From positions 1 through 64,000 of the forward strand of contig DXDR01000050.1 in assembly GCA_019115385.1 (NCBI GenBank): a stretch of 64,000 bases of DNA, read 5' to 3'. Position 1 is the stretch's first letter, and every line of letters starts with the position of its first letter. Source of the DNA: Candidatus Mediterraneibacter avicola (GTDB lineage: Bacteria > Bacillota > Clostridia > Lachnospirales > Lachnospiraceae). Both the position numbers and the translations under genes were made by a program. Below are positions 1 to 64,000 of the stretch, piece by piece. Under the pieces are notes generated by a model, which was not told where the DNA came from, made no database searches, and saw only the letters and a list, made by a program, of their open reading frames with translations.

Positions 1-241
1 TCATCCTTACCTTGTATTTTCCTGTTTATTTTAAACATATCTTCTTAAGATAACGGGAAAGGATTTCTTAAGAAAAGAAAAAGATTTTTAAAACAATGTT
101 AAAAACATTTTACATGACGGAACTGTAAACAATCTATGAGGATCTTCTTAATTTTTTATGACAGGGGTTGAGAATTTCAGAAAAACGGTATACCATAGAA
201 AAGATTTTTGAAAGAAAGTAAAAAGAAAGCGAGGGATTTCC

Positions 242-967
242 ATGAATTCCAATAAGGATTTCTCCGACCTGTTTGATGAAGATTTTGAAGTAACCTATGA
301 GGATGCACCCGACGTTTCTGCCGGATTTTCCGGAAATGCAGATGCAGACAGACGTCCGGTCCGCCGTGCCGCAGAGGAAGAGCCGCCGGAAGAAAGCTGC
401 AACAGAAGAGACCCCTATGAAGACCGGGGAAGATCAGCCAGAAGGAAACGCGGCGGTGTGCACCTGGCCGCTCCCATACAAAAAGGCGGAAGGACGCTTT
501 CCCGTATCTCCGGTATCCTGATCCGCCAGCTCTCGCTGATCCTGATCCTGGCTGTCAGCATATATGTAACATATACGTTCTGGAGGGCAAGCACACCATA
601 CGGCGATATAACAGAATCTATACGGCAAAAAACTTTTTCACTGACGCTGCTGGCGTATCTCTGTGTTCCCGCGGTCTTTCTTCTCTTTGAAATGATCTCC
701 TTTTTCTGGGCCATGACCAGAGTGCGGGTAAGAGACGCCGGAGGCGTATGGAAGGAAGATACGGGGCGGGGACTAACATCCTTTCTCATTGTATTTGCCG
801 CCTCCTATCTGGCCTTTCTGTTCAACCGCTTCATCCCCTCCTCTCCCGAGGTGCTTTACGGACTGAAAGGGGCTCTTCTTGTGTATGGCTCCATGCACAA
901 TACCCTGCTTGGCCTCTGTGCCGCCGGCGTAGCCTCCTGCCTGGTGCGCAGATATCTTTCAAGATGA
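242..967 (+). CDS. hypothetical membrane protein with acidic/basic disordered N-terminus and about 4 TM segments
   Basis: ORF of 241 aa; low-complexity charged N-terminal ~80 aa followed by hydrophobic stretches (LSLILILAVSIYVTYTFW, FSLTLLAYLCVPAVFLLF, LTSFLIVFAASYLAFLF, LLGLCAAGVASCLV). Confidence 0.7.
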   Translation: MNSNKDFSDLFDEDFEVTYEDAPDVSAGFSGNADADRRPVRRAAEEEPPEESCNRRDPYEDRGRSARRKRGGVHLAAPIQKGGRTLSRISGILIRQLSLILILAVSIYVTYTFWRASTPYGDITESIRQKTFSLTLLAYLCVPAVFLLFEMISFFWAMTRVRVRDAGGVWKEDTGRGLTSFLIVFAASYLAFLFNRFIPSSPEVLYGLKGALLVYGSMHNTLLGLCAAGVASCLVRRYLSR

Positions 968-1849
968 TCCGGGCTTTTCTATTCTCATCTTTACAAGGGC
1001 GTTGGCCTGCTTTCGCAGATTGTCTCTGTAGCCGGCGCCCCGGTACCGTCTGATCTGCTGCTGTGTTCTGCCCATCTGCGCAGCAGTCTGGGCGGAGGAA
1101 GCGCCATATGCAAACAAATTAAAGGCACAGCTGTTCCGAACGGCCTCCGCACTGTAAGAAGGAATTCCCGCCTGCCCGCAATATTTTTTCATCATCCGGC
1201 TGATGTACATAGGATTCAGTCTTCTGCCGCTGCGATTATAAAAAAGGCTGGGATGCTCTTCTCTCTTCCTCATATATTCCTCCAGGATCTTCCAGGCGTC
1301 TTCGGGTATCTGACAGGGTTCTTCCCGTCCGGGAAGGATCGCGCAGATATCTGTCCCCTGCCGGACAAAGTCCTCCGGCCCCCTCAGTACGGCAATTTCT
1401 GTGGAAGATAATCCTGCCCGGTACATCAGCGTCAATACCGCATAGGACATCAGATCATCCGACGCTGCCTTAAGCAGAGCGTCCATATGCTCTACAGGAA
1501 TCGATTTCGCCAGCCGGTCCTCTTTTTTCATATTCTTCAGATACGGATAAAAATAGTCCTCTGCAATCATGTCCTCTTCCATCAAAAAACAGGCATAAGA
1601 ATGCATCTCCCTGAACTTTTTTGTAAGGGTCAGAGGGCTGAGACGGCCGTCGCTGACTTTTTTCTCCATCGATCTGTAATACTGACGCACATCTTCTTTT
1701 TCTGTTTCATCAAATCTTTTTCCTGTAAAACGACAAAATTCCATAATATCCGACCGGTATGAGGCTTCCGTGACAACACTTTTAAATCGTCTTTGAAATA
1801 AATTCCATAATTCTGTATTGACAAAATCCTGTTCAGCGTTTTGGCTCAT
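959..1849 (-). CDS. tyrosine recombinase/XerC-XerD-like integrase-fold protein, catalytic residues apparently degenerate
   Basis: 296 aa; N-terminal SAM-like core-binding region and C-terminal catalytic fold resembling XerD (LTLMYRAGLSSTEIAVL; YSAEAVRNSCAFNLFAYGAS; MGRTQQQIRRYRG). Confidence 0.75.
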   Translation of the reverse strand: MSQNAEQDFVNTELWNLFQRRFKSVVTEASYRSDIMEFCRFTGKRFDETEKEDVRQYYRSMEKKVSDGRLSPLTLTKKFREMHSYACFLMEEDMIAEDYFYPYLKNMKKEDRLAKSIPVEHMDALLKAASDDLMSYAVLTLMYRAGLSSTEIAVLRGPEDFVRQGTDICAILPGREEPCQIPEDAWKILEEYMRKREEHPSLFYNRSGRRLNPMYISRMMKKYCGQAGIPSYSAEAVRNSCAFNLFAYGASSAQTAAQMGRTQQQIRRYRGAGYRDNLRKQANALVKMRIEKPGSS

Positions 1850-1963
1850 AAATTGGCCTCCCCTTCCCTGGGCGAAGTTTTTCTCTTAATGTTATTCGTA
1901 TTATTCATACTATAACATTTTGTTTGTCACAAATCAAGAAAAAAGTCGGATTCCCAGGAAAAC

Positions 1964-1998
1964 AGCCGGAGCAGAATAGATTTCTTCCGCTCCGGCTG
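1964..1998 (-). terminator. hairpin terminator-like structure downstream of the GH3/anchor gene
   Basis: cagccggagcagaatagatttcttccgctccggctg inverted repeat; lies between convergent-side genes. Confidence 0.6.
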
Positions 1999-2033
1999 TA
2001 TTGCCATGTAATATTATTTTGACATCATCTCTG

Positions 2034-2534
2034 TTATCTTTGACGTCTGCGCAGAGATACTCCAATGCAGAAAACTGCCGCCGACACAAGCAGCGCTGCC
2101 GGTCCGGCCAGAGGAATATTATCCCCTGTCTGCGGCGCACTTTCTTTCTCCGTATTTCCGTCCGGCTGTTCAGTATCCGCCGGCTTTTCCCCATCTGGAT
2201 CTGTCGGTTCTCCCGGAGTTGGATTTGTTGGATCTGCCGGGTCCTCCGGATTCGGATCCGTTGAGTCTTCTATGTCCGGATCCTCCGCTTTCACTACCTC
2301 TACAATAAAATCTTCAGATTTCTCACCATACCATACCGTAACAGTCTGACGGCCAAGTTTGTCCGGATCATAGCCGCTTATTTTATATTCGCCTTCTTCC
2401 AGCACATCTTTTGTCTCCTCTGTGCCGTCTGTATATATTGCTGTTACAATAAGTCCTGTCAGATCCAGATCCTCTCCCTGTTTATACTCTGTTTTCACAT
2501 TATCCAGACCACTCAGTTCGATCCGGTTCCACAA
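2034..2534 (-). pseudogene. C-terminal fragment of GH3 surface protein: Ig-like (Big_3/4-type) domain, Pro-rich linker, PQTGD sortase-like anchor, TM, RRRQR tail
   Basis: 166 aa; IELSGLDNVKTEYKQGEDLDLTGLIVTAIYTDGTEETKDV...SAPQTGDNIPLAGPAALLVSAAVFCIGVSLRRRQR; different frame from, and overlapping, ORF 2500-5817. Confidence 0.65.
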
Positions 2535-5500
2535 CTGTGCTTCTTCCGTCCGGGCTGATGCTTCCTCCCTCTCCTGCCGACGCCTGTATAGTATATTGTG
2601 TGATCAGCGCGTCAAGGCTCCAGAGCTGGTCGTCATCCTCCGCATTTTTCTCTGCCATGACAAACGGCTTCAGATCCCAGCCGTCAATATTCTGGGAAGG
2701 TCCTCTGCTGATGGCATATCCTGTCCCCGCGTTTACAAGGAGATAATACCCGTCTTCGCCGCTCTCTTCAAGTTTCCAGAGCTGATTGGCATCACCTTCT
2801 GTCTGTTCCCGCTGAATTAATCCTGCATTTTCTTCTGTGCTTTCCGCTGTCGCCAGAAGGCCGCTCTTGCTGTTTACAAGATAGTAATTTCCGTCTCCTG
2901 CGTCTTTCAGCGACCACTGCTGATCTGTACCGCCGTTATTCTCCCACTCTATAAGCAGTGCTCCGGATGCTGTGCTGCCGCCGTTAACAGCGATAACAAC
3001 ACTGCCGTCCTTTGATGTGATATAATACAGATCTTTTCCGGCAGTCTCCTGCACAGCCACTGCATAACTTCCTGTCACGGTCTCTCCGTTCCAGGTCACA
3101 GCCGCTGTAATAGTGGCCGTACCGTATCCAACTGCAGTCACGTTTCCATTTTCATCCACCCGTGCTACGGATTCATCACTGCTGGAGTATGTCACATCTG
3201 TTACTTCGATAAAGGAGTCGTCACTCAGAGCCGCCGTCAGCGTCGTCTCCGCAGGCTCTCCGATCTCCGTCTCGTCAAATATGGCTTTTCCGGTAAGCGT
3301 TACTGTCTTCAGCGTCGGACTGGCCTTCTCTGTCATGGAAAAACTTGCGGTTACCGCCGATGTAGCGCTGTCCGGCCCCACCTGGATCTCATAGGTTCCC
3401 AGGTCATAATCAAATCTGCCGGCATCCTCAAACCAGTATTCCAGTTCATCTGTATTCAGTGTCATGGTCACTGTCTTTGTCTCACCGGGCGCCAGAGATA
3501 CTTTGTCAAATCCTTTCAGACGCTTCACGGGCCTGTCATTGTCTTCTGCGTTGGGGGAGACCACATACATTTCCACCACTTCCTGACCGTCAACAGAACC
3601 GGTATTTTTTACATCTACGGATACCTGGATCTGATCGTCCGTGTTCACGGAAGTCTTGTCCAGTTTAAGATTGCTGTATTCAAAATCTGTATAACTCAGT
3701 CCATATCCGAACGGCCATGTCACTTCTCCGGTAAAGTACTGATATGTCCTTCCATTGCTGGTCTCGCTGGAGCGGATATCGTATACCCCGATGTCATCCA
3801 GATCGTACAGGCTTTTGTACCAGGAGAATGTCAGTTTGGCGCTGGGATTTTTCTCTCCGTAAAGGATTCTTCCAAGCGCATTTCCCTGTGCCTGTCCGTT
3901 GTATGTATTCCAGGTGATCGCCTTAACCTCGTCTTTAAACGGCTCTACATTCATCTGTCCCACAGCGGAGATGCATACAACTGTTTTTTCATTGAGTTCC
4001 GCACATTTTAAAATGCTTCCCGCCTGATTTCTAGGAAAGTCCAGAGTCTGGCGGTCCACTTCCTCCGCAGAGTCGCTGTCGGGATTTCCCAGAGCGCCTT
4101 CTCCGTCAATGGTCCTTGTCCCAGCCACAACGATAACGGCATCCGCATTTTTGATCAGTTCCTCTTCCTCAGCCGAAAAGTCCACATCTGCATAATTGTA
4201 CTCAAATGTCACATACAGGTCGTGGGTTCCTTCAGCCTCTGTCGTCACATCACTACTGTAAGTGCTGTAACTCTGCCAGTCACTTGTGTAGTCCGTGTCT
4301 GCCACAGCGATCACTTCACCGGTAGGAGAATCCAGGTGCAGGCTGGCTGTACTGCTGTAGCACTGTCCGTCCGCGCCTGCTGCCTGTACGCTGAATGTCT
4401 TCAGGTTCGTTACATCCACATTTTTGTATAAAACATACGCGCCGGATTCCATATAACCGAAATTCTGATTGGAATTCGTCTCGACCACACACGCTTTATA
4501 AGCATCTGCTTCCGCAGCCTGCTTTGTCACTGTCTGGCTGTCCTCATAGCCGAACCCAACGGACTGCACGTTCTGAAGGTACTTCACGCCGGACGCGTCC
4601 GTCACGCCATAGTGGTTAATATAGTCCACCGTGATATCCGATCCTGCTCTGGCCGCAGCCGCGCGGATTCCCTCTTCCGGCGTAGAGCGGTTCTCATCCG
4701 ACGGATCAGCGCTGTAGTCTCCCTGAGTACATCTCTGCGCCATCTCACCGACGATCACTATATTTTTCTCTTCTGAACCGAGGGGGAGGAAATCATCCTC
4801 ATTCTGGAGCAGTATGATCGCTTCATCCGACATGTCTTCCGCGAGCTGTTTATGTTCCCCGTTTTCCACCTGATTTGCAAAAGAGTATTCATCGCTCTTG
4901 TATTCAACCATCTCATCCGGATCAAATTCTCCGGTCTCCATACGGGCTGTGAACAGGCGGATCAGCGCTTTGTCCAGATCATCCTCTGTCATCAGTCCCT
5001 GCTCAATGGCCTGCAGGACGTTTACATTATAAACATTCCCGCAGTTAATATCCGTTCCGGCTTTTATTGCAAATGCAGTCGCTTCCACCGAATTTACCGC
5101 GCGGTCCATACCCTCCGGCTGCCACTTATGGTTTCCGTAAATATCATAGATCGCGCCGCAGTCTGATGTGACATATCCGTCAAAGCCCCAGGTATTGCGG
5201 AGCAGGTCCGTCAGCATAAACTCATTTGCAGGCATGGGAGTGCCGTTGAGCTGATTATAGGAGCTCATAACTGAAGCCACGTCGGTATTTTCAACAACAT
5301 TTTTAAATGTATAAGAATAGTATTCTCTCAGATCTCTTTCGTCTACATCCGAACTTCCTGTATGACGGTTGTACTCACTGTTATTTGCCACAAAATGTTT
5401 CAGCGTGGCAATGGTCTTCAGATAGGTGTCGTCGTCTCCCTGCATCCCGTTTACATAGCTCTCAGCGATCGCCGTTGTCAGGAACTGGTCTTCACCATAG

Positions 5501-5817
5501 CCTTCTTCCGCTCTGCCCCATCTGGGATCGCGTGCCAGATTGATCGTAGGAGACCAGTAAGACAGACCTTTGCCTGTTTCATTGCTGTATCCGCGTGCTT
5601 CGTCTGAAATCGCATCTCCCATCTCCTGCACCAGATCTGTATTCCAGGTAGAAGCAATACCCAGCCCGTGGGGAAATGAAGTCGCATTTCCGGACCTGGC
5701 AACTCCGTGAAGTCCCTCGCTCCAGTAATTATACTGCGACACGCCCAGCCTCGGAATTGCCGCAGCGCTGCTTGTTATTGTCTGCTGTGCCTTTTCTTCC
5801 AGAGTCATCCGTGACAC
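2500..5817 (-). CDS. glycoside hydrolase family 3 protein with fibronectin III-like, Big_2 and ricin-type (CBM13-like) domains; 5' truncated and 3' frameshifted
   Basis: 1105 aa; GH3 signatures (WSEGLHGVARSGNATSFPHGLGIASTWN, FDGYVTSDCGAIYDI, KLTFSWYKSLYDL, PFGYGLSYTDFEYSNL); RICIN repeats with QQWSLKD/NQLWKLEE/DQLWSLD; no signal peptide in frame. Confidence 0.85.
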   Translation of the reverse strand: MSRMTLEEKAQQTITSSAAAIPRLGVSQYNYWSEGLHGVARSGNATSFPHGLGIASTWNTDLVQEMGDAISDEARGYSNETGKGLSYWSPTINLARDPRWGRAEEGYGEDQFLTTAIAESYVNGMQGDDDTYLKTIATLKHFVANNSEYNRHTGSSDVDERDLREYYSYTFKNVVENTDVASVMSSYNQLNGTPMPANEFMLTDLLRNTWGFDGYVTSDCGAIYDIYGNHKWQPEGMDRAVNSVEATAFAIKAGTDINCGNVYNVNVLQAIEQGLMTEDDLDKALIRLFTARMETGEFDPDEMVEYKSDEYSFANQVENGEHKQLAEDMSDEAIILLQNEDDFLPLGSEEKNIVIVGEMAQRCTQGDYSADPSDENRSTPEEGIRAAAARAGSDITVDYINHYGVTDASGVKYLQNVQSVGFGYEDSQTVTKQAAEADAYKACVVETNSNQNFGYMESGAYVLYKNVDVTNLKTFSVQAAGADGQCYSSTASLHLDSPTGEVIAVADTDYTSDWQSYSTYSSDVTTEAEGTHDLYVTFEYNYADVDFSAEEEELIKNADAVIVVAGTRTIDGEGALGNPDSDSAEEVDRQTLDFPRNQAGSILKCAELNEKTVVCISAVGQMNVEPFKDEVKAITWNTYNGQAQGNALGRILYGEKNPSAKLTFSWYKSLYDLDDIGVYDIRSSETSNGRTYQYFTGEVTWPFGYGLSYTDFEYSNLKLDKTSVNTDDQIQVSVDVKNTGSVDGQEVVEMYVVSPNAEDNDRPVKRLKGFDKVSLAPGETKTVTMTLNTDELEYWFEDAGRFDYDLGTYEIQVGPDSATSAVTASFSMTEKASPTLKTVTLTGKAIFDETEIGEPAETTLTAALSDDSFIEVTDVTYSSSDESVARVDENGNVTAVGYGTATITAAVTWNGETVTGSYAVAVQETAGKDLYYITSKDGSVVIAVNGGSTASGALLIEWENNGGTDQQWSLKDAGDGNYYLVNSKSGLLATAESTEENAGLIQREQTEGDANQLWKLEESGEDGYYLLVNAGTGYAISRGPSQNIDGWDLKPFVMAEKNAEDDDQLWSLDALITQYTIQASAGEGGSISPDGRSTVVEPDRTEWSG

Positions 5818-5843
5818 AAGATCCGCCGCACGTTCTTCAAAAC

Positions 5844-6521
5844 TCAGCGATGTGTCCAGAAGAGCCCAGTCCCTTCATCTGTGTCGCCATATGCCCAGAA
5901 ATTGCCCCCACAGTATGTAAGTCCGCGAAATCTCACTTCTCTCTGATAGTATTGTCCATAGTCAAGGACAGTCCAGTTTCTGCCGTCTTCTGTCACAGCC
6001 GCCTCTCCCTTGTCGGTAACCAGCAGGCACCTGCTGTCAGACGATTTCATCCCGGTGACGTTCCCTCTGACCTGCACATTGCACTGCTCCCACCGGCCGT
6101 CTCCTGAGGAAAAGAAAACGGCTCCGTTCTGCCCGCCGCAGTACTCTCTTCCCTGGAAACTGGCTCCGACATTCAAATCCTCTTCACAGCCCGTCACCTC
6201 TTTTTTAAAAGAAAGCTCTGTATCTGAGCGATAAAGGATCCCATCTTCCCCGGCAATAAATACAGAACTGCCGCTGCTCCAGATTCCCCGGAGATCTGTG
6301 TCTTCCTCCATGGGAATATTTCTGCTTTCTCCCTCGGAAGTGATCTCAAACAGCAGGCCCTGGTCTCCCACTGCAAGAAACCCCATATCCCAGGGAATTA
6401 TCTCATTCAGGCAGGGCGAACCGGACTGTTCCTTTCGAATCTCCCGGTTTTCACATCCTGAAAATACTGTCAAAACAAGCAGCACCAGGGCAGCTCCCAA
6501 ACAATATTTCCCTTTTTTCAT
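5844..6521 (-). CDS. lipoprotein, propeller-like repeats, probably 3' truncated at the GH3 junction
   Basis: 225 aa; lipobox LTVFSGC; repeated GxDGxxxxSxDxxxW-like segments; ends abruptly ...GDTDEGTGLFWTHR. Confidence 0.65.
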   Translation of the reverse strand: MKKGKYCLGAALVLLVLTVFSGCENREIRKEQSGSPCLNEIIPWDMGFLAVGDQGLLFEITSEGESRNIPMEEDTDLRGIWSSGSSVFIAGEDGILYRSDTELSFKKEVTGCEEDLNVGASFQGREYCGGQNGAVFFSSGDGRWEQCNVQVRGNVTGMKSSDSRCLLVTDKGEAAVTEDGRNWTVLDYGQYYQREVRFRGLTYCGGNFWAYGDTDEGTGLFWTHR

Positions 6522-6744
6522 TCTCTTTCCTCTTAATTCTATCTGCTTATCTTTTTATAACAAATACAAAAATCCATGACTAATTTATCATTTTTTGTTA
6601 TATTTTACAAAATATTATTATATATTTTTGCTTTTATCCATAAAAATATATGTCTATTATTATAATATTTTTACAAATCAAAAAAAATCCCCAAGTACTT
6701 CTTCTTATAAAATCGGATAGGGGAAGATCCCTTCCCTTATCTGA

Positions 6745-6866
6745 TCACCGCGATACCTCGCTCATCTCACGGCATTGCCGCTCGATGACCGTTGCCCGTC
6801 GGATGCCCGCTCGTGCAAGCACGGCGGGTCTCCGCTCCGCTACGGTCAGTGCTGGACGTATCGCGC
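6745..6866. repeat. palindrome-rich intergenic element (possible REP-like/structured RNA element)
   Basis: outer arms cgcgatac ... gtatcgcg; internal hairpins including gcccgctcgtgcaagcacggcgggt; flanked by another inverted repeat tcggatagggga...tcccttatctga. Confidence 0.45.
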
Positions 6867-6868
6867 AA

Positions 6869-6910
6869 AAACCCTGAACGGATTCTGGTCTTTCCAATCC
6901 GTCCAGGGCC
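6869..6910 (-). terminator. Rho-independent terminator downstream of aldo/keto reductase
   Basis: minus strand: ccctggacggattggaaagaccagaatccgttcagggttttt, strong stem followed by T-run. Confidence 0.8.
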
Positions 6911-6952
6911 AAACAGCTTCTAAATAAGAATGATATTTTCTTTTTTAATTTG

Positions 6953-8086
6953 TCACAGATTCAGTTTCTGCGCAAAATCCTTCATCGCCTCCGGAATCTT
7001 GATCTGCTGCGGACAGACGGCCTCACAGCTTCCACAGCCAACGCAGGCGCCGGGCAGCTTGTCCTTCGGGTAGGAGGAAAGCGCCATCGGAGCGATAAAA
7101 CCGCCATCCGAAAAACAGTGCTCATTATAGAGCGCCAGCAGCTGCGGAATGTCCAGTTCCTGCGGGCAGTGGCTCACGCAATAATGGCATGCCGTACACG
7201 GAAGAGTCTTCTTTTCCAGCATACCGGATGCAATACCAAGCAGCGTTCCCATTTCCTTTTCATCCAGAGGCTTATCCTCTGAATATGTATGGATATTTGC
7301 CTGAAGCTGTTCCATAGAGGACATGCCGGAGAGAACCATTGTCACAGACGGGATCGTCTGAAGAAAACGAAAGGCCCAGGCCGGGATCTCCTCCTGTGGG
7401 CGCAGTTCCTTCAGTACCGCCTCATCCTTCTCCGCCAGGGAGGCCAGCCTGCCGCCGCGCAGCGGTTCCATCACCCAAACCGGGATATTCCATTCGTTCA
7501 GAAGATCGACTTTCTCCTTTCCGCCTTGGAATTTCCAGTCCAGATAATTGATCTGAAGCTGGCAGAATTCCATATCCTTTCCGTATGCATCCAGGAACCG
7601 CTTTATCACATCATAACTGCCGTGCGCGGAAAATCCGAGATGCCTGATCCTCCCCGCCTTCTTCTGTGCGATCAGATAATCATAGATGCCGTATTGGGGA
7701 TCCAGGTATGCATCGATATTCATCTCGCAGACATTGTGGAACAGATAAAAGTCAAAATATTCTACCCGGCATTTTTTCAACTGTTCCTCAAAAATTTCTT
7801 CCACTTTATCCATATTTGACAGATCATATCCCGGGAATTTATCGGCCAGGAAGAAACTGTCCCGCGGATATTTTTCCAGCGCTTTTCCCATCACAAGCTC
7901 TGAATTGCCACTGTGGTATCCCCATGCTGTATCATAATAATTTATACCGTGTTCCATGGCGTAACCGACCATCTGTTCCGCTTTCTCCGTATCAATCCTG
8001 GAATCTTCCCCGGCAATCACAGGGAGGCGCATAGCACCCATTCCCAGTGCGGAAAGTCTGATATCCTGAAAATTTCTGTAAACCAT
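6953..8086 (-). CDS. aldo/keto reductase with C-terminal 4Fe-4S ferredoxin-like domain
   Basis: MVYRNFQDIRLSALGMGAMRLPV; AKR barrel motifs; CTACHYCVSHCPQELDIPQ and CVGCGSCEAVCPQQIKIPE clusters; start re-assigned to MVYRNF. Confidence 0.93.
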   Translation of the reverse strand: MVYRNFQDIRLSALGMGAMRLPVIAGEDSRIDTEKAEQMVGYAMEHGINYYDTAWGYHSGNSELVMGKALEKYPRDSFFLADKFPGYDLSNMDKVEEIFEEQLKKCRVEYFDFYLFHNVCEMNIDAYLDPQYGIYDYLIAQKKAGRIRHLGFSAHGSYDVIKRFLDAYGKDMEFCQLQINYLDWKFQGGKEKVDLLNEWNIPVWVMEPLRGGRLASLAEKDEAVLKELRPQEEIPAWAFRFLQTIPSVTMVLSGMSSMEQLQANIHTYSEDKPLDEKEMGTLLGIASGMLEKKTLPCTACHYCVSHCPQELDIPQLLALYNEHCFSDGGFIAPMALSSYPKDKLPGACVGCGSCEAVCPQQIKIPEAMKDFAQKLNL

Positions 8087-8238
8087 TATCCATTCCTTCT
8101 TTCTGTTTTCTAAAAATTCCATACCCGCAGGGGCTCTGAGCCACCGGAGTTCCAACTGTTTTTATTATATCTCCTGTCTCTGTCCCTGTCTAATACTTTT
8201 CAGATATAAACAGATATAGCAAAAAGGTATGTTACAGA

Positions 8239-8273
8239 TTACGGCAGACCTCCTTTATGGAAATCTGCCGTAA
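8239..8273 (-). terminator. hairpin terminator downstream of the RHH gene
   Basis: ttacggcagacctcctttatggaaatctgccgtaa inverted repeat. Confidence 0.55.
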
Positions 8274-8276
8274 TTG

Positions 8277-8474
8277 TCATTTTTTATCCTCCGGGGCAAA
8301 AATACTCTCCGAAATATATTTGCCATTCTTTTTTCTCTGTTTTACACATTCTGTCAGCAAATACTCAATCTGTCCGTTTATTGAGCGAAAATCATCTTCG
8401 GCCCAGGCTGCAATGGCGTCATAGAGTTTCGCTGAAAGTCTGAGCGGAATCTGCTTCTTTTTGTTATCCGCCAT
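8277..8474 (-). CDS. Arc-like ribbon-helix-helix DNA-binding protein
   Basis: MADNKKKQIPLRLSAKLYDAIAAWAEDDFRSINGQIEYLLTECVKQRKK; start 1 nt after the stop of the SPFH gene. Confidence 0.8.
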   Translation of the reverse strand: MADNKKKQIPLRLSAKLYDAIAAWAEDDFRSINGQIEYLLTECVKQRKKNGKYISESIFAPEDKK

Positions 8475-8475
8475 T

Positions 8476-9501
8476 CTAATACAGACTGCCCGAGTTAACG
8501 ACAGGCTGGGCGTCCCGGTTGCCGCACAGAACCACGAGAAGATTCGATACCATCGCAGCCTTTCTCTCTTCATCCAGTTCTACCACGCCGTTCTGGCTCA
8601 GACGGTCCAGCGCCATCTCCACCATGCCGACTGCACCGTCCACGATCATCTTGCGGGCATCGATCACCGCCGAAGCCTGCTGCCGCTGCAGCATAACAGC
8701 CGCGATCTCCGGCGCATAAGCCAGATAGGTAATGCGGGCCTCCACGATCTCAAGTCCTGCCTCATCCACCCGTTTCTGGATCTCGTCCCGGATCCGGGCG
8801 GCCACGACCTCACTGGAACCTCTCAGACTTCCTTCGTCGGCAATGCCGTCGCCTGTAGTGTCTACATTGGGCGCAACATCATACGGGTAAATACGCACGA
8901 TATTGCGCAGGGCCGTATCACACTGAAGCGAAAGATATTCTTTGTAATTATCCACATTAAACACTGCTTTTGCCGTATCAACCACACGCCACATCACGGC
9001 GATGCCGATCTCCACAGGATTGCCCAGGCAGTCGTTGATCTTCTGACGGTTATTGTTCAATGTCATGATCTTCAGCGACAGCTTTTTCTTTCCCGGAATG
9101 CTCACTTCCGTCTTTCCGGCGCTGAATGCCAGGGACAGGGCCGATTTCGCACTTCCGTTGTCCACGTCGCCGCTCTGGTGAAGATGAGTGTCTGCCGCCG
9201 GGTTCACTGCAGTACAGAACGGGTTTACAAAGTAATAGCCGTCCCCTTTCAGGGTTCCCACATACCTTCCGAAAAGCGTCAGTACAAGAGCCTCCTGAGG
9301 TTCAAGTATCTTCAGCCCGCAGAAGGGGATCCATCCGACGCACAGCCATACAATACTGATCACAAGGAGCGCTGCGTTTCCGTTGTCTCCCAGTATGATC
9401 CCTCCGAACACGCACCCTGCTATGGCCGCCAGATACAGGATCAGCGTCACCAGCAGCGCTGCCATCCCGTGTTTTTTGTTGAGCAGTATTTTTTCATCCA
9501 T
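8476..9501 (-). CDS. SPFH/Band 7 domain membrane protein
   Basis: two N-terminal TM segments followed by [28 protein letters not shown]...[48 protein letters not shown]. Confidence 0.9.
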
Positions 9502-9614
9502 CACGTATGACCTCCTTAGAACCATATGATTTAATTTGATATCGTCATGATATCATTTTGTATCATAATTGTAAAGAGGAAACAAGGATTTTCCGTCAGA
9601 AAAGGATAACAGGG

Positions 9615-9803
9615 CTATTTCTGGTCAAGCTTCTCCATTTTCACCTTATACTCCATCAGCCTCAGAAGATACTCCGGCACCCTGCGGTTTCCCAGCTCCC
9701 AGTCCTGGAAGGTGCGGTATGGGATCCCGAAATACTCGGAAAATTTCTTCTTGTTCATCCCTGTACTTTCCCTTAATTTGATCAGTTCATCTCTTAATGC
9801 CAT
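9615..9803 (-). CDS. small HTH (XRE-like) protein
   Basis: 62 aa; RESTGMNKKKFSEYFGIPYRTFQDWELGNRRVPEYLLRLM. Confidence 0.7.
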   Translation of the reverse strand: MALRDELIKLRESTGMNKKKFSEYFGIPYRTFQDWELGNRRVPEYLLRLMEYKVKMEKLDQK

Positions 9804-9886
9804 TTTCTTCTCCTTTCACATCTGTATATACGCTCTGTGTCTATGATTTTATCATACTTTCTCTGAAAGGACAACCTGTTTCTAAT

Positions 9887-9931
9887 AAAGGAAGACTCCT
9901 TACGCTGCAGAAGTGTAAGGAGTCTTCCTTT
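9887..9931 (-). terminator. terminator downstream of the GGGtGRT gene
   Basis: aaaggaagactccttacgctgcagaagtgtaaggagtcttccttt, long near-perfect hairpin. Confidence 0.75.
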
Positions 9932-9959
9932 ATTTTCTTAAATGTATATGCAGGATTTC

Positions 9960-10970
9960 TTAGAATTTGCCGGCCTTTGCTGCTTCTTCGATGGAAACTG
10001 CAACTGCAACAGTCATACCAACCATCGGGTTGTTTCCTGCACCGATCAGACCCATCATCTCAACGTGAGCCGGTACAGAAGAAGAACCTGCGAACTGTGC
10101 ATCAGAGTGCATACGTCCGAGTGTATCTGTCATACCATAGGAAGCCGGGCCTGCTGCCATGTTATCCGGGTGAAGGGTACGTCCTGTACCGCCGCCGGAT
10201 GCAACTGAGAAGTATTTCTTTCCAGCCTCTACGCACTCTTTCTTGTATGTACCTGCTACCGGATGCTGGAAACGTGTGGGGTTTGTAGAGTTTCCTGTGA
10301 TGGAAACGTCAACGCCCTCTTTCCACATGATCGCAACGCCCTCGCGAACATCATTTGCACCATAGCAGTTGACTTTGGAACGAAGTCCGTCAGAGTAAGC
10401 GGTACGGGACACTTCTTTGAGTTCCCCTGTATAGTAGTCGTAATCTGTCTGCACATATGTAAATCCATTGATTCTGGAAATGATCTTTGCAGCATCCTTT
10501 CCAAGTCCGTTCAGGATAACGCGAAGCGGTTTTTTACGAACTTTGTTCGCTTTCTCAGCGATACCGATGGCTCCCTCTGCCGCTGCGAACGACTCATGTC
10601 CCGCCAGGAATGCGAAACAGTCTGTATCCTCCTCCAGAAGCATTTTTCCAAGATTTCCGTGTCCAAGGCCTACTTTACGCTGGTCTGCTACAGAGCCCGG
10701 GATACAGAAAGCCTGAAGACCTTCGCCGATCGCTGCAGCCGCGTCTGCCGCTCTTGTGCATCCTTTCTTGATCGCGATCGCTGCGCCTGTGATATAAGCC
10801 CAGCATGCATTTTCAAAACAGATCGGCTGAATGCCTTTGATCTGGTTGTAAACATCCAGTCCGGCATCCTTTGTGATCTTTTCAGCCTCTTCCAGAGAAG
10901 CGATGCCGTAGCTGTTTAAAACTTCATTGATTTTATCAATTCTTCTTTCATATGATTCAAATAAAGCCAT
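9960..10970 (-). CDS. GGGtGRT family protein (function unknown)
   Basis: 336 aa; contains SVASGGGTGRTLHPDNM signature; downstream of NifU-like scaffold gene. Confidence 0.85.
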   Translation of the reverse strand: MALFESYERRIDKINEVLNSYGIASLEEAEKITKDAGLDVYNQIKGIQPICFENACWAYITGAAIAIKKGCTRAADAAAAIGEGLQAFCIPGSVADQRKVGLGHGNLGKMLLEEDTDCFAFLAGHESFAAAEGAIGIAEKANKVRKKPLRVILNGLGKDAAKIISRINGFTYVQTDYDYYTGELKEVSRTAYSDGLRSKVNCYGANDVREGVAIMWKEGVDVSITGNSTNPTRFQHPVAGTYKKECVEAGKKYFSVASGGGTGRTLHPDNMAAGPASYGMTDTLGRMHSDAQFAGSSSVPAHVEMMGLIGAGNNPMVGMTVAVAVSIEEAAKAGKF

Positions 10971-11072
10971 TTATATATCCTCCTGATTTATTTCCCTCTG
11001 TTGAGATTTTCCTGACGCATGGCGGTGGCCCGCCTGCCGCGCCAGCCTGCGTACTGCGTACGCTTACCGCGG

Positions 11073-11765
11073 CTATTCTTTACGTGGATCGATGATCTTC
11101 ACTGCGTCGTCAACGCGGCCATACTGTCCTTTTGCCTTCTCCCATGCATCGTTCGGCGTATCGCCTGCTTTGATGAAGTCTGTGAATTTTCCGAGGCTTA
11201 CGAACTGATATCCGATGATCTCGTTATTTTCATCCAGAGCGATACCCGTTACATAACCCTCTGCCATCTCAAGGTAACGAGGACCTTTGGCTAATGTTCC
11301 GTACATAGTACCAACCTGAGAGCGGAGGCCTTTACCAAGGTCTTCCAGGCCTGCTCCGATCGGAAGTCCGTCTTCGGAAAATGCACTCTGAGTTCTTCCG
11401 TATACGATCTGAAGGAACAGTTCTCTCATTGCTGTATTGATTGCATCACAGACAAGGTCTGTGTTTAATGCCTCTAAGATTGTCTTGCCCGGAAGGATCT
11501 CAGATGCCATAGCTGCGGAATGTGTCATTCCTGAACATCCGATCGTCTCTACCAGTGCTTCCTGAATGATACCATCTTTTACATTCAGAGTCAGTTTGCA
11601 GGTTCCCTGCTGAGGCGCACACCAGCCTACACCGTGTGTAAGGCCGGAAATATCTTTGATTTCTTTTGCCTTTACCCATTTTGCCTCTTCCGGGATTGGA
11701 GCTGGTCCGTGATTTGCGCCCTGCGCTACCGGACACATCATTTCTACTTCATGTGAATAAATCAT
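11073..11765 (-). CDS. NifU/IscU-like iron-sulfur cluster assembly scaffold family protein
   Basis: 230 aa; HGVGWCAPQQGTCKLTLNVKDGIIQEALVETIGCSGMTHSAAMASEILPGKTILEAL resembles NifU N-terminal fold with Cys motifs. Confidence 0.8.
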   Translation of the reverse strand: MIYSHEVEMMCPVAQGANHGPAPIPEEAKWVKAKEIKDISGLTHGVGWCAPQQGTCKLTLNVKDGIIQEALVETIGCSGMTHSAAMASEILPGKTILEALNTDLVCDAINTAMRELFLQIVYGRTQSAFSEDGLPIGAGLEDLGKGLRSQVGTMYGTLAKGPRYLEMAEGYVTGIALDENNEIIGYQFVSLGKFTDFIKAGDTPNDAWEKAKGQYGRVDDAVKIIDPRKE

Positions 11766-11798
11766 GTTAAAACTCCTTTCAAATATATGATTTTCTTC

Positions 11799-11860
11799 GC
11801 ATATGGCACCGGCATACCCGTCACCTGCCGCGGGTCATTCCGCCTGCCCCATATATGGTT
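11799..11860 (-). other. structured leader upstream of the scaffold/GGGtGRT pair (candidate)
   Basis: inverted pairing between ccatatatggggcaggc and gtatgccggtgccatatg on the minus strand, with GC-rich interior in an AT-rich leader. Confidence 0.3.
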
Positions 11861-11912
11861 TATTTTCTCATAATTTACACAATTCGTCAATCTTCCTTTG
11901 ACAGATTTTTCA

Positions 11913-12548
11913 CTATTCCCCGGCTTTTAAAAGTTCATCTCTGAGCATGCACAGCGCCGTCTCCACTGTACGCTTCCTGTTTTCCATGCGGTCTCCGTGA
12001 AACCGGCACTCCCTCACCGTAGTCCTCCCTCTCAGATAGCACCCGATATAGACAAGTCCGGCCGGCTTCTCCAAAGTTCCTCCTCCGGGACCGGCTATCC
12101 CCGTGGCGCTCAGCGCCGCATCCGCTTTGGCCTTTTTTGCCGCTCCCCGGGCCATCTCACGGGCTGTCGCCTCACTGACGGCTCCATGGGCCTCCAGTGT
12201 CTCGCGCCTGACTCCAACGAGTCTCTCCTTGGCCTCGTTGGAATAGGTGATATAGCCTTCGTTGAGTACCTGAGACGCCCCGGCCGCATTGACCAGCGTT
12301 CCCGCTATGAGTCCTCCGGTACAGGATTCGGCCGTGGTAACGGTAAAACCTCTTTCTGACAGAAGATGGATCACCTCTTCTTCCAGACTGATCCCCTGTC
12401 TGCCGGTATCATTCCCATAATGCTCTGCCACGTTCATTCCTCCTTCTGTTCCCTGTCTGCCGTCTTTGCAGGACATTTCCATAGGATCTGTAAAGGCGGC
12501 AGTCCCGTTTTTCCGAAACATGCCGCCGTGATTCTCCTTATCCTCCAC
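11913..12548 (-). CDS. CinA C-terminal domain protein / nicotinamide-nucleotide amidohydrolase (PncC-like), start uncertain
   Basis: GFTVTTAESCTGGLIAGTLVNAAGASQVLNEGYITYSNEAKERLVGV...ALSATGIAGPGGGTLEKPAGLVYIG. Confidence 0.88.
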   Translation of the reverse strand: MEDKENHGGMFRKNGTAAFTDPMEMSCKDGRQGTEGGMNVAEHYGNDTGRQGISLEEEVIHLLSERGFTVTTAESCTGGLIAGTLVNAAGASQVLNEGYITYSNEAKERLVGVRRETLEAHGAVSEATAREMARGAAKKAKADAALSATGIAGPGGGTLEKPAGLVYIGCYLRGRTTVRECRFHGDRMENRKRTVETALCMLRDELLKAGE

Positions 12549-12579
12549 TGATCTAAAACAGAGATCGCCTGCCCGGCAT

Positions 12580-13122
12580 CTACATCCCGCCGTGCGTCAG
12601 AACTTCTCTGTTCTTCCAGATATAATCAAACAGCGAGATCAGCGTGAGAGCTACTGCGATCCAGATCAGGACCTCGCCTACAATATCAAAAACGCCTCCA
12701 AAATCTGCGATCAGGACAATGATCATGGCCATCTGGAAAACCGTTTTGAATTTCCCCCAGTAGCTGGCAGCGATAACGATTCCGCTGTCCGAGGCCACCA
12801 GACGGAAACCGCTGATGATAAACTCTCTTGCAATGATCACGATCACGATCGCCGCATCCAGCCTTCCGTCCGGTATCAGGCAGATCATGGCTGAACAGAC
12901 CAGCAGCTTGTCCGCAAGGGGATCCATAAATTTCCCAAAATTTGTTACCAGGTTATATTTTCTGGCGATCTTTCCGTCCAGCATATCCGTCAGGCTGGCC
13001 ACTACGAAAAGCGCCAGGGCAATCCATTTATTTGCCGCTCCGCCCACATCTGTGAGCATAAAAAATACGAAAAACGGCACCATAATCACGCGCAGTACTG
13101 TCAGTTTATTCGGCAGGTTCAT
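12580..13122 (-). CDS. pgsA: CDP-diacylglycerol--glycerol-3-phosphate 3-phosphatidyltransferase
   Basis: MNLPNKLTVLRVIMVPFFVFFML...SLTDMLDGKIARKYNLVTNFGKFMDPLADKLL. Confidence 0.95.
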   Translation of the reverse strand: MNLPNKLTVLRVIMVPFFVFFMLTDVGGAANKWIALALFVVASLTDMLDGKIARKYNLVTNFGKFMDPLADKLLVCSAMICLIPDGRLDAAIVIVIIAREFIISGFRLVASDSGIVIAASYWGKFKTVFQMAMIIVLIADFGGVFDIVGEVLIWIAVALTLISLFDYIWKNREVLTHGGM

Positions 13123-14444
13123 TCTACAAGTCCTCCTATCAGATCATAATCCAGCGCTCCGGTCACTTTCACTCTCACAAAATCGCCGGAGACCAACTCC
13201 TCATCCGTGTTAATAAAGATCAGTCCGTCCACATTCGGCGCATCCCGGTAAGTACGGCCTACATAAGCATTTTCATCGGCCACTTTCCCTTCTATCATGA
13301 CAAGCATTTCTCTGCCTGTCATTTCTTCCGCCTTGTCAAAGGCTACCTCCTGCTGAAGTTCCATCAGTTCCGCCTGCCGTTCTTCCTTGACCTCCTGATC
13401 GATCTGGCCGTCCATCTCCGCCGCCGGTGTCCCTTCTTCCGGGGAATAGGTAAAGACTCCAAGCCGGTCAAACTCCATTTCATCCACAAAGTCCAGCAGT
13501 TCTTCGTGCTGCTCCTGTGTTTCCCCTGGGAACCCGGTGATGAGGGTTGTCCGAAGACAGATATCCGGGATCTGTTCCCGCAGCTTCGTGACAATATGGA
13601 TCAGTTCCTTCTTTATCGTCCTGCGTCCCATCCTTTTCAGCACTGCGTCGCTGGCATGCTGGATCGGCAGGTCAAGATAATGGCAGACTTTCTTCTCTTC
13701 TTTCATCACCTGGATCAGTTCATCCGTGATTTCCTCGGGATAGCAGTATAAAATGCGGATCCACTGGATCCCCCTGATTTTGCACAGTTCTTTTACCAGC
13801 CTGTGGAGAGACTTTTCTCCGTATAGATCTTTTCCGTACAGCGTCGTCTCCTGCGCCACCAGGATCAGTTCTTTCACGCCCTGGTCCGCCAGTTCCTGCG
13901 CTTCTTTCAGAAGCCGCTCCATCGGAACACTCCGGTAGGCGCCCCGCAGTTTCGGTATGATGCAGTAAGTACAGTGCTTATCGCATCCCTCTGCGATCTT
14001 CAGATATGCAAAATGTCCGCCGGTCGACACCACCCTCCCGGTATCGGGAAGAGGCAGTCCGTTCAGATCGGAAAGGATCACTTCCTTTTTCCCTTCCAGA
14101 GCCTGATCCACCGCCCGGATGATCTGGTCGATGGCAGTGGTGCCCAGGACCTCGTCCACCTCCGGAATCTCGTCGAATATCTCCTGGCGGTAACGCTGGG
14201 CAAGGCAGCCGGCTACGATCAGAGCCTTCGCCTGTCCTGTTTTTTTATATTCGGCCATCTCCAGGATATTCTGAATGCTTTCCTCCATTGCGTCATGGAT
14301 AAAGCAGCATGTATTGATCACTATAATGTCGGCCTCGTTCTCATCATCTGTGATCTCATATCCCCTGGATGTGAGCATTCCCAACATCACTTCACTGTCC
14401 ACAAGGTTTTTATCACATCCCAGAGAAAGAAATAGTATTTTCAT
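13119..14444 (-). CDS. rimO: 30S ribosomal protein S12 methylthiotransferase
   Basis: MKILFLSLGCDKNLVDSEVMLG; radical SAM KIAEGCDKHCTYCIIPKLRGAYRS; C-terminal TRAM. Confidence 0.95.
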   Translation of the reverse strand: MKILFLSLGCDKNLVDSEVMLGMLTSRGYEITDDENEADIIVINTCCFIHDAMEESIQNILEMAEYKKTGQAKALIVAGCLAQRYRQEIFDEIPEVDEVLGTTAIDQIIRAVDQALEGKKEVILSDLNGLPLPDTGRVVSTGGHFAYLKIAEGCDKHCTYCIIPKLRGAYRSVPMERLLKEAQELADQGVKELILVAQETTLYGKDLYGEKSLHRLVKELCKIRGIQWIRILYCYPEEITDELIQVMKEEKKVCHYLDLPIQHASDAVLKRMGRRTIKKELIHIVTKLREQIPDICLRTTLITGFPGETQEQHEELLDFVDEMEFDRLGVFTYSPEEGTPAAEMDGQIDQEVKEERQAELMELQQEVAFDKAEEMTGREMLVMIEGKVADENAYVGRTYRDAPNVDGLIFINTDEELVSGDFVRVKVTGALDYDLIGGLVE

Positions 14445-14507
14445 GTCCGCAAACTCCCTGTATCACAAAAAGGCAGATACCGCATGTGCATCTGCCCTCT
14501 CTAACTC

Positions 14508-14753
14508 CTACTCTTCTTCTGCATTCTCGGCAAGGATCTTTAATTTGCCCTGGTTCATCTCATCAATCGCAACCGAAAGAGGCTTTTCTCCTTCTTTTGT
14601 GTCCACGAGAGGAAGGTCGCCCGAGATCAGCTGTCTGGCTCTTCTCGATGTGGCCATGACAATAGAATAACGGCTGTTGACAACCTTTGTCTCCCCCTCC
14701 TCGACGTCTTTGTTTACTACTTTCATCAGGTCTGTGTATGATGGATGCAGCAT
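14508..14753 (-). CDS. rpoZ: DNA-directed RNA polymerase subunit omega
   Basis: MLHPSYTDLM...NSRYSIVMATSRRARQLISG; adjacent to gmk. Confidence 0.92.
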   Translation of the reverse strand: MLHPSYTDLMKVVNKDVEEGETKVVNSRYSIVMATSRRARQLISGDLPLVDTKEGEKPLSVAIDEMNQGKLKILAENAEEE

Positions 14754-14755
14754 AT

Positions 14756-15391
14756 TTAATCTTCTCCTTTCAAGCTTATCAGATCTTCCTTTATTTTTTC
14801 CATGAATTCTGCATTGCGGCTTATCTTTCTGTGCTCTGCCCGGATAATGCTGTGCATTTCTTCCACACAGGTATCCAGATCGTCATTGACGATCAGATAA
14901 TCGTAATTCTCCATCCCCTGTGCTTCCTCGCAGGCCCGGTCCATACGGGACCGGATCACGTCCATTGTCTCCGTGCCTCTTCCTACAAGCCGGGATTTCA
15001 GCTCTGACGCCGACGGCGGCGTGACAAAGAGCAGAAGGGTGTCCGGAAATGCCTTTTTCACCTTGAGCGCTCCCTGGATCTCAATCTCCAGGATCACGTC
15101 TTTCCCCTGCCCCAGTTTTTCTTCCACATATCCGCGGGGCGTGCCGTAATAATTTTCAACATATCTAGCATACTCTATCAGCCCATCTTTGGCAATCATT
15201 TTTTCAAATTCCTCTGTGGAAATGAAAAAATATTCCCTTCCGTCCACTTCCCCTTCCCGGGGTGATCTTGTGGTGGCGGAAATCGAAAGGGCATATGTAT
15301 CCGGATGTCTTCTGAGAAGTTCTTTCATCAGGGTTCCTTTTCCGGCGCCCGAAAATCCCGATACAACGATCAAAATTCCTCTGTTATCCAT
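14756..15391 (-). CDS. gmk: guanylate kinase
   Basis: GILIVVSGFSGAGKGTLMKELL...SISATTRSPREGEVDGREYFFIS. Confidence 0.97.
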   Translation of the reverse strand: MDNRGILIVVSGFSGAGKGTLMKELLRRHPDTYALSISATTRSPREGEVDGREYFFISTEEFEKMIAKDGLIEYARYVENYYGTPRGYVEEKLGQGKDVILEIEIQGALKVKKAFPDTLLLFVTPPSASELKSRLVGRGTETMDVIRSRMDRACEEAQGMENYDYLIVNDDLDTCVEEMHSIIRAEHRKISRNAEFMEKIKEDLISLKGED

Positions 15392-15472
15392 ATTTCTCTG
15401 CCATTCTCCTCTCTGCCTGTTTCACTGTTATCTGTGGGGCCGCCTGCCGGCCGCCCCGGAGCAGCTTTAAAA

Positions 15473-16351
15473 TCATTCGATATTCTGGATCTGCTCCCGG
15501 ATCTTTTCAATCTCTGTCTTCAGGCTTATGGCATGGTTGGAAACTTCCAGATCATTCGCCTTGGACAAGATCGTATTTGCCTCCCGGTTCATCTCCTGGG
15601 CAATAAAGTCCAGTTTCCGTCCGATTCCTTCTTTTTCTTCCAGCGTAGCCCGCATATGACGGATATGGCTTTTCAGCCTGACTACTTCTTCATCCGTGCA
15701 TATCTTATCCGCAAAGAGGATCACCTCGGCAGCGATCCTGCTCTCCTCAATCTGTGTGTCCGCCAGGAGTTCTTTTACTTTTTCTTCCAGTTTCTGCCGG
15801 TATTCTGCGACGATCTGCGGCGAGCGTTCCTCCACGCAGGCCACTTCCTTTTCCAGAAATTCCAGTTTGCTCAGGATATCCTTTTTGAGATTTTCCCCTT
15901 CTTTTGTCCGGGTCTCGACAAATTGAGCAAATGCGCCTTCCAGCGCTTCCTTCAGGCCGTTCCACAGCTCCTCCTCATTTTCGGGCTGCTCTTCCATTGT
16001 AAAAACCTCAGGATAGCGGGACAGAACGGATACCCGGATGTCATCCTCCAGGCCGAACTCCTCCGCCATCTGCCGGAGATACTTCAGATACTCCGCTGCG
16101 ATCACGCTATTGTACTTTACCGCCGCCTGAACCTGAGAAGTATCTTCATATGTAATAAAGATGTCTACCTTTCCTCTGTTTGCATAAGATTTCAGCAGCG
16201 TACGGATCGCGGTCTCGAAAAAATTCAGCTTTTTCGGCATCCGGATATTTACATCCAGATAGCGGTGATTCACGCTTTTCAGTTCCACCGTAAATTTTTT
16301 TGCATCTTTTTGTATCTCACATCTTCCAAAACCTGTCATGCTCTTTATCAT
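15473..16351 (-). CDS. YicC/YloC family endoribonuclease-like protein
   Basis: MIKSMTGFGRCEIQKDAKKFTVELKSVNHRYLDVNIRMPKKL...IGRKLDFIAQEMNREANTILSKAND. Confidence 0.95.
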   Translation of the reverse strand: MIKSMTGFGRCEIQKDAKKFTVELKSVNHRYLDVNIRMPKKLNFFETAIRTLLKSYANRGKVDIFITYEDTSQVQAAVKYNSVIAAEYLKYLRQMAEEFGLEDDIRVSVLSRYPEVFTMEEQPENEEELWNGLKEALEGAFAQFVETRTKEGENLKKDILSKLEFLEKEVACVEERSPQIVAEYRQKLEEKVKELLADTQIEESRIAAEVILFADKICTDEEVVRLKSHIRHMRATLEEKEGIGRKLDFIAQEMNREANTILSKANDLEVSNHAISLKTEIEKIREQIQNIE

Positions 16352-16427
16352 GGTTTTCCGTCCTTATCCTGATCAAATCATCATTTATTGTCCCCCTGTA
16401 CCCGAAAGCCGGAGAACTGTTCTATAC

Positions 16428-16457
16428 ATTATACCCCCTGCCGTCCAAAATGGTCAA
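16428..16457 (-). promoter_or_regulatory. sigma-A type promoter for the yicC-gmk-rpoZ-rimO transcription unit
   Basis: minus strand TTGACC - 18 nt - TATAAT. Confidence 0.65.
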
Positions 16458-16648
16458 CAGGTCTTTTTTGCGTATTCAAACTGTGTTATACTACAGTTGC
16501 TGTTCACAGCGACACGCGAAACATACCCTATTCTGCGAAACCGGAGCGCGCCGTTCCGGCAGACGCAGATGCGGACGGCGTGCGGACGCGGTCGTCAGGC
16601 CGCCGACTCAAGGATCACAGATAATAAAAATAAAAGGAATGATATATT

Positions 16649-18388
16649 ATGGCATTTGATGGAATTGTCGTGGCAAATCTTGTCCACGAGCTGCGCGGGC
16701 AGCTGTTAAACGGAAGGATCGCAAGGATTGCGCAGCCGGAAGCCGATGAACTGCTTCTGACGGTCAAAACACCGGAAGGCCAGAGACGGCTCCTGATCTC
16801 TGCCAACGCCTCCCTGCCGCTGATCTATCTGACAGATACAAATAAACCTTCTCCCCTGACTGCGCCAAATTTCTGCATGCTTCTGCGCAAGCATATCGCG
16901 AACGGCCGGATCACTGACATCTCCCAGCCAAAGCTGGAGCGGATCATCCGCTTTACGATCGAACATCTGGACGAACTGGGAGATCTGTGCCGGAAGATAC
17001 TGATCGTGGAAATTATGGGAAAGCACAGCAATATCATCTTCTGCGGGGAAGACGGAAAGATCATCGACAGCATTAAGCATGTTCCGGCGCAGATGAGCTC
17101 TGTCCGTGAAGTGCTTCCCGGAAGGGAATATTTTATCCCTGACACCATGCACAAGGCCGACCCGCTTTCCGTAACCCGGGAGGATTTTACCCGGCTTCTG
17201 ACAGAGAAGCCTCTCCCACTCTCCAAAGCAGTCTACACAAGCTTTACGGGCATCAGTCCTGTCGCTGCGGAAGAAATCTGTTGTCTGGCGGGAATGGACT
17301 CTTCTGTACCGGCAAAAGAATATTCGGAGGATATCCTCTTTCACCTGTTTCATCAGTTTGAGATTTATTTCTCCGCAGTAAAAGAAAAAAAATTTACCCC
17401 GCTGATCTACTTTAACGGGCAGGAACCGCAGGAGTTCGCCTCCCTGCCTCTCACACATTTTTCCATGTACACAGCCCGCAGGTATGACTCCATATCCGAG
17501 GTTCTGAGAACCTTCTACGCCACCCGCAGCCAGCTTGGCCGGATCCGCCAGAAATCTGCGGATATCCGTCATATCGTACAGACCGCCCTGGAGCGCAACC
17601 GCAAAAAATACGACCTCCAGCTGCGCCAGCTAAAAGATACTGAAAACCGGGAAAAATATCGAATCTACGGGGAGCTGATCAACGCCTACGGCTACAACGT
17701 GCCCGAGGGAGCAAAACAGCTGGAAGCGCTCAACTACTACACAGGCGAGACAGTCGCCATTCCCCTGGATCCCACCCGGACGCCCCAGGAGAACGCTCAG
17801 AGGTATTTTTCCAGATACAACAAGCAGAAACGTACCTTTGAAGCGCTCTCTGAGCTTTCCCGGGAGACTCTGGACGATATCACCTATCTGGAATCCGTGC
17901 AGACCTCCCTGGATATCGCTCTCACGGAAGACGACCTGGCTCAGATCAAAGACGAACTGGCCGGCGCCGGATACATCAGGCAGAGATCCGGCAAAAAGAA
18001 GCGGCAGGCCAAAAGCGAGCCCCTCCACTACATCTCCAGCGACGGATTTCATATCTATGTGGGAAAAAACAACCTGCAGAACGAAGATCTGACTTTCCGC
18101 TTCGCCGCGGGAAACGACTGGTGGTTTCACGCCAAAAAAGCCCCCGGCTCCCATGTGATCGTAAAATCCGGCGGAGCAGAGCTCCCGGATTCTACTTTTG
18201 AGGAAGCCGGCCGGCTCGCCGCCTATTATTCCAGTCAGCGGGGAAGTGAAAAAGTAGAGGTCGACTATGTGGAAAAGAAACATGTGAAAAAGCCAAACGG
18301 CGGAAAGCCTGGATTTGTGGTATACTACACGAACTACTCTCTCGTCATCGACAGCGATATCTCCCGGATCCAACAGGCGGATCCCTGA
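16649..18388 (+). CDS. rqcH: NFACT family protein, Rqc2/RqcH homolog (ribosome quality control)
   Basis: MAFDGIVVANLVHELRGQLLNGRIARIAQP...FHIYVGKNNLQNEDLTFRFAAGNDWWFHAKKAPGSHVIVK. Confidence 0.93.
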   Translation: MAFDGIVVANLVHELRGQLLNGRIARIAQPEADELLLTVKTPEGQRRLLISANASLPLIYLTDTNKPSPLTAPNFCMLLRKHIANGRITDISQPKLERIIRFTIEHLDELGDLCRKILIVEIMGKHSNIIFCGEDGKIIDSIKHVPAQMSSVREVLPGREYFIPDTMHKADPLSVTREDFTRLLTEKPLPLSKAVYTSFTGISPVAAEEICCLAGMDSSVPAKEYSEDILFHLFHQFEIYFSAVKEKKFTPLIYFNGQEPQEFASLPLTHFSMYTARRYDSISEVLRTFYATRSQLGRIRQKSADIRHIVQTALERNRKKYDLQLRQLKDTENREKYRIYGELINAYGYNVPEGAKQLEALNYYTGETVAIPLDPTRTPQENAQRYFSRYNKQKRTFEALSELSRETLDDITYLESVQTSLDIALTEDDLAQIKDELAGAGYIRQRSGKKKRQAKSEPLHYISSDGFHIYVGKNNLQNEDLTFRFAAGNDWWFHAKKAPGSHVIVKSGGAELPDSTFEEAGRLAAYYSSQRGSEKVEVDYVEKKHVKKPNGGKPGFVVYYTNYSLVIDSDISRIQQADP

Positions 18389-18435
18389 CAGGGATCCGCT
18401 TCTAAACCGGCATCGGGCCGGCCGGCCCGGTGCGG

Positions 18436-19728
18436 TCACCGTGTACCCAGCAGGTAATCCACAAATTGCTGGGCGGTTCTTCCAGAGAGACCACCATGGG
18501 ACAGCTCCCACTTGTTCGCCTCCAGAAGGAGTTCCTCCTCAGGCATGTCTATACCGCCCTTTTTCGCCAGCACCCTCACGATTTCCTGAAACTCTTTCTT
18601 GTCCGGGGAGCCAAAATAAATCGTCACGCCGAAGCGGGCTACCAGAGAAAGTTTCTCCTGGACCGTATCGTTTGTATGAAGTTCCTCATCGCGGTCAGCC
18701 TTGTCGCGGAATGTCTCCCGGATCAGATGTCTCCGGTTCGACGTGGCGTAAATCAGCACATTTTCCGGTTTTCTCTCCAGTCCCCCCTCGATGACAGCTT
18801 TCAGATATTTATACTCGATCTCAAACTCTTCAAAAGAAAGGTCGTCCATATAGATGATAAATTTATAATTTCTGTTTTTGATCTGGGCGATCACGTCATT
18901 AAGGTCTTTGAACTGATGCTTGTACACTTCGATCATGCGGAGCCCCTGGTCGTAGTACTGGTTCAAAATGGCTTTGACAGACGAGGATTTTCCCGTCCCC
19001 GCATCCCCAAAAAGAAGACAGTTGTTTGCCCGCTTTCCTTTTACAAAAGCCTCTGTGTTGTCGATCAGTTTTTTCTTTGCGATCTCATATCCAACCAGAT
19101 CATCCAAATGTACGTGGGCGATATTTGTAATGGGCACGATCTGCACCCCTGCATTCTCAGGATGTTCGACCCGGAACGCCTTATGAAGCCCCAGTTTTCC
19201 TACGCCGAACTCTTTATAGAACTGGGTCAGTTTCTCCTTAAAATCATCCACATCCGGAGCCGCTGCAAGAGCCCGGGCCAGATCACAGATCCGGTCGCGG
19301 ATCCTGCGGTTAAACACCCGGCCTCCCCCTCTTACGTTCTGATAGGCTGCCAGGAGATTAAGGCATCCCGCATCCAGGCGTTTTTCCATCACCTTAAAAT
19401 CATAGTCAAAAAGTTCCTTGAATATTGCAAAATCATGGCGGGCGATCTCATTGATGCTGCCCTCCACATCCCCCACGATCTCGCAGGATGTACTGTATGC
19501 GTTCTCATGGCTTGCCAGAAGGAAAGTCAGGTATGTATGCCACAGATTTCCCTCGAAGCCATGGCTGACGGAAAGTTCCAGCAGCCGATTGACACACTCA
19601 AAAAGCAGGCTTCTCAGATCCTCCCGGTTGTAGTATTCACTTTCGTAGTTTTCCATAAGAAATGTCATATCATTAAGGATCCCGCCGAAATCCATATTTT
19701 TGTACAACATAAGTTCATTGGTGCGCAT
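18436..19728 (-). CDS. DUF815-type AAA ATPase
   Basis: LLFGDAGTGKSSSVKAILNQYYDQGLRMIEVYK...FIIYMDDLSFEEFEIEYKYLKAVIEGG...IYATSNRRHLIRETF; start re-assigned to MRTNEL. Confidence 0.88.
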   Translation of the reverse strand: MRTNELMLYKNMDFGGILNDMTFLMENYESEYYNREDLRSLLFECVNRLLELSVSHGFEGNLWHTYLTFLLASHENAYSTSCEIVGDVEGSINEIARHDFAIFKELFDYDFKVMEKRLDAGCLNLLAAYQNVRGGGRVFNRRIRDRICDLARALAAAPDVDDFKEKLTQFYKEFGVGKLGLHKAFRVEHPENAGVQIVPITNIAHVHLDDLVGYEIAKKKLIDNTEAFVKGKRANNCLLFGDAGTGKSSSVKAILNQYYDQGLRMIEVYKHQFKDLNDVIAQIKNRNYKFIIYMDDLSFEEFEIEYKYLKAVIEGGLERKPENVLIYATSNRRHLIRETFRDKADRDEELHTNDTVQEKLSLVARFGVTIYFGSPDKKEFQEIVRVLAKKGGIDMPEEELLLEANKWELSHGGLSGRTAQQFVDYLLGTR

Positions 19729-19774
19729 TGCTCTTCCTCCAGTCTTTTTTTCACGTCCCCCGGACGGTGCTCCG

Positions 19775-20905
19775 TCAATAATTTCCAAGAATTTTCAGGT
19801 TTGCCGTCTCTTCCCTTAATCCGCGGATAGCATTTTTCACGGCGCCGTCCTCCATATTTCCTTCAAAATCAACAAAAAACCGGTACTCCCACTGTTTTCC
19901 CTTAATGGGACGGGATTCAATCTTCGTCATATTCAGGTCGTTATAAATAAAATGCGAGAGGATTCCGTACAGGGATCCGCTCTGGTGGGGCAGTTCAAAC
20001 CGGATGCTGATCTTGGACGCATCTTTCAAAAAAATCTTCTGGTTTGTGACCACGATAAAGCGGGTGCAGTTGTCCGGATCGTCGTTGATCCCGTCCACAA
20101 GGACAGACAGGCCGTGTACCTTTGCCGCATAGGCGCTGCACACTGCTCCCTGTGTGATATCCTGATCGTTTAATACTTTCTTTGCCGCAATGGCGGTATT
20201 TACAACACTGATCTTCTGCCAGTCTGAATGATCCTCCAGAAAACGGGAGGTCTGCATCAGCGCCTCTGCTTTAGAGTACACTCTCTGTATATCGCTAAGC
20301 CCGGCCCCCGGAAGCCCGCATAATGTATGTACGACCGGCAGTATGGTCTCTGCTACGATATAATTCTCAAATTCATCCAAAAGGTCATACATCTCATTGA
20401 CCGGGCCGGCGGAAGAATTCTCGATCGGAAGGACCGCATAGTCGGCCGAGCCCTCTTCGATCGCCTCCATCGCCTCCCGGAATGTCCTGACATGGAAATT
20501 GTTTACATCCGGTCCAAAAAACTGATGCATGGCCGCCTGGCTGTATGCACCCTCCGTCCCCTGGAATACGACTCTGGCATTTTTTTTGTCCAGATCATCC
20601 ACCTGAATAAACGGCAGTCTGCCCAGCGCTCCCGCCGATACAAGCTGCTGGTACTGAAGCTTCCGGCTCATGGACATAAGCTGCTGGTAAACTTCCCGGA
20701 TTCCCTTGCGGTTAAACTCCCCCTTCACCTTTGAGGCCACATCTGCAAGCTTCTCCTTCTCCCGCTGCCTGTCAAAGACTTTCTTACCTGATTTTATTTT
20801 ATATTCTCCGACCTGGGCACAGATCTCCATTCTTTTTTCGTAAAGTTCTGCGATCCTATCGTCGATCTGGTCTAGCTGTTCTCTTAATTCCGCCAGTTCC
20901 GCCAT
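19775..20905 (-). CDS. pheA: bifunctional chorismate mutase/prephenate dehydratase
   Basis: AELREQLDQIDDRIAELYEKRM; VVFQGTEGAYSQAAMHQFFG; C-terminal ACT domain (SGSLYGILSHFIYNDLNMTKIESRPIKGKQWEYRFFVDFEG). Confidence 0.95.
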   Translation of the reverse strand: MAELAELREQLDQIDDRIAELYEKRMEICAQVGEYKIKSGKKVFDRQREKEKLADVASKVKGEFNRKGIREVYQQLMSMSRKLQYQQLVSAGALGRLPFIQVDDLDKKNARVVFQGTEGAYSQAAMHQFFGPDVNNFHVRTFREAMEAIEEGSADYAVLPIENSSAGPVNEMYDLLDEFENYIVAETILPVVHTLCGLPGAGLSDIQRVYSKAEALMQTSRFLEDHSDWQKISVVNTAIAAKKVLNDQDITQGAVCSAYAAKVHGLSVLVDGINDDPDNCTRFIVVTNQKIFLKDASKISIRFELPHQSGSLYGILSHFIYNDLNMTKIESRPIKGKQWEYRFFVDFEGNMEDGAVKNAIRGLREETANLKILGNY

Positions 20906-20979
20906 TTTTCTTCTTCTCCTTTGCAAAAACTATTGTATAGTATAGCATAAATTTTACTGTTCTGATACATACTTTTCTT

Positions 20980-21378
20980 ATGATGAAAAATAAATTTATT
21001 CTCTGCGGCACCCTGGGCTGGTGCATGGAAATCATATTTACAGGACTTGGCTCACTGAAAAACAAAGAGCACTCCCTGACTGCCCACACCTCAATATGGA
21101 TGTTCCCCATCTACGGAATGGCGTGCTTTCTCACCCCGATCTGCCGCATTCTGCAAGGGAAAAATTTTTTCATCCGGGGCAGCGTGTACACCTGCTGTAT
21201 CTTTGCAGGCGAATATCTGACCGGAAGCCTGCTTAAACGCCATAATGCCTGCCCCTGGGACTACAGTTCCTCTCCGTACAGCGTCCGCGGTCTTATCCGG
21301 CTGGACTATGCTCCTTACTGGTTCGGCGCAGGCCTGATCTTCGAAAAAATCCTCTTTCCTTCTCTCAGAAAAAAATAG
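20980..21378 (+). CDS. small membrane protein, putative ABC-transporter type IV/CmpB-like family
   Basis: 132 aa; CGTLGWCMEIIFTGLGSL...MFPIYGMACFLTPICRIL...GEYLTGSLLKRHNACPWDYS. Confidence 0.65.
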   Translation: MMKNKFILCGTLGWCMEIIFTGLGSLKNKEHSLTAHTSIWMFPIYGMACFLTPICRILQGKNFFIRGSVYTCCIFAGEYLTGSLLKRHNACPWDYSSSPYSVRGLIRLDYAPYWFGAGLIFEKILFPSLRKK

Positions 21379-21431
21379 CAGGTGGGTGTTGAAAAAGCCT
21401 CCGTTTTAGTATATGATTAGATGGAATCTAG

Positions 21432-21456
21432 GGCAGGTCTTTTTGGGACCTGCCTG
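21432..21456 (+). other. hairpin in the leader of the nitroreductase-pyrBI region
   Basis: gggcaggtctttttgggacctgcct, near-perfect stem without a following T-run. Confidence 0.35.
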
Positions 21457-21479
21457 TCTAAAGAAAGGGAGGTACGCAC

Positions 21480-22016
21480 ATGACTGTTACTGAATGCATT
21501 GAAACCCGCAGAAGTATCCGTAAATACAGGCCTGACCCGGTAGATCATTCTCTTCTTGAATCGACCATCGCGCTGGCCTCTTATTCCCCTTCCTGGAAAA
21601 ACACTCAGATCACACGTTACACTGCAGTTGAAGATTCTTCTCTTCTTGAGGAAATTGCAGACCGTTATACCCCGGAATACAACGCAAATATTATCCGTCA
21701 GGCGCCCATGCTGATCGCCGTCACCTTTATAAAAGGAAGATGCGGCTTTGAGCGGGACGGCTCTTTTTCCACGAAAAAGAAAGACCGCTGGCAGATGTTT
21801 GACGTCGGGGCCGCCTGCCAGACATTCTGTCTCGCAGCAAAGGACAAAGGCCTGGGGACGGTGATCATGGGAATTTTTGACGAGGACGGCATCTCAGAGC
21901 TGTTACATATTCCAAAGGAGCAGGAACTTGGCGCCCTGATCGCCATCGGATATCCGGATATTGATCCTGCGGCTCCAAAGAGAAAAAGCGTAGAAGAATT
22001 ACTTCAGTACAGATAA
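21480..22016 (+). CDS. nitroreductase family protein
   Basis: MTVTECIETRRSIRKYRPDPVDHSLLESTIALASYSPSWKNTQ...ALIAIGYPDIDP. Confidence 0.93.
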   Translation: MTVTECIETRRSIRKYRPDPVDHSLLESTIALASYSPSWKNTQITRYTAVEDSSLLEEIADRYTPEYNANIIRQAPMLIAVTFIKGRCGFERDGSFSTKKKDRWQMFDVGAACQTFCLAAKDKGLGTVIMGIFDEDGISELLHIPKEQELGALIAIGYPDIDPAAPKRKSVEELLQYR

Positions 22017-22058
22017 GATAAACCAGCGCCCAGAGCGCTTATTTCAAGGAGGTTATTT

Positions 22059-22979
22059 ATGAGACATTTGATGAGCCCGCTGGATTTTTCAGTGGAAGAG
22101 CTTGAAAAACTTCTGGATCTTGCCCAGGACATTGAGGCAAACCGGGAAAAGTATGCACACGCCTGCGAGGGAAAGAAACTGGCCACATTATTCTACGAGC
22201 CCAGCACGCGCACCCGCTTGAGCCATGAGGCAGCTATGCTCAACCTTGGCGGAAGCGTTCTCGGTTTTTCTTCTGCAGACTCCAGCTCCGCTTCCAAAGG
22301 CGAGAGTGTATCCGATACAATCCGCACTGTCTCCTGCTATGCGGATATCTGCGCCATGAGACACCCGAAAGAAGGCGCGCCTATGGTTGCATGCCAGCAC
22401 TCCTCCATCCCGGTTATCAATGCCGGAGACGGCGGTCATCAGCATCCGACCCAGACCCTGACAGACCTTCTCACGATCCGCAGCCTGAAAGGCCGCCTGA
22501 ACAATATGACGATCGGTCTGTGCGGAGACCTGAAATTCGGACGCACCGTTCACTCTCTGATCAACGCGCTCGTGCGCTATGAAGGCATCCGTTTTGTTCT
22601 GATCTCACCGGAAGAGCTGAGGCTCCCGGAGTATATCCGCCACGACGTGCTGGACAAAAATCAGATTCCCTATGAAGAAGTCGTACGCCTGGAAGACGCA
22701 ATGCCCTCCCTGGACATCCTCTATATGACAAGAGTCCAGAAGGAACGTTTCTTCAACGAAGAAGATTATGTGCGTATGAAAGATTTCTATATTCTGGATA
22801 AAGAAAAAATGAAGCTGGCTCCGGAAGATATGTATGTCCTCCACCCGCTCCCCAGAGTAAATGAGATTTCCGTCGAAGTTGACAGCGATCCCCGCGCGGC
22901 ATATTTCCGCCAGGTACAGTACGGCGTATATGTGCGCATGGCGCTGATCCTGACATTGCTGGATATACACGTAGATTAA
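22059..22979 (+). CDS. pyrB: aspartate carbamoyltransferase catalytic subunit
   Basis: [55 protein letters not shown]. Confidence 0.97.
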
Positions 22980-23000
22980 ATAAGAGAAAAGGAGTAAAAC

Positions 23001-23444
23001 ATGGTAGAAAATACATTGAACGTAGGACGCATCTCCGAAGGTTTCGTTCTGGACCACATTGAGGCCGGAAAAAGCATGGATATCTATAAATACCTTCATC
23101 TGGATAAACTGGACTGCTGTGTAGCCATCATTAAAAATGCGCAGAGCAGCAAAATGGGAAAGAAGGATATCATCAAGATTGAATGCCCCATTGATTTTAT
23201 GGATCTGGATATCCTCGGATTTATCGACCATAATATCACTGTCAATATTATCGAAAACGCTGAGATCGTGGAGAAAAAAGAACTGAAGCTCCCCAAAGAG
23301 ATCAAAAACGTTATCCGGTGCAAGAACCCCAGATGCATCACCTCCATCGAACAGGAGCTGGATCATATCTTCGTCCTGACTGATGAGGAAAATCAGGTGT
23401 ACCGGTGCAAATACTGCGAAGAAAAGTACCGCAGGAGAAGATAA
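23001..23444 (+). CDS. pyrI: aspartate carbamoyltransferase regulatory subunit
   Basis: VGRISEGFVLDHIEAGKSMDIYKYL; zinc-binding CKNPRCITSIEQELDHIFVLTDEENQVYRCKYCEE. Confidence 0.96.
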   Translation: MVENTLNVGRISEGFVLDHIEAGKSMDIYKYLHLDKLDCCVAIIKNAQSSKMGKKDIIKIECPIDFMDLDILGFIDHNITVNIIENAEIVEKKELKLPKEIKNVIRCKNPRCITSIEQELDHIFVLTDEENQVYRCKYCEEKYRRRR

Positions 23445-23462
23445 ATTCGTGTTTTCATTTGT

Positions 23463-23496
23463 GAGAAGGGACGCCGGAAAAATGGCGTCCCTTCTC
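23463..23496. terminator. bidirectional hairpin terminator between pyrI and DAHP synthase
   Basis: gagaagggacgccggaaaaatggcgtcccttctc. Confidence 0.75.
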
Positions 23497-23503
23497 ATAT
23501 CTG

Positions 23504-24535
23504 TCAGCATTCCTCCGCGATCTTATAGATCAGTCTCTCTGTATCTTCCCATCCAAGACATGGATCTGTGATCGATTTCCCGTACACACGGTTCTCTGAG
23601 ATCTTCTGACATCCTTCCTCGATATAACTCTCGATCATAACTCCCTTGACCAGCTTTTTCAGTGACGGATTGTAGTTTCTGCTGTGGAGCACTTCGCTCA
23701 CAATACGGATCTGTTCGCGGAACTGTTTGTTGGAATTTGAGTGGTTTGCATCTACGATGGCCGCGGGATTCTTTAAGTCACGCTGCTCATATGCGTCGAG
23801 CAGACGTACAAGATCCTCGTAATGATAGTTCGGAATGCATGTGCCATATTTGTCCACACCGCCTCGTAAGATCACATGAGCCAGATCGTTTCCGTCTGTA
23901 GTCACGTCCATTCCCCGGTAGATAAATGTATGAGAGTTCTGCGCCGCCACGACGGAATTCAGCATAACAGAAAAATCACCGCTGGTCGGGTTCTTCATTC
24001 CCACCGGGATATCCATGCCGCTTGCAGTCAGACGGTGCTGCTGGTTTTCCACCGACCGGGCGCCGATTGCCTCATAGGAAAGGATATCGTCCAGATAGCT
24101 TCTGTTTTCCGGGTAGAGCATCTCATCTGCCGCTGTCAGGCCGCTCTCTTCGATAGCCCGGGTATGCATTTTGCGAATCGCAATGATCCCGGCCAGAAGA
24201 TCCGGCGCCTGGTCAGGCTCCGGCTGATGAAGCATTCCTTTATATCCTTCCCCGGTGGTACGCGGCTTGTTTGTATAGATTCTCGGAATGATCATAAGCC
24301 GGTCAGAAACTTTCTCATTTACTTCTGCCAGCCGGTTCACATACTCGCAGACGGCATCTTCATTATCTGCCGAGCAAGGGCCTGTGATCACTACAAATTT
24401 ATCTGATCTTCCCGTAAAAATATCCCGGATCTCCCGATCTCTTTTCTCTTTGATCTTCACAATAGTATCTGAGAGCGGGTATTCCGCTTTCAGATCTGCC
24501 GGCAAAGGCAGATGCGCATTTATTTTCATTCCCAT
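23504..24535 (-). CDS. 3-deoxy-7-phosphoheptulonate synthase (AroF/G/H type)
   Basis: FVVITGPCSADNEDAVCEYVNRLAEV; IPRIYTNKPRTTGEGYKGMLHQP; AAIVDANHSNSNKQFREQ. Confidence 0.95.
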   Translation of the reverse strand: MGMKINAHLPLPADLKAEYPLSDTIVKIKEKRDREIRDIFTGRSDKFVVITGPCSADNEDAVCEYVNRLAEVNEKVSDRLMIIPRIYTNKPRTTGEGYKGMLHQPEPDQAPDLLAGIIAIRKMHTRAIEESGLTAADEMLYPENRSYLDDILSYEAIGARSVENQQHRLTASGMDIPVGMKNPTSGDFSVMLNSVVAAQNSHTFIYRGMDVTTDGNDLAHVILRGGVDKYGTCIPNYHYEDLVRLLDAYEQRDLKNPAAIVDANHSNSNKQFREQIRIVSEVLHSRNYNPSLKKLVKGVMIESYIEEGCQKISENRVYGKSITDPCLGWEDTERLIYKIAEEC

Positions 24536-24663
24536 CTTTTCTGTCTCCTGTCAAAAATATACCGGCATTCTGCACTTTTTGTTCAAAGGCAGGCGCTGCC
24601 GGTCTTGTCATACATCATTATCCTTTCTTTGTATGGAAAGGGTAAATCTGCTCTGTTCAAAAA

Positions 24664-25019
24664 TGTGTTAAGCAGGACGATAAGCCGGGTTATGTCGTTG
24701 GACAATCATCTATCTAGGCACAGCGTCACCGCTGTGCTCGAGCGACCAACCTGAAGCGTGACGGGCCGCCACACTGCTTCTATCCGGTCTTGCTTCGGAT
24801 GGGGTTTACATGTGCCCCTGCTGTTACCAGCAGGGCGGTAGTCTCTTACACTGCCTTTCCACCCTTACCGGGAGAATCCCGGCGGTTTATTTCTGTTGCA
24901 CTGGCCTTGGAGTCACCTCCACCGGACGTTATCCGGCATCCTGCCCTGTGAAGCCCGGACTTTCCTCGTCTGCGGCCTTTCGGCACATACAGCCGCGATT
25001 GTCTGTCCTACTTAACACA
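24664..25019 (-). ncRNA. rnpB: RNase P RNA (class A-like)
   Basis: minus strand contains gaggaaagtccgggc... and ...gataagccgggttatgtcg-complement hallmark regions; terminal P1 stem tgtgttaagcaggac/gtcctacttaacaca closes the molecule. Confidence 0.93.
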
Positions 25020-25038
25020 GATTTTTATTATACTATCT

Positions 25039-25512
25039 TCAGACGCCCTCGTCAACGACCAGTTCTTCTCCGTCGGCGGCCGTAGTCGCCAGTTCATCGC
25101 AGCGTTCATTCTGGGGGTGTCCGTCATGCCCTTTCACCCAGTGAAAAGAGACCTTGTGAGGCTCCTTTGCCTGAAGAAGCCGTTTCCACAGATCTACATT
25201 TTTTACCGGTTCATTTTTCCCTCTTTTCCAGCCTTTTTTGATCCAGTTGTCTACCCAGTGCTGGTTAAATGCATTGACAACGTACTGGGAATCAGAATAA
25301 ATTTCCACCGTGCAGGGACGGTTCAAGGCTTCCAGACCCGCGATCACTGCCATCAGCTCCATCCGGTTGTTGGTCGTACGCACATAGCCCTGCGAGATTT
25401 CCTTTACATGGAGATTCCCTCCCATATCCACATATTCCAGAACCGCGCCGTATCCTCCCGGCCCGTCTGGATTTCCCCGGGCTGCTCCGTCTGTATAAAT
25501 TTTCACAAGCAT
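25039..25512 (-). CDS. rnhA: ribonuclease HI
   Basis: [27 protein letters not shown]...[16 protein letters not shown]...[12 protein letters not shown]...[18 protein letters not shown]. Confidence 0.96.
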
Positions 25513-25580
25513 ATTTTGTCCTTTCTGTCTGCTCTGTTTCTTGTTTTTCAGCAGGAAAGGAGCGTCCTTTCTGCGGTTTC

Positions 25581-26270
25581 TCACTCTTCCAGCAGAAAAG
25601 GCTGCCCCTCCCGTTCGATCCTGACTATTCTGTCCTGATACTCTTTTGTACACTTTTCCAGCATAAGCCGGTCAAATATATCATAGGTTCCCCAGAAATG
25701 CATGGGGAACACTCTCTTTGTATCCGTCCGCTTCATAAAGCAGTCCAGCCCCCAGCAGTACTGCTCTCCCAGCCGCGGATCCACCGGCACGAAAGCCACG
25801 TCAATTTTTTCTTTCTGGAGTTTGTTGACCTCTGACTGGTAAGAGCGGCGCATCATTTTATTGTACTCCTCCGGCTCGCCTTCCCAGTGCCACCAGTTCA
25901 GATCTCCCGCATGGTAAATGGTCCGGTCTTTATCTTTCACAAGAAAAGCCACCCCTTCATCATTTGAGCGGAGAGTTCTGATCTGAAGGCCCAGAGTCTC
26001 CACGTTCTCATTTGGCCGTACAGACAGGATGTCTTCCTCCTGCGGAGCGGAAATATCAGAAGAAAGGATATACCGGATTTCTCCAAATTTCTCCCGCAGA
26101 CGAAAAATCTCTTTCCCGTAATGATCATAATGTGCATGGCTCACAAAGACACACATCTTTTTATCTGGATCCATCTCCGGCAGTTCTCCTTTGTAATAGT
26201 CAAAAAGGAGATACATGTCATCTGTTTCCGTCAGAAAACCGCTGTGCCCCAGAAATGTTACTTTCATCAT
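25581..26270 (-). CDS. MBL-fold metallohydrolase
   Basis: [27 protein letters not shown]...[16 protein letters not shown]...[12 protein letters not shown]. Confidence 0.92.
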
Positions 26271-26734
26271 AGACTGATCGCCTCCACGACCTGAACCACC
26301 TCAGAAAGGATATATTCCATGTCTTCCTTGGCTGTCTTTGCGCTCTCCGGCAGGTTGATCAGAAGCGTTTTTTTCCGGATGCCTGCTGCCGACCGGTCCA
26401 GGATCACTTTTTTAGAATAGCGGATGTTGTACGCCCTCAAAGCCTCCGGTATCCCCGGCAGAAGCCTGTCCGCCACATCCATCAGTGCATCCGGCGCACA
26501 GTCCTCCTCCGAATATTCCACAGCTCCCGTAGTAAGGATAAGATCTACGGCAGATGCATCGGAAAGCTGGCGCATCACCTCGGCTGTCATTGCCCTGTCG
26601 TTAGGCAGGACCCCTGCCGCCTTCACCTGAAATCCCACCTGCTCAAGCATCCGCTTCAGCGCCGTCGCCGCCGCGCTTTCCGCCTTTGCCTTATAAATGC
26701 CCGTATCGATTGTAAATATTGCTGCTCTCATCAT
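26267..26734 (-). CDS. MoaB/MogA-like molybdopterin-binding fold protein, divergent
   Basis: 155 aa; RAAIFTIDTGIYKAKAESAAATALKRMLEQVGFQV...LPNDRAMTAEVMRQL...VDLILTTGAVEYSEEDCAPDALMDVADRLLPGIPEALR. Confidence 0.75.
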   Translation of the reverse strand: MMRAAIFTIDTGIYKAKAESAAATALKRMLEQVGFQVKAAGVLPNDRAMTAEVMRQLSDASAVDLILTTGAVEYSEEDCAPDALMDVADRLLPGIPEALRAYNIRYSKKVILDRSAAGIRKKTLLINLPESAKTAKEDMEYILSEVVQVVEAISL

Positions 26735-26875
26735 AAGTACCCCTTTCTATTCTCTTATACTCTGCCCTGCATACCGCTCCTCTGCGGACTTCTCTGCTCC
26801 ATCTGTCTTCCTGCCGCCTGCCGTGTATGCTTTCCCTGCTGTCTTCGGCCGCCTGAACCTGCCCGCAAGACTGTC

Positions 26876-28162
26876 TCAACCCTGTACGCCCAGAATTCTC
26901 TTTACGGTCTCACCGGCCTTTTCATAGACTTTCTGCGGACTGCACCCTATGAAAAACTCCCCGTTCCGGTAAAGTACTTTTCCCCCGATCATTGTCATCT
27001 TTACGTTCTGCTTGCTTCCGCTGTACACAATATTTTTCTCAATATTCTGAAGCGGCTGCATATTCGGCTGCATCAGATCGATCATGATCAGATCCGCCTT
27101 TTTCCCAGGAGAAAGTGTGTCACACTCTGGAAGCCCCATTGCATGAGCGCCGTTTACCACTGCCATCTGAAGAACCTCTCTTGCCGGGACTACCTCCGGA
27201 TCGTCGCACACCACTTTCTGAAGCCCGGTCACAAGAAACATCTCCCGGAACATGTCCAGACAGTTGTTGCTCGCTGCCCCGTCTGTGCCGATCGCCAGCG
27301 GGATCCCTTTGTCCATATATCTTTTTACCGGTGCGATGCCGCTTGCCAGCTTCAGATTGGAGGCCGGGTTTGTGACCACATACAGCCCGCGTTTCTTGAT
27401 AATCTCAAAATCACCGTCATCCATGTGTACGCCGTGGAAGAGGCCGCCTCCGTGGCGAAAGAGCCCCAGGGAGTCCATATAGGCTACCGGGGTCATTCCT
27501 GTCCGCGACCTGCAGTCTTCTACTTCCTTCCGCGTCTCCGAACAGTGTACATACACCGGGATCTGATACTTATCAGAAAGAGCCGCCAGCCCCTCCATCG
27601 TTTCCCGGCTGGTCGTATATTCCGCATGAAATCCAAGCTGATAAGAGATCAGCCGGTCCGCATCCTGATTGTAAGTGTGATAGTCTGACTCTACCTGCTC
27701 CAGCGTCCCGCCGAAATCATTGATGCTCTCGCAGAACACATTTCGGAATCCGCAGTCTCTCATGGCTCTTGCCCCGTCTGCCCGGTACATATACATATCA
27801 AATACAGCAGTGATCCCGCTGGTCAGGTACTCCATCACTGCCAGCTTTGTCTGCCAGTAAATGTCCTCTCCCGTCAGCTTTGCCTCAGCCGGAAAAACAC
27901 GGGTATTCAGCCATTCATCCAGCTTCATATCGTCTGCATGAGAACGAAGAAATGTCATAGCCGAATGTGTATGCGCATTTTTAAAACCCGGCATGATCAG
28001 ATTGCGCTGGGCGTCGATCTGATCGTCCCATATCGTCTCTCCGCTTTCCTTTTCCGGCCCCACATAGGAGATCGTATCTCCATCTATATGGATCTCTCCG
28101 TCAAAAATCGGCCGCTCCGGCTCCATTGTAAGCACTCTCGCATTGTATATTCTTGTTTTCAT
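26876..28162 (-). CDS. amidohydrolase, S-adenosylhomocysteine/5-methylthioadenosine deaminase-like
   Basis: LIMPGFKNAHTHSAMTFLRSHADDMKLDEWLNTRVFPAEAKLT...IPLAIGTDGAASNNCLDMFREM. Confidence 0.9.
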   Translation of the reverse strand: MKTRIYNARVLTMEPERPIFDGEIHIDGDTISYVGPEKESGETIWDDQIDAQRNLIMPGFKNAHTHSAMTFLRSHADDMKLDEWLNTRVFPAEAKLTGEDIYWQTKLAVMEYLTSGITAVFDMYMYRADGARAMRDCGFRNVFCESINDFGGTLEQVESDYHTYNQDADRLISYQLGFHAEYTTSRETMEGLAALSDKYQIPVYVHCSETRKEVEDCRSRTGMTPVAYMDSLGLFRHGGGLFHGVHMDDGDFEIIKKRGLYVVTNPASNLKLASGIAPVKRYMDKGIPLAIGTDGAASNNCLDMFREMFLVTGLQKVVCDDPEVVPAREVLQMAVVNGAHAMGLPECDTLSPGKKADLIMIDLMQPNMQPLQNIEKNIVYSGSKQNVKMTMIGGKVLYRNGEFFIGCSPQKVYEKAGETVKRILGVQG

Positions 28163-28236
28163 CTGCCTGTCTGTCCCTTCCTTTCCGTTTACGGTACCGT
28201 TCTGTGCAAAACAGACCCCTCATCTCTAAAATATTT

Positions 28237-29058
28237 TCACATTTTTTCGATCACTTTTGTAACAAGCCGCTCGAAGTCTGCGGATCGTTTATCCGCCACA
28301 GCCTGTACATCCAGATGGCTTAACTCCTCATCCGAGAGGCCGCTTGCCATATTAGAGATGCAGGAGATCCCGCACACTCTGATTCCGGCGTGGCGTGCCG
28401 CCATCGCCTCACAGGCCGTACTCATTCCCACCGCGTCCGCGCCAAGCGCTCCGTACATACGAATCTCTGCCGGGCTCTCAAAATTCGGCCCTGTCGTCTG
28501 CAGATACACGCCTTCCTGAATCGCGATCTGTTCTTCTCCGGCTGTCGCACGGATCAGATCCATCAGCTCCGGGTCATAGATATGAGTCATGTCCGGAAAA
28601 CGCTCGCCCAGCTCTGAAACATTTTCGCCGATCAGAGGGGAAGGGACAAAACTGGAGATCTGGTCTGTGATCATCATAAAGTCTCCCACCTGAAAGCCCT
28701 TCTTAATGCCTCCGGACGCATTGGTCAAAAACAGGATCTCGATTCCCATGCGCTTCATCAGGCGGGTTGGAAGCACCACGTCCTGCATGGAATACCCTTC
28801 GTAGTAATGCACCCGTCCTTTCATAACAACCGCGGGAACCTCCCCGATGTATCCCAACAGGAACTTCCCGTCGTGGCCCTGCACAGTTGATACCGGGAAC
28901 CCCGGAATGTCGCCGTATGGGATCTCCTTTTCCACTTTCATATTCTTTGCATATCCGCCCAGCCCGGATCCCAGGATCAGTCCCACTCTGGGCACAAAAT
29001 CAGTTACTGACTGATAGTATTTATAGCATGTTTCCAGTTTTTCATATTGTACACTCAT
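28237..29058 (-). CDS. purine-nucleoside phosphorylase
   Basis: RVGLILGSGLGGYAKNMKVEKEIPYGDIPGFPVSTVQGHDGKFLLG...GRVHYYEGYSMQDVVLPTRLMK. Confidence 0.95.
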   Translation of the reverse strand: MSVQYEKLETCYKYYQSVTDFVPRVGLILGSGLGGYAKNMKVEKEIPYGDIPGFPVSTVQGHDGKFLLGYIGEVPAVVMKGRVHYYEGYSMQDVVLPTRLMKRMGIEILFLTNASGGIKKGFQVGDFMMITDQISSFVPSPLIGENVSELGERFPDMTHIYDPELMDLIRATAGEEQIAIQEGVYLQTTGPNFESPAEIRMYGALGADAVGMSTACEAMAARHAGIRVCGISCISNMASGLSDEELSHLDVQAVADKRSADFERLVTKVIEKM

Positions 29059-29139
29059 ACTTTTGCCTCCAAATTGTCCTGTATTAGTATTATAATATCA
29101 GCAGTGCCCGTGTTCAAGCTTAACTTTCCTCTGTTTTTC

Positions 29140-31851
29140 TTATTCCAATTTCCCTCTGATATATTTCTTACGGACTGCGTACCGCTCATTCTGATTGAAA
29201 AAAGAACATGCCCTTGCCTTTATCAGCATTTTCCGTCCCTCTGGATTCCGGGTATAAACGAGACTGCTCCTGCCTGTCACCATATTCATACATTTCTGAA
29301 AAAGTTCCGCTTTTTTTCGTGTACCCGCAAAGAGCGCCGGGACACAATAATATTCTCTGCGCCTCTTCCCAACCCTTCCGCCGATAAGCAGGTATCGCTG
29401 GTTTTCTACCGGTGAGAGGGTCTGCTGGAGGGTATCTGCATAGACATTTTTTTCCCGGTCTGTTCCCCCCTGCAGCCAGGAACAGAACAAAAATTTATCT
29501 CTTTCTTCTGTTATAACCTGGCATTGGGAGACAATATATCCACCTTCTTTTAGAGCAGACAGCACAGCATTCCCTATGGCCTGGAATCTCTTTACCGGAA
29601 AAAGGAGACGGGGAAGTCTTCTGCAAAACAATATTGTACAAATAAGAAATGCTCCGGTAATAAGAAAGAATACAGGATTTTCCCAGCCCTGTCCTGTCCT
29701 CAGCAGCATACGAAAAATCATATTGCATATCTGTACCGCCGTACATACTGCCTGAGCTGCCAAAGCATGGCGGAACCGGGCTCCGGGCCTGAATGCCCTG
29801 CGTTTCGCAGTGCAGGCGTCTGCCGCCTCCATTCCCCCCGGAAAGGAAACCGCATTCTCCCACTGCCGGGCTACCCTCATTCTGTCCCTGCTGCGGGCAG
29901 CCATCTCTTCATTCATCTCTGCCGTATGTGCTCTGGTATAAGGAGCGGATATCACACTCAGCCGCTCTATACCGTTCTCGATCAAGGTGCCGTCATAGTT
30001 TACGCCTACCACGCTTTGCATTCTGCGTTCCAGTGTATAGTAATCCTCTGACAATTCCGGGTTCTTAATTCCCATTCTTCTTTTTTCCTGTGTTTCTTTT
30101 ACATCACATATACAGACCAGGTGCCATATATTACTTACTTTACCCGGATCCCATTTACAAGTACGGATGGCCCGCCCCCGCATCTGTCCCCCTGTTACAT
30201 AAGATCCTACAAAACTTGCCATAATCAGAGAATTGATGCATGGCGAATCCCATCCCTCGCCTAAAAGTGATCTGGTGCCTGTCAGGATCTGTATATAACC
30301 CCTCTCAAACAATCTGGTCACAGCTCTGATATACGGTTCTTTTTTGCCGCTAAAGGAAAATTGGCTGTATCCCAGAGCCTTTCCATCAGTTCCTGTTAAC
30401 CTGGTGAAAACCGGATCCGACTGCGGATCCGCCTCCCGGGCTTCGTCCCGGAACGCATCCACAGCACGATCAGGAAGAAGGATCACGCTCCCGCACAAAA
30501 CCCCCAGCCTCCAGCCGGCCCCTTTCCTGCGCAGCAGTTCGAATATGGGAAAAACTCCCATCGAATACAGTTCTCTATCCGGGTTTCCCAATGCCGCCCT
30601 GTATTCCTGTCGGATATAATCAGTAAGGATCAGCATCCTGAGTTCATTTCCAAGGGCGGCATGTTCACACGCCGCGATCTGCAGGATGCTGTTCATCTTT
30701 CCCCTGCTCCCGGCCAGCATTTTTTCTACCTTTTCATTCGTAAGAAAATTAACTTTTTTCTGCCTGATCAACCCTCTTATTTTCAGTTCTTTTGTCAAGA
30801 TCGCCCTGAATTCATCTGTAAGTTCATAATTATCCCTGTCATCGAAAAGAATCCCCTGGATGAAATAGCCCATCCACCTTTCATCCATATCCGGCAGAGA
30901 TTTTACATCCAGCGCCTGAAGCCAACGTCCAGAAAAAGGGATACCGCACGCCTGACAATAAATCAGCAGCGAGGACAATAGGCATGGATTTTCCAGCATA
31001 GGATCACAGTACTCATCATACCTGAAAAGCGCTTTATGAGAAGCTGCCGCTTCTCTGAGCTGCCTGTCTTCCATCAGCAGCCGGAACATCTCGTCTGCTC
31101 CTTTCCGGAACTGGTATACCTGTTCATCCTCTTCGACGGAAGGATAATTAAACCATACATAGTCCTGGTGAGGACAAAGGCTCCCCTCCTTTACGAGTTC
31201 CGGCACAGTAATTTCCGCGTCAATGGGCCCGCACATCTGGATATACTTTTCCCACTGCCCCGGAGCCGAGTCATAGGGGGGAGTCGCTGTCAGTGCGATC
31301 ACGGTTACATCTCCCATTTCTTCCATAAATGTCTCCAGAGCTTTCCACCACTCATTTTTCAAATGATGGCACTCATCCAGACATATCGTGCGCACCCCGG
31401 CTTCTTTTACGGTGTTTACCAGATCAAAGCCTGTATAGTCTGTTTCCTCTCGTTCTCCCCTGACTTCGCATTCCTCTTCTTCTGCCTTTTTCCCTGTCAT
31501 ACCGCAGAACAGGGTCTGATAAGTAACAGAAGTGATCAGGCGCGGATCCTTTATATTATCAGAAAAAAACTTGTCCGCATTTTCCCTCTTCTCCCGGGGA
31601 AGAAAAGACTCTCTGATCCGCTCAAGCCACTGCTGACGTATAATGATCCTGGGTGACAGGACCAGGCAGGGAGCGCCGGTCCTGCGTATCAGTTCAATCC
31701 CCAGTATCGTTTTCCCCGCGCCTGGAGCCGCCACGATATGAATTCTTTTATCTGCCATGTAGGCATCCGCTTCATGGAGGATCCTTTCCTGATAGTTTCT
31801 CCATGTCCCCTGAAATGACAGAATACCTTCATATACATTTTTTGTCTTCAT
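29140..31851 (-). CDS. SF2 DEAD/DEAH-type helicase with C-terminal transmembrane hairpin and uncharacterised C-terminal domain
   Basis: 903 aa from MKTKNVYEG (upstream AAAGGAG RBS); Walker A AAPGAGKT, motif II DECH, motif III TATPP, motif V GEGWDSP, motif VI QMRGRAIR; hydrophobic segments ALAAQAVCTAVQICNMIFRML and PVFFLITGAFLICTILFC. Confidence 0.9.
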   Translation of the reverse strand: MKTKNVYEGILSFQGTWRNYQERILHEADAYMADKRIHIVAAPGAGKTILGIELIRRTGAPCLVLSPRIIIRQQWLERIRESFLPREKRENADKFFSDNIKDPRLITSVTYQTLFCGMTGKKAEEEECEVRGEREETDYTGFDLVNTVKEAGVRTICLDECHHLKNEWWKALETFMEEMGDVTVIALTATPPYDSAPGQWEKYIQMCGPIDAEITVPELVKEGSLCPHQDYVWFNYPSVEEDEQVYQFRKGADEMFRLLMEDRQLREAAASHKALFRYDEYCDPMLENPCLLSSLLIYCQACGIPFSGRWLQALDVKSLPDMDERWMGYFIQGILFDDRDNYELTDEFRAILTKELKIRGLIRQKKVNFLTNEKVEKMLAGSRGKMNSILQIAACEHAALGNELRMLILTDYIRQEYRAALGNPDRELYSMGVFPIFELLRRKGAGWRLGVLCGSVILLPDRAVDAFRDEAREADPQSDPVFTRLTGTDGKALGYSQFSFSGKKEPYIRAVTRLFERGYIQILTGTRSLLGEGWDSPCINSLIMASFVGSYVTGGQMRGRAIRTCKWDPGKVSNIWHLVCICDVKETQEKRRMGIKNPELSEDYYTLERRMQSVVGVNYDGTLIENGIERLSVISAPYTRAHTAEMNEEMAARSRDRMRVARQWENAVSFPGGMEAADACTAKRRAFRPGARFRHALAAQAVCTAVQICNMIFRMLLRTGQGWENPVFFLITGAFLICTILFCRRLPRLLFPVKRFQAIGNAVLSALKEGGYIVSQCQVITEERDKFLFCSWLQGGTDREKNVYADTLQQTLSPVENQRYLLIGGRVGKRRREYYCVPALFAGTRKKAELFQKCMNMVTGRSSLVYTRNPEGRKMLIKARACSFFNQNERYAVRKKYIRGKLE

Positions 31852-31917
31852 TAAACGCACTCCTTTGTCGGAAACTGTACTGTTTATTATACTATCATCC
31901 GTAAAATAAGAAAAGTA

Positions 31918-31945
31918 CTGCCGCACGAAATACTCAGTGCGGCAG
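31918..31945 (-). terminator. terminator downstream of spoIVA
   Basis: minus strand gctgccgcactgagtatttcgtgcggcagtacttttctt. Confidence 0.7.
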
Positions 31946-31963
31946 CACCGATATATTACCGGT

Positions 31964-33436
31964 TCAGATTATAATACACACCAGCCCTCCGTTGGAGTCA
32001 TTTACGATTTTCTGCATAGAATCCTGCAGCTTTATCTGACTTTCGTCATTGATCATAGTCAGTTTGTTCCTCATCCCGTCCATGACAAGATCCTCCACGG
32101 ATTTTCCAAATATATTTGTCCCCCACACTCCTTCCGGGCTCTCGCTTTCTTTTTTAATATAATCTGCCAGATCCTGGGCCTGCTGCTCATTCCCCACGAT
32201 GGGCGCGATCTCTGTCTCTATATTGGCCCGTATCATATGGATGGACGGAGCCTCCGAACGGATCTTCACCCCGAATTTACTGCCCTGCTTGATGATCACC
32301 GGCTCATCAAGCTTGATATCTTCTCTGGACGGACGTACCACCCCGTACCCCTTCATCTTTACATCTGCAAAGGCATCCTTGATCTGGCTGAATTCCTGCT
32401 TCATGGCAGAAAGTTCTTTCATGGTGCGGATCAGTTCATATTCTCCGCTGATCTGTGTTCCGGTCAGCTCACTCAATACTTCATAGTAATACTTCTGTTC
32501 AAAGCTGATCTGGATCTGCACTCTTCCCGTATCCATCTCCACTTTTGTGACTGAAATCTGCTCTATGTACGGGCTTTCTGCCTGGACAGGCCCGGACACC
32601 GCGCTTCGGATATCGCTCATCCCATCCATGATTATTCTGATATTTGACAGAAGATCCTGCTTGATCCTGTGTTCCCGCGAAAGCATCTCCACCCATTTAG
32701 GCACATAGAACTCCACTTCTGTGACAGGAAATTCATAGAGCACCTGCCGCATGATCTCATGAATATCATCCGTCTTCAGCTGCTCACAGTTCACCGGCAC
32801 TACACGGGCCCTGTATTTCTCCCCCAGTTCTTCTGCAAGCGCTTTTGCCTCGTCCGAGTAGGGCTTTTGGCAGTTCAGGAGGATCAGGAAGGGTTTTCCG
32901 ATAGACTGCAGTTCTTTTACTGTCTTCTCCTCTGCCGGAATATAGCTTTCCCGGGGAAGATCAGTCACGCTTCCGTCCGTCGTCACGACAAAGCCGATGG
33001 TGGCATGATCGTGGATAACCTTCTGAGTGCCGATCGCCGCTGCTTTTGTAAACGGGATCTCATACTCAAACCAGGGTGTTTTAACCTGACGCTCCACATC
33101 ATTTTCAATATGTCCCGATGCCCCCTCCACCATATAGCCCACGCAGTCGATCAGCCGGATCTTCACCTCCACGTCCTCGGAAAGGCGGACAGAAGCTGCC
33201 TCCTTTGGCACAAATTTAGGCTCTGTAGTCATGATCGTGGTCCCCGACGCCGACTGGGGAAGTTCATCCTGAGTCCTCTCTCTGGCATGCTCATCGGTCA
33301 TATTGGGCAGCACCAGAAGATCCATAAACCTTTTGATAAAGGTCGACTTGCCTGTCCGCACCGGACCTACAACACCGATATAAATCTCTCCGTTTGTCCG
33401 GGCTTTCATATCACTGTATAGCTGAAATGAATCCAT
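31964..33436 (-). CDS. spoIVA: stage IV sporulation protein A (spore coat ATPase)
   Basis: MDSFQLYSDMKARTNGEIYIGVVGPVRTGKSTFIKRFMDLLVLPNM...SASGTTIMTTEPKFVP. Confidence 0.97.
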   Translation of the reverse strand: MDSFQLYSDMKARTNGEIYIGVVGPVRTGKSTFIKRFMDLLVLPNMTDEHARERTQDELPQSASGTTIMTTEPKFVPKEAASVRLSEDVEVKIRLIDCVGYMVEGASGHIENDVERQVKTPWFEYEIPFTKAAAIGTQKVIHDHATIGFVVTTDGSVTDLPRESYIPAEEKTVKELQSIGKPFLILLNCQKPYSDEAKALAEELGEKYRARVVPVNCEQLKTDDIHEIMRQVLYEFPVTEVEFYVPKWVEMLSREHRIKQDLLSNIRIIMDGMSDIRSAVSGPVQAESPYIEQISVTKVEMDTGRVQIQISFEQKYYYEVLSELTGTQISGEYELIRTMKELSAMKQEFSQIKDAFADVKMKGYGVVRPSREDIKLDEPVIIKQGSKFGVKIRSEAPSIHMIRANIETEIAPIVGNEQQAQDLADYIKKESESPEGVWGTNIFGKSVEDLVMDGMRNKLTMINDESQIKLQDSMQKIVNDSNGGLVCIII

Positions 33437-33564
33437 AAAAATACCCCCTTGTTCTGCTGATACCAGTGTATGCAGCAAAAAAAGAGGGTATGACTATATT
33501 CTTGTATAACTGCTGTCTCTATGCAAGGGCATCTCTTCTGACAGGCATATTCCTGACAGTAAGA

Positions 33565-34578
33565 TTACTCCTCCCACTGGAGAGCGCGGTTTTCACTTCT
33601 TGATTCTCTCAGCATCAGGTCATCCACTGCTTCGGCAGGGGGCTTGCCCTCAAAGAGCACCTGGTTTACTTCCTCTACGATCGGCATGGCCACCTGATAT
33701 TTCTCGGCCAGTTTCGCCGCAGCTTTGGCGGAATAGACTCCTTCTACCACCATCTTGACCTCGTCCATTGCCTCCTGGACAGATCTGCCCTGCCCGATCA
33801 GATATCCCGCCTTGCGGTTCCGGCTGTGAACACTGGCGCAGGTTACGATCAGATCTCCGATCCCGGTGAGACCGGTAAAGCTTTCAAGTCTCCCGCCCAT
33901 TTTTACGCCCAGCCTGGCGATCTCTGCAATCCCCCGGGTGATGAGCGCAGCCTTCGTATTGTCTCCGTAGCCCAGTCCGTCTGCGATCCCGGCTGCCAGA
34001 GCGATCACATTCTTCAGGGAGCCGCCCAGCTCGATCCCCAGAATATCCGGGCTCGTGTATACACGGAACACCTTGCTGATAAACATGGACTGCAGATACT
34101 CTGCTGTTTTTCTTGTCCTTGCGCCGATCACGCAGGTAGTGGGCAGCCTTCTTCCCACTTCCTCCGCATGGCTTGGGCCCGAGAGCACTGCCACATCTGC
34201 CTGCGGGATCTCCTGGCTGATCTGCTGCGACAAAGTCATAAGTGTAGATTCCTCGATCCCTTTTGCCACATCAACGATAATCTGCCCATCCGCCACATAG
34301 GGGCACATCTTTGCCGCAGTTGACCTGGTAAAGGGTGAGGGCACTGCAAGTACAAGGAAGTCTTTGCCCTTTATCGCCTCTTCCAGATCATTTGTGACGA
34401 TCAACGTATCCGGAAGCTTTACTCCCGGCAGTTTTGTCTCGTGCTCCCGTTTTTCATTGAGCATATTTACTTCGCTCTCATCAATAGACCAGGTTGTAAC
34501 CTGATGCCCGTTGTCGCAAAGAAGAACCGACAGCGCGGTTCCCCAGCTTCCTGCTCCCAGTACACCTGCATTTGCCAT
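33565..34578 (-). CDS. gpsA: NAD(P)H-dependent glycerol-3-phosphate dehydrogenase
   Basis: AGVLGAGSWGTALSVLLCDNGHQV...SGPSHAEEVGRRLPTT...GLTGIGDLIVTCASVHSRNRKAG. Confidence 0.97.
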   Translation of the reverse strand: MANAGVLGAGSWGTALSVLLCDNGHQVTTWSIDESEVNMLNEKREHETKLPGVKLPDTLIVTNDLEEAIKGKDFLVLAVPSPFTRSTAAKMCPYVADGQIIVDVAKGIEESTLMTLSQQISQEIPQADVAVLSGPSHAEEVGRRLPTTCVIGARTRKTAEYLQSMFISKVFRVYTSPDILGIELGGSLKNVIALAAGIADGLGYGDNTKAALITRGIAEIARLGVKMGGRLESFTGLTGIGDLIVTCASVHSRNRKAGYLIGQGRSVQEAMDEVKMVVEGVYSAKAAAKLAEKYQVAMPIVEEVNQVLFEGKPPAEAVDDLMLRESRSENRALQWEE

Positions 34579-34584
34579 AGCCGT

Positions 34585-35241
34585 TTACTCCTTTTTCTTT
34601 ACTCCGAATTTATTTTCCGTCCCCTTCAGCAGGCGCCCGATATTCGCCCTGTGCCTGTACCAGGCAAGCGCTGTCAGGAGAAACAGAATTCCATATAGTT
34701 CATATCGGTATGGGGCCTCCATGTCCAGCCACCCCAGCTGGCCGATCACGATCATTTCCACAAGAAATGCCGTGTACGCTGACAGGGAACCGACAGATAT
34801 GTATCTCGTAATAATGACAGGCAAAAGAAAAAATGCCAGCGTCACCGGAATCATCAGAAGGCTTGACGGAAGATGCCAGAAACTGTTTACCACTACCAGT
34901 CCGGCCATAACTGCAATTCCCTTCCCGCCTTTAAATCCCATATAAAACGGAAAATTGTGTCCCAGGGTAACCCCGGCTCCCGCATACATGGTGAGAAGCG
35001 GCCGGCAGTCACTTCCCCGGTACATATAGTACACGATCAAAAATGCCGCCGCACATTTGATCACATCTCCCGCAAACGTCAGAATCCCTGCCTTCCACCC
35101 CAATACCCTCAGAGCATTCGTGGTTCCGGCATTTCCGCTTCCTTTTTTTCTGATATCCACATGGCTCATCTTCCCTACCAGATATCCGGTCTGAAGAAGG
35201 CCGCATACATACCCCACCGCAAGACAGATTAATCGTTCCAT
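34585..35241 (-). CDS. plsY: glycerol-3-phosphate acyltransferase PlsY
   Basis: DIRKKGSGNAGTTNALRVLGWKAG...GHNFPFYMGFKGGKGIA. Confidence 0.96.
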   Translation of the reverse strand: MERLICLAVGYVCGLLQTGYLVGKMSHVDIRKKGSGNAGTTNALRVLGWKAGILTFAGDVIKCAAAFLIVYYMYRGSDCRPLLTMYAGAGVTLGHNFPFYMGFKGGKGIAVMAGLVVVNSFWHLPSSLLMIPVTLAFFLLPVIITRYISVGSLSAYTAFLVEMIVIGQLGWLDMEAPYRYELYGILFLLTALAWYRHRANIGRLLKGTENKFGVKKKE

Positions 35242-35244
35242 ACT

Positions 35245-36573
35245 TTACCGCTCCTTTTCCTTTCTCTCCCTGATAATGAACCGAAGCGGAGTTCCCCGGA
35301 ATCCAAAGGCCTCTCTGATCTTGTTCTCCAGATATCTGGTATAGGAAAAGTGCATCAGTTCCTTATCATTCACAAAAATAACAAATGTAGGAGGCTTTAC
35401 GGATACCTGTGTGATATAGTAGAGTTTCAGCCTCTTTCCCTTATCCGAAGGAGGCTGCTGCATGGCAACCGCCTCTGTCATGATCTCATTGAGCACTCCG
35501 GTGGCGATCCTGAGGGTCTGGTTCGCAATTACCATGTCGATCATGTCGTACAGCCGGTTCAGCCTCTGGCCTGTGACAGCGGAGACATACATGATCTCTG
35601 CATATGGCATATAGGAAATGATCTGACGGATCCTGCTTTCATATTCCCGCATGGTCCTGTCGTTCTTTTCTATAGCGTCCCACTTGTTGACTACAATAAT
35701 GACTCCCTTGCCTCTCTCATGGGCAATGCCCGCGATCTTTGCGTCCTGCTCAGTCACGCCCTCCACGGCGTCGATCACCATGAGCACCACGTCGGCCCGC
35801 TCCACAGCAGTCACGGTCCGTATAATGCTGTAGCGTTCCAGTTCCTCCTTGATCCTGCTTTTTCTGCGCAGGCCTGCCGTGTCGATAAAGACATATTCCT
35901 TTCCGTCATGTATAACAGCCGTATCGATGGCGTCTCTCGTAGTCCCCGCCACGTCGGAGACGATCACCCGGTTCTCACCAAGAAGCCGGTTGATAATAGA
36001 AGATTTTCCTACATTTGGCTTTCCTACGATCGCCACTCTGGGGCGGTCGTCCTCCTCTTCTCCTGCTTTATGCTCCGGGAAATACTCCATCACCTGGTCC
36101 AGCAGATCCCCGATCCCCAGCCTGGATGCGGCGGATACAGGGACCGGATCGCCGATTCCCAGATTATAAAACTCGTACACATCCGGCATATATTTTTCAA
36201 AATGATCCACTTTATTTACTACAAGGATCACAGGCTTTCCCGACCTTCTCAGCATATCGGCGACTTTTGAATCCGCATCTACCAGTCCCTGTCTTACGTC
36301 CGTCAGAAACAGGATCACATCTGCCGTGTCTATGGCGATCTGAGCCTGCTCCCTCATCTGGGAAAGGATCACATCATTGCTGTCCGGCTCGATCCCTCCT
36401 GTGTCAATCATCGTAAACTCCCGGTCCAGCCAGGATACATCCGCATAGATTCTGTCCCTGGTAACTCCCGGAGTGTCCTTTACGATAGAAATTTTTTCTC
36501 CTGCCAGAGCGTTGAACAGAGTTGATTTTCCCACGTTCGGACGCCCGACAATCGCAACTACCGGTTTACTCAT
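35245..36573 (-). CDS. der: ribosome-associated GTPase Der (EngA)
   Basis: two GTPase domains: VAIVGRPNVGKSTLFNAL and VAIVGKPNVGKSSIINRLL; KH-like C-terminus. Confidence 0.98.
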   Translation of the reverse strand: MSKPVVAIVGRPNVGKSTLFNALAGEKISIVKDTPGVTRDRIYADVSWLDREFTMIDTGGIEPDSNDVILSQMREQAQIAIDTADVILFLTDVRQGLVDADSKVADMLRRSGKPVILVVNKVDHFEKYMPDVYEFYNLGIGDPVPVSAASRLGIGDLLDQVMEYFPEHKAGEEEDDRPRVAIVGKPNVGKSSIINRLLGENRVIVSDVAGTTRDAIDTAVIHDGKEYVFIDTAGLRRKSRIKEELERYSIIRTVTAVERADVVLMVIDAVEGVTEQDAKIAGIAHERGKGVIIVVNKWDAIEKNDRTMREYESRIRQIISYMPYAEIMYVSAVTGQRLNRLYDMIDMVIANQTLRIATGVLNEIMTEAVAMQQPPSDKGKRLKLYYITQVSVKPPTFVIFVNDKELMHFSYTRYLENKIREAFGFRGTPLRFIIRERKEKER

Positions 36574-36664
36574 TTATTAATTCCTTTCTTTATCTTTCCG
36601 ACTCGTGTACACACACGTCCATTTTCAGGCCAGCAATCAGCTGAAGTAAAGACCTGTCTGTACA

Positions 36665-37987
36665 CTAGGTTGTCATTTTATTTCGTATTGAATCAATCAG
36701 ATCCTGTCCGCTTGATTTTACAATATCGATCCTCACTTGTAAAGCTTCAGACACGTCTTTTACTGTATAATCGTCCAGGAAGACATCCTCATCTGCCTTC
36801 ATCATGCTGCACGGAAGCAGGAGACAGCTTCCCAGATTTTGTTCCTTCAGCTGAGAAATGATATCCTGTCCGGTGATCAGGCCCGAAACAGTAATCTTCT
36901 CGCCAAAAAAATCATTTCGGATCTGGTATACATGAATACAAAGTCCCGGATATTTTTCTTCCATCCGCTCTGCCATCCGGCGGATATACGGATAAGCAAG
37001 CTTTCCCGTGGCAATGGAGATTTCTCCTTGAACGGCTGCCGTTTCCAGCTTTGCGTATCCTTCTTCGAATTCATTGAGCAAAAGCCGGAGCATCCCCACT
37101 CCGTTCTCCAGCTGCAGATAACCGTCATACTGTTCTTCTCCGGGCACCTCTTCCTCTGCGAGCAGATACCACTCATCTCCTGCATGGATGAAGTGAAGAC
37201 CGTACTCCCGGTAAAACTTCTCCTGCCAGCGGCGGATCACTTCCAGCACTTTTTTGGCATCTTCCTTTGTAAACGGTTCCAGCGGGCAAAGTCCTTCCCG
37301 GTACTTTGTAAGGCCTACAGGCACCACAGACACACTTCTCAAAAGGGGAAGGTATGCGCCCAGATCCCGGATGCTCCTCTCCAGCTCCTCTCCGTCATTG
37401 ATCCCTTTGCACAGAACGATCTGGCCGTTCATCTCAATGCCTCCCTGATACAGGATATCCACCTTTTTTAATGCCTCTCCTGCAAACCGGTTGTGCAGCA
37501 TCCTGCAGCGCAGCTCCGGGTTCGTGGTATGAAAAGAGATATTGATGGGTTCCAGCCGGTAGCGGACGATCCGCTCAACATCCCGGTCGCTCATATTGGT
37601 CAGAGTGATATAGTTTCCCTGAAGAAAGGACAGCCTGGAATCGTCATCCTTAAAATACAGCGTCTCCCGCATTCCCGGTGGCATCTGATCGATAAAACAG
37701 AAAATACATTTGTTCCGGCAGGAACGGTACTCATCCATCAGTCCCTGCTCAAAGGTAATGCCCAGCTGTTCGTCCGGATCCTTTTCTATTTCAAGTTCCC
37801 ATTGTTCCCCGTCCGGTTTTTCGATCAGAAGAAGAAGTTCCTCCTCCTCCACATAAAACTGATAGTCAAAAATATCTTCTATTTCATGCCCGTCAATGGA
37901 CAAAAGCCGGTCGCCGGGCTCAATTCCCAGTTCGGCGGCAATGCCGCCTTCTTCTACGGCTTCTATTATATGCGTATGTCTCTTCAT
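36665..37987 (-). CDS. PDZ/radical SAM/DUF512 protein
   Basis: N-terminal PDZ-like GGIAAELGIEPGDRLLSIDGHEIEDIFDYQFY; YRSCRNKCIFCFIDQMPPGMRETLYFKDDDSRLSFLQGNYITLTN; start re-assigned to MKRHTH. Confidence 0.9.
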   Translation of the reverse strand: MKRHTHIIEAVEEGGIAAELGIEPGDRLLSIDGHEIEDIFDYQFYVEEEELLLLIEKPDGEQWELEIEKDPDEQLGITFEQGLMDEYRSCRNKCIFCFIDQMPPGMRETLYFKDDDSRLSFLQGNYITLTNMSDRDVERIVRYRLEPINISFHTTNPELRCRMLHNRFAGEALKKVDILYQGGIEMNGQIVLCKGINDGEELERSIRDLGAYLPLLRSVSVVPVGLTKYREGLCPLEPFTKEDAKKVLEVIRRWQEKFYREYGLHFIHAGDEWYLLAEEEVPGEEQYDGYLQLENGVGMLRLLLNEFEEGYAKLETAAVQGEISIATGKLAYPYIRRMAERMEEKYPGLCIHVYQIRNDFFGEKITVSGLITGQDIISQLKEQNLGSCLLLPCSMMKADEDVFLDDYTVKDVSEALQVRIDIVKSSGQDLIDSIRNKMTT

Positions 37988-38157
37988 ATATCCAAAGCGT
38001 CTCCTTCTGGTCTGCGTTCTGTTAAGGATGTTACTGTGTGAACAGTAATTTAAGTATAACATAATTCTCATTTCCCGCAAAGGTATGCTTGAATTTGAAT
38101 ATAAAAAATGATATAAAAAAGAGGAACCTTTAAATCTATGTTATATAGGAGAAAATC

Positions 38158-39339
38158 ATGTCAAATATCGAACTGCTGGAAAAAACCCTTCCCGTAGCCC
38201 CGCTGAAGATCGTAGCAATGGAAAGCTGCCGCGGGCTGGGCCAGAAGGTAAACGATTATATCGTTTCTTTCCGAGAAAACACGATCAACGAAGTCTCTGA
38301 ATCATCCCTATATGTCAACTACAAATCAAATAACTATCTTGTAGACTGCTGCTGTCCCCGCTTTGGAACAGGAGAAGCAAAAGGTATTCTCAGGGAGACG
38401 ATCCGTGGAACAGATCTTTTCATCATGACTGATGTATGTAATTACAGTCTCACATATACCGTAAGCGGACATTTAAACCATATGTCCCCCGATGACCATT
38501 ACCAGGATCTGAAGCGGATTATCTCCGCAGCCACCGGAAAAGCGAAACGCATCAACGTAATTATGCCGTTTCTATATGAGAGCCGCCAGCACAAGCGCAC
38601 AAGAAGGGAATCCCTTGACTGTGCCCTGGCTCTGGAAGAGTTAAACGCGATGGGCGTATCTAATATTATCACCTTTGACGCCCACGATCCCCGGGTTCAG
38701 AATGCCATCCCGCTGAGCGGATTTGACAGCTTCAATCCGCCCTATCAATTTATGAAGGCTCTCTTCCGGGCAGTACCGGATCTGAAGCCGGACAAGGGGC
38801 ACCTGATGATCATCAGCCCGGACGAAGGAGCCATGCACCGCGCCGTCTATTTTTCTAATGTACTGGGTGTGGATATGGGAATGTTTTATAAACGCCGGGA
38901 TTATTCCACGATCGTAAACGGAAAAAATCCCATTGTGGCCCATGAATTTCTTGGTGATGATGTAGCCGGAATGGATGTGATCATCGTAGACGATATGATC
39001 TCCTCCGGGGAAAGTATGCTGGACGTAGCTCTGCAGCTTAAAAACCGCAATGCGGCCCGGGTATTCGTATGCACGACCTTCGGACTTTTCACAAACGGGT
39101 TTGAAAAATTCGACGAATATTATGAGAAAGGTTATATCGACAAGGTCATTACCACCAACCTGACCTATCTTCCTCCTGAACTTTACGAAAAGCCATATTT
39201 CATTGAGGCAGATATGAGCAAGTTCCTGGCAATGATCATTGATTCCTTTAACCACGATATTACCATCGGAGCGGTAATGAATCCCACGGATAAGATCCAC
39301 ACTCTTCTCGACAGACACAAAAACAGGACTCTGGAATAG
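38158..39339 (+). CDS. ribose-phosphate pyrophosphokinase, divergent long form
   Basis: 393 aa; ISAATGKAKRINVIMPFLYESRQHKRTRRESLDCALALEELNAMG; PRPP loop VIIVDDMISSGESM. Confidence 0.88.
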   Translation: MSNIELLEKTLPVAPLKIVAMESCRGLGQKVNDYIVSFRENTINEVSESSLYVNYKSNNYLVDCCCPRFGTGEAKGILRETIRGTDLFIMTDVCNYSLTYTVSGHLNHMSPDDHYQDLKRIISAATGKAKRINVIMPFLYESRQHKRTRRESLDCALALEELNAMGVSNIITFDAHDPRVQNAIPLSGFDSFNPPYQFMKALFRAVPDLKPDKGHLMIISPDEGAMHRAVYFSNVLGVDMGMFYKRRDYSTIVNGKNPIVAHEFLGDDVAGMDVIIVDDMISSGESMLDVALQLKNRNAARVFVCTTFGLFTNGFEKFDEYYEKGYIDKVITTNLTYLPPELYEKPYFIEADMSKFLAMIIDSFNHDITIGAVMNPTDKIHTLLDRHKNRTLE

Positions 39340-39372
39340 TCTATTCCTGCCTGCTCTTAAAAAGCAAAACCT

Positions 39373-39399
39373 GAAAAAGGACAGTTTCCTGTCCTTTTT
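39373..39399. terminator. hairpin terminator between convergent prs-like gene and DUF1653 gene
   Basis: gaaaaaggacagtttcctgtccttttt. Confidence 0.8.
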
Positions 39400-39410
39400 C
39401 TGCGTTTTCC

Positions 39411-39905
39411 TTATCTCAGGCGTCCGCCTTCATATTTCATCTTTGTTCTCAGAAATCTGAGAAGAGCCGAATAACGCTCTTCCACAGTTTCCGCCCGTTC
39501 TGTAAATTCCAGACTCTCTGCCGCAGCAGTCAAAAATCTGCTGTCAATCTGGGTCTGATGCTTTTGAAGGAATTCCGCCCGGGACTCATTGTCATCCAGA
39601 TCAAGAAATTCCAGGATCAACTCTGTCGTATTTCCCCGGCGCAGCTTTTTCAAACTGTGCTCTTCCATCACATTCCTGCACAGTTCAAAACGATATTTCT
39701 GGTCAGTATAGGGATACTTTCCTGTATCCAGCGGACTCATAAAAGATTCCAGCAGGCTCACATATACCTTGTGGTCTCCCTGAACCGTCTCAAACACAAC
39801 AACATCCTCCCCTGTTTCCGTGCTGACAGCAATATGCAGAATTTTATATCGTTTCCCCTTGAAATGTTTGTAAATATCTCCCGGTTTCGGTATTCTTCTG
39901 GACAT
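39411..39905 (-). CDS. DUF1653-containing protein
   Basis: MSRRIPKPGDIYKHFKGKRYKILHIAVSTETGEDVVVFETVQGDHKVYVSLLESFMSPLD. Confidence 0.88.
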   Translation of the reverse strand: MSRRIPKPGDIYKHFKGKRYKILHIAVSTETGEDVVVFETVQGDHKVYVSLLESFMSPLDTGKYPYTDQKYRFELCRNVMEEHSLKKLRRGNTTELILEFLDLDDNESRAEFLQKHQTQIDSRFLTAAAESLEFTERAETVEERYSALLRFLRTKMKYEGGRLR

Positions 39906-39951
39906 AAGCAGCTCCTTTCTGACAACTTCTTCAAAAGGGGTCAGACCCCTT

Positions 39952-41166
<1,215 letters not shown>

Positions 41167-41228
41167 TTTATCATCCTTCTTTCTGTCCGTAGACTGAATA
41201 ATCTAAAACCGTTTTTCACCCGGAGGAT

Positions 41229-42161
41229 TTACGCTTCCTCTTTATAAAACAGAGCGTTAACAAACTCCTCTGAATCGAATTTCTGCAGATCGTCGATCGT
41301 TTCGCCCACACCAATATATTTTACAGGAATTCCAAGTTCCGCCTGAATGGCGACGGCAATTCCTCCTTTAGCGGTCCCGTCCATTTTCGTCAGGATCACG
41401 CCGGTAATTTCAGCCGCTTCGTTGAATTCTCTGGCCTGGGCAAGGGCATTCTGTCCTGTCGTCGCATCCAGTACGACAAGAGTTTCCCGATACGCTTCCG
41501 GATACTCCCTGTCGATCACACGGTTTATCTTTTTCAGTTCTTCCATCAGGTTCTTTTTATTGTGGAGCCGTCCCGCCGTGTCGCAGAGAAGCACGTCCGC
41601 CTTCCTTGCCCTGGCAGCCGCCACCGCATCATAGACGATAGAGGCAGGATCTGCCCCTTCCTGTCCCCCGATCATATCCACGCCTGCGCGGTTGGCCCAC
41701 TCTCTCAGCTGTTCTCCTGCCGCTGCGCGGAAGGTATCGGCTGCGGCGATCACAACTCTCTTCCCCTGCTGTTTTAATTTCCCCGCCAGTTTTCCGATCG
41801 TGGTAGTCTTGCCTACTCCGTTTACACCGATCACAAACACCACCGAGGTACGGTTTTCAAATTCATAGGCGGTCTCTCCCACGTCCATCTGTTCTTTAAT
41901 ACTGTCGATCAGCAGCTGCCTGCAGGCAAGAGGCTCGCGGATATGTTCTTCCTTCACCTTTCTTCTCAGATCGTCCAGGATCTCCATGGTGGCATGAACG
42001 CCAAGATCCCCCATAATGAGGATTTCCTCCAGTTCCTCGTAGAAGTCTTCGTCAATTTTGGAAAATCCGTGAAAGATGCTGTCCATACCGGAGACAATGT
42101 TGTCTCTTGTCTTCGTCAGACCGGAAACCAGCCGCCTGAAAAACCCTTTCTTTTCTTCCAT
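41229..42161 (-). CDS. ftsY: signal recognition particle receptor FtsY
   Basis: GVNGVGKTTTIGKLAGKLKQQGKRVVIAAADTFRAAAGEQL; DTAGRLHNKKNLMEEL. Confidence 0.97.
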   Translation of the reverse strand: MEEKKGFFRRLVSGLTKTRDNIVSGMDSIFHGFSKIDEDFYEELEEILIMGDLGVHATMEILDDLRRKVKEEHIREPLACRQLLIDSIKEQMDVGETAYEFENRTSVVFVIGVNGVGKTTTIGKLAGKLKQQGKRVVIAAADTFRAAAGEQLREWANRAGVDMIGGQEGADPASIVYDAVAAARARKADVLLCDTAGRLHNKKNLMEELKKINRVIDREYPEAYRETLVVLDATTGQNALAQAREFNEAAEITGVILTKMDGTAKGGIAVAIQAELGIPVKYIGVGETIDDLQKFDSEEFVNALFYKEEA

Positions 42162-42218
42162 TTAAGCCTCTCCTTCCCTATTATCTTCTCCTGTTTCTCC
42201 TTGCAAAATCATTTTCTT

Positions 42219-45200
42219 TTATTTATCCAGCTGATCTTCCAGCAGGTCCACAGACACCAGCGTTGATACGCCTTTTTCCTGCATAGTGATACCATAGAGC
42301 CGGTCTGCGGATGACATCGTTCCTCTTCTGTGGGTGATCACGATAAACTGGGTATTCTCCGTCAGCTTATGCAGGTATTTCGCAAAACGGATCACATTAT
42401 TGTCGTCCAGTGCCGCCTCGATCTCATCCAGAAGGCAGAATGGCGAGGGCTTCAGATTCTGGATCGCAAAGAGCAGAGAAATAGCTGTAAGCGCTTTTTC
42501 CCCACCTGAGAGCTGCATCATATTCTGCAGTTTCTTTCCCGGCGGCTGAGCGATGATCCGGATTCCCGCCTCAAGGATATCCTCGTCCTCCATCAGTTCA
42601 AGGGTTCCTTTTCCGCCGCCGAAGAGCTGCCGGAACACAGTGTTAAATTCTGCGGAGATCCGGGCAAATTGTTCGGAAAACTGCTTCCTCATGGCCGCAT
42701 CCAGTTCGTCGATGATCTGCATCAGGGAAACTTCAGCTTCCACCAGGTCGTCATGCTGTCCCTTCAGGAAACTGTACCGCTCGGATACGTTTTTATAATC
42801 CTCTATGGCATTGACATTCACAGTACCCAGTTTCCTGATTTCTCCTCTGAGCGCCTGGATCTGCTTCTTCATATAGGATAAATCCGTCAGATCAGGATTT
42901 CTCAGCTCCAGCGCACGGTTATATGTGAGTTCATATTCCTCCCACATATAGTTGATCTGCTTCTCCGAAGCTTCCTCGAAAGACTCTTTCTGACTGTTCA
43001 GACGGTAGCACTCCTTATCCAGGGAAGAAATATGCTTTGAAAGATCTTCTCTCTGACTGAGGAAATCCTTGTGCTTCTGATTCAGTTCTTCCCTCTTTTC
43101 CGTCTGCGTCCGTATCTCCGTTCTGATCTCGTCAAACAGATCAGAGGAATTATCTATAGTCTCTCTGAGTTCCTGTATCTTTTCTTCCTTCTCTCTGATC
43201 TCATCAGAGACAGTCCCTTTATTTGCGTCAAGCTGGGAAAGCTCCTGTTCAAACTTCTCTGTCTCCTCGTCGATCCGGGCTATATTTTCCTGAATAAACG
43301 AGTCCTGCTGCTCCAGGCTGGCCAAAGAGAGATGCACGTCTTCCGACTGTCTCATCTGCACAGCCTCCCGCTTTCTCTCCTCCTCAAGTGTTTTCTGGAG
43401 CGCCTCTATCCGCTCGTTCCACTCTTTCTCCAGATTCTGGGAAGTTTCAAGTTCCATCTGGATTGAATCCTCATTATCTGCGATCTCCCCGAGCTGCTCT
43501 TCCAGTTCTTCCAGTTCTTTGGAAATCGCATCCTGCCGCTGCTTTGCCTCAAGCTGGCGCAGCTGCGTCTGTTCCAGATTCATCCTGGCCGTATTTTCTA
43601 CAACCGAAGCCTTTGTGAGCATGTGCTGCACATTGTCTATCTCGCCGTAACATCCGGCCCGGCGGTTTTTCACATCGTTGACCTGACGTTCCATCTCGTC
43701 CATATCTGCGCGGAGCATGGAAACCGTCTTTTCAAATTCTTCAATTTCTCTCCTTCTGCTCAGAAGATTGCTGGAATTCTTAAATGCTCCGCCGGTCATA
43801 GATCCGCCCGGATTGATCAGTTCCCCTTCCAGCGTCACCAGCCGGAGAGTCTGCCTGTATTTTCTGGCAATGGCAATGCCGTGGTCAATGTGATCTACAA
43901 CAATGGTGCGCCCCAGCAGCTGACCCGCCAGATTTTCAAACCGTCTTTCAACATGGACCAGGGTGTTTGCCAGACCGATCACTCCCGGCTCCTGCAGCGC
44001 CTCCGGATTGCGTATCCCGCCGCTCCCCTGCATACTCGTAAGCGGAAGAAACGTAGCACGGCCGAATTTATTCTTCTTAAGAAAGGCGATCATCCTTTTT
44101 GCTGTTTCCTCATTGTCGGTAACAATATTCTGTATGCTTCCGCCGAGAGCAGTCTCCACAGCGATCTCATACTCTTTGTCCACTTTAATGATATCGGCCA
44201 CAACGCCGATCAGCCCTGTCTCCCGATCCTTATTTGCCATAACTCTGCGGATGCTGTTTCCGTATCCGTCATAGCGCTCGGTAATATTTTTCAGGGACTC
44301 CAGCCGGGAGGATTCTCTGTGGTACGCAGTCTGTCCGATCCGGAGTTTCTCCTGCTTTTCAGACAGTTCTTTCTGAAGCTTTTCGATCTGCTCCTCATTT
44401 TCCGCGATCCGGGCATTATATGATCTGATTTCTCCCCGGATCGACTCAAGCTGGTCCTCATACTGTTTCAGGCTCTCGCTCTGCTTCTTCGCTTCCATGG
44501 AAATTTCTTTTATATCCCTTTCCAGGACTTCCTTTCTGGAAGCGATCTGGGCTTTCGTCGTATCGTAATGCTGTATCTTTGCCTTCGTAGAGGCGCGGTT
44601 TTCCAGAAGTTCCATGATCTCCTGTTTTCCGCTCTCAATCTGAGCTGTGTGCTCTGCGATCCTTGTCTGAACTTCAATAAGCTGCGCTCTTGCATTCCCG
44701 TCCTCCTGGGAAGCCTGACGCAGTTTTTCTCTCAGGTTTTCCTGCTCCTGTTTCAGAGAAGACTTCTGCTCCTGCCTTGTCTGGATTTCCACCCGCACGG
44801 TGCTCACCCGGTTATCATAGTGCTCATCATTCATGCGCGCAGTGTTGATCTGCTCTTTCAAGACATTGATCTGGCCTTCCAGCTGCTGCTTTAATAAGGT
44901 TGTCTCGTTAAGCTGGTTTTTGGCCGTCTCGATCGCAAGATCTATTCCATCAATCTCTTCTTCGATGGCTTCATACTCTGCCTTCATCTTCTCATAGCGT
45001 CCGCCTGCCTCTTCCATTTCTGCGGAGGCAGTCTCATATTTTTCCTGAGCCTCCCGGATGCGTTCCTTCAGGCGTTCTTCCTCCAGAAGAAACATATTGA
45101 TGTCATAGGTCTTCAGTTCTTCTTTTTTCTTGAGATACTCTCTGGCGGTCTCAGACTGCTTCTCAAGCGGCCCCAGCTGTTTTTCCAGTTCTTTTAAAAT

Positions 45201-45779
45201 GTCGTCCACGCGGGTCAGATTCATCCGCTCTTCTTCCAGCTTTTTCAGAGATACTTGTTTTCTCCGCTTAAACTTTACGATTCCTGCCGCCTCGTCAAAA
45301 AGTTCTCTTCTCTCCTCCGGCTTTCCGCTTAAGATCTTTTCAATCTGCCCCTGCCCGATAATGGAGTACCCTTCTTTTCCAATCCCGGTATCATAGAACA
45401 TCTCATTGATATCCTTAAGCCTGCACACGGTTCCGTTGATCAGATATTCACTTTCTCCAGAACGGTACAGCTTTCGGGTGACTGTGACCTCGCCGTACTC
45501 CACGGGAAGCTTATGGTCCGAATTATCCAGAGTAATTGCAACGGAAGCGTAACTCAGCGGTTTTCGGTTCTCCGTTCCCGAAAAGATCACATCCTGCATA
45601 CTGCCGCCGCGCAGCTGCTTGACCCGCTGTTCTCCCAGGACCCATCTCACCGCGTCCGCCACGTTGCTCTTCCCGCTGCCGTTTGGCCCGACAATGCCTG
45701 TAATGCCGTTATGAAAGTCAAATTTTATCTTATTTGCAAAGGATTTGAATCCCTGCACTTCTATGCTCTTTAAATACAT
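42219..45779 (-). CDS. smc: chromosome segregation protein SMC
   Basis: MYLKSIEVQGFKSFANKIKFDFHNGITGIVGPNGSGKSNVADAVRWVLGEQ; C-terminal LSGGEKALTAISLLFAI...LDEIEAALDDNN. Confidence 0.98.
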   Translation of the reverse strand: MYLKSIEVQGFKSFANKIKFDFHNGITGIVGPNGSGKSNVADAVRWVLGEQRVKQLRGGSMQDVIFSGTENRKPLSYASVAITLDNSDHKLPVEYGEVTVTRKLYRSGESEYLINGTVCRLKDINEMFYDTGIGKEGYSIIGQGQIEKILSGKPEERRELFDEAAGIVKFKRRKQVSLKKLEEERMNLTRVDDILKELEKQLGPLEKQSETAREYLKKKEELKTYDINMFLLEEERLKERIREAQEKYETASAEMEEAGGRYEKMKAEYEAIEEEIDGIDLAIETAKNQLNETTLLKQQLEGQINVLKEQINTARMNDEHYDNRVSTVRVEIQTRQEQKSSLKQEQENLREKLRQASQEDGNARAQLIEVQTRIAEHTAQIESGKQEIMELLENRASTKAKIQHYDTTKAQIASRKEVLERDIKEISMEAKKQSESLKQYEDQLESIRGEIRSYNARIAENEEQIEKLQKELSEKQEKLRIGQTAYHRESSRLESLKNITERYDGYGNSIRRVMANKDRETGLIGVVADIIKVDKEYEIAVETALGGSIQNIVTDNEETAKRMIAFLKKNKFGRATFLPLTSMQGSGGIRNPEALQEPGVIGLANTLVHVERRFENLAGQLLGRTIVVDHIDHGIAIARKYRQTLRLVTLEGELINPGGSMTGGAFKNSSNLLSRRREIEEFEKTVSMLRADMDEMERQVNDVKNRRAGCYGEIDNVQHMLTKASVVENTARMNLEQTQLRQLEAKQRQDAISKELEELEEQLGEIADNEDSIQMELETSQNLEKEWNERIEALQKTLEEERKREAVQMRQSEDVHLSLASLEQQDSFIQENIARIDEETEKFEQELSQLDANKGTVSDEIREKEEKIQELRETIDNSSDLFDEIRTEIRTQTEKREELNQKHKDFLSQREDLSKHISSLDKECYRLNSQKESFEEASEKQINYMWEEYELTYNRALELRNPDLTDLSYMKKQIQALRGEIRKLGTVNVNAIEDYKNVSERYSFLKGQHDDLVEAEVSLMQIIDELDAAMRKQFSEQFARISAEFNTVFRQLFGGGKGTLELMEDEDILEAGIRIIAQPPGKKLQNMMQLSGGEKALTAISLLFAIQNLKPSPFCLLDEIEAALDDNNVIRFAKYLHKLTENTQFIVITHRRGTMSSADRLYGITMQEKGVSTLVSVDLLEDQLDK

Positions 45780-45788
45780 ACAACACCT

Positions 45789-46478
45789 TTACTTCTGCCT
45801 GCGCAACTCCAAGATCGCCTGATAGGCTGCCTGCTGCTCCGCAGCTTTTTTCGTGCGGCCCTTTCCGGAACCAAAGACCGCATCGCCAATCTTCACTTCC
45901 ACGCAGAAAGATTTATCGTGATCCGGCCCCTCTTCACCTGTAAGTCTGTAGGAAACCCTGCCATTTCCGCCAGCCTGCACGATTTCCTGCAGGATAGTTT
46001 TACTATCATAAAAGAGCTGCTTATCTTCCAGATCCGTAAGCACAAACCGATGGATAAACTCTTTTGCATTAGTAAAACCACCATCCAGATACACGGCTCC
46101 GATCAAGGCCTCCATCGCGTCGGATGTAACAGAGTCCCTCTGTCTTCCCCCGGTAGCTTCCTCACCCTTTCCCAGGTAAAGATACTCTCCCAGTCCGATA
46201 TCCGCGGCACACATGGCCAGAGAAGACTCACACACCATGCTCGCCCGCAGTCTGGTCAGCCTGCCTTCCGGCATTTTCGGCGATTTCCGGAAAAGGAATT
46301 CGCTGGATACGAGTTCCAGAACTGCATCCCCCAAAAACTCCAGCCGTTCGTTGCAGCGGTGTTTCGGGATGTGATTCTCATTGGTATAGGAGCTGTGCAT
46401 CATTGCCGTTTGAAGAAGCGCCGGATCTCTGAACGTATATCCGATCTTCTCCTCCAGTTCTTTCATTTTTTTATCCAT
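45789..46478 (-). CDS. rnc: ribonuclease III
   Basis: NERLEFLGDAVLELVSSEFLF; dsRBD C-terminus; start re-assigned to MDKKMKEL. Confidence 0.97.
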   Translation of the reverse strand: MDKKMKELEEKIGYTFRDPALLQTAMMHSSYTNENHIPKHRCNERLEFLGDAVLELVSSEFLFRKSPKMPEGRLTRLRASMVCESSLAMCAADIGLGEYLYLGKGEEATGGRQRDSVTSDAMEALIGAVYLDGGFTNAKEFIHRFVLTDLEDKQLFYDSKTILQEIVQAGGNGRVSYRLTGEEGPDHDKSFCVEVKIGDAVFGSGKGRTKKAAEQQAAYQAILELRRQK

Positions 46479-46499
46479 AATCCATACCTCTGTTATGAA

Positions 46500-46530
46500 A
46501 ACGAAAAAGCCCACAGGGGCTTTTTCGCTT
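46500..46530. terminator. hairpin between acpP and rnc
   Basis: cgaaaaagcccacaggggctttttcg. Confidence 0.6.
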
Positions 46531-46538
46531 CTTTTTAA

Positions 46539-46769
46539 TTATTCCACTGCCTTTTTTATCTGGTCAACCGCATCCTGCACGGTCACGATTTTTTCAGCTT
46601 CATCATTGTCGATCTCGATATCAAACTCTTCCTCGATTCCCATAATAATCTGGAAAATATCAAGAGAATCAGCGCCAAGATCATCCACAAATGTTGTCTC
46701 TGGTTTGATTTCTTCTTTCTGGACGTTGAGCACATCCGCGATAATGTCCTGCAGTTTTTCAAATTCCAT
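46539..46769 (-). CDS. acpP: acyl carrier protein
   Basis: FVDDLGADSLDIFQIIMGIEEEFDIEI phosphopantetheine site. Confidence 0.96.
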   Translation of the reverse strand: MEFEKLQDIIADVLNVQKEEIKPETTFVDDLGADSLDIFQIIMGIEEEFDIEIDNDEAEKIVTVQDAVDQIKKAVE

Positions 46770-46786
46770 AATTCAATCCTCCTACT

Positions 46787-47812
46787 TTACTCAAAATTTT
46801 CCTGCGTCTCCTGCTGTATCACTGTTTTTATCTTTTCATTGATCTTCTGTTCTCTGAATGTGACGCACTGGATAATAGAATTGCATATTTCCTTGGATGT
46901 GGAGCTTCCATGGGTCTTTACCACGAGCCCATTCAGTCCAAGAAGCGGTGCCCCGCCGTGTTCGCTCAGGTCAAAGTCCTTCAGCGTCTGCTTCAGCGCC
47001 GGCTTCACGAGCAGCGCACCGATCTTGCTTCTGAGAGAGGACATCATGCCGCCCTTGATCTTCTTGATCAAAGCTCCCCCCACTCCCTCGTAAAGCTTCA
47101 GGATCACATTGCCGACAAACGCCTCGCATACGATCACATCAGCTGCGCCGTACGGGATATCCCTTGCCTCCACGCTTCCGATAAAATTGATGTCATCACA
47201 TGCCTTCAGGAGCGGAAACGTCTCCTTTACAAGAGCATTTCCTTTTTCTTCTTCCGCCCCAATGTTTACGATTCCGACAGTCGGATTTTTAATCCCCATA
47301 ACGCTCTCCATATAGATAGAGCCCATCTTTGCAAACTGCACCAGATGGGACGGCCTTGCGTCCACATTGGCCCCGCAGTCGATCAGAAGAGACACTCCCT
47401 TCAGCGTGGGGAAAAGCGGTGCAAGAGGAGGTCTCTCCACGCCTTTTATTCTGCCGACAAGCACCTGTCCGCCGACAAGGACCGCGCCTGTGCTACCCGC
47501 TGATACAAAGGCGTCCGCCTCTCCCTTTTTCACCATCTTCATGGCGACTACAATAGAAGAATCTTTCTTGCCCCTGATTGCCTTTACAGGCGGTTCCGCC
47601 GTCTCGATCACCTCTGAAGCGTTCACGATCTCAATCTGCTCCGACGGATAAGTATAACCGGCCAGTTCCTTTTTCAGCACGTCCTCCCTGCCGGTCAGCA
47701 GTATTTTGATGTCGCTTCTTTTCTGAACCGCTTCTACCGCGCCTTTTACAATCTCACCGGGCGCATTGTCGCCCCCCATTGCATCGAGCGCTACCCTTGT
47801 AACATCAGACAT
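46787..47812 (-). CDS. plsX: phosphate acyltransferase PlsX
   Basis: MSDVTRVALDAMGGDNAPGEIVKGAVEA; start re-assigned. Confidence 0.97.
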   Translation of the reverse strand: MSDVTRVALDAMGGDNAPGEIVKGAVEAVQKRSDIKILLTGREDVLKKELAGYTYPSEQIEIVNASEVIETAEPPVKAIRGKKDSSIVVAMKMVKKGEADAFVSAGSTGAVLVGGQVLVGRIKGVERPPLAPLFPTLKGVSLLIDCGANVDARPSHLVQFAKMGSIYMESVMGIKNPTVGIVNIGAEEEKGNALVKETFPLLKACDDINFIGSVEARDIPYGAADVIVCEAFVGNVILKLYEGVGGALIKKIKGGMMSSLRSKIGALLVKPALKQTLKDFDLSEHGGAPLLGLNGLVVKTHGSSTSKEICNSIIQCVTFREQKINEKIKTVIQQETQENFE

Positions 47813-47945
47813 TTTCCTTCCTCCTAACACTACTGAAATTATTCTACTGGAAAACATTATAAAAATCAAGTATAACTATAGGGTTATATTGTATGCGAAT
47901 CACCGGAAGTGCCCAAAGGCACATTCCGGGCTTATCGCACAAAAA

Positions 47946-47974
47946 AGGCACAGAACGAAATGTTCTGCGCCCTA
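47946..47974 (-). terminator. terminator downstream of rpmF
   Basis: minus strand gggcgcagaacatttcgttctgtgccttttttg. Confidence 0.75.
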
Positions 47975-47988
47975 GCTTTCCAGCTGGA

Positions 47989-48168
47989 TCAGTCAACGGA
48001 AATGATTTCGCGCTTATTGTAGGATCCGCATGCCTTGCATACACGGTGAGGCATCATAAGCTCGCCGCACTTGCTGCATTTTACAAGGTTCGGAGCGCTC
48101 ATCTTCCAGTTGGCTCTTCTTTTATCTCTTCTTGCCTTTGAAGATTTATTCTTTGGACAGATTGACAT
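47989..48168 (-). CDS. rpmF: 50S ribosomal protein L32 (59 aa, below the ORF-track cutoff)
   Basis: Hand translation: MSICPKNKSSKARRDKRRANWKMSAPNLVKCSKCGELMMPHRVCKACGSYNKREIISVD*. Confidence 0.97.
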   Translation of the reverse strand: MSICPKNKSSKARRDKRRANWKMSAPNLVKCSKCGELMMPHRVCKACGSYNKREIISVD

Positions 48169-48171
48169 AGG

Positions 48172-48699
48172 TTACACCTCCTTAAAATTCTTAAATAAGT
48201 CACGGACTACTGACATTCTAGGATCAAGTCCCGGATCTTCACAATCGCAGGACTCCGTATTTAAGTTCCGGCCGCACACTCTGCACAGACCTTTACAGTC
48301 CTCCCGGCAGAGCACTTTCTCCGGCCATCCCGACAAAATCTCATAAAAAAGGACTTTGTCCACGTCAAGATGATATCCGTCAATAAAGTTTGATTCATCC
48401 AGTTCCTCTGTCAGTTCTGCATCGGAGAGACCTAAGTCAACATGTTTTGTACTGTTGATCACAAATTCATGCACGACAGCCTCAAGGCACCTGTCGCATG
48501 GAATTTCAATGGAAAGCACTGTATCTGTGTAGATCATAAGCTCTTTTCCCTTTACAAACTCCACACGCACATGAACCGGTTCCCTGCGGACGACCGGATA
48601 GCTGCCGGATCTGATCCGGATCTCATCCAGCGTGCATTCCACAGTCTCTTCAACCGTCCTATGCTGGTCTGACATAACGTCTGATAGGTTAATTAGCAT
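48172..48699 (-). CDS. YceD/DUF177 family protein
   Basis: VLSIEIPCDRCLEAVVHEFVINSTKHVDLGL...LCREDCKGLCRVCGRNLNTESCDCEDPGLDPRM; adjacent to rpmF. Confidence 0.94.
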   Translation of the reverse strand: MLINLSDVMSDQHRTVEETVECTLDEIRIRSGSYPVVRREPVHVRVEFVKGKELMIYTDTVLSIEIPCDRCLEAVVHEFVINSTKHVDLGLSDAELTEELDESNFIDGYHLDVDKVLFYEILSGWPEKVLCREDCKGLCRVCGRNLNTESCDCEDPGLDPRMSVVRDLFKNFKEV

Positions 48700-48783
48700 A
48701 ATGGATTACTCCTATTCACACCTAGACCATTATATCATGTAAATCCTGTTTGTCAACCACAAAAATCAGGAATAAATCTCTGT

Positions 48784-49980
48784 CTATTTTACGAGTGCAA
48801 GCGTCTCTCTTGCGATCGCCAGTTCTTCGTTGGTAGGAATAACGAATACCCTTACCTTGGAACCCGGCTTTGTGAGTTCTTCCTGTCTTCCTCTGAGTCC
48901 GTCGTTTATTTCTTTGTTGAAATCAACGCCGAGATATCCGAGATAGCTGCACACCTGTTCTCTTACATAATCATCGTTTTCTCCGATGCCTGCGGTGAAT
49001 ACGATATCATCCACACCGTTCATGGCAGCTGCGTAAGAACCGATATATTTTGCCACACGATAGGAAAATACATCCATTGCGATCTTTGCTTTTTTATCCC
49101 CTGCGTTCATCGCATCTGTCAGATCACGGAAATCGCTGGACAGATCACCGGAAAGACCGAACACACCGGACTTTTTGTTCAGGACATTCATCACGCCGGC
49201 GATGTCAAGACCTTCCTTTTCTGCGATGAACTCCATGATCGCCGGATCGATATCACCGGATCTGGTTCCCATTACAAGTCCCTCAAGAGGAGTAAGTCCC
49301 ATGGATGTATCAACAGACTTTCCGCCCAGAACAGCAGTAACACTGGATCCGTTTCCGAGATGGCATACGATCGTCTTCAGATCCTCAACGGGTTTCCCCA
49401 TCACTTCGGCAGCTTTCTTTGATACATAGCTGTGGCTTGTGCCGTGGAAACCGTAACGTCTGATCTTATACTTCTCATAATAATCATAGGGAAGGCCGTA
49501 CATATAAGCCTTCTCCGGCATTGTCTGGTGGAAAGCCGTGTCAAACACTGCCACCATAGGCGTACCCGGCATCAGTTTTTCACATGCATTGATTCCGATC
49601 AGGTTGGCCGGATTGTGAAGCGGCGCCAGCTCGTTGCACTCTTCGATGGCCTTCTTTACACTCTCGTCGATCACAACAGAGGAAGCGAACTTTTCTCCGC
49701 CGTGTACAACTCTGTGTCCCACTGCTCCGATCTCATCCAGGCTCTTTACAACTCCCGTGTCCGGATTTGTCAGCGCCCCGATCACAAACTGGATCGCCTC
49801 TGTGTGTGTCGGCATGGGCTTGTCCGATTTTTCTTTTTCTCCGCCTTCCGGCTGGTAGGTAAGACGTCCGTCAATTCCGATCCTCTCACAGATTCCTTTT
49901 GCAAGCACTTCCTCGGATTCTGCATTGATCAGCTGGAACTTTAGGGAAGAACTTCCACAATTAATTACTAATACGTTCAT
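48784..49980 (-). CDS. ackA: acetate kinase
   Basis: MNVLVINCGSSSLKFQLIN; RRYGFHGTSHSYVS; FTAGIGEND. Confidence 0.98.
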   Translation of the reverse strand: MNVLVINCGSSSLKFQLINAESEEVLAKGICERIGIDGRLTYQPEGGEKEKSDKPMPTHTEAIQFVIGALTNPDTGVVKSLDEIGAVGHRVVHGGEKFASSVVIDESVKKAIEECNELAPLHNPANLIGINACEKLMPGTPMVAVFDTAFHQTMPEKAYMYGLPYDYYEKYKIRRYGFHGTSHSYVSKKAAEVMGKPVEDLKTIVCHLGNGSSVTAVLGGKSVDTSMGLTPLEGLVMGTRSGDIDPAIMEFIAEKEGLDIAGVMNVLNKKSGVFGLSGDLSSDFRDLTDAMNAGDKKAKIAMDVFSYRVAKYIGSYAAAMNGVDDIVFTAGIGENDDYVREQVCSYLGYLGVDFNKEINDGLRGRQEELTKPGSKVRVFVIPTNEELAIARETLALVK

Positions 49981-50053
49981 TTTCTCTCCTCCTGAAACCT
50001 ATTCCTTTTTATTTTTCCCGGCATATCTTTTTATGTGCCGTTTTTACCGAACT

Positions 50054-51064
50054 TTACTGAGCCTGTGACTGAACAGCCGTGATCGCCACAACTCCTACGA
50101 TGTCCTCTGCGCTGCAGCCGCGGGACAGATCGTTGACGGGCGCTGCTATTCCCTGGGTAAGCGGGCCGTACGCCTCTGCCTTTCCGAGTCTCTGAACCAG
50201 CTTATAGCCGATGTTTCCCGCATCGAGATCTGGGAAGATCAGGACGTTGGCGTGTCCTGCCACTGAGCTTCCCGGAGCTTTGGAAGCGCCTACTTCCGGC
50301 ACGATAGCCGCATCAAGCTGAAGTTCTCCATCCAGCTTCAGATCCGGCGCAAACTCGTGTGCCAGTCTTGTAGCTTCCACAACTTTATCTACATCCGCGT
50401 GTTTTGCGCTGCCCTTTGTGGAGTGGGAAAGCATTGCCACGATCGGCTCCTTGCCTGTCAGCGTGCGGAAGGACTCTGCAGAAGAAAGAGCTATGTACGC
50501 CAGTTTCTCCGGATCCGGGTTCTGCTCAAGTCCTGCGTCGCCAAAGATAAATGTGCCGTCCGCTCCCATATCACAGTCCGGTACGACCATCAGAAAGAAT
50601 GCAGATACAAGCTTTGTGCCCGGTTTTGTCTTCAGGATCTGCAGACACGGACGGAGCGTATCTGCCGTGGAATGGCACGCGCCGGATACCATACCGTCGG
50701 CGTCTCCCATCTTCACCATCATAACGCCGTAGTACAGGTAATTATTTAAAAGAAGCTCTCTCGCCTGCTCTTCGGTCATGCCCTTTTTCTGCCTCAGTTC
50801 TACAAGCTTTGCAATATAGCCCTCTGTTTTATCGCTGGTAGCGGGATCGATAAAGGAAGCCCCCGAAATGTCATATGAGCCTTTGTTTTTCTCGATCTCC
50901 TCTTTGCTCCCCACCAGGATCAGATCTGCGATCCCCTCTTTTAAAACCGTCTCCGCGGCTTTATAAGTTCTTTCGTCCTCTGTTTCAGGAAGAACAATTA
51001 TTTTCTTATCCGCTTTTGCCCTTGCCTTGATTTCATCAATAAATCCCATGTTTGTAATTGCCAC
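50054..51064 (-). CDS. pta: phosphate acetyltransferase
   Basis: MGFIDEIKARAKADKKIIVLPETEDERTYKAAETVL...VSGACHSTADTLRPCLQI. Confidence 0.97.
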   Translation of the reverse strand: MAITNMGFIDEIKARAKADKKIIVLPETEDERTYKAAETVLKEGIADLILVGSKEEIEKNKGSYDISGASFIDPATSDKTEGYIAKLVELRQKKGMTEEQARELLLNNYLYYGVMMVKMGDADGMVSGACHSTADTLRPCLQILKTKPGTKLVSAFFLMVVPDCDMGADGTFIFGDAGLEQNPDPEKLAYIALSSAESFRTLTGKEPIVAMLSHSTKGSAKHADVDKVVEATRLAHEFAPDLKLDGELQLDAAIVPEVGASKAPGSSVAGHANVLIFPDLDAGNIGYKLVQRLGKAEAYGPLTQGIAAPVNDLSRGCSAEDIVGVVAITAVQSQAQ

Positions 51065-51169
51065 CTTTCCTAATTTCTCACCTGATTTTTATTATAACGC
51101 AAAGGTTTTTTGTATACAAGGGAATTTCATGTGCAATTTTAAAAACAATATTCCGGTTCAGACCGTATA

Positions 51170-52525
51170 TTACAGGCCCGGATAAAAGGCCGTCACGATA
51201 TTAAAATACACAAGGATGGTGCAGGTATCCAGGATCGTAGTTATCAGCGGCGCCGCCATGATCGCCGGATCAAGTCCCAGTTTTTTTGCCGTCAGAGGCA
51301 GGATGCACCCGATGCATTTCGCCATAAGCACCACTCCGATCATGGTCAGCCCCAGGGCAAGGGCGAGAGTCATGTCATGCCCATACATAAAATAGATCCG
51401 GACTCCGTTTACCAGAGAAAGGAGCACCCCTACAATAACCGCGATCCTGGCCTCCTTAAAAATAACTTTAAATACATCCCGGAATTCGATCTCTCCCACT
51501 GCAAGTCCGCGGATGATCAGCGTAGAACTCTGGGAGCCGCAGTTTCCTCCGGTTCCCATCAGCATGGGGATAAAAGTGATAAGAACCGGCATGGCAGCCA
51601 TCGCATTTTCATAGTACCCGAGAATCTGTCCGGTAACCGTGGCGGACAGCATCATGATGAGCAGCCACGGTGTCCTGCTCTTTGCATGCTGAAACACCGA
51701 AGTGCCGAAATAAGAATCCTCACTGGGGCTGACGCCGGCCATGATACTGATATCCTCCGTCGTCTCATCCTGAAGGACGAGCATGGCGTCGTCAACGGTT
51801 ACGATCCCCACAAGGCAGTCCTCATGGTCGATAATGGGGATTGCCACCAGTCCGTACTTGTTGATCATATTTGCCACATATTCCTGGTCGTCCAGCGTTC
51901 TTGCACAGAGTACATTTTCGTCCATGATCTCCTCGATAAGCCTGGACTCCCCGGCTGTAAGGAGATCTTTTACGTCAACGATACCGATCAGTTTTTTCTT
52001 TTCTGTCACATAACAGGTATATATCGTTTCTTTGTTAATGCCTACCTGGCGGATTTTCAGAATAGCATCAGCAACGGTCATCTCTTTTCGCAGACTGATA
52101 TACTCCACATTCATGATACTTCCCGCGCTGTCCTCCGGATACTGCAGAAGAGCGTTGATCTTCTGACGGGTATCCTCGTCCGTTGCCATGAGCAGACGAT
52201 CCACCACATTGGCCGGCATCTCTTCCAGAACGTCCACAGTATCATCAACATACATCTCGTCCATAACTTCCTCCAGCTCCGAGTCCGTCAGGGAGTTGAT
52301 CAGGTCCGCCCTCATGTCACTGTTCATATCTGTAAAAACCTCTGCGGCCTCTTCTTTTGCCAGAAGGCGGAACACAAGGGTCCTCTGCTTTTTGTCCAGT
52401 TCTTCCAGGACGTCCACAATGTCAACAGGATGCATGGTTTCCAGTTCATCCTTCAGCTGCTTAAATTTGTGCTCCTCCAGCAGCGCTGTCATCCGCTCTA
52501 CGTCCGGTTTTCTGTTCTGTTCCAT
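51170..52525 (-). CDS. mgtE: magnesium transporter MgtE
   Basis: N-terminal MgtE_N, CBS pair, five-TM C-terminal domain with MGTGGNCGSQSSTLIIRGLAVGEI. Confidence 0.96.
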   Translation of the reverse strand: MEQNRKPDVERMTALLEEHKFKQLKDELETMHPVDIVDVLEELDKKQRTLVFRLLAKEEAAEVFTDMNSDMRADLINSLTDSELEEVMDEMYVDDTVDVLEEMPANVVDRLLMATDEDTRQKINALLQYPEDSAGSIMNVEYISLRKEMTVADAILKIRQVGINKETIYTCYVTEKKKLIGIVDVKDLLTAGESRLIEEIMDENVLCARTLDDQEYVANMINKYGLVAIPIIDHEDCLVGIVTVDDAMLVLQDETTEDISIMAGVSPSEDSYFGTSVFQHAKSRTPWLLIMMLSATVTGQILGYYENAMAAMPVLITFIPMLMGTGGNCGSQSSTLIIRGLAVGEIEFRDVFKVIFKEARIAVIVGVLLSLVNGVRIYFMYGHDMTLALALGLTMIGVVLMAKCIGCILPLTAKKLGLDPAIMAAPLITTILDTCTILVYFNIVTAFYPGL

Positions 52526-52623
52526 GCCTTACACCCTCTTTGTCCAGTCTTTTTTCGTTTATCTGTTAGAATCCGTCTTTTTATAGTATAATATGGTAGA
52601 AAATGATATACAAGGAGATTCTT

Positions 52624-53910
52624 ATGAAAATTGTAGGACTGATCACAGAATATAATCCGTTTCACAACGGCCACCTCTACCACATAGGAGAGTCTAAAAA
52701 AATTACCGGAGCTGATGCCGCTGTTGTAGTAATGAGCGGCGACTATGTCCAGCGCGGCACCCCCGCCATCATGCCAAAACGGCTGAGAACCGAGATGGCT
52801 TTAAAATGCGGCGCTGCTGCGGTTTTCGAACTTCCGGTATGCTACTCCGCAGGGAGCGCAGAGTATTTCGCTCTGGGTGCCGTCTCTCTCCTGCAGAAGC
52901 TGGGAATTGTAGATTTTCTCTGCTTTGGAAGCGAATGCAACAACCTGCATGCACTGCAGCGGGCGGCGGATATCCTTCTTGAGGAGCCTGCAGAATATCA
53001 GGCTGCTCTCAGGCGCCATCTCAGAGAAGGCAGATCTTTTCCCGCCGCACGCCAGGAAGCCCTCTCAGAGTATGCCGAAAAAGAGGGCATATCCTTTGTG
53101 CTCAATGACCCGAATAATATTCTGGGCATCGAGTACCTGAAAGCTCTGAAAAAACTGAACAGTCCCATTATCCCTTTCACGATCCAGCGGCGGGGCTCCC
53201 ACTACCACGACCGGCAGATGAACGGTGAATACAGTTCTGCTTCCGCCATCCGCTCTCTCCTGGCTTATTCCGGATCCTCCCTTCGCACGGACCGCAGCGG
53301 AGGATCCTTCGAAAACGCGCCCTTCTCCGGCATACTGGGAGAACTGGAAGGCCAGGTTCCCGACTGCTGCCTGGAACTTCTGAGCGACTTTCACCGGGTC
53401 CAGTACCCGATCTACCAAAATGATTTTTCTCTGATCCTGAAATATAAGCTGTTAAATAAAACACCCGATATACTGATCCGGTACATGGATGTTTCCCTGG
53501 AGCTTGCCAACCGGATCTGCGCCCAGCTCAATAATTTCTTTAACTATAAGCAGTTCTGTGAACTACTGAAAACACGGGATGTGACCCAGACACGGATCAA
53601 CCGGGCGCTTCTTCATATTATGCTGGGGATCAAGAAAAAAAATGTACAGGAGTATACGGAAAACGGCTGCCATTTCTACGCCCGGCTTCTGGGTGTCCGA
53701 AAAGACAGCGAAAGGCTTCTCTCCGCCATCGCAAAAAAAGGAGAGCTGCCTCTTCTCGCGCAGCTCTCCCAGGCGCAGGAACTCCCTCCCCTGGGGCAGA
53801 GAATGCTGCGCCATGATATCCTTGCCTCAAACCTGTACACCTCAGTTGTGACAGATAAATTCAAAACTGCTTTCTGCAATGAATACAGCCAGCCTGTCAT
53901 CAAAATATAA
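52624..53910 (+). CDS. tmcAL: tRNA(Met) cytidine acetate ligase / nucleotidyltransferase family
   Basis: MKIVGLITEYNPFHNGHLYHIGESKKITGADAAVVVMSGDYVQRGTPAIMPK. Confidence 0.93.
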   Translation: MKIVGLITEYNPFHNGHLYHIGESKKITGADAAVVVMSGDYVQRGTPAIMPKRLRTEMALKCGAAAVFELPVCYSAGSAEYFALGAVSLLQKLGIVDFLCFGSECNNLHALQRAADILLEEPAEYQAALRRHLREGRSFPAARQEALSEYAEKEGISFVLNDPNNILGIEYLKALKKLNSPIIPFTIQRRGSHYHDRQMNGEYSSASAIRSLLAYSGSSLRTDRSGGSFENAPFSGILGELEGQVPDCCLELLSDFHRVQYPIYQNDFSLILKYKLLNKTPDILIRYMDVSLELANRICAQLNNFFNYKQFCELLKTRDVTQTRINRALLHIMLGIKKKNVQEYTENGCHFYARLLGVRKDSERLLSAIAKKGELPLLAQLSQAQELPPLGQRMLRHDILASNLYTSVVTDKFKTAFCNEYSQPVIKI

Positions 53911-53927
53911 CCTTTTCCTTTGCATTT

Positions 53928-54785
53928 CTACACACGCTTCATGCAGGTCACAGCCATAGCTCCCGGACCGATGTGGCAGGCAACGCTTAAAGACAGCGGT
54001 CCTTCCACGATGTCATATCCCGGGAACCGCTCTGTGATCTCTTTCTTCCACTCCTGCGCCTCTTCTTTGCCGCAGGTGTAAGCCATACCCAGCACCATCT
54101 TGTCCTTCACAGATGCGAACCGGGTGTCCAGATCATTTTCAATGGCATTGAGCATGGTCTTCTTGGCCGCCTTCCAGCCCCGCACTTTTGCGAAAGCATC
54201 CAGCTTCTCTCCCTGGATCTGCAGCACCGGCTTGAGGTTGAGGACCGTGCCTATGGCAGCTGCAGCCGGTGTTATCCTTCCGCCTTTTTTCAGGTATTTC
54301 AGGGTGTCGACCGTAATGTAGATGCTGGCCTGAAGTTTCTCCCTCTCCAGCACTTCTCTGATCTGCGCCGCCGTCATCCCGTCGTCTCTGAGCTTCATTG
54401 CGTCATAGACAGACTGTGCCTGGGTCACAGAAATCCGTTGGTTGTCCACTACCTGTACCCTTCCTTTATACTCCTCTGCGATAGATATGGCAGTAAAACA
54501 GGTTGTGCTCAGTCCGCTTGACATGGGGATACAGACAATCTCATCGTATTCTTTGAGAACCTTCTCCCACAGTTCCATCACGTCTCCCGGCGACGGCTGG
54601 GAGGTAGAGATATCCGAATCCGCTCCCAGCTTTTCGTAAAACTGCTCCTGGGTAAGAGTAATATCCTCCAGGAACATCTGTCCGTCAATGAAAAAAGGCA
54701 TAGGGAGGACAAAAACCCCCAGTTCCTTCCCCTGCTCCTGTGTTATTCCACTGTTGCTGTCGGTTACAATCGCTACTTTTCCCAT
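53928..54785 (-). CDS. DegV family protein
   Basis: MGKVAIVTDSNSGITQEQGKELGVFVLPMPFFIDGQMFLEDITL...TSQPSPGDVMELWE. Confidence 0.96.
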   Translation of the reverse strand: MGKVAIVTDSNSGITQEQGKELGVFVLPMPFFIDGQMFLEDITLTQEQFYEKLGADSDISTSQPSPGDVMELWEKVLKEYDEIVCIPMSSGLSTTCFTAISIAEEYKGRVQVVDNQRISVTQAQSVYDAMKLRDDGMTAAQIREVLEREKLQASIYITVDTLKYLKKGGRITPAAAAIGTVLNLKPVLQIQGEKLDAFAKVRGWKAAKKTMLNAIENDLDTRFASVKDKMVLGMAYTCGKEEAQEWKKEITERFPGYDIVEGPLSLSVACHIGPGAMAVTCMKRV

Positions 54786-54799
54786 AATTCTTTCTCCTG

Positions 54800-56164
54800 T
54801 CAGTTTTTGAAACTGTGAATGGGTGCAGGTATCCTGCCCTTTCTGCTGATAAAAGTCTCACAGCCAAATTCATTCACCGGCATGATCGGCGCATAACCCA
54901 GAAGTCCTCCAAATTCCGCCGTGTCTCCCACGTCTTTTCCGATCACCGGGATCAGGCGTACGGCCGTCGTCTTCTGGTTCACCATACCAATCGCCATCTC
55001 ATCTGCAATGATACCGGAAATCGTGCTCGCAGAAGTTTTACCCGGTATTGCGATCATATCAAGTCCCACAGAGCAGACACAGGTCATGGCCTCCAGTTTC
55101 TCCAGCGTCAGCGCCCCCGCATTGACTGCGTCGATCATCCCCTGGTCTTCGCTGACCGGGATAAACGCTCCGCTTAAACCTCCCACATAGGAAGATGCCA
55201 TGACGCCGCCCTTTTTCACCTGATCATTGAGCAGGGCCAGAGCTGCCGTTGTACCTGGGGCGCCCACGCTCTCCAGTCCGATCTCTTCCAGGATCTCTGC
55301 CACGCTGTCGCCCACAGACGGCGTCGGGGCAAGGGACAGATCCACGATCCCAAAAGGAACGCCCAGCCTTTTCGACGCCTCTCCGGCTACAAGCTGCCCC
55401 ACACGGGTTACCTTAAAGGCCGTTTTCTTAATGGTCTCACAGAGTTCCTCAAATCCTTTCCCACGGACTTTTTCCAATGCTTTTTTCACAACCCCGGGAC
55501 CGCTGACTCCCACATTGATCACCGCGTCGGCTTCCGTAACCCCCAGAAAAGCGCCCGCCATAAACGGATTGTCATCCGGCGCGTTGCAGAAGATCACAAG
55601 CTTTGCACAGCCCAGAGAGTCCTTGTCTTTTGTAGCCTCTGCAGTTGCCTTTACCATCTCTCCGCACAGCCTTACCGCATCCATGTTAATGCCGGTTCTG
55701 GTGGAGCCCACGTTGACAGAACTGCAGATCCGTTCCGTCTGAGAAAGCGCCTGTGGAATGGAACGGATCAGATTCTCGTCGCTTTTCGTCATAGCTTTTG
55801 ACACAAGAGCCGTGTAGCCGCCGATAAAGTTTACGCCCACTTCTTTGGCCGCCCGATCGAGAGTCTTTGCTATTTCTACAAAGTCATCCGGGCTTTTGCA
55901 GGCTGCCGCTCCGGCAATGGCAATGGGCGTAACGGAGATCCTTTTATTGACGATCGGAATCCCGAATTCCTTTTCAATCTCCTGCCCCGTTGCCACAAGC
56001 TCCTTTGCTGTTGTTGTTATCTTATCATATATCTTACGGTTCAGCCGCTCCAGGTCAGAGTCGATGCAGTCCAGCAGGCTGATGCCGAGCGTAATGGTAC
56101 GCACGTCCAGGTTCTCATGCTCGATCATCTTGTTTGTCTCTGATACTTCGTACATGTTTATCAT
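54800..56164 (-). CDS. PFL family protein (UPF0210/DUF711)
   Basis: [39 protein letters not shown]...[44 protein letters not shown]. Confidence 0.95.
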
Positions 56165-56232
56165 AGTCTTTTCCTCGCAATCTATTCAGCTTTAACATTT
56201 TTCCGCACGGTCTGCAAATGACTGGGCTGTAA

Positions 56233-56505
56233 TTACAGTCTGTGCATCTTCTCAAAGATTTCCTCTCTCTGGCAGCGGATATTTACGCCGATCTCATGGC
56301 CGAGTTCCTCCATCTCGTCACAGACAGCCGTAAAATCTTTTTTCAGATCTGTCACGTCGACGATCATCATCATGTTAAAATATCCCTGGATGATCGTCTG
56401 GGAAATATCGAGGATATTAATCTCATTCTCCGCAAGATATGTACACACCTTTGCAATAATTCCGACCGTATCTTTTCCTAATACCGTCACAATACACTTC
56501 TTCAT
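56233..56505 (-). CDS. ACT domain-containing protein (UPF0237)
   Basis: MKKCIVTVLGKDTVGIIAKVCTYLAENEINILDISQTIIQGYFNMMMIVD; adjacent to PFL gene. Confidence 0.95.
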   Translation of the reverse strand: MKKCIVTVLGKDTVGIIAKVCTYLAENEINILDISQTIIQGYFNMMMIVDVTDLKKDFTAVCDEMEELGHEIGVNIRCQREEIFEKMHRL

Positions 56506-56627
56506 ATTCTGTCGTCCTCCTAAACCGCATTCTTTTCTTCTATACATAATGCCGCAGATATCTATACCCTGCGTTCCCGTTCTCCTCGCGCTCCGTTCTG
56601 CGCCCGACCGGTACCGCAGCGCCGGCA

Positions 56628-57425
56628 TCATATCATAACAATATCTGAAACGCTGTCTCTTGCAGCCACAAACATATCAAGGTCTTCCCCCCTGTAATCG
56701 TTATCCCCCAGAGTAACTTCAAGCTTTACCGTCTCATATGCCAGACGGGCATAATTGTTCTCTTTGCTCAAATGTCCCAGGATGATGTGCTTCAGATTAT
56801 CATGTAGTATATCACAAAGGAGCCTGCCTGACAATTCGTTTGACAGATGTCCTTTATCCCCCAGGATCCTTTGTTTCAGATAGTAAGGATATCCCCCTAC
56901 CTCCAGCATGTGGATATCGTGGTTTGCCTCCAGAAGGACTGCATCCAGGCCGCTTAAGCAGGACACAGTATAATCGTCATATTTCCCGAGATCAGTGGCC
57001 ACTGCAGCCGATCTGCCGCCGCATTCAAACCGGTATCCCGTCGGCTCACAGGCATCGTGAGATATGGCAAAAGGTTTCACCTCAATATCTCCCAGCAGAA
57101 AAGGCTCGTCCGCCCGGATGGGGTGAAACAGACCTTCCGGCAGCTTCCCAAGAGAAGTGCAGCTCGCGATCCCTTCAATAGTTCCTTTCGTTGCATAAAT
57201 AGGAAGTTCATATTTTCTGCTCAAAACTCCCAGCCCCTGGATGTGGTCCGAATGCTCGTGAGTGATGAGCACTCCGTCGATCTCCTCTCCCTTGATCTCC
57301 AGTTTTTTTAACCCCTCTTCTATTCTTTTTCTGCTGATCCCTGTATCTACAAGCAGATGGGTGTGGTCGCTGCCCACATAGATACAGTTGCCGCTGCTTC
57401 CGCTGGCAATGCTGCACATTCTCAT
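56628..57425 (-). CDS. MBL-fold metallohydrolase, WalJ/YycJ-like
   Basis: MRMCSIASGSSGNCIYVGSDHTHLLVDTGISRKRIEEGL...LITHEHSDHIQGLGVLSRKY. Confidence 0.94.
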   Translation of the reverse strand: MRMCSIASGSSGNCIYVGSDHTHLLVDTGISRKRIEEGLKKLEIKGEEIDGVLITHEHSDHIQGLGVLSRKYELPIYATKGTIEGIASCTSLGKLPEGLFHPIRADEPFLLGDIEVKPFAISHDACEPTGYRFECGGRSAAVATDLGKYDDYTVSCLSGLDAVLLEANHDIHMLEVGGYPYYLKQRILGDKGHLSNELSGRLLCDILHDNLKHIILGHLSKENNYARLAYETVKLEVTLGDNDYRGEDLDMFVAARDSVSDIVMI

Positions 57426-58036
57426 AATCTCAACTTATCTCCTATCTGTCTCATTGTATCTTCAAACGGTCCGCTGTTGTCGATCACCGCAGTGCATGCC
57501 CGCCGGAACCTTTCTTCCGTGGGCTGTCTTTTGATCATCTGTGTGATCTTCTCATCTGTATAACCTCTCGAAGCTTTCAGCCGACTGCGCCGGGCCTCTT
57601 CATCCGCGTACACATACCAGAGTTCATCGCACAGCTCCCCTCCCACATCTGGAAGGAGCGCCGCCTCCAGCACGTACAGTTTTATCCCTTCTGCGCCTTT
57701 CTGCGCAATATCACGCCTGACCTGTTCCAGGACTGCAGGATGGACGATCCGGTTAAGGAGTTCAAGTTTTCCGCCATCAGAAAACACAACTGCCCCCAGC
57801 CTGGCCCGGTCGATCTGGCCGTCCGCCTCTAAAATATCTGTTCCAAAATGATCAACGATATCCCGATAACACACGCTCCCTTTTTGCTGGAGCCGCCGCG
57901 CCACTTCGTCCATCTGGCAGACATGCGCACGGTACTCTTCCTTCAGAAACGTCAGCACATGGCTTTTCCCCGAGCCCACGCCTCCCGTAATTCCCAGTAC
58001 TTTCAAACCCTGTCCTCCCGCGGGACCTGTCCCCAC
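57422..58036 (-). CDS. coaE: dephospho-CoA kinase
   Basis: VLGITGGVGSGKSHVLTFLKEEYRAHVCQMDEVARRLQQKG. Confidence 0.95.
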   Translation of the reverse strand: MGTGPAGGQGLKVLGITGGVGSGKSHVLTFLKEEYRAHVCQMDEVARRLQQKGSVCYRDIVDHFGTDILEADGQIDRARLGAVVFSDGGKLELLNRIVHPAVLEQVRRDIAQKGAEGIKLYVLEAALLPDVGGELCDELWYVYADEEARRSRLKASRGYTDEKITQMIKRQPTEERFRRACTAVIDNSGPFEDTMRQIGDKLRL

Positions 58037-58072
58037 AATATCTTACTTTACTATATCTGCTATAATCGTCTT

Positions 58073-60688
58073 CTACTTGGCTTCATACCAGTTCTTTCCT
58101 GTATGCATATCCACAAGCAGAGGGACCGAAAGGCTGGCTGCATGTTCCATCTGTTCTTTCAGGATTTCCTTTACCTCGTCCACTTCCGACTCATCCGCCT
58201 CGATCAGGAGTTCGTCATGCACCTGAAGGATAAGACGGGATTTCAGATTTCTCTTTTTCAGTTCTCCGTGTACACCGATCATGGCAATCTTGATAATGTC
58301 GGCCGCTGTCCCCTGAATGGGCGCGTTCATCGCCACCCGTTCGCCAAAATTCCGCTGCATGAAGTTGCTGGACTTAAGCTCCGGCACCGGTCTGCGTCTT
58401 CCGTACAAGGTCACCGCATACCCCTTTTCCTTTGCATTGGACACACAGTCATCCAGGAATTTTTTTATTCCCGGATAAGTCTCGAAATAATGCTCAATGT
58501 ACTGGGCCGCCTCTTTCCTTGTAATACTCAGATCCTGGCTCAGGCCGAAAGAGCTGATGCCATACACGATTCCGAAGTTCACCGCCTTGGCATTGCGCCT
58601 CTGGAGATCTGTCACCTCGTCAAACGGCGTGTGGAATACCTGAGACGCGGTCATCCTGTGGATATCTCTTGCCTCCCGGTATGCCCGGATCAGCTGCTCG
58701 TCTCCGGAGCAGTGAGCCAGAATACGCAGTTCGATCTGCGAGTAATCAGCATCCACAAAAACACAGCCTTCTTTCGGAACAAAAACTTTCCGGATCAGAC
58801 GTCCCAGTTCCATTCTTACCGGGATGTTCTGCAGATTGGGCTCCGTGCTGCTCAGGCGGCCGGTAGCTGTCACTGTCTGGTTGAACTTCCCGTGGATACG
58901 TCCGTCACTTCCGATATAGACGGCCAGACCGTCGGCATAGGTTGACTTCAGTTTTGCAAGCTGCCTGTACTCCAGGATCTTTGCCACGACCGGATAATCC
59001 GGCGCCAGTTTGTCCAGCACGTCAGCTGCTGTTGAATATCCGGTCTTTGTCTTTTTTGCATGGGGCATCTGAAGTTTTTCAAAAAGGATAACCCCCAGCT
59101 GTTTCGGAGAATTGATATTAAATTCTTCCCCGGCCAGCTCATAGATTTCCTGCTCAAGCTCCCCGATCCTCGCCCCCAGCTGGTCGCCGTAGACTTTCAG
59201 GGCTTCTCCTTCTACCTTTACGCCCGCCTGCTCCATCTCGTAAAGAGTAAATACAAGGGGCATTTCGATTTCCCGGAAAAGCCGGTCCATCCCTTCTTCT
59301 TTCAGTTTCTCAGCCAGGACCAGCGCAGCGGCAAAAGCCGTGTACGCCTCATAACATGCCCTGACAGAATCATCCAGTCTTTCATCGATCAAAATTCCCA
59401 GCTGTTCCCTCGCCACATCTTCATAATCATAATCGCTTTTAAGCGGATTGAGGAGATAGGCGGCGAGAGTCACGTCAAACCCGTTGTCCGGCCGAACCTC
59501 AGGAAGGAACGCAAGCACATCTTTCAGCCCGCACACGGCAAAACAGGGAACCCTTCCCGCAAGATCCGAGAGCTTGGAAAACAGAAAGTCCATGTCCGTC
59601 TCCATACTACAGGGAAACGAATATATTTTCTCCGGCCCAAAGGCCAGAGCGATCCTTCCAAACCCGGACGGATGAGCGAACAGGGGAAGCACATTTCCCG
59701 GATCTCTGGAAAATGCAGCGCCCACGCGTTCTGCCTGTCCTGCCTCCTGAAAGACTTTCTCCAGTTCCTCCCGGTCCGCTACTTCCTTAAAGCACTTCTC
59801 GATCGCATTGCTTTCCGTTTTTACATCAAAACGGCTGAGCATATTCTTAAACTGAAGGCGTTTGAACAGTTCGTGGGCCTCTTTTGTATAAGGATTCCCA
59901 TGCCGTGCCTTTTCCACGTCAAACCCGATATCGGCGTGGACATCTATCGTTGCAAGAGCCTTGCTCATCTTTGCCTGTTCCCAGTATTCCTGTATATTTT
60001 TGCTTGCCCTGGGCGGCTTGATCTCATCTGCATGTTCATATGCATTTTCAATCGTTTTATACTCCTGTATGATTTTTGTTGCCGTCTTTTCCCCGATTCC
60101 CGGAACGCCGGGAATATTATCAGAAGCGTCTCCCATAAGAGCCTTCACGTCAATAAACTCTGCCGGCGTAACCCCGTACTTTTCTATTACGTCAGCAGCA
60201 TTGTAGTCCTCCACTTCTGTTCTGCCCTGCTTTGTTTTAGGAATCCGTATCTTCACATGTTCTGTAGCAAGCTGCAGAGTATCCCGGTCACCGGAAATAA
60301 TGGACACATCCATCCCCTTCTCCTCGCACATTCTCGAAATCGTGCCGAGAAGATCGTCCGCCTCCAGCCCGGCCTGCTCGATAATCTCAATATTCATGGA
60401 CTGCAGGACATCCTTGATCACCGGAACCTGCTGGCACAGTTCTTCTGCCATAGGCTTTCTTGTCCCTTTATAATCTGCATACATCTCATGCCGGAATGTG
60501 GGAGCATGCACGTCAAAGGTTACGGTCAGATACTCCGGCTGTTCTTCATCCAGTATTTTAAACATAATGTTCAGGAACCCATACACAGCATTTGTGTGAA
60601 GCCCCTCCGAATTTGTCAGATCGGGCACCCCGTAAAAGGCCCTGTTCAAAATACTGTGCCCGTCTATCAGTACAATCTTTTCTCTCAT
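58073..60688 (-). CDS. polA: DNA polymerase I
   Basis: N-terminal 5'-3' exonuclease MREKIVLIDGHSILNRAFYGVP; polymerase motifs VDADYSQIELRILAHCSGDEQLIRAYREARDIHRMTA and LQVHDELLIEA. Confidence 0.97.
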   Translation of the reverse strand: MREKIVLIDGHSILNRAFYGVPDLTNSEGLHTNAVYGFLNIMFKILDEEQPEYLTVTFDVHAPTFRHEMYADYKGTRKPMAEELCQQVPVIKDVLQSMNIEIIEQAGLEADDLLGTISRMCEEKGMDVSIISGDRDTLQLATEHVKIRIPKTKQGRTEVEDYNAADVIEKYGVTPAEFIDVKALMGDASDNIPGVPGIGEKTATKIIQEYKTIENAYEHADEIKPPRASKNIQEYWEQAKMSKALATIDVHADIGFDVEKARHGNPYTKEAHELFKRLQFKNMLSRFDVKTESNAIEKCFKEVADREELEKVFQEAGQAERVGAAFSRDPGNVLPLFAHPSGFGRIALAFGPEKIYSFPCSMETDMDFLFSKLSDLAGRVPCFAVCGLKDVLAFLPEVRPDNGFDVTLAAYLLNPLKSDYDYEDVAREQLGILIDERLDDSVRACYEAYTAFAAALVLAEKLKEEGMDRLFREIEMPLVFTLYEMEQAGVKVEGEALKVYGDQLGARIGELEQEIYELAGEEFNINSPKQLGVILFEKLQMPHAKKTKTGYSTAADVLDKLAPDYPVVAKILEYRQLAKLKSTYADGLAVYIGSDGRIHGKFNQTVTATGRLSSTEPNLQNIPVRMELGRLIRKVFVPKEGCVFVDADYSQIELRILAHCSGDEQLIRAYREARDIHRMTASQVFHTPFDEVTDLQRRNAKAVNFGIVYGISSFGLSQDLSITRKEAAQYIEHYFETYPGIKKFLDDCVSNAKEKGYAVTLYGRRRPVPELKSSNFMQRNFGERVAMNAPIQGTAADIIKIAMIGVHGELKKRNLKSRLILQVHDELLIEADESEVDEVKEILKEQMEHAASLSVPLLVDMHTGKNWYEAK

Positions 60689-60837
60689 CTGTCCCGCTTC
60701 TCCCTTCCGGATGATCTGAATTTCACTCAATAGTAAAGTATACACTAAAGTCGGTCTTTTTTAAAGGCTGATTTTATGGTATGATTGATAACGATTTAAC
60801 TACTATCACATAGCAGAACAAGAAAGGCAGTCAATTT

Positions 60838-61482
60838 ATGGACAGTATTATATTTGATGTAGACGGAACGCTGTGGGATTCCACAGACAGCGTGGCAAAG
60901 GCATGGAACCTTGCCATCCAGGAAAATTCATCTCTGGATCTTACGATCACAGACGATCTGCTGGCAGGAGTTTTTGGAAAAACAATGACAGAGATCGCCG
61001 ATACACTTTTTTCTGCTCTTCCAGAAAAAGAGCGCATGGATCTGCTGGAGATCTGCTTCGGATATGAGAACCGATATCTGGAAACACATCCCGGGAAAAT
61101 ATATGAAGGCGTTACTGATACACTCGCGGCTCTTTCCAGGCAGTATCCTCTCTTCATCGTCAGCAACTGTCAGCGCGGCTATATTGAAGTGCTGCTGCGC
61201 ACCTGCGCACTTGAGCCGTTTATAAAGGATCATCTCTGCTTTGGCGAGACGCAGACATCAAAGGGACAGACCATCCGCACTCTCATGGAAAGAAATGGCC
61301 TGAAAGATCCCGTATATGTGGGAGACACACAGGGCGACGCAGACGCCTGCGCGGAAGCCGGCATTTCCTTTATCTTTGCCGAATACGGGTTCGGAAACGT
61401 ACCGGATGCCGATATGCGGATCCGGCGGTTTTCTGATCTGGAAAATATCGAAAACATATACAAACAAACAGATAAGCTGTAA
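60838..61482 (+). CDS. HAD-family hydrolase
   Basis: MDSIIFDVDGTLWDSTDSVAKAWN...FIVSNCQRGYIEVLL...PVYVGDTQGDADACAEAGISFIFAEYGFG. Confidence 0.94.
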   Translation: MDSIIFDVDGTLWDSTDSVAKAWNLAIQENSSLDLTITDDLLAGVFGKTMTEIADTLFSALPEKERMDLLEICFGYENRYLETHPGKIYEGVTDTLAALSRQYPLFIVSNCQRGYIEVLLRTCALEPFIKDHLCFGETQTSKGQTIRTLMERNGLKDPVYVGDTQGDADACAEAGISFIFAEYGFGNVPDADMRIRRFSDLENIENIYKQTDKL

Positions 61483-61527
61483 TGCAGGAATGGCGCAGGT
61501 CATTTCCCGCATACTGCAACACAACAG

Positions 61528-61567
61528 CGGCTGCCGGATCAGAAATCATTCTCAATCCGGCAGCCGT
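61528..61567. terminator. bidirectional hairpin terminator
   Basis: cggctgccggatcagaaatcattctcaatccggcagccg followed by ttttt. Confidence 0.8.
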
Positions 61568-61613
61568 TTTTCATTCATAACATATTTTAGACACTGGCAA
61601 AGCGCTTTGCATG

Positions 61614-62480
61614 TCAGCCAACCTCAACCGTGCTGTTGAAGCGGTCCAGAGCAAGAGCCGCCACGATTCCAACTACAAGGCATATAACATTTGCCAGGCA
61701 TGATGCTGCTGAAACAGCAAAGCTCTGGAATGGGATGATTACGATGGTCGCCGCTACTACAATCCCCACGATCGCGTGAAACGCATAGGTGTAAAAACGG
61801 TCAAACAACATATTGATCAGTTTCGCCAGACAGATCACCGTGGCAAGGGCTCCGATCCCTCCGGGAATCAGTATCTTCATATTCAGATCGCTGATCCCCT
61901 CCACAAAAGGTGTATACAGCCCCAGCGGCATAAGCAGGGTAGAAAAACTCATGCCCGGCGCGATCACGCTGAGGGCCAGACAGAATCCACAGAACAGATA
62001 CCACCCAAATCCCGGCTTTATTACAATAGAAGAAACTCCAAGCGCCAGCAAAAGCACAAGGATAATGACAAAGGCAGCCGCCATGGAGAGATAGGATCCC
62101 CTGGTTCTCCCCTGCTCTCCCGCTTCCCTCCACAAAGACGGAAGCATACCTGTGATCAGCCCCACAAAAAGGCATACGGAAGGATCGGGATATTTGTCCA
62201 GCACAAACGCCAGCAGTTTGGCAACTCCCAGGAAACCTACTGCGCCGCCGATCAGATAAGGAAGCAGCCGCGGGATATGAGTTTTAAAGTGTTTAAATGG
62301 ATTTGCCAGCAGTTCCATAACCGGCTTGTAGATTCCGAACACAACACTTAAAACTCCTCCGGAAATGCCCGGGAGCACGGCGCCCAGACCGATCAGGGCC
62401 CCTTGTATCATGTGGAACACAAGCTTTACAAGTGATTTGTTTTCTGTATTCTTCATTGTCTGTCCACAGGCCTGTTTCAA
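61614..62480 (-). CDS. DUF368 domain-containing membrane protein
   Basis: GALIGLGAVLPGISGGVLSVVFGIYKPVMELLANPFKHFK; multiple TM; SVIAPGMSFSTLLMPLGLYTPF. Confidence 0.93.
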   Translation of the reverse strand: MKQACGQTMKNTENKSLVKLVFHMIQGALIGLGAVLPGISGGVLSVVFGIYKPVMELLANPFKHFKTHIPRLLPYLIGGAVGFLGVAKLLAFVLDKYPDPSVCLFVGLITGMLPSLWREAGEQGRTRGSYLSMAAAFVIILVLLLALGVSSIVIKPGFGWYLFCGFCLALSVIAPGMSFSTLLMPLGLYTPFVEGISDLNMKILIPGGIGALATVICLAKLINMLFDRFYTYAFHAIVGIVVAATIVIIPFQSFAVSAASCLANVICLVVGIVAALALDRFNSTVEVG

Positions 62481-62606
62481 AACGTTCAGACCTTTTCCTT
62501 TCTTTTTCCATTATAAAAACTTATTCTATCATATATATGTTTGTTTGTCACTGAAAAATAACCGTCTTTGTACATCCCCCCGCAACAGTATTTGCACAAA
62601 AAGGCA

Positions 62607-62646
62607 GCGTGGAATCCGTCTCCGATCAAAACAGATTCCACGCTGT
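62607..62646 (-). terminator. hairpin terminator downstream of glucosaminidase gene
   Basis: agcgtggaatccgtctccgatcaaaacagattccacgct. Confidence 0.6.
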
Positions 62647-62680
62647 TCTCCTTTCCTTATGACTAAACTGTCACCGCAGC

Positions 62681-64000
62681 TTATCGGCTCATGTTATATC
62701 TTTTCCACATCACAGCAGCAGACAGCAAAAGAGAAATTCCCGCCAGTGCCGCCCATACAGATAAATCCGTCATATCTCCTGTCTGCGGCGCCTTTTCAGA
62801 AGCCGTATTCATGACTTTATCCGCAGCTGCAGACGTATTCTCAGCCTTGGGGGGTTCCGCCGTCTTTTCAGTTATATCAGGCTCTTCTGTTTCCGAATAC
62901 GCCTGTTCTGTCTGTACAGCGGCCTCCCCGCTTTCGCCGGAAGCCTGCACTTCCTGTTTCGTCTGTTCGGCACCGCTTTCCGGCTTATCCTTCTCTGCAG
63001 TATCGCTTCCGCTGCCCTGGGACTCCGTATTTCCGCCGCCCTGTGGCTCGGGATCAGGTGTACTGCCTCCGGTTTGCCCTGTCCCGGATTCTGATCCAGA
63101 GTTTCCGCTTCCCTGTACTGTGGAATCATCCGGTTCCTTTTCCGGCTCTTTTACAGGATCAGACTGTTCTCCGCCGGCATCTCCCGCACTATTTTCCGGT
63201 TCGTCTTCACCTTCGGTTCCTTCGCCGACAATGCTCACATAATCTGCCGAAATATATGCATACATCTTATCAAAATCATATTCTGCCGCTTTTAAAAGAG
63301 CGCTCCTGTCGCTGTTGACTACGCCTTCACTCTGAATCTTATAGAAACCTCCGGCCGCCTCACGGTCAAGAACGATCACCGGATACACCTGACGGGAGCC
63401 TGTCGTATACAGAACTGCGGACCCGGTGGAAGCTTCGCTCCTTATATTTACACCGGAATGCCCTTCCGCCACGCCGACAGTATATCTGCTTTGGTCTTTT
63501 TCACCGCCCATTCCGTCAAGCGTCCAGGCGATGGCCGCTGCTCTCTCTCCCCAGTAGGGATCCGAGGCATAGCGCACGTTGATGCCGCCGCCTTTATTCC
63601 CCAGGTATCCGCCGTTATATGACCACTTTTTTGGATACAGATACCCGGACGACATATGGGTACTCATGAATTGCCGGATGCAGTCGTCTACAGAGGTAAA
63701 AGCATACGCGTCTTCCCCTGGCGCGGAATCCGTTGCATTCAGCCCAAACAGATTATTTTTCTGCTGACAGATACCGCTTGTCCCCCATCCGCTCTCATTA
63801 GCAGCTACACTCAGCGCAAGAAGCGCATTGACGCCGTATGTATCCTGGCCGGAAACAAATGACGCTCCCGTACCTCTGAGTTTGGAATTATCCTTTGTTT
63901 TGCCCAGGAGCATAGAATTTAATTCATCTGCACTGTATGCTGTCCTGCTCCTGAGGGGCAGGAACTGATAATAATTATAAAACGGGACGGAACTGTTTAC
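62681..64000 (-). CDS. cell-wall glucosaminidase with SH3-like domain, low-complexity linker and PQTGD-TM anchor; 5' end beyond window
   Basis: frame stays open to the window edge (VNSSVPFYNYYQFLPLRSRTAYSADELNSMLLGKT...); ALSVAANESGWGTSGICQQKNNLFGLNATDS; GVNIRSEASTGSAVLYTTG; KAPQTGDMTDLSVWAALAGISLLLSAAVMWKRYNMSR. Confidence 0.9.
   Translation of the reverse strand, partial: VNSSVPFYNYYQFLPLRSRTAYSADELNSMLLGKTKDNSKLRGTGASFVSGQDTYGVNALLALSVAANESGWGTSGICQQKNNLFGLNATDSAPGEDAYAFTSVDDCIRQFMSTHMSSGYLYPKKWSYNGGYLGNKGGGINVRYASDPYWGERAAAIAWTLDGMGGEKDQSRYTVGVAEGHSGVNIRSEASTGSAVLYTTGSRQVYPVIVLDREAAGGFYKIQSEGVVNSDRSALLKAAEYDFDKMYAYISADYVSIVGEGTEGEDEPENSAGDAGGEQSDPVKEPEKEPDDSTVQGSGNSGSESGTGQTGGSTPDPEPQGGGNTESQGSGSDTAEKDKPESGAEQTKQEVQASGESGEAAVQTEQAYSETEEPDITEKTAEPPKAENTSAAADKVMNTASEKAPQTGDMTDLSVWAALAGISLLLSAAVMWKRYNMSR

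Follow-up and report, generated by a model that had tools for sequence, protein, structure and literature searches.

A helicase with a predicted membrane hairpin and a C-terminal domain without known relatives is a candidate accessory defence protein of Lachnospiraceae and streptococci

Introduction

The window analysed here, a stretch of 64,000 nucleotides from contig DXDR01000050.1 of Candidatus Mediterraneibacter avicola, carries a large helicase gene between spoIVA and a gene for purine nucleoside phosphorylase (PNP), and raises the question of what a helicase of this kind does in such a place. A sequence-only reading of the window had suggested that the protein combines a complete superfamily 2 (SF2) motor with two hydrophobic segments and a C-terminal region that could not be assigned, and that it may be an undescribed single-protein defence system. 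A literature search found no paper on this protein, and the names that cover its family are generic, namely ResIII and 'DEAD/DEAH box helicase family protein'. Here, we describe the architecture, distribution and genomic surroundings of the family and weigh the functions that it might serve.

Results

The gene and its transcription unit

The helicase gene (29140..31851, minus strand, stop codon included) is an intact open reading frame of 903 codons, with an ATG at 31851 and a stop at 29140-29142, and its product matches the Pfam families ResIII (E = 2.6e-16) and DEAD (3.2e-6). Direct reading of the minus strand places a ribosome-binding site, AAAGGAG (31860..31866), 8 nt 5' of the ATG and a possible -10 element, TATAAT (31886..31891), further upstream; a consensus promoter scan found no full minus-strand promoter at this element. 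The spoIVA and helicase units are separated by the spoIVA intrinsic terminator (31910..31951, minus strand), which was located by a terminator scan and is strong when folded as RNA (-29.1 kcal/mol; shuffle z -5.5), and a promoter-like site, TTGAAC-17-TATAAT, lies upstream of the next gene. Given this terminator and the promoter-like site before the next gene, the helicase constitutes a one-gene transcription unit with its own ribosome-binding site, as had been proposed from the sequence.

A ResIII-type motor

All SF2 motifs quoted in the earlier reading are present. The first RecA-like domain (residues 14-235; 31147..31812, minus strand; Pfam, AlphaFold), which contains APGAGKT, DECH and TATPP, is the best-conserved part of the protein, with 64% mean identity. 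It is followed by an all-helical insertion (residues 236-380; 30712..31146, minus strand), delineated from the AlphaFold secondary structure, by the second RecA-like domain with GEGWDSP and QMRGRAIR (residues 384-580; 30112..30702, minus strand; AlphaFold) and by a linker and helical arm that precede the membrane segment (residues 581-683; 29803..30111, minus strand; AlphaFold). The Walker A, DExH and motif VI residues that we checked are invariant in 73/73 homologues, and those checked in the second RecA-like domain are invariant in the same set except for one W to Y change. Together with motif III, these features place the protein among the DExH/ResIII helicases of SF2. The AlphaFold model built with the 73 homologues has a pLDDT of 86 and a pTM of 0.83 for the whole protein.

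Searches with the whole protein returned ResIII (60 bits, cut-off 22.5) and DEAD as the sole Pfam matches above cut-off, and only weak or generic matches to the helicase core in NCBIfam, PADLOC and PHROGs, those in PHROGs being to named DNA helicases. Neither a nuclease nor any other known effector domain was recognised in the protein. The nearest solved proteins by sequence are archaeal XPB/RAD25 helicases (E about 1e-10, over residues 14-116 only), whereas whole-protein Foldseek matches comprise XPB, Hef/FANCM and RIG-I/MDA5/Dicer, each of them a duplex translocase or a sensor.

The closest known proteins each differ from the window protein. XPB/RAD25, represented by archaeal XPB-Bax1, has the same ResIII-type RecA core and yields the best solved-sequence and fold matches, but the window protein contains no RED tripeptide, has no room for the N-terminal damage-recognition domain, scores 27 bits against the NCBIfam XPB model (cut-off 610), has no Bax1 partner that we could find and adds a membrane hairpin and an unrelated C-terminal domain (CTD). 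Hef/FANCM and the RIG-I-like/Dicer proteins (Foldseek E about 1e-12) likewise combine a pair of RecA domains and an extra helical domain with a helical arm and a C-terminal domain; the similarity is nevertheless confined to the helicase core, the CTD has no fold match, and the window protein has a membrane hairpin between arm and CTD. Type I HsdR and type III Res subunits belong to the common ResIII helicase family, and in streptococci the helicase adjoins hsdR. However, the window protein matches neither HSDR_N nor EcoR124_C in Pfam, whereas the neighbouring streptococcal HsdR contains both in addition to a SWI2/SNF2 domain, and the window locus has no methyltransferase partner. Finally, Hachiman HamB is a defence-associated SF2 helicase and is encoded directly upstream of a window-type helicase in Suipraeoptans, but the window protein does not match the PADLOC HamB model and has no HamA partner; we know of no comparable membrane hairpin described in HamB. 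The PADLOC check proposed in the earlier reading retrieved no defence family that fits: against PADLOC-DB v2 (2023), the only match was Cas3b, with an E of 0.003 over 37 residues.

The membrane hairpin

The two hydrophobic segments noticed earlier (roughly 29620-29775) correspond in the AlphaFold model and in hydropathy profiles to membrane helices 1 (residues 691-716; 29704..29781, minus strand) and 2 (residues 724-750; 29602..29682, minus strand). Hydropathy peaks recur throughout the family, with a Kyte-Doolittle peak above 1.5 in the hairpin region of 73/73 homologues and two peaks above 1.0 in 66/73, although the region is the least conserved domain, at 17% mean identity. Very basic stretches flank the hairpin (KRRAFRPGARFRH on the N-terminal side, CRRLPRLLFPVKR on the C-terminal side), and its short loop is uncharged to acidic; by the positive-inside rule, the helicase core and the CTD should therefore both face the cytoplasm. 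With two hydrophobic helices and positive-inside flanks, the protein is predicted to be an integral membrane protein.

The hairpin is absent, with the remainder kept, from a homologue in Tritonibacter and from one divergent member (L069). Since the Tritonibacter protein retains the CTD, it is the hairpin that looks like an accessory part, whereas the CTD is no dispensable appendage; helicase and CTD may represent the ancestral unit, to which the hairpin was added or from which it was lost. The start of the Tritonibacter gene (L174:11546-14316) overlaps a gene for a 145-aa protein with a weak XpaC-like match, and DUF4178 genes lie divergently upstream. The Rhodovulum copy (L175:8486-11183), whose start is likewise overlapped by a small gene, is annotated as two ORFs and is therefore probably frameshifted.

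The C-terminal domain

The CTD (residues 752-903, about 150 aa; 29143..29598, minus strand) was delimited in the AlphaFold model and, when modelled alone, reached a pLDDT of 85.1 and a pTM of 0.80, with the predicted order alpha-beta-beta-alpha-beta-beta-alpha-beta-alpha. Searches against PDB sequences, Pfam and the viral folds of BFVD gave nothing significant, and comparison with PDB folds produced no significant match (best E 0.22, TM 0.27), in agreement with the initial impression that this region is unassignable. Nor did the CTD occur in any other architecture among the plasmids and the own genome that were searched; it was found only in the helicase family. The domain is nonetheless well maintained, with 40% mean identity and a dN/dS of 0.05-0.11, indicative of purifying selection. 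Conserved positions include N817, R819-Y820, V837-P838, T867-R868, G872-R873 and R880, and the most conserved polar residues are R799, K801, N817, R819, Y820, T867, R868, R873 and R880, a pattern more suggestive of a binding surface for nucleic acid or phosphate than of a nuclease site. We considered and rejected a catalytic nuclease, in view of the order of secondary structure elements and the mainly basic character of the conserved polar residues. Helicase, predicted membrane hairpin and CTD form a real and previously uncharacterised protein architecture.

Distribution and evolution of the family

The helicase family is distributed patchily among gut bacteria and oral streptococci, with scattered members elsewhere. 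Full-length members were found in about 26/397 sampled Lachnospiraceae genomes (about 6.5%), in 4 of 25 genomes of the same genus and, in a phylum-wide sample, in 2/399 genomes, the own genome included; in Streptococcus, 34 of the 147 species sampled (23%) carry the family, one as a relict and one with a broken frame. Further members occur in named genomes of Erysipelotrichales, Lachnospiraceae and Streptococcus, on a Paenibacillus plasmid (30% identity over 98%) and, among Rhodobacterales, in Tritonibacter and Rhodovulum. These frequencies, along with empty sites in sister genomes, answer the call for a patchy-presence analysis made when the gene was singled out. Broken copies were also seen in L114 and L117.

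A quick gene tree, in which several long branches are of uncertain placement, recovered Streptococcus and Erysipelotrichaceae each as a single group inside a mostly Lachnospiraceae tree, a position that fits what transfer would give. Purifying selection acts on every domain of the protein (dN/dS 0.05-0.23), and the helicase is the fastest-evolving gene of its block (56%-60% identity versus 65%-96% for neighbours in the same genomes). It is the most diverged gene in every syntenic genome, including the closest one, where its identity is 70% versus 80%-95% for the neighbours. Such rapid divergence fits an accessory gene under changing selection; divergence alone does not prove an arms race.

A search of viral contigs yielded distant helicases only. 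Two records filed as Bacteriophage sp. (L176 and L177; MT838455, MT836806) contain the helicase among bacterial-looking genes. Because these are unannotated faecal scaffolds, and one of them carries a protein whose start is identical to that of a Lachnospiraceae member (L049), their helicases were not taken as phage genes, the records being probably host scaffolds.

The spoIVA-PNP site and Lachnospiraceae neighbourhoods

In about eleven Mediterraneibacter-type genomes, the helicase gene lies between spoIVA and PNP. At least ten further genomes of the genus lack the helicase there and have the two genes side by side, which bears out the view that the helicase interrupts conserved synteny and shows that it is not a universal housekeeping gene beside spoIVA. 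In one genome (G010), the site is empty and a helicase copy resides elsewhere, with a C5 methyltransferase and a Vsr-type gene downstream of it. Within the genus, this gap may serve as a site of insertion, given that in another genome it holds an intact XRE regulator fused to membrane helices (L195:703-1500). Gaps of 520-820 bp are present in L198, L200 and L202, and a search of the longer gaps for helicase relics gave chance-level matches only. An apparent replacement gene beside the helicase in L073 and L081 was rejected, as it consists of antisense ORFs over the PNP region.

Most helicase neighbours in Lachnospiraceae are ordinary or metabolic genes, and no partner gene was conserved with the helicase among the neighbourhoods examined. 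We compared by PADLOC 229 non-redundant proteins encoded at most 3 genes away, mostly from Lachnospiraceae loci, with 145 control proteins encoded 5-10 genes away; the counts are rough and refer to the top 25 families listed. Among these, the near set included Hachiman, type II restriction-modification (R-M) and some MADS models, and the control set a methyltransferase, a GajB-like protein and several candidate families, amounting to no clear excess of defence genes near the helicase in this mainly Lachnospiraceae set. In Suipraeoptans, a relaxase, an AlwI R-M system and Hachiman HamA-HamB are followed directly by the helicase.

Streptococcal defence loci

A recurrent location in defence loci is evident in viridans streptococci, whereas the mainly Lachnospiraceae set shows no near-versus-far enrichment. 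Eleven streptococcal genomes examined carry the helicase at a common site, bordered at one end by a metE-type gene and at the other by scrK or an MFS gene with a DedA/VTT gene, and in 10/11 the locus contains known defence genes. Type I hsdR begins 49-80 bp after the helicase in six genomes; hsdS and hsdM lie further down, and the stretch in between holds variable cargo in the form of Tmn/YobI, DUF4062, AbiH, SIR2-HerA or a KAP-like NTPase that was recognised by its sequence only. In two genomes, AbiH follows the helicase and is itself followed by a type I system of another kind, ordered hsdM, hsdS, hsdR, and another two have, after a gap, either SIR2-HerA with a second SIR2 or Tmn; in the remaining one (L238), the helicase stands alone. 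The same site in L235 has hsdR and no helicase. The exchange of cargo and this helicase-less site indicate that the helicase is a stable yet dispensable member of the defence locus.

The viridans arrangement probably derives from one ancestral insertion inherited by the different species, and should therefore be counted as roughly one independent association rather than eleven. At four other streptococcal sites (L216, L219-L221), no defence genes were found beside the helicase. Several further observations concern these loci. Across L232-L240, one hsd family is replaced by another at the scrK-DedA site, and L222 has a frame-broken helicase copy (L222:5160-7813) within an otherwise intact hsdR locus. 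In L223, a CTD relict (L223:4983-5387) with hsdS-hsdM-hsdS' and a recombinase-like gene as its neighbours points to a type I locus that may have lost its helicase.

Discussion

We give roughly even chances to the reading that the helicase is an accessory, membrane-tethered SF2 duplex-DNA translocase that acts as a single-gene barrier to incoming DNA. In this scheme, the RecA domains and the insertion between them, whose fold and motifs are those of a motor, would close round duplex DNA and use ATP to move along it in the manner of XPB, Hef and FANCM, the substrate and activity being deduced from this likeness. The CTD, via its conserved arginines, may contact nucleic acid or a phosphate-bearing ligand and thereby set specificity. 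The basic-flanked hairpin, predicted along with its topology, would keep the soluble parts off the chromosome and hold them against the cytoplasmic side of the membrane, at the point of entry of phage or conjugative DNA, so that localisation itself could be the means of telling self from non-self. The motor might then strip, unwind or reel the incoming DNA, exposing it to host nucleases or restriction enzymes, which we invoke because the helicase protein has no recognisable nuclease.

The barrier reading plausibly accounts for the streptococcal defence loci, the AlwI and Hachiman neighbours in Suipraeoptans and the methyltransferase/Vsr context in G010; for the patchy distribution, empty sites, different sites in different genera and decayed copies; and for the combination of invariant catalytic residues with the fastest evolution, purifying selection, the predicted hairpin and the fold match to duplex translocases. 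Against it, the streptococcal loci amount to about a single association, Lachnospiraceae neighbours are mostly metabolic with no PADLOC enrichment, there is no conserved partner, effector domain or fitting PADLOC family, about eleven Mediterraneibacter-type genomes stably retain the gene at a single site, and four other streptococcal sites show no defence genes beside it. The initial suggestion of an undescribed single-protein defence therefore stands as plausible on the strength of the streptococcal and Suipraeoptans loci, while near neighbours in Lachnospiraceae are no richer in defence genes than those 5-10 genes away. The results agree with that suggestion in that a hairpin is predicted throughout the family, relatives often lack the gene at this locus, and the protein matches no characterised family beyond the generic SF2 core.

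A precedent for such a barrier is SNIPE, a membrane-bound GIY-YIG nuclease with DUF4041 that cuts phage DNA during injection and whose role in defence has been shown experimentally (PMC13190303). In line with what is predicted for the window protein, SNIPE is a single-protein, membrane-anchored and cytoplasm-facing enzyme proposed to meet phage DNA at entry, and it combines a variable membrane segment with a conserved soluble domain that has a basic face. However, SNIPE has no helicase, and we claim no sequence relation; by analogy, it is the nearest functional precedent for the predicted membrane helicase, not a relative.

An unlikely alternative is that the protein is an accessory genome-maintenance helicase, a membrane-associated factor of repair, recombination or segregation with no role in defence. 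Its closest solved sequence relatives are indeed the repair helicases XPB/RAD25, it is stably inherited between spoIVA and PNP, and its neighbours in most genera are ordinary. Yet the gene is missing from most relatives of every carrier, with 4 of 25 genomes carrying it in its own genus, it has decayed in some streptococci and evolves fast, and the window protein has neither the RED motif nor a conserved repair partner.

Rather unlikely, too, is a one-protein abortive system in which foreign nucleic acid is sensed by the helicase and CTD, and loading of this sensor makes the hairpin oligomerise and damage the membrane. The layout of helicase and CTD recalls RIG-I-like sensors, as the Foldseek matches to RIG-I, MDA5 and Dicer attest, every one of the 73 aligned members has a predicted membrane hairpin, and the streptococcal defence loci would suit this function. 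The absence of the hairpin from the otherwise intact Tritonibacter homologue and L069 implies, however, that it is not the core effector of the family, and its barely conserved sequence fits an anchor better than a pore. When the probabilities of the barrier and of this abortive system are added, a role of the accessory gene in defence of any kind appears probable, the entry-barrier mechanism itself being less so.

A membrane-tethered RNA helicase engaged in RNA decay, translation or RNA sensing is very improbable: the fold matches do include the RNA-binding helicases RIG-I, MDA5 and Dicer, but the best sequence and fold matches are the DNA translocases XPB and Hef, the PHROGs matches are DNA helicases, and the strongest contextual link is to DNA restriction. 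Slimmer still are the prospects of a DNA-uptake helicase in the manner of ComFA, which would suit the predicted membrane location and the presence of streptococci, several of which are naturally competent, among the carriers, but not the predominance of Lachnospiraceae, which are not known to be naturally competent, the absence of the gene from most streptococci or the lack of recognised com genes beside it.

The most far-reaching form of the barrier reading, a one-protein immune system in which a membrane-tethered duplex translocase with a new sensor fold intercepts foreign DNA at entry alongside different type I systems, is one that we put forward tentatively, as somewhat doubtful. If true, a helicase without a nuclease would join the small group of defences that act where DNA enters through the membrane, and a domain without any known fold relative would gain its first function. 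Thanks to the streptococcal carriers, this can be put to a direct test in bacteria that are easy to work with, since nature provides related species in which the helicase occurs with, without or beside different type I systems.
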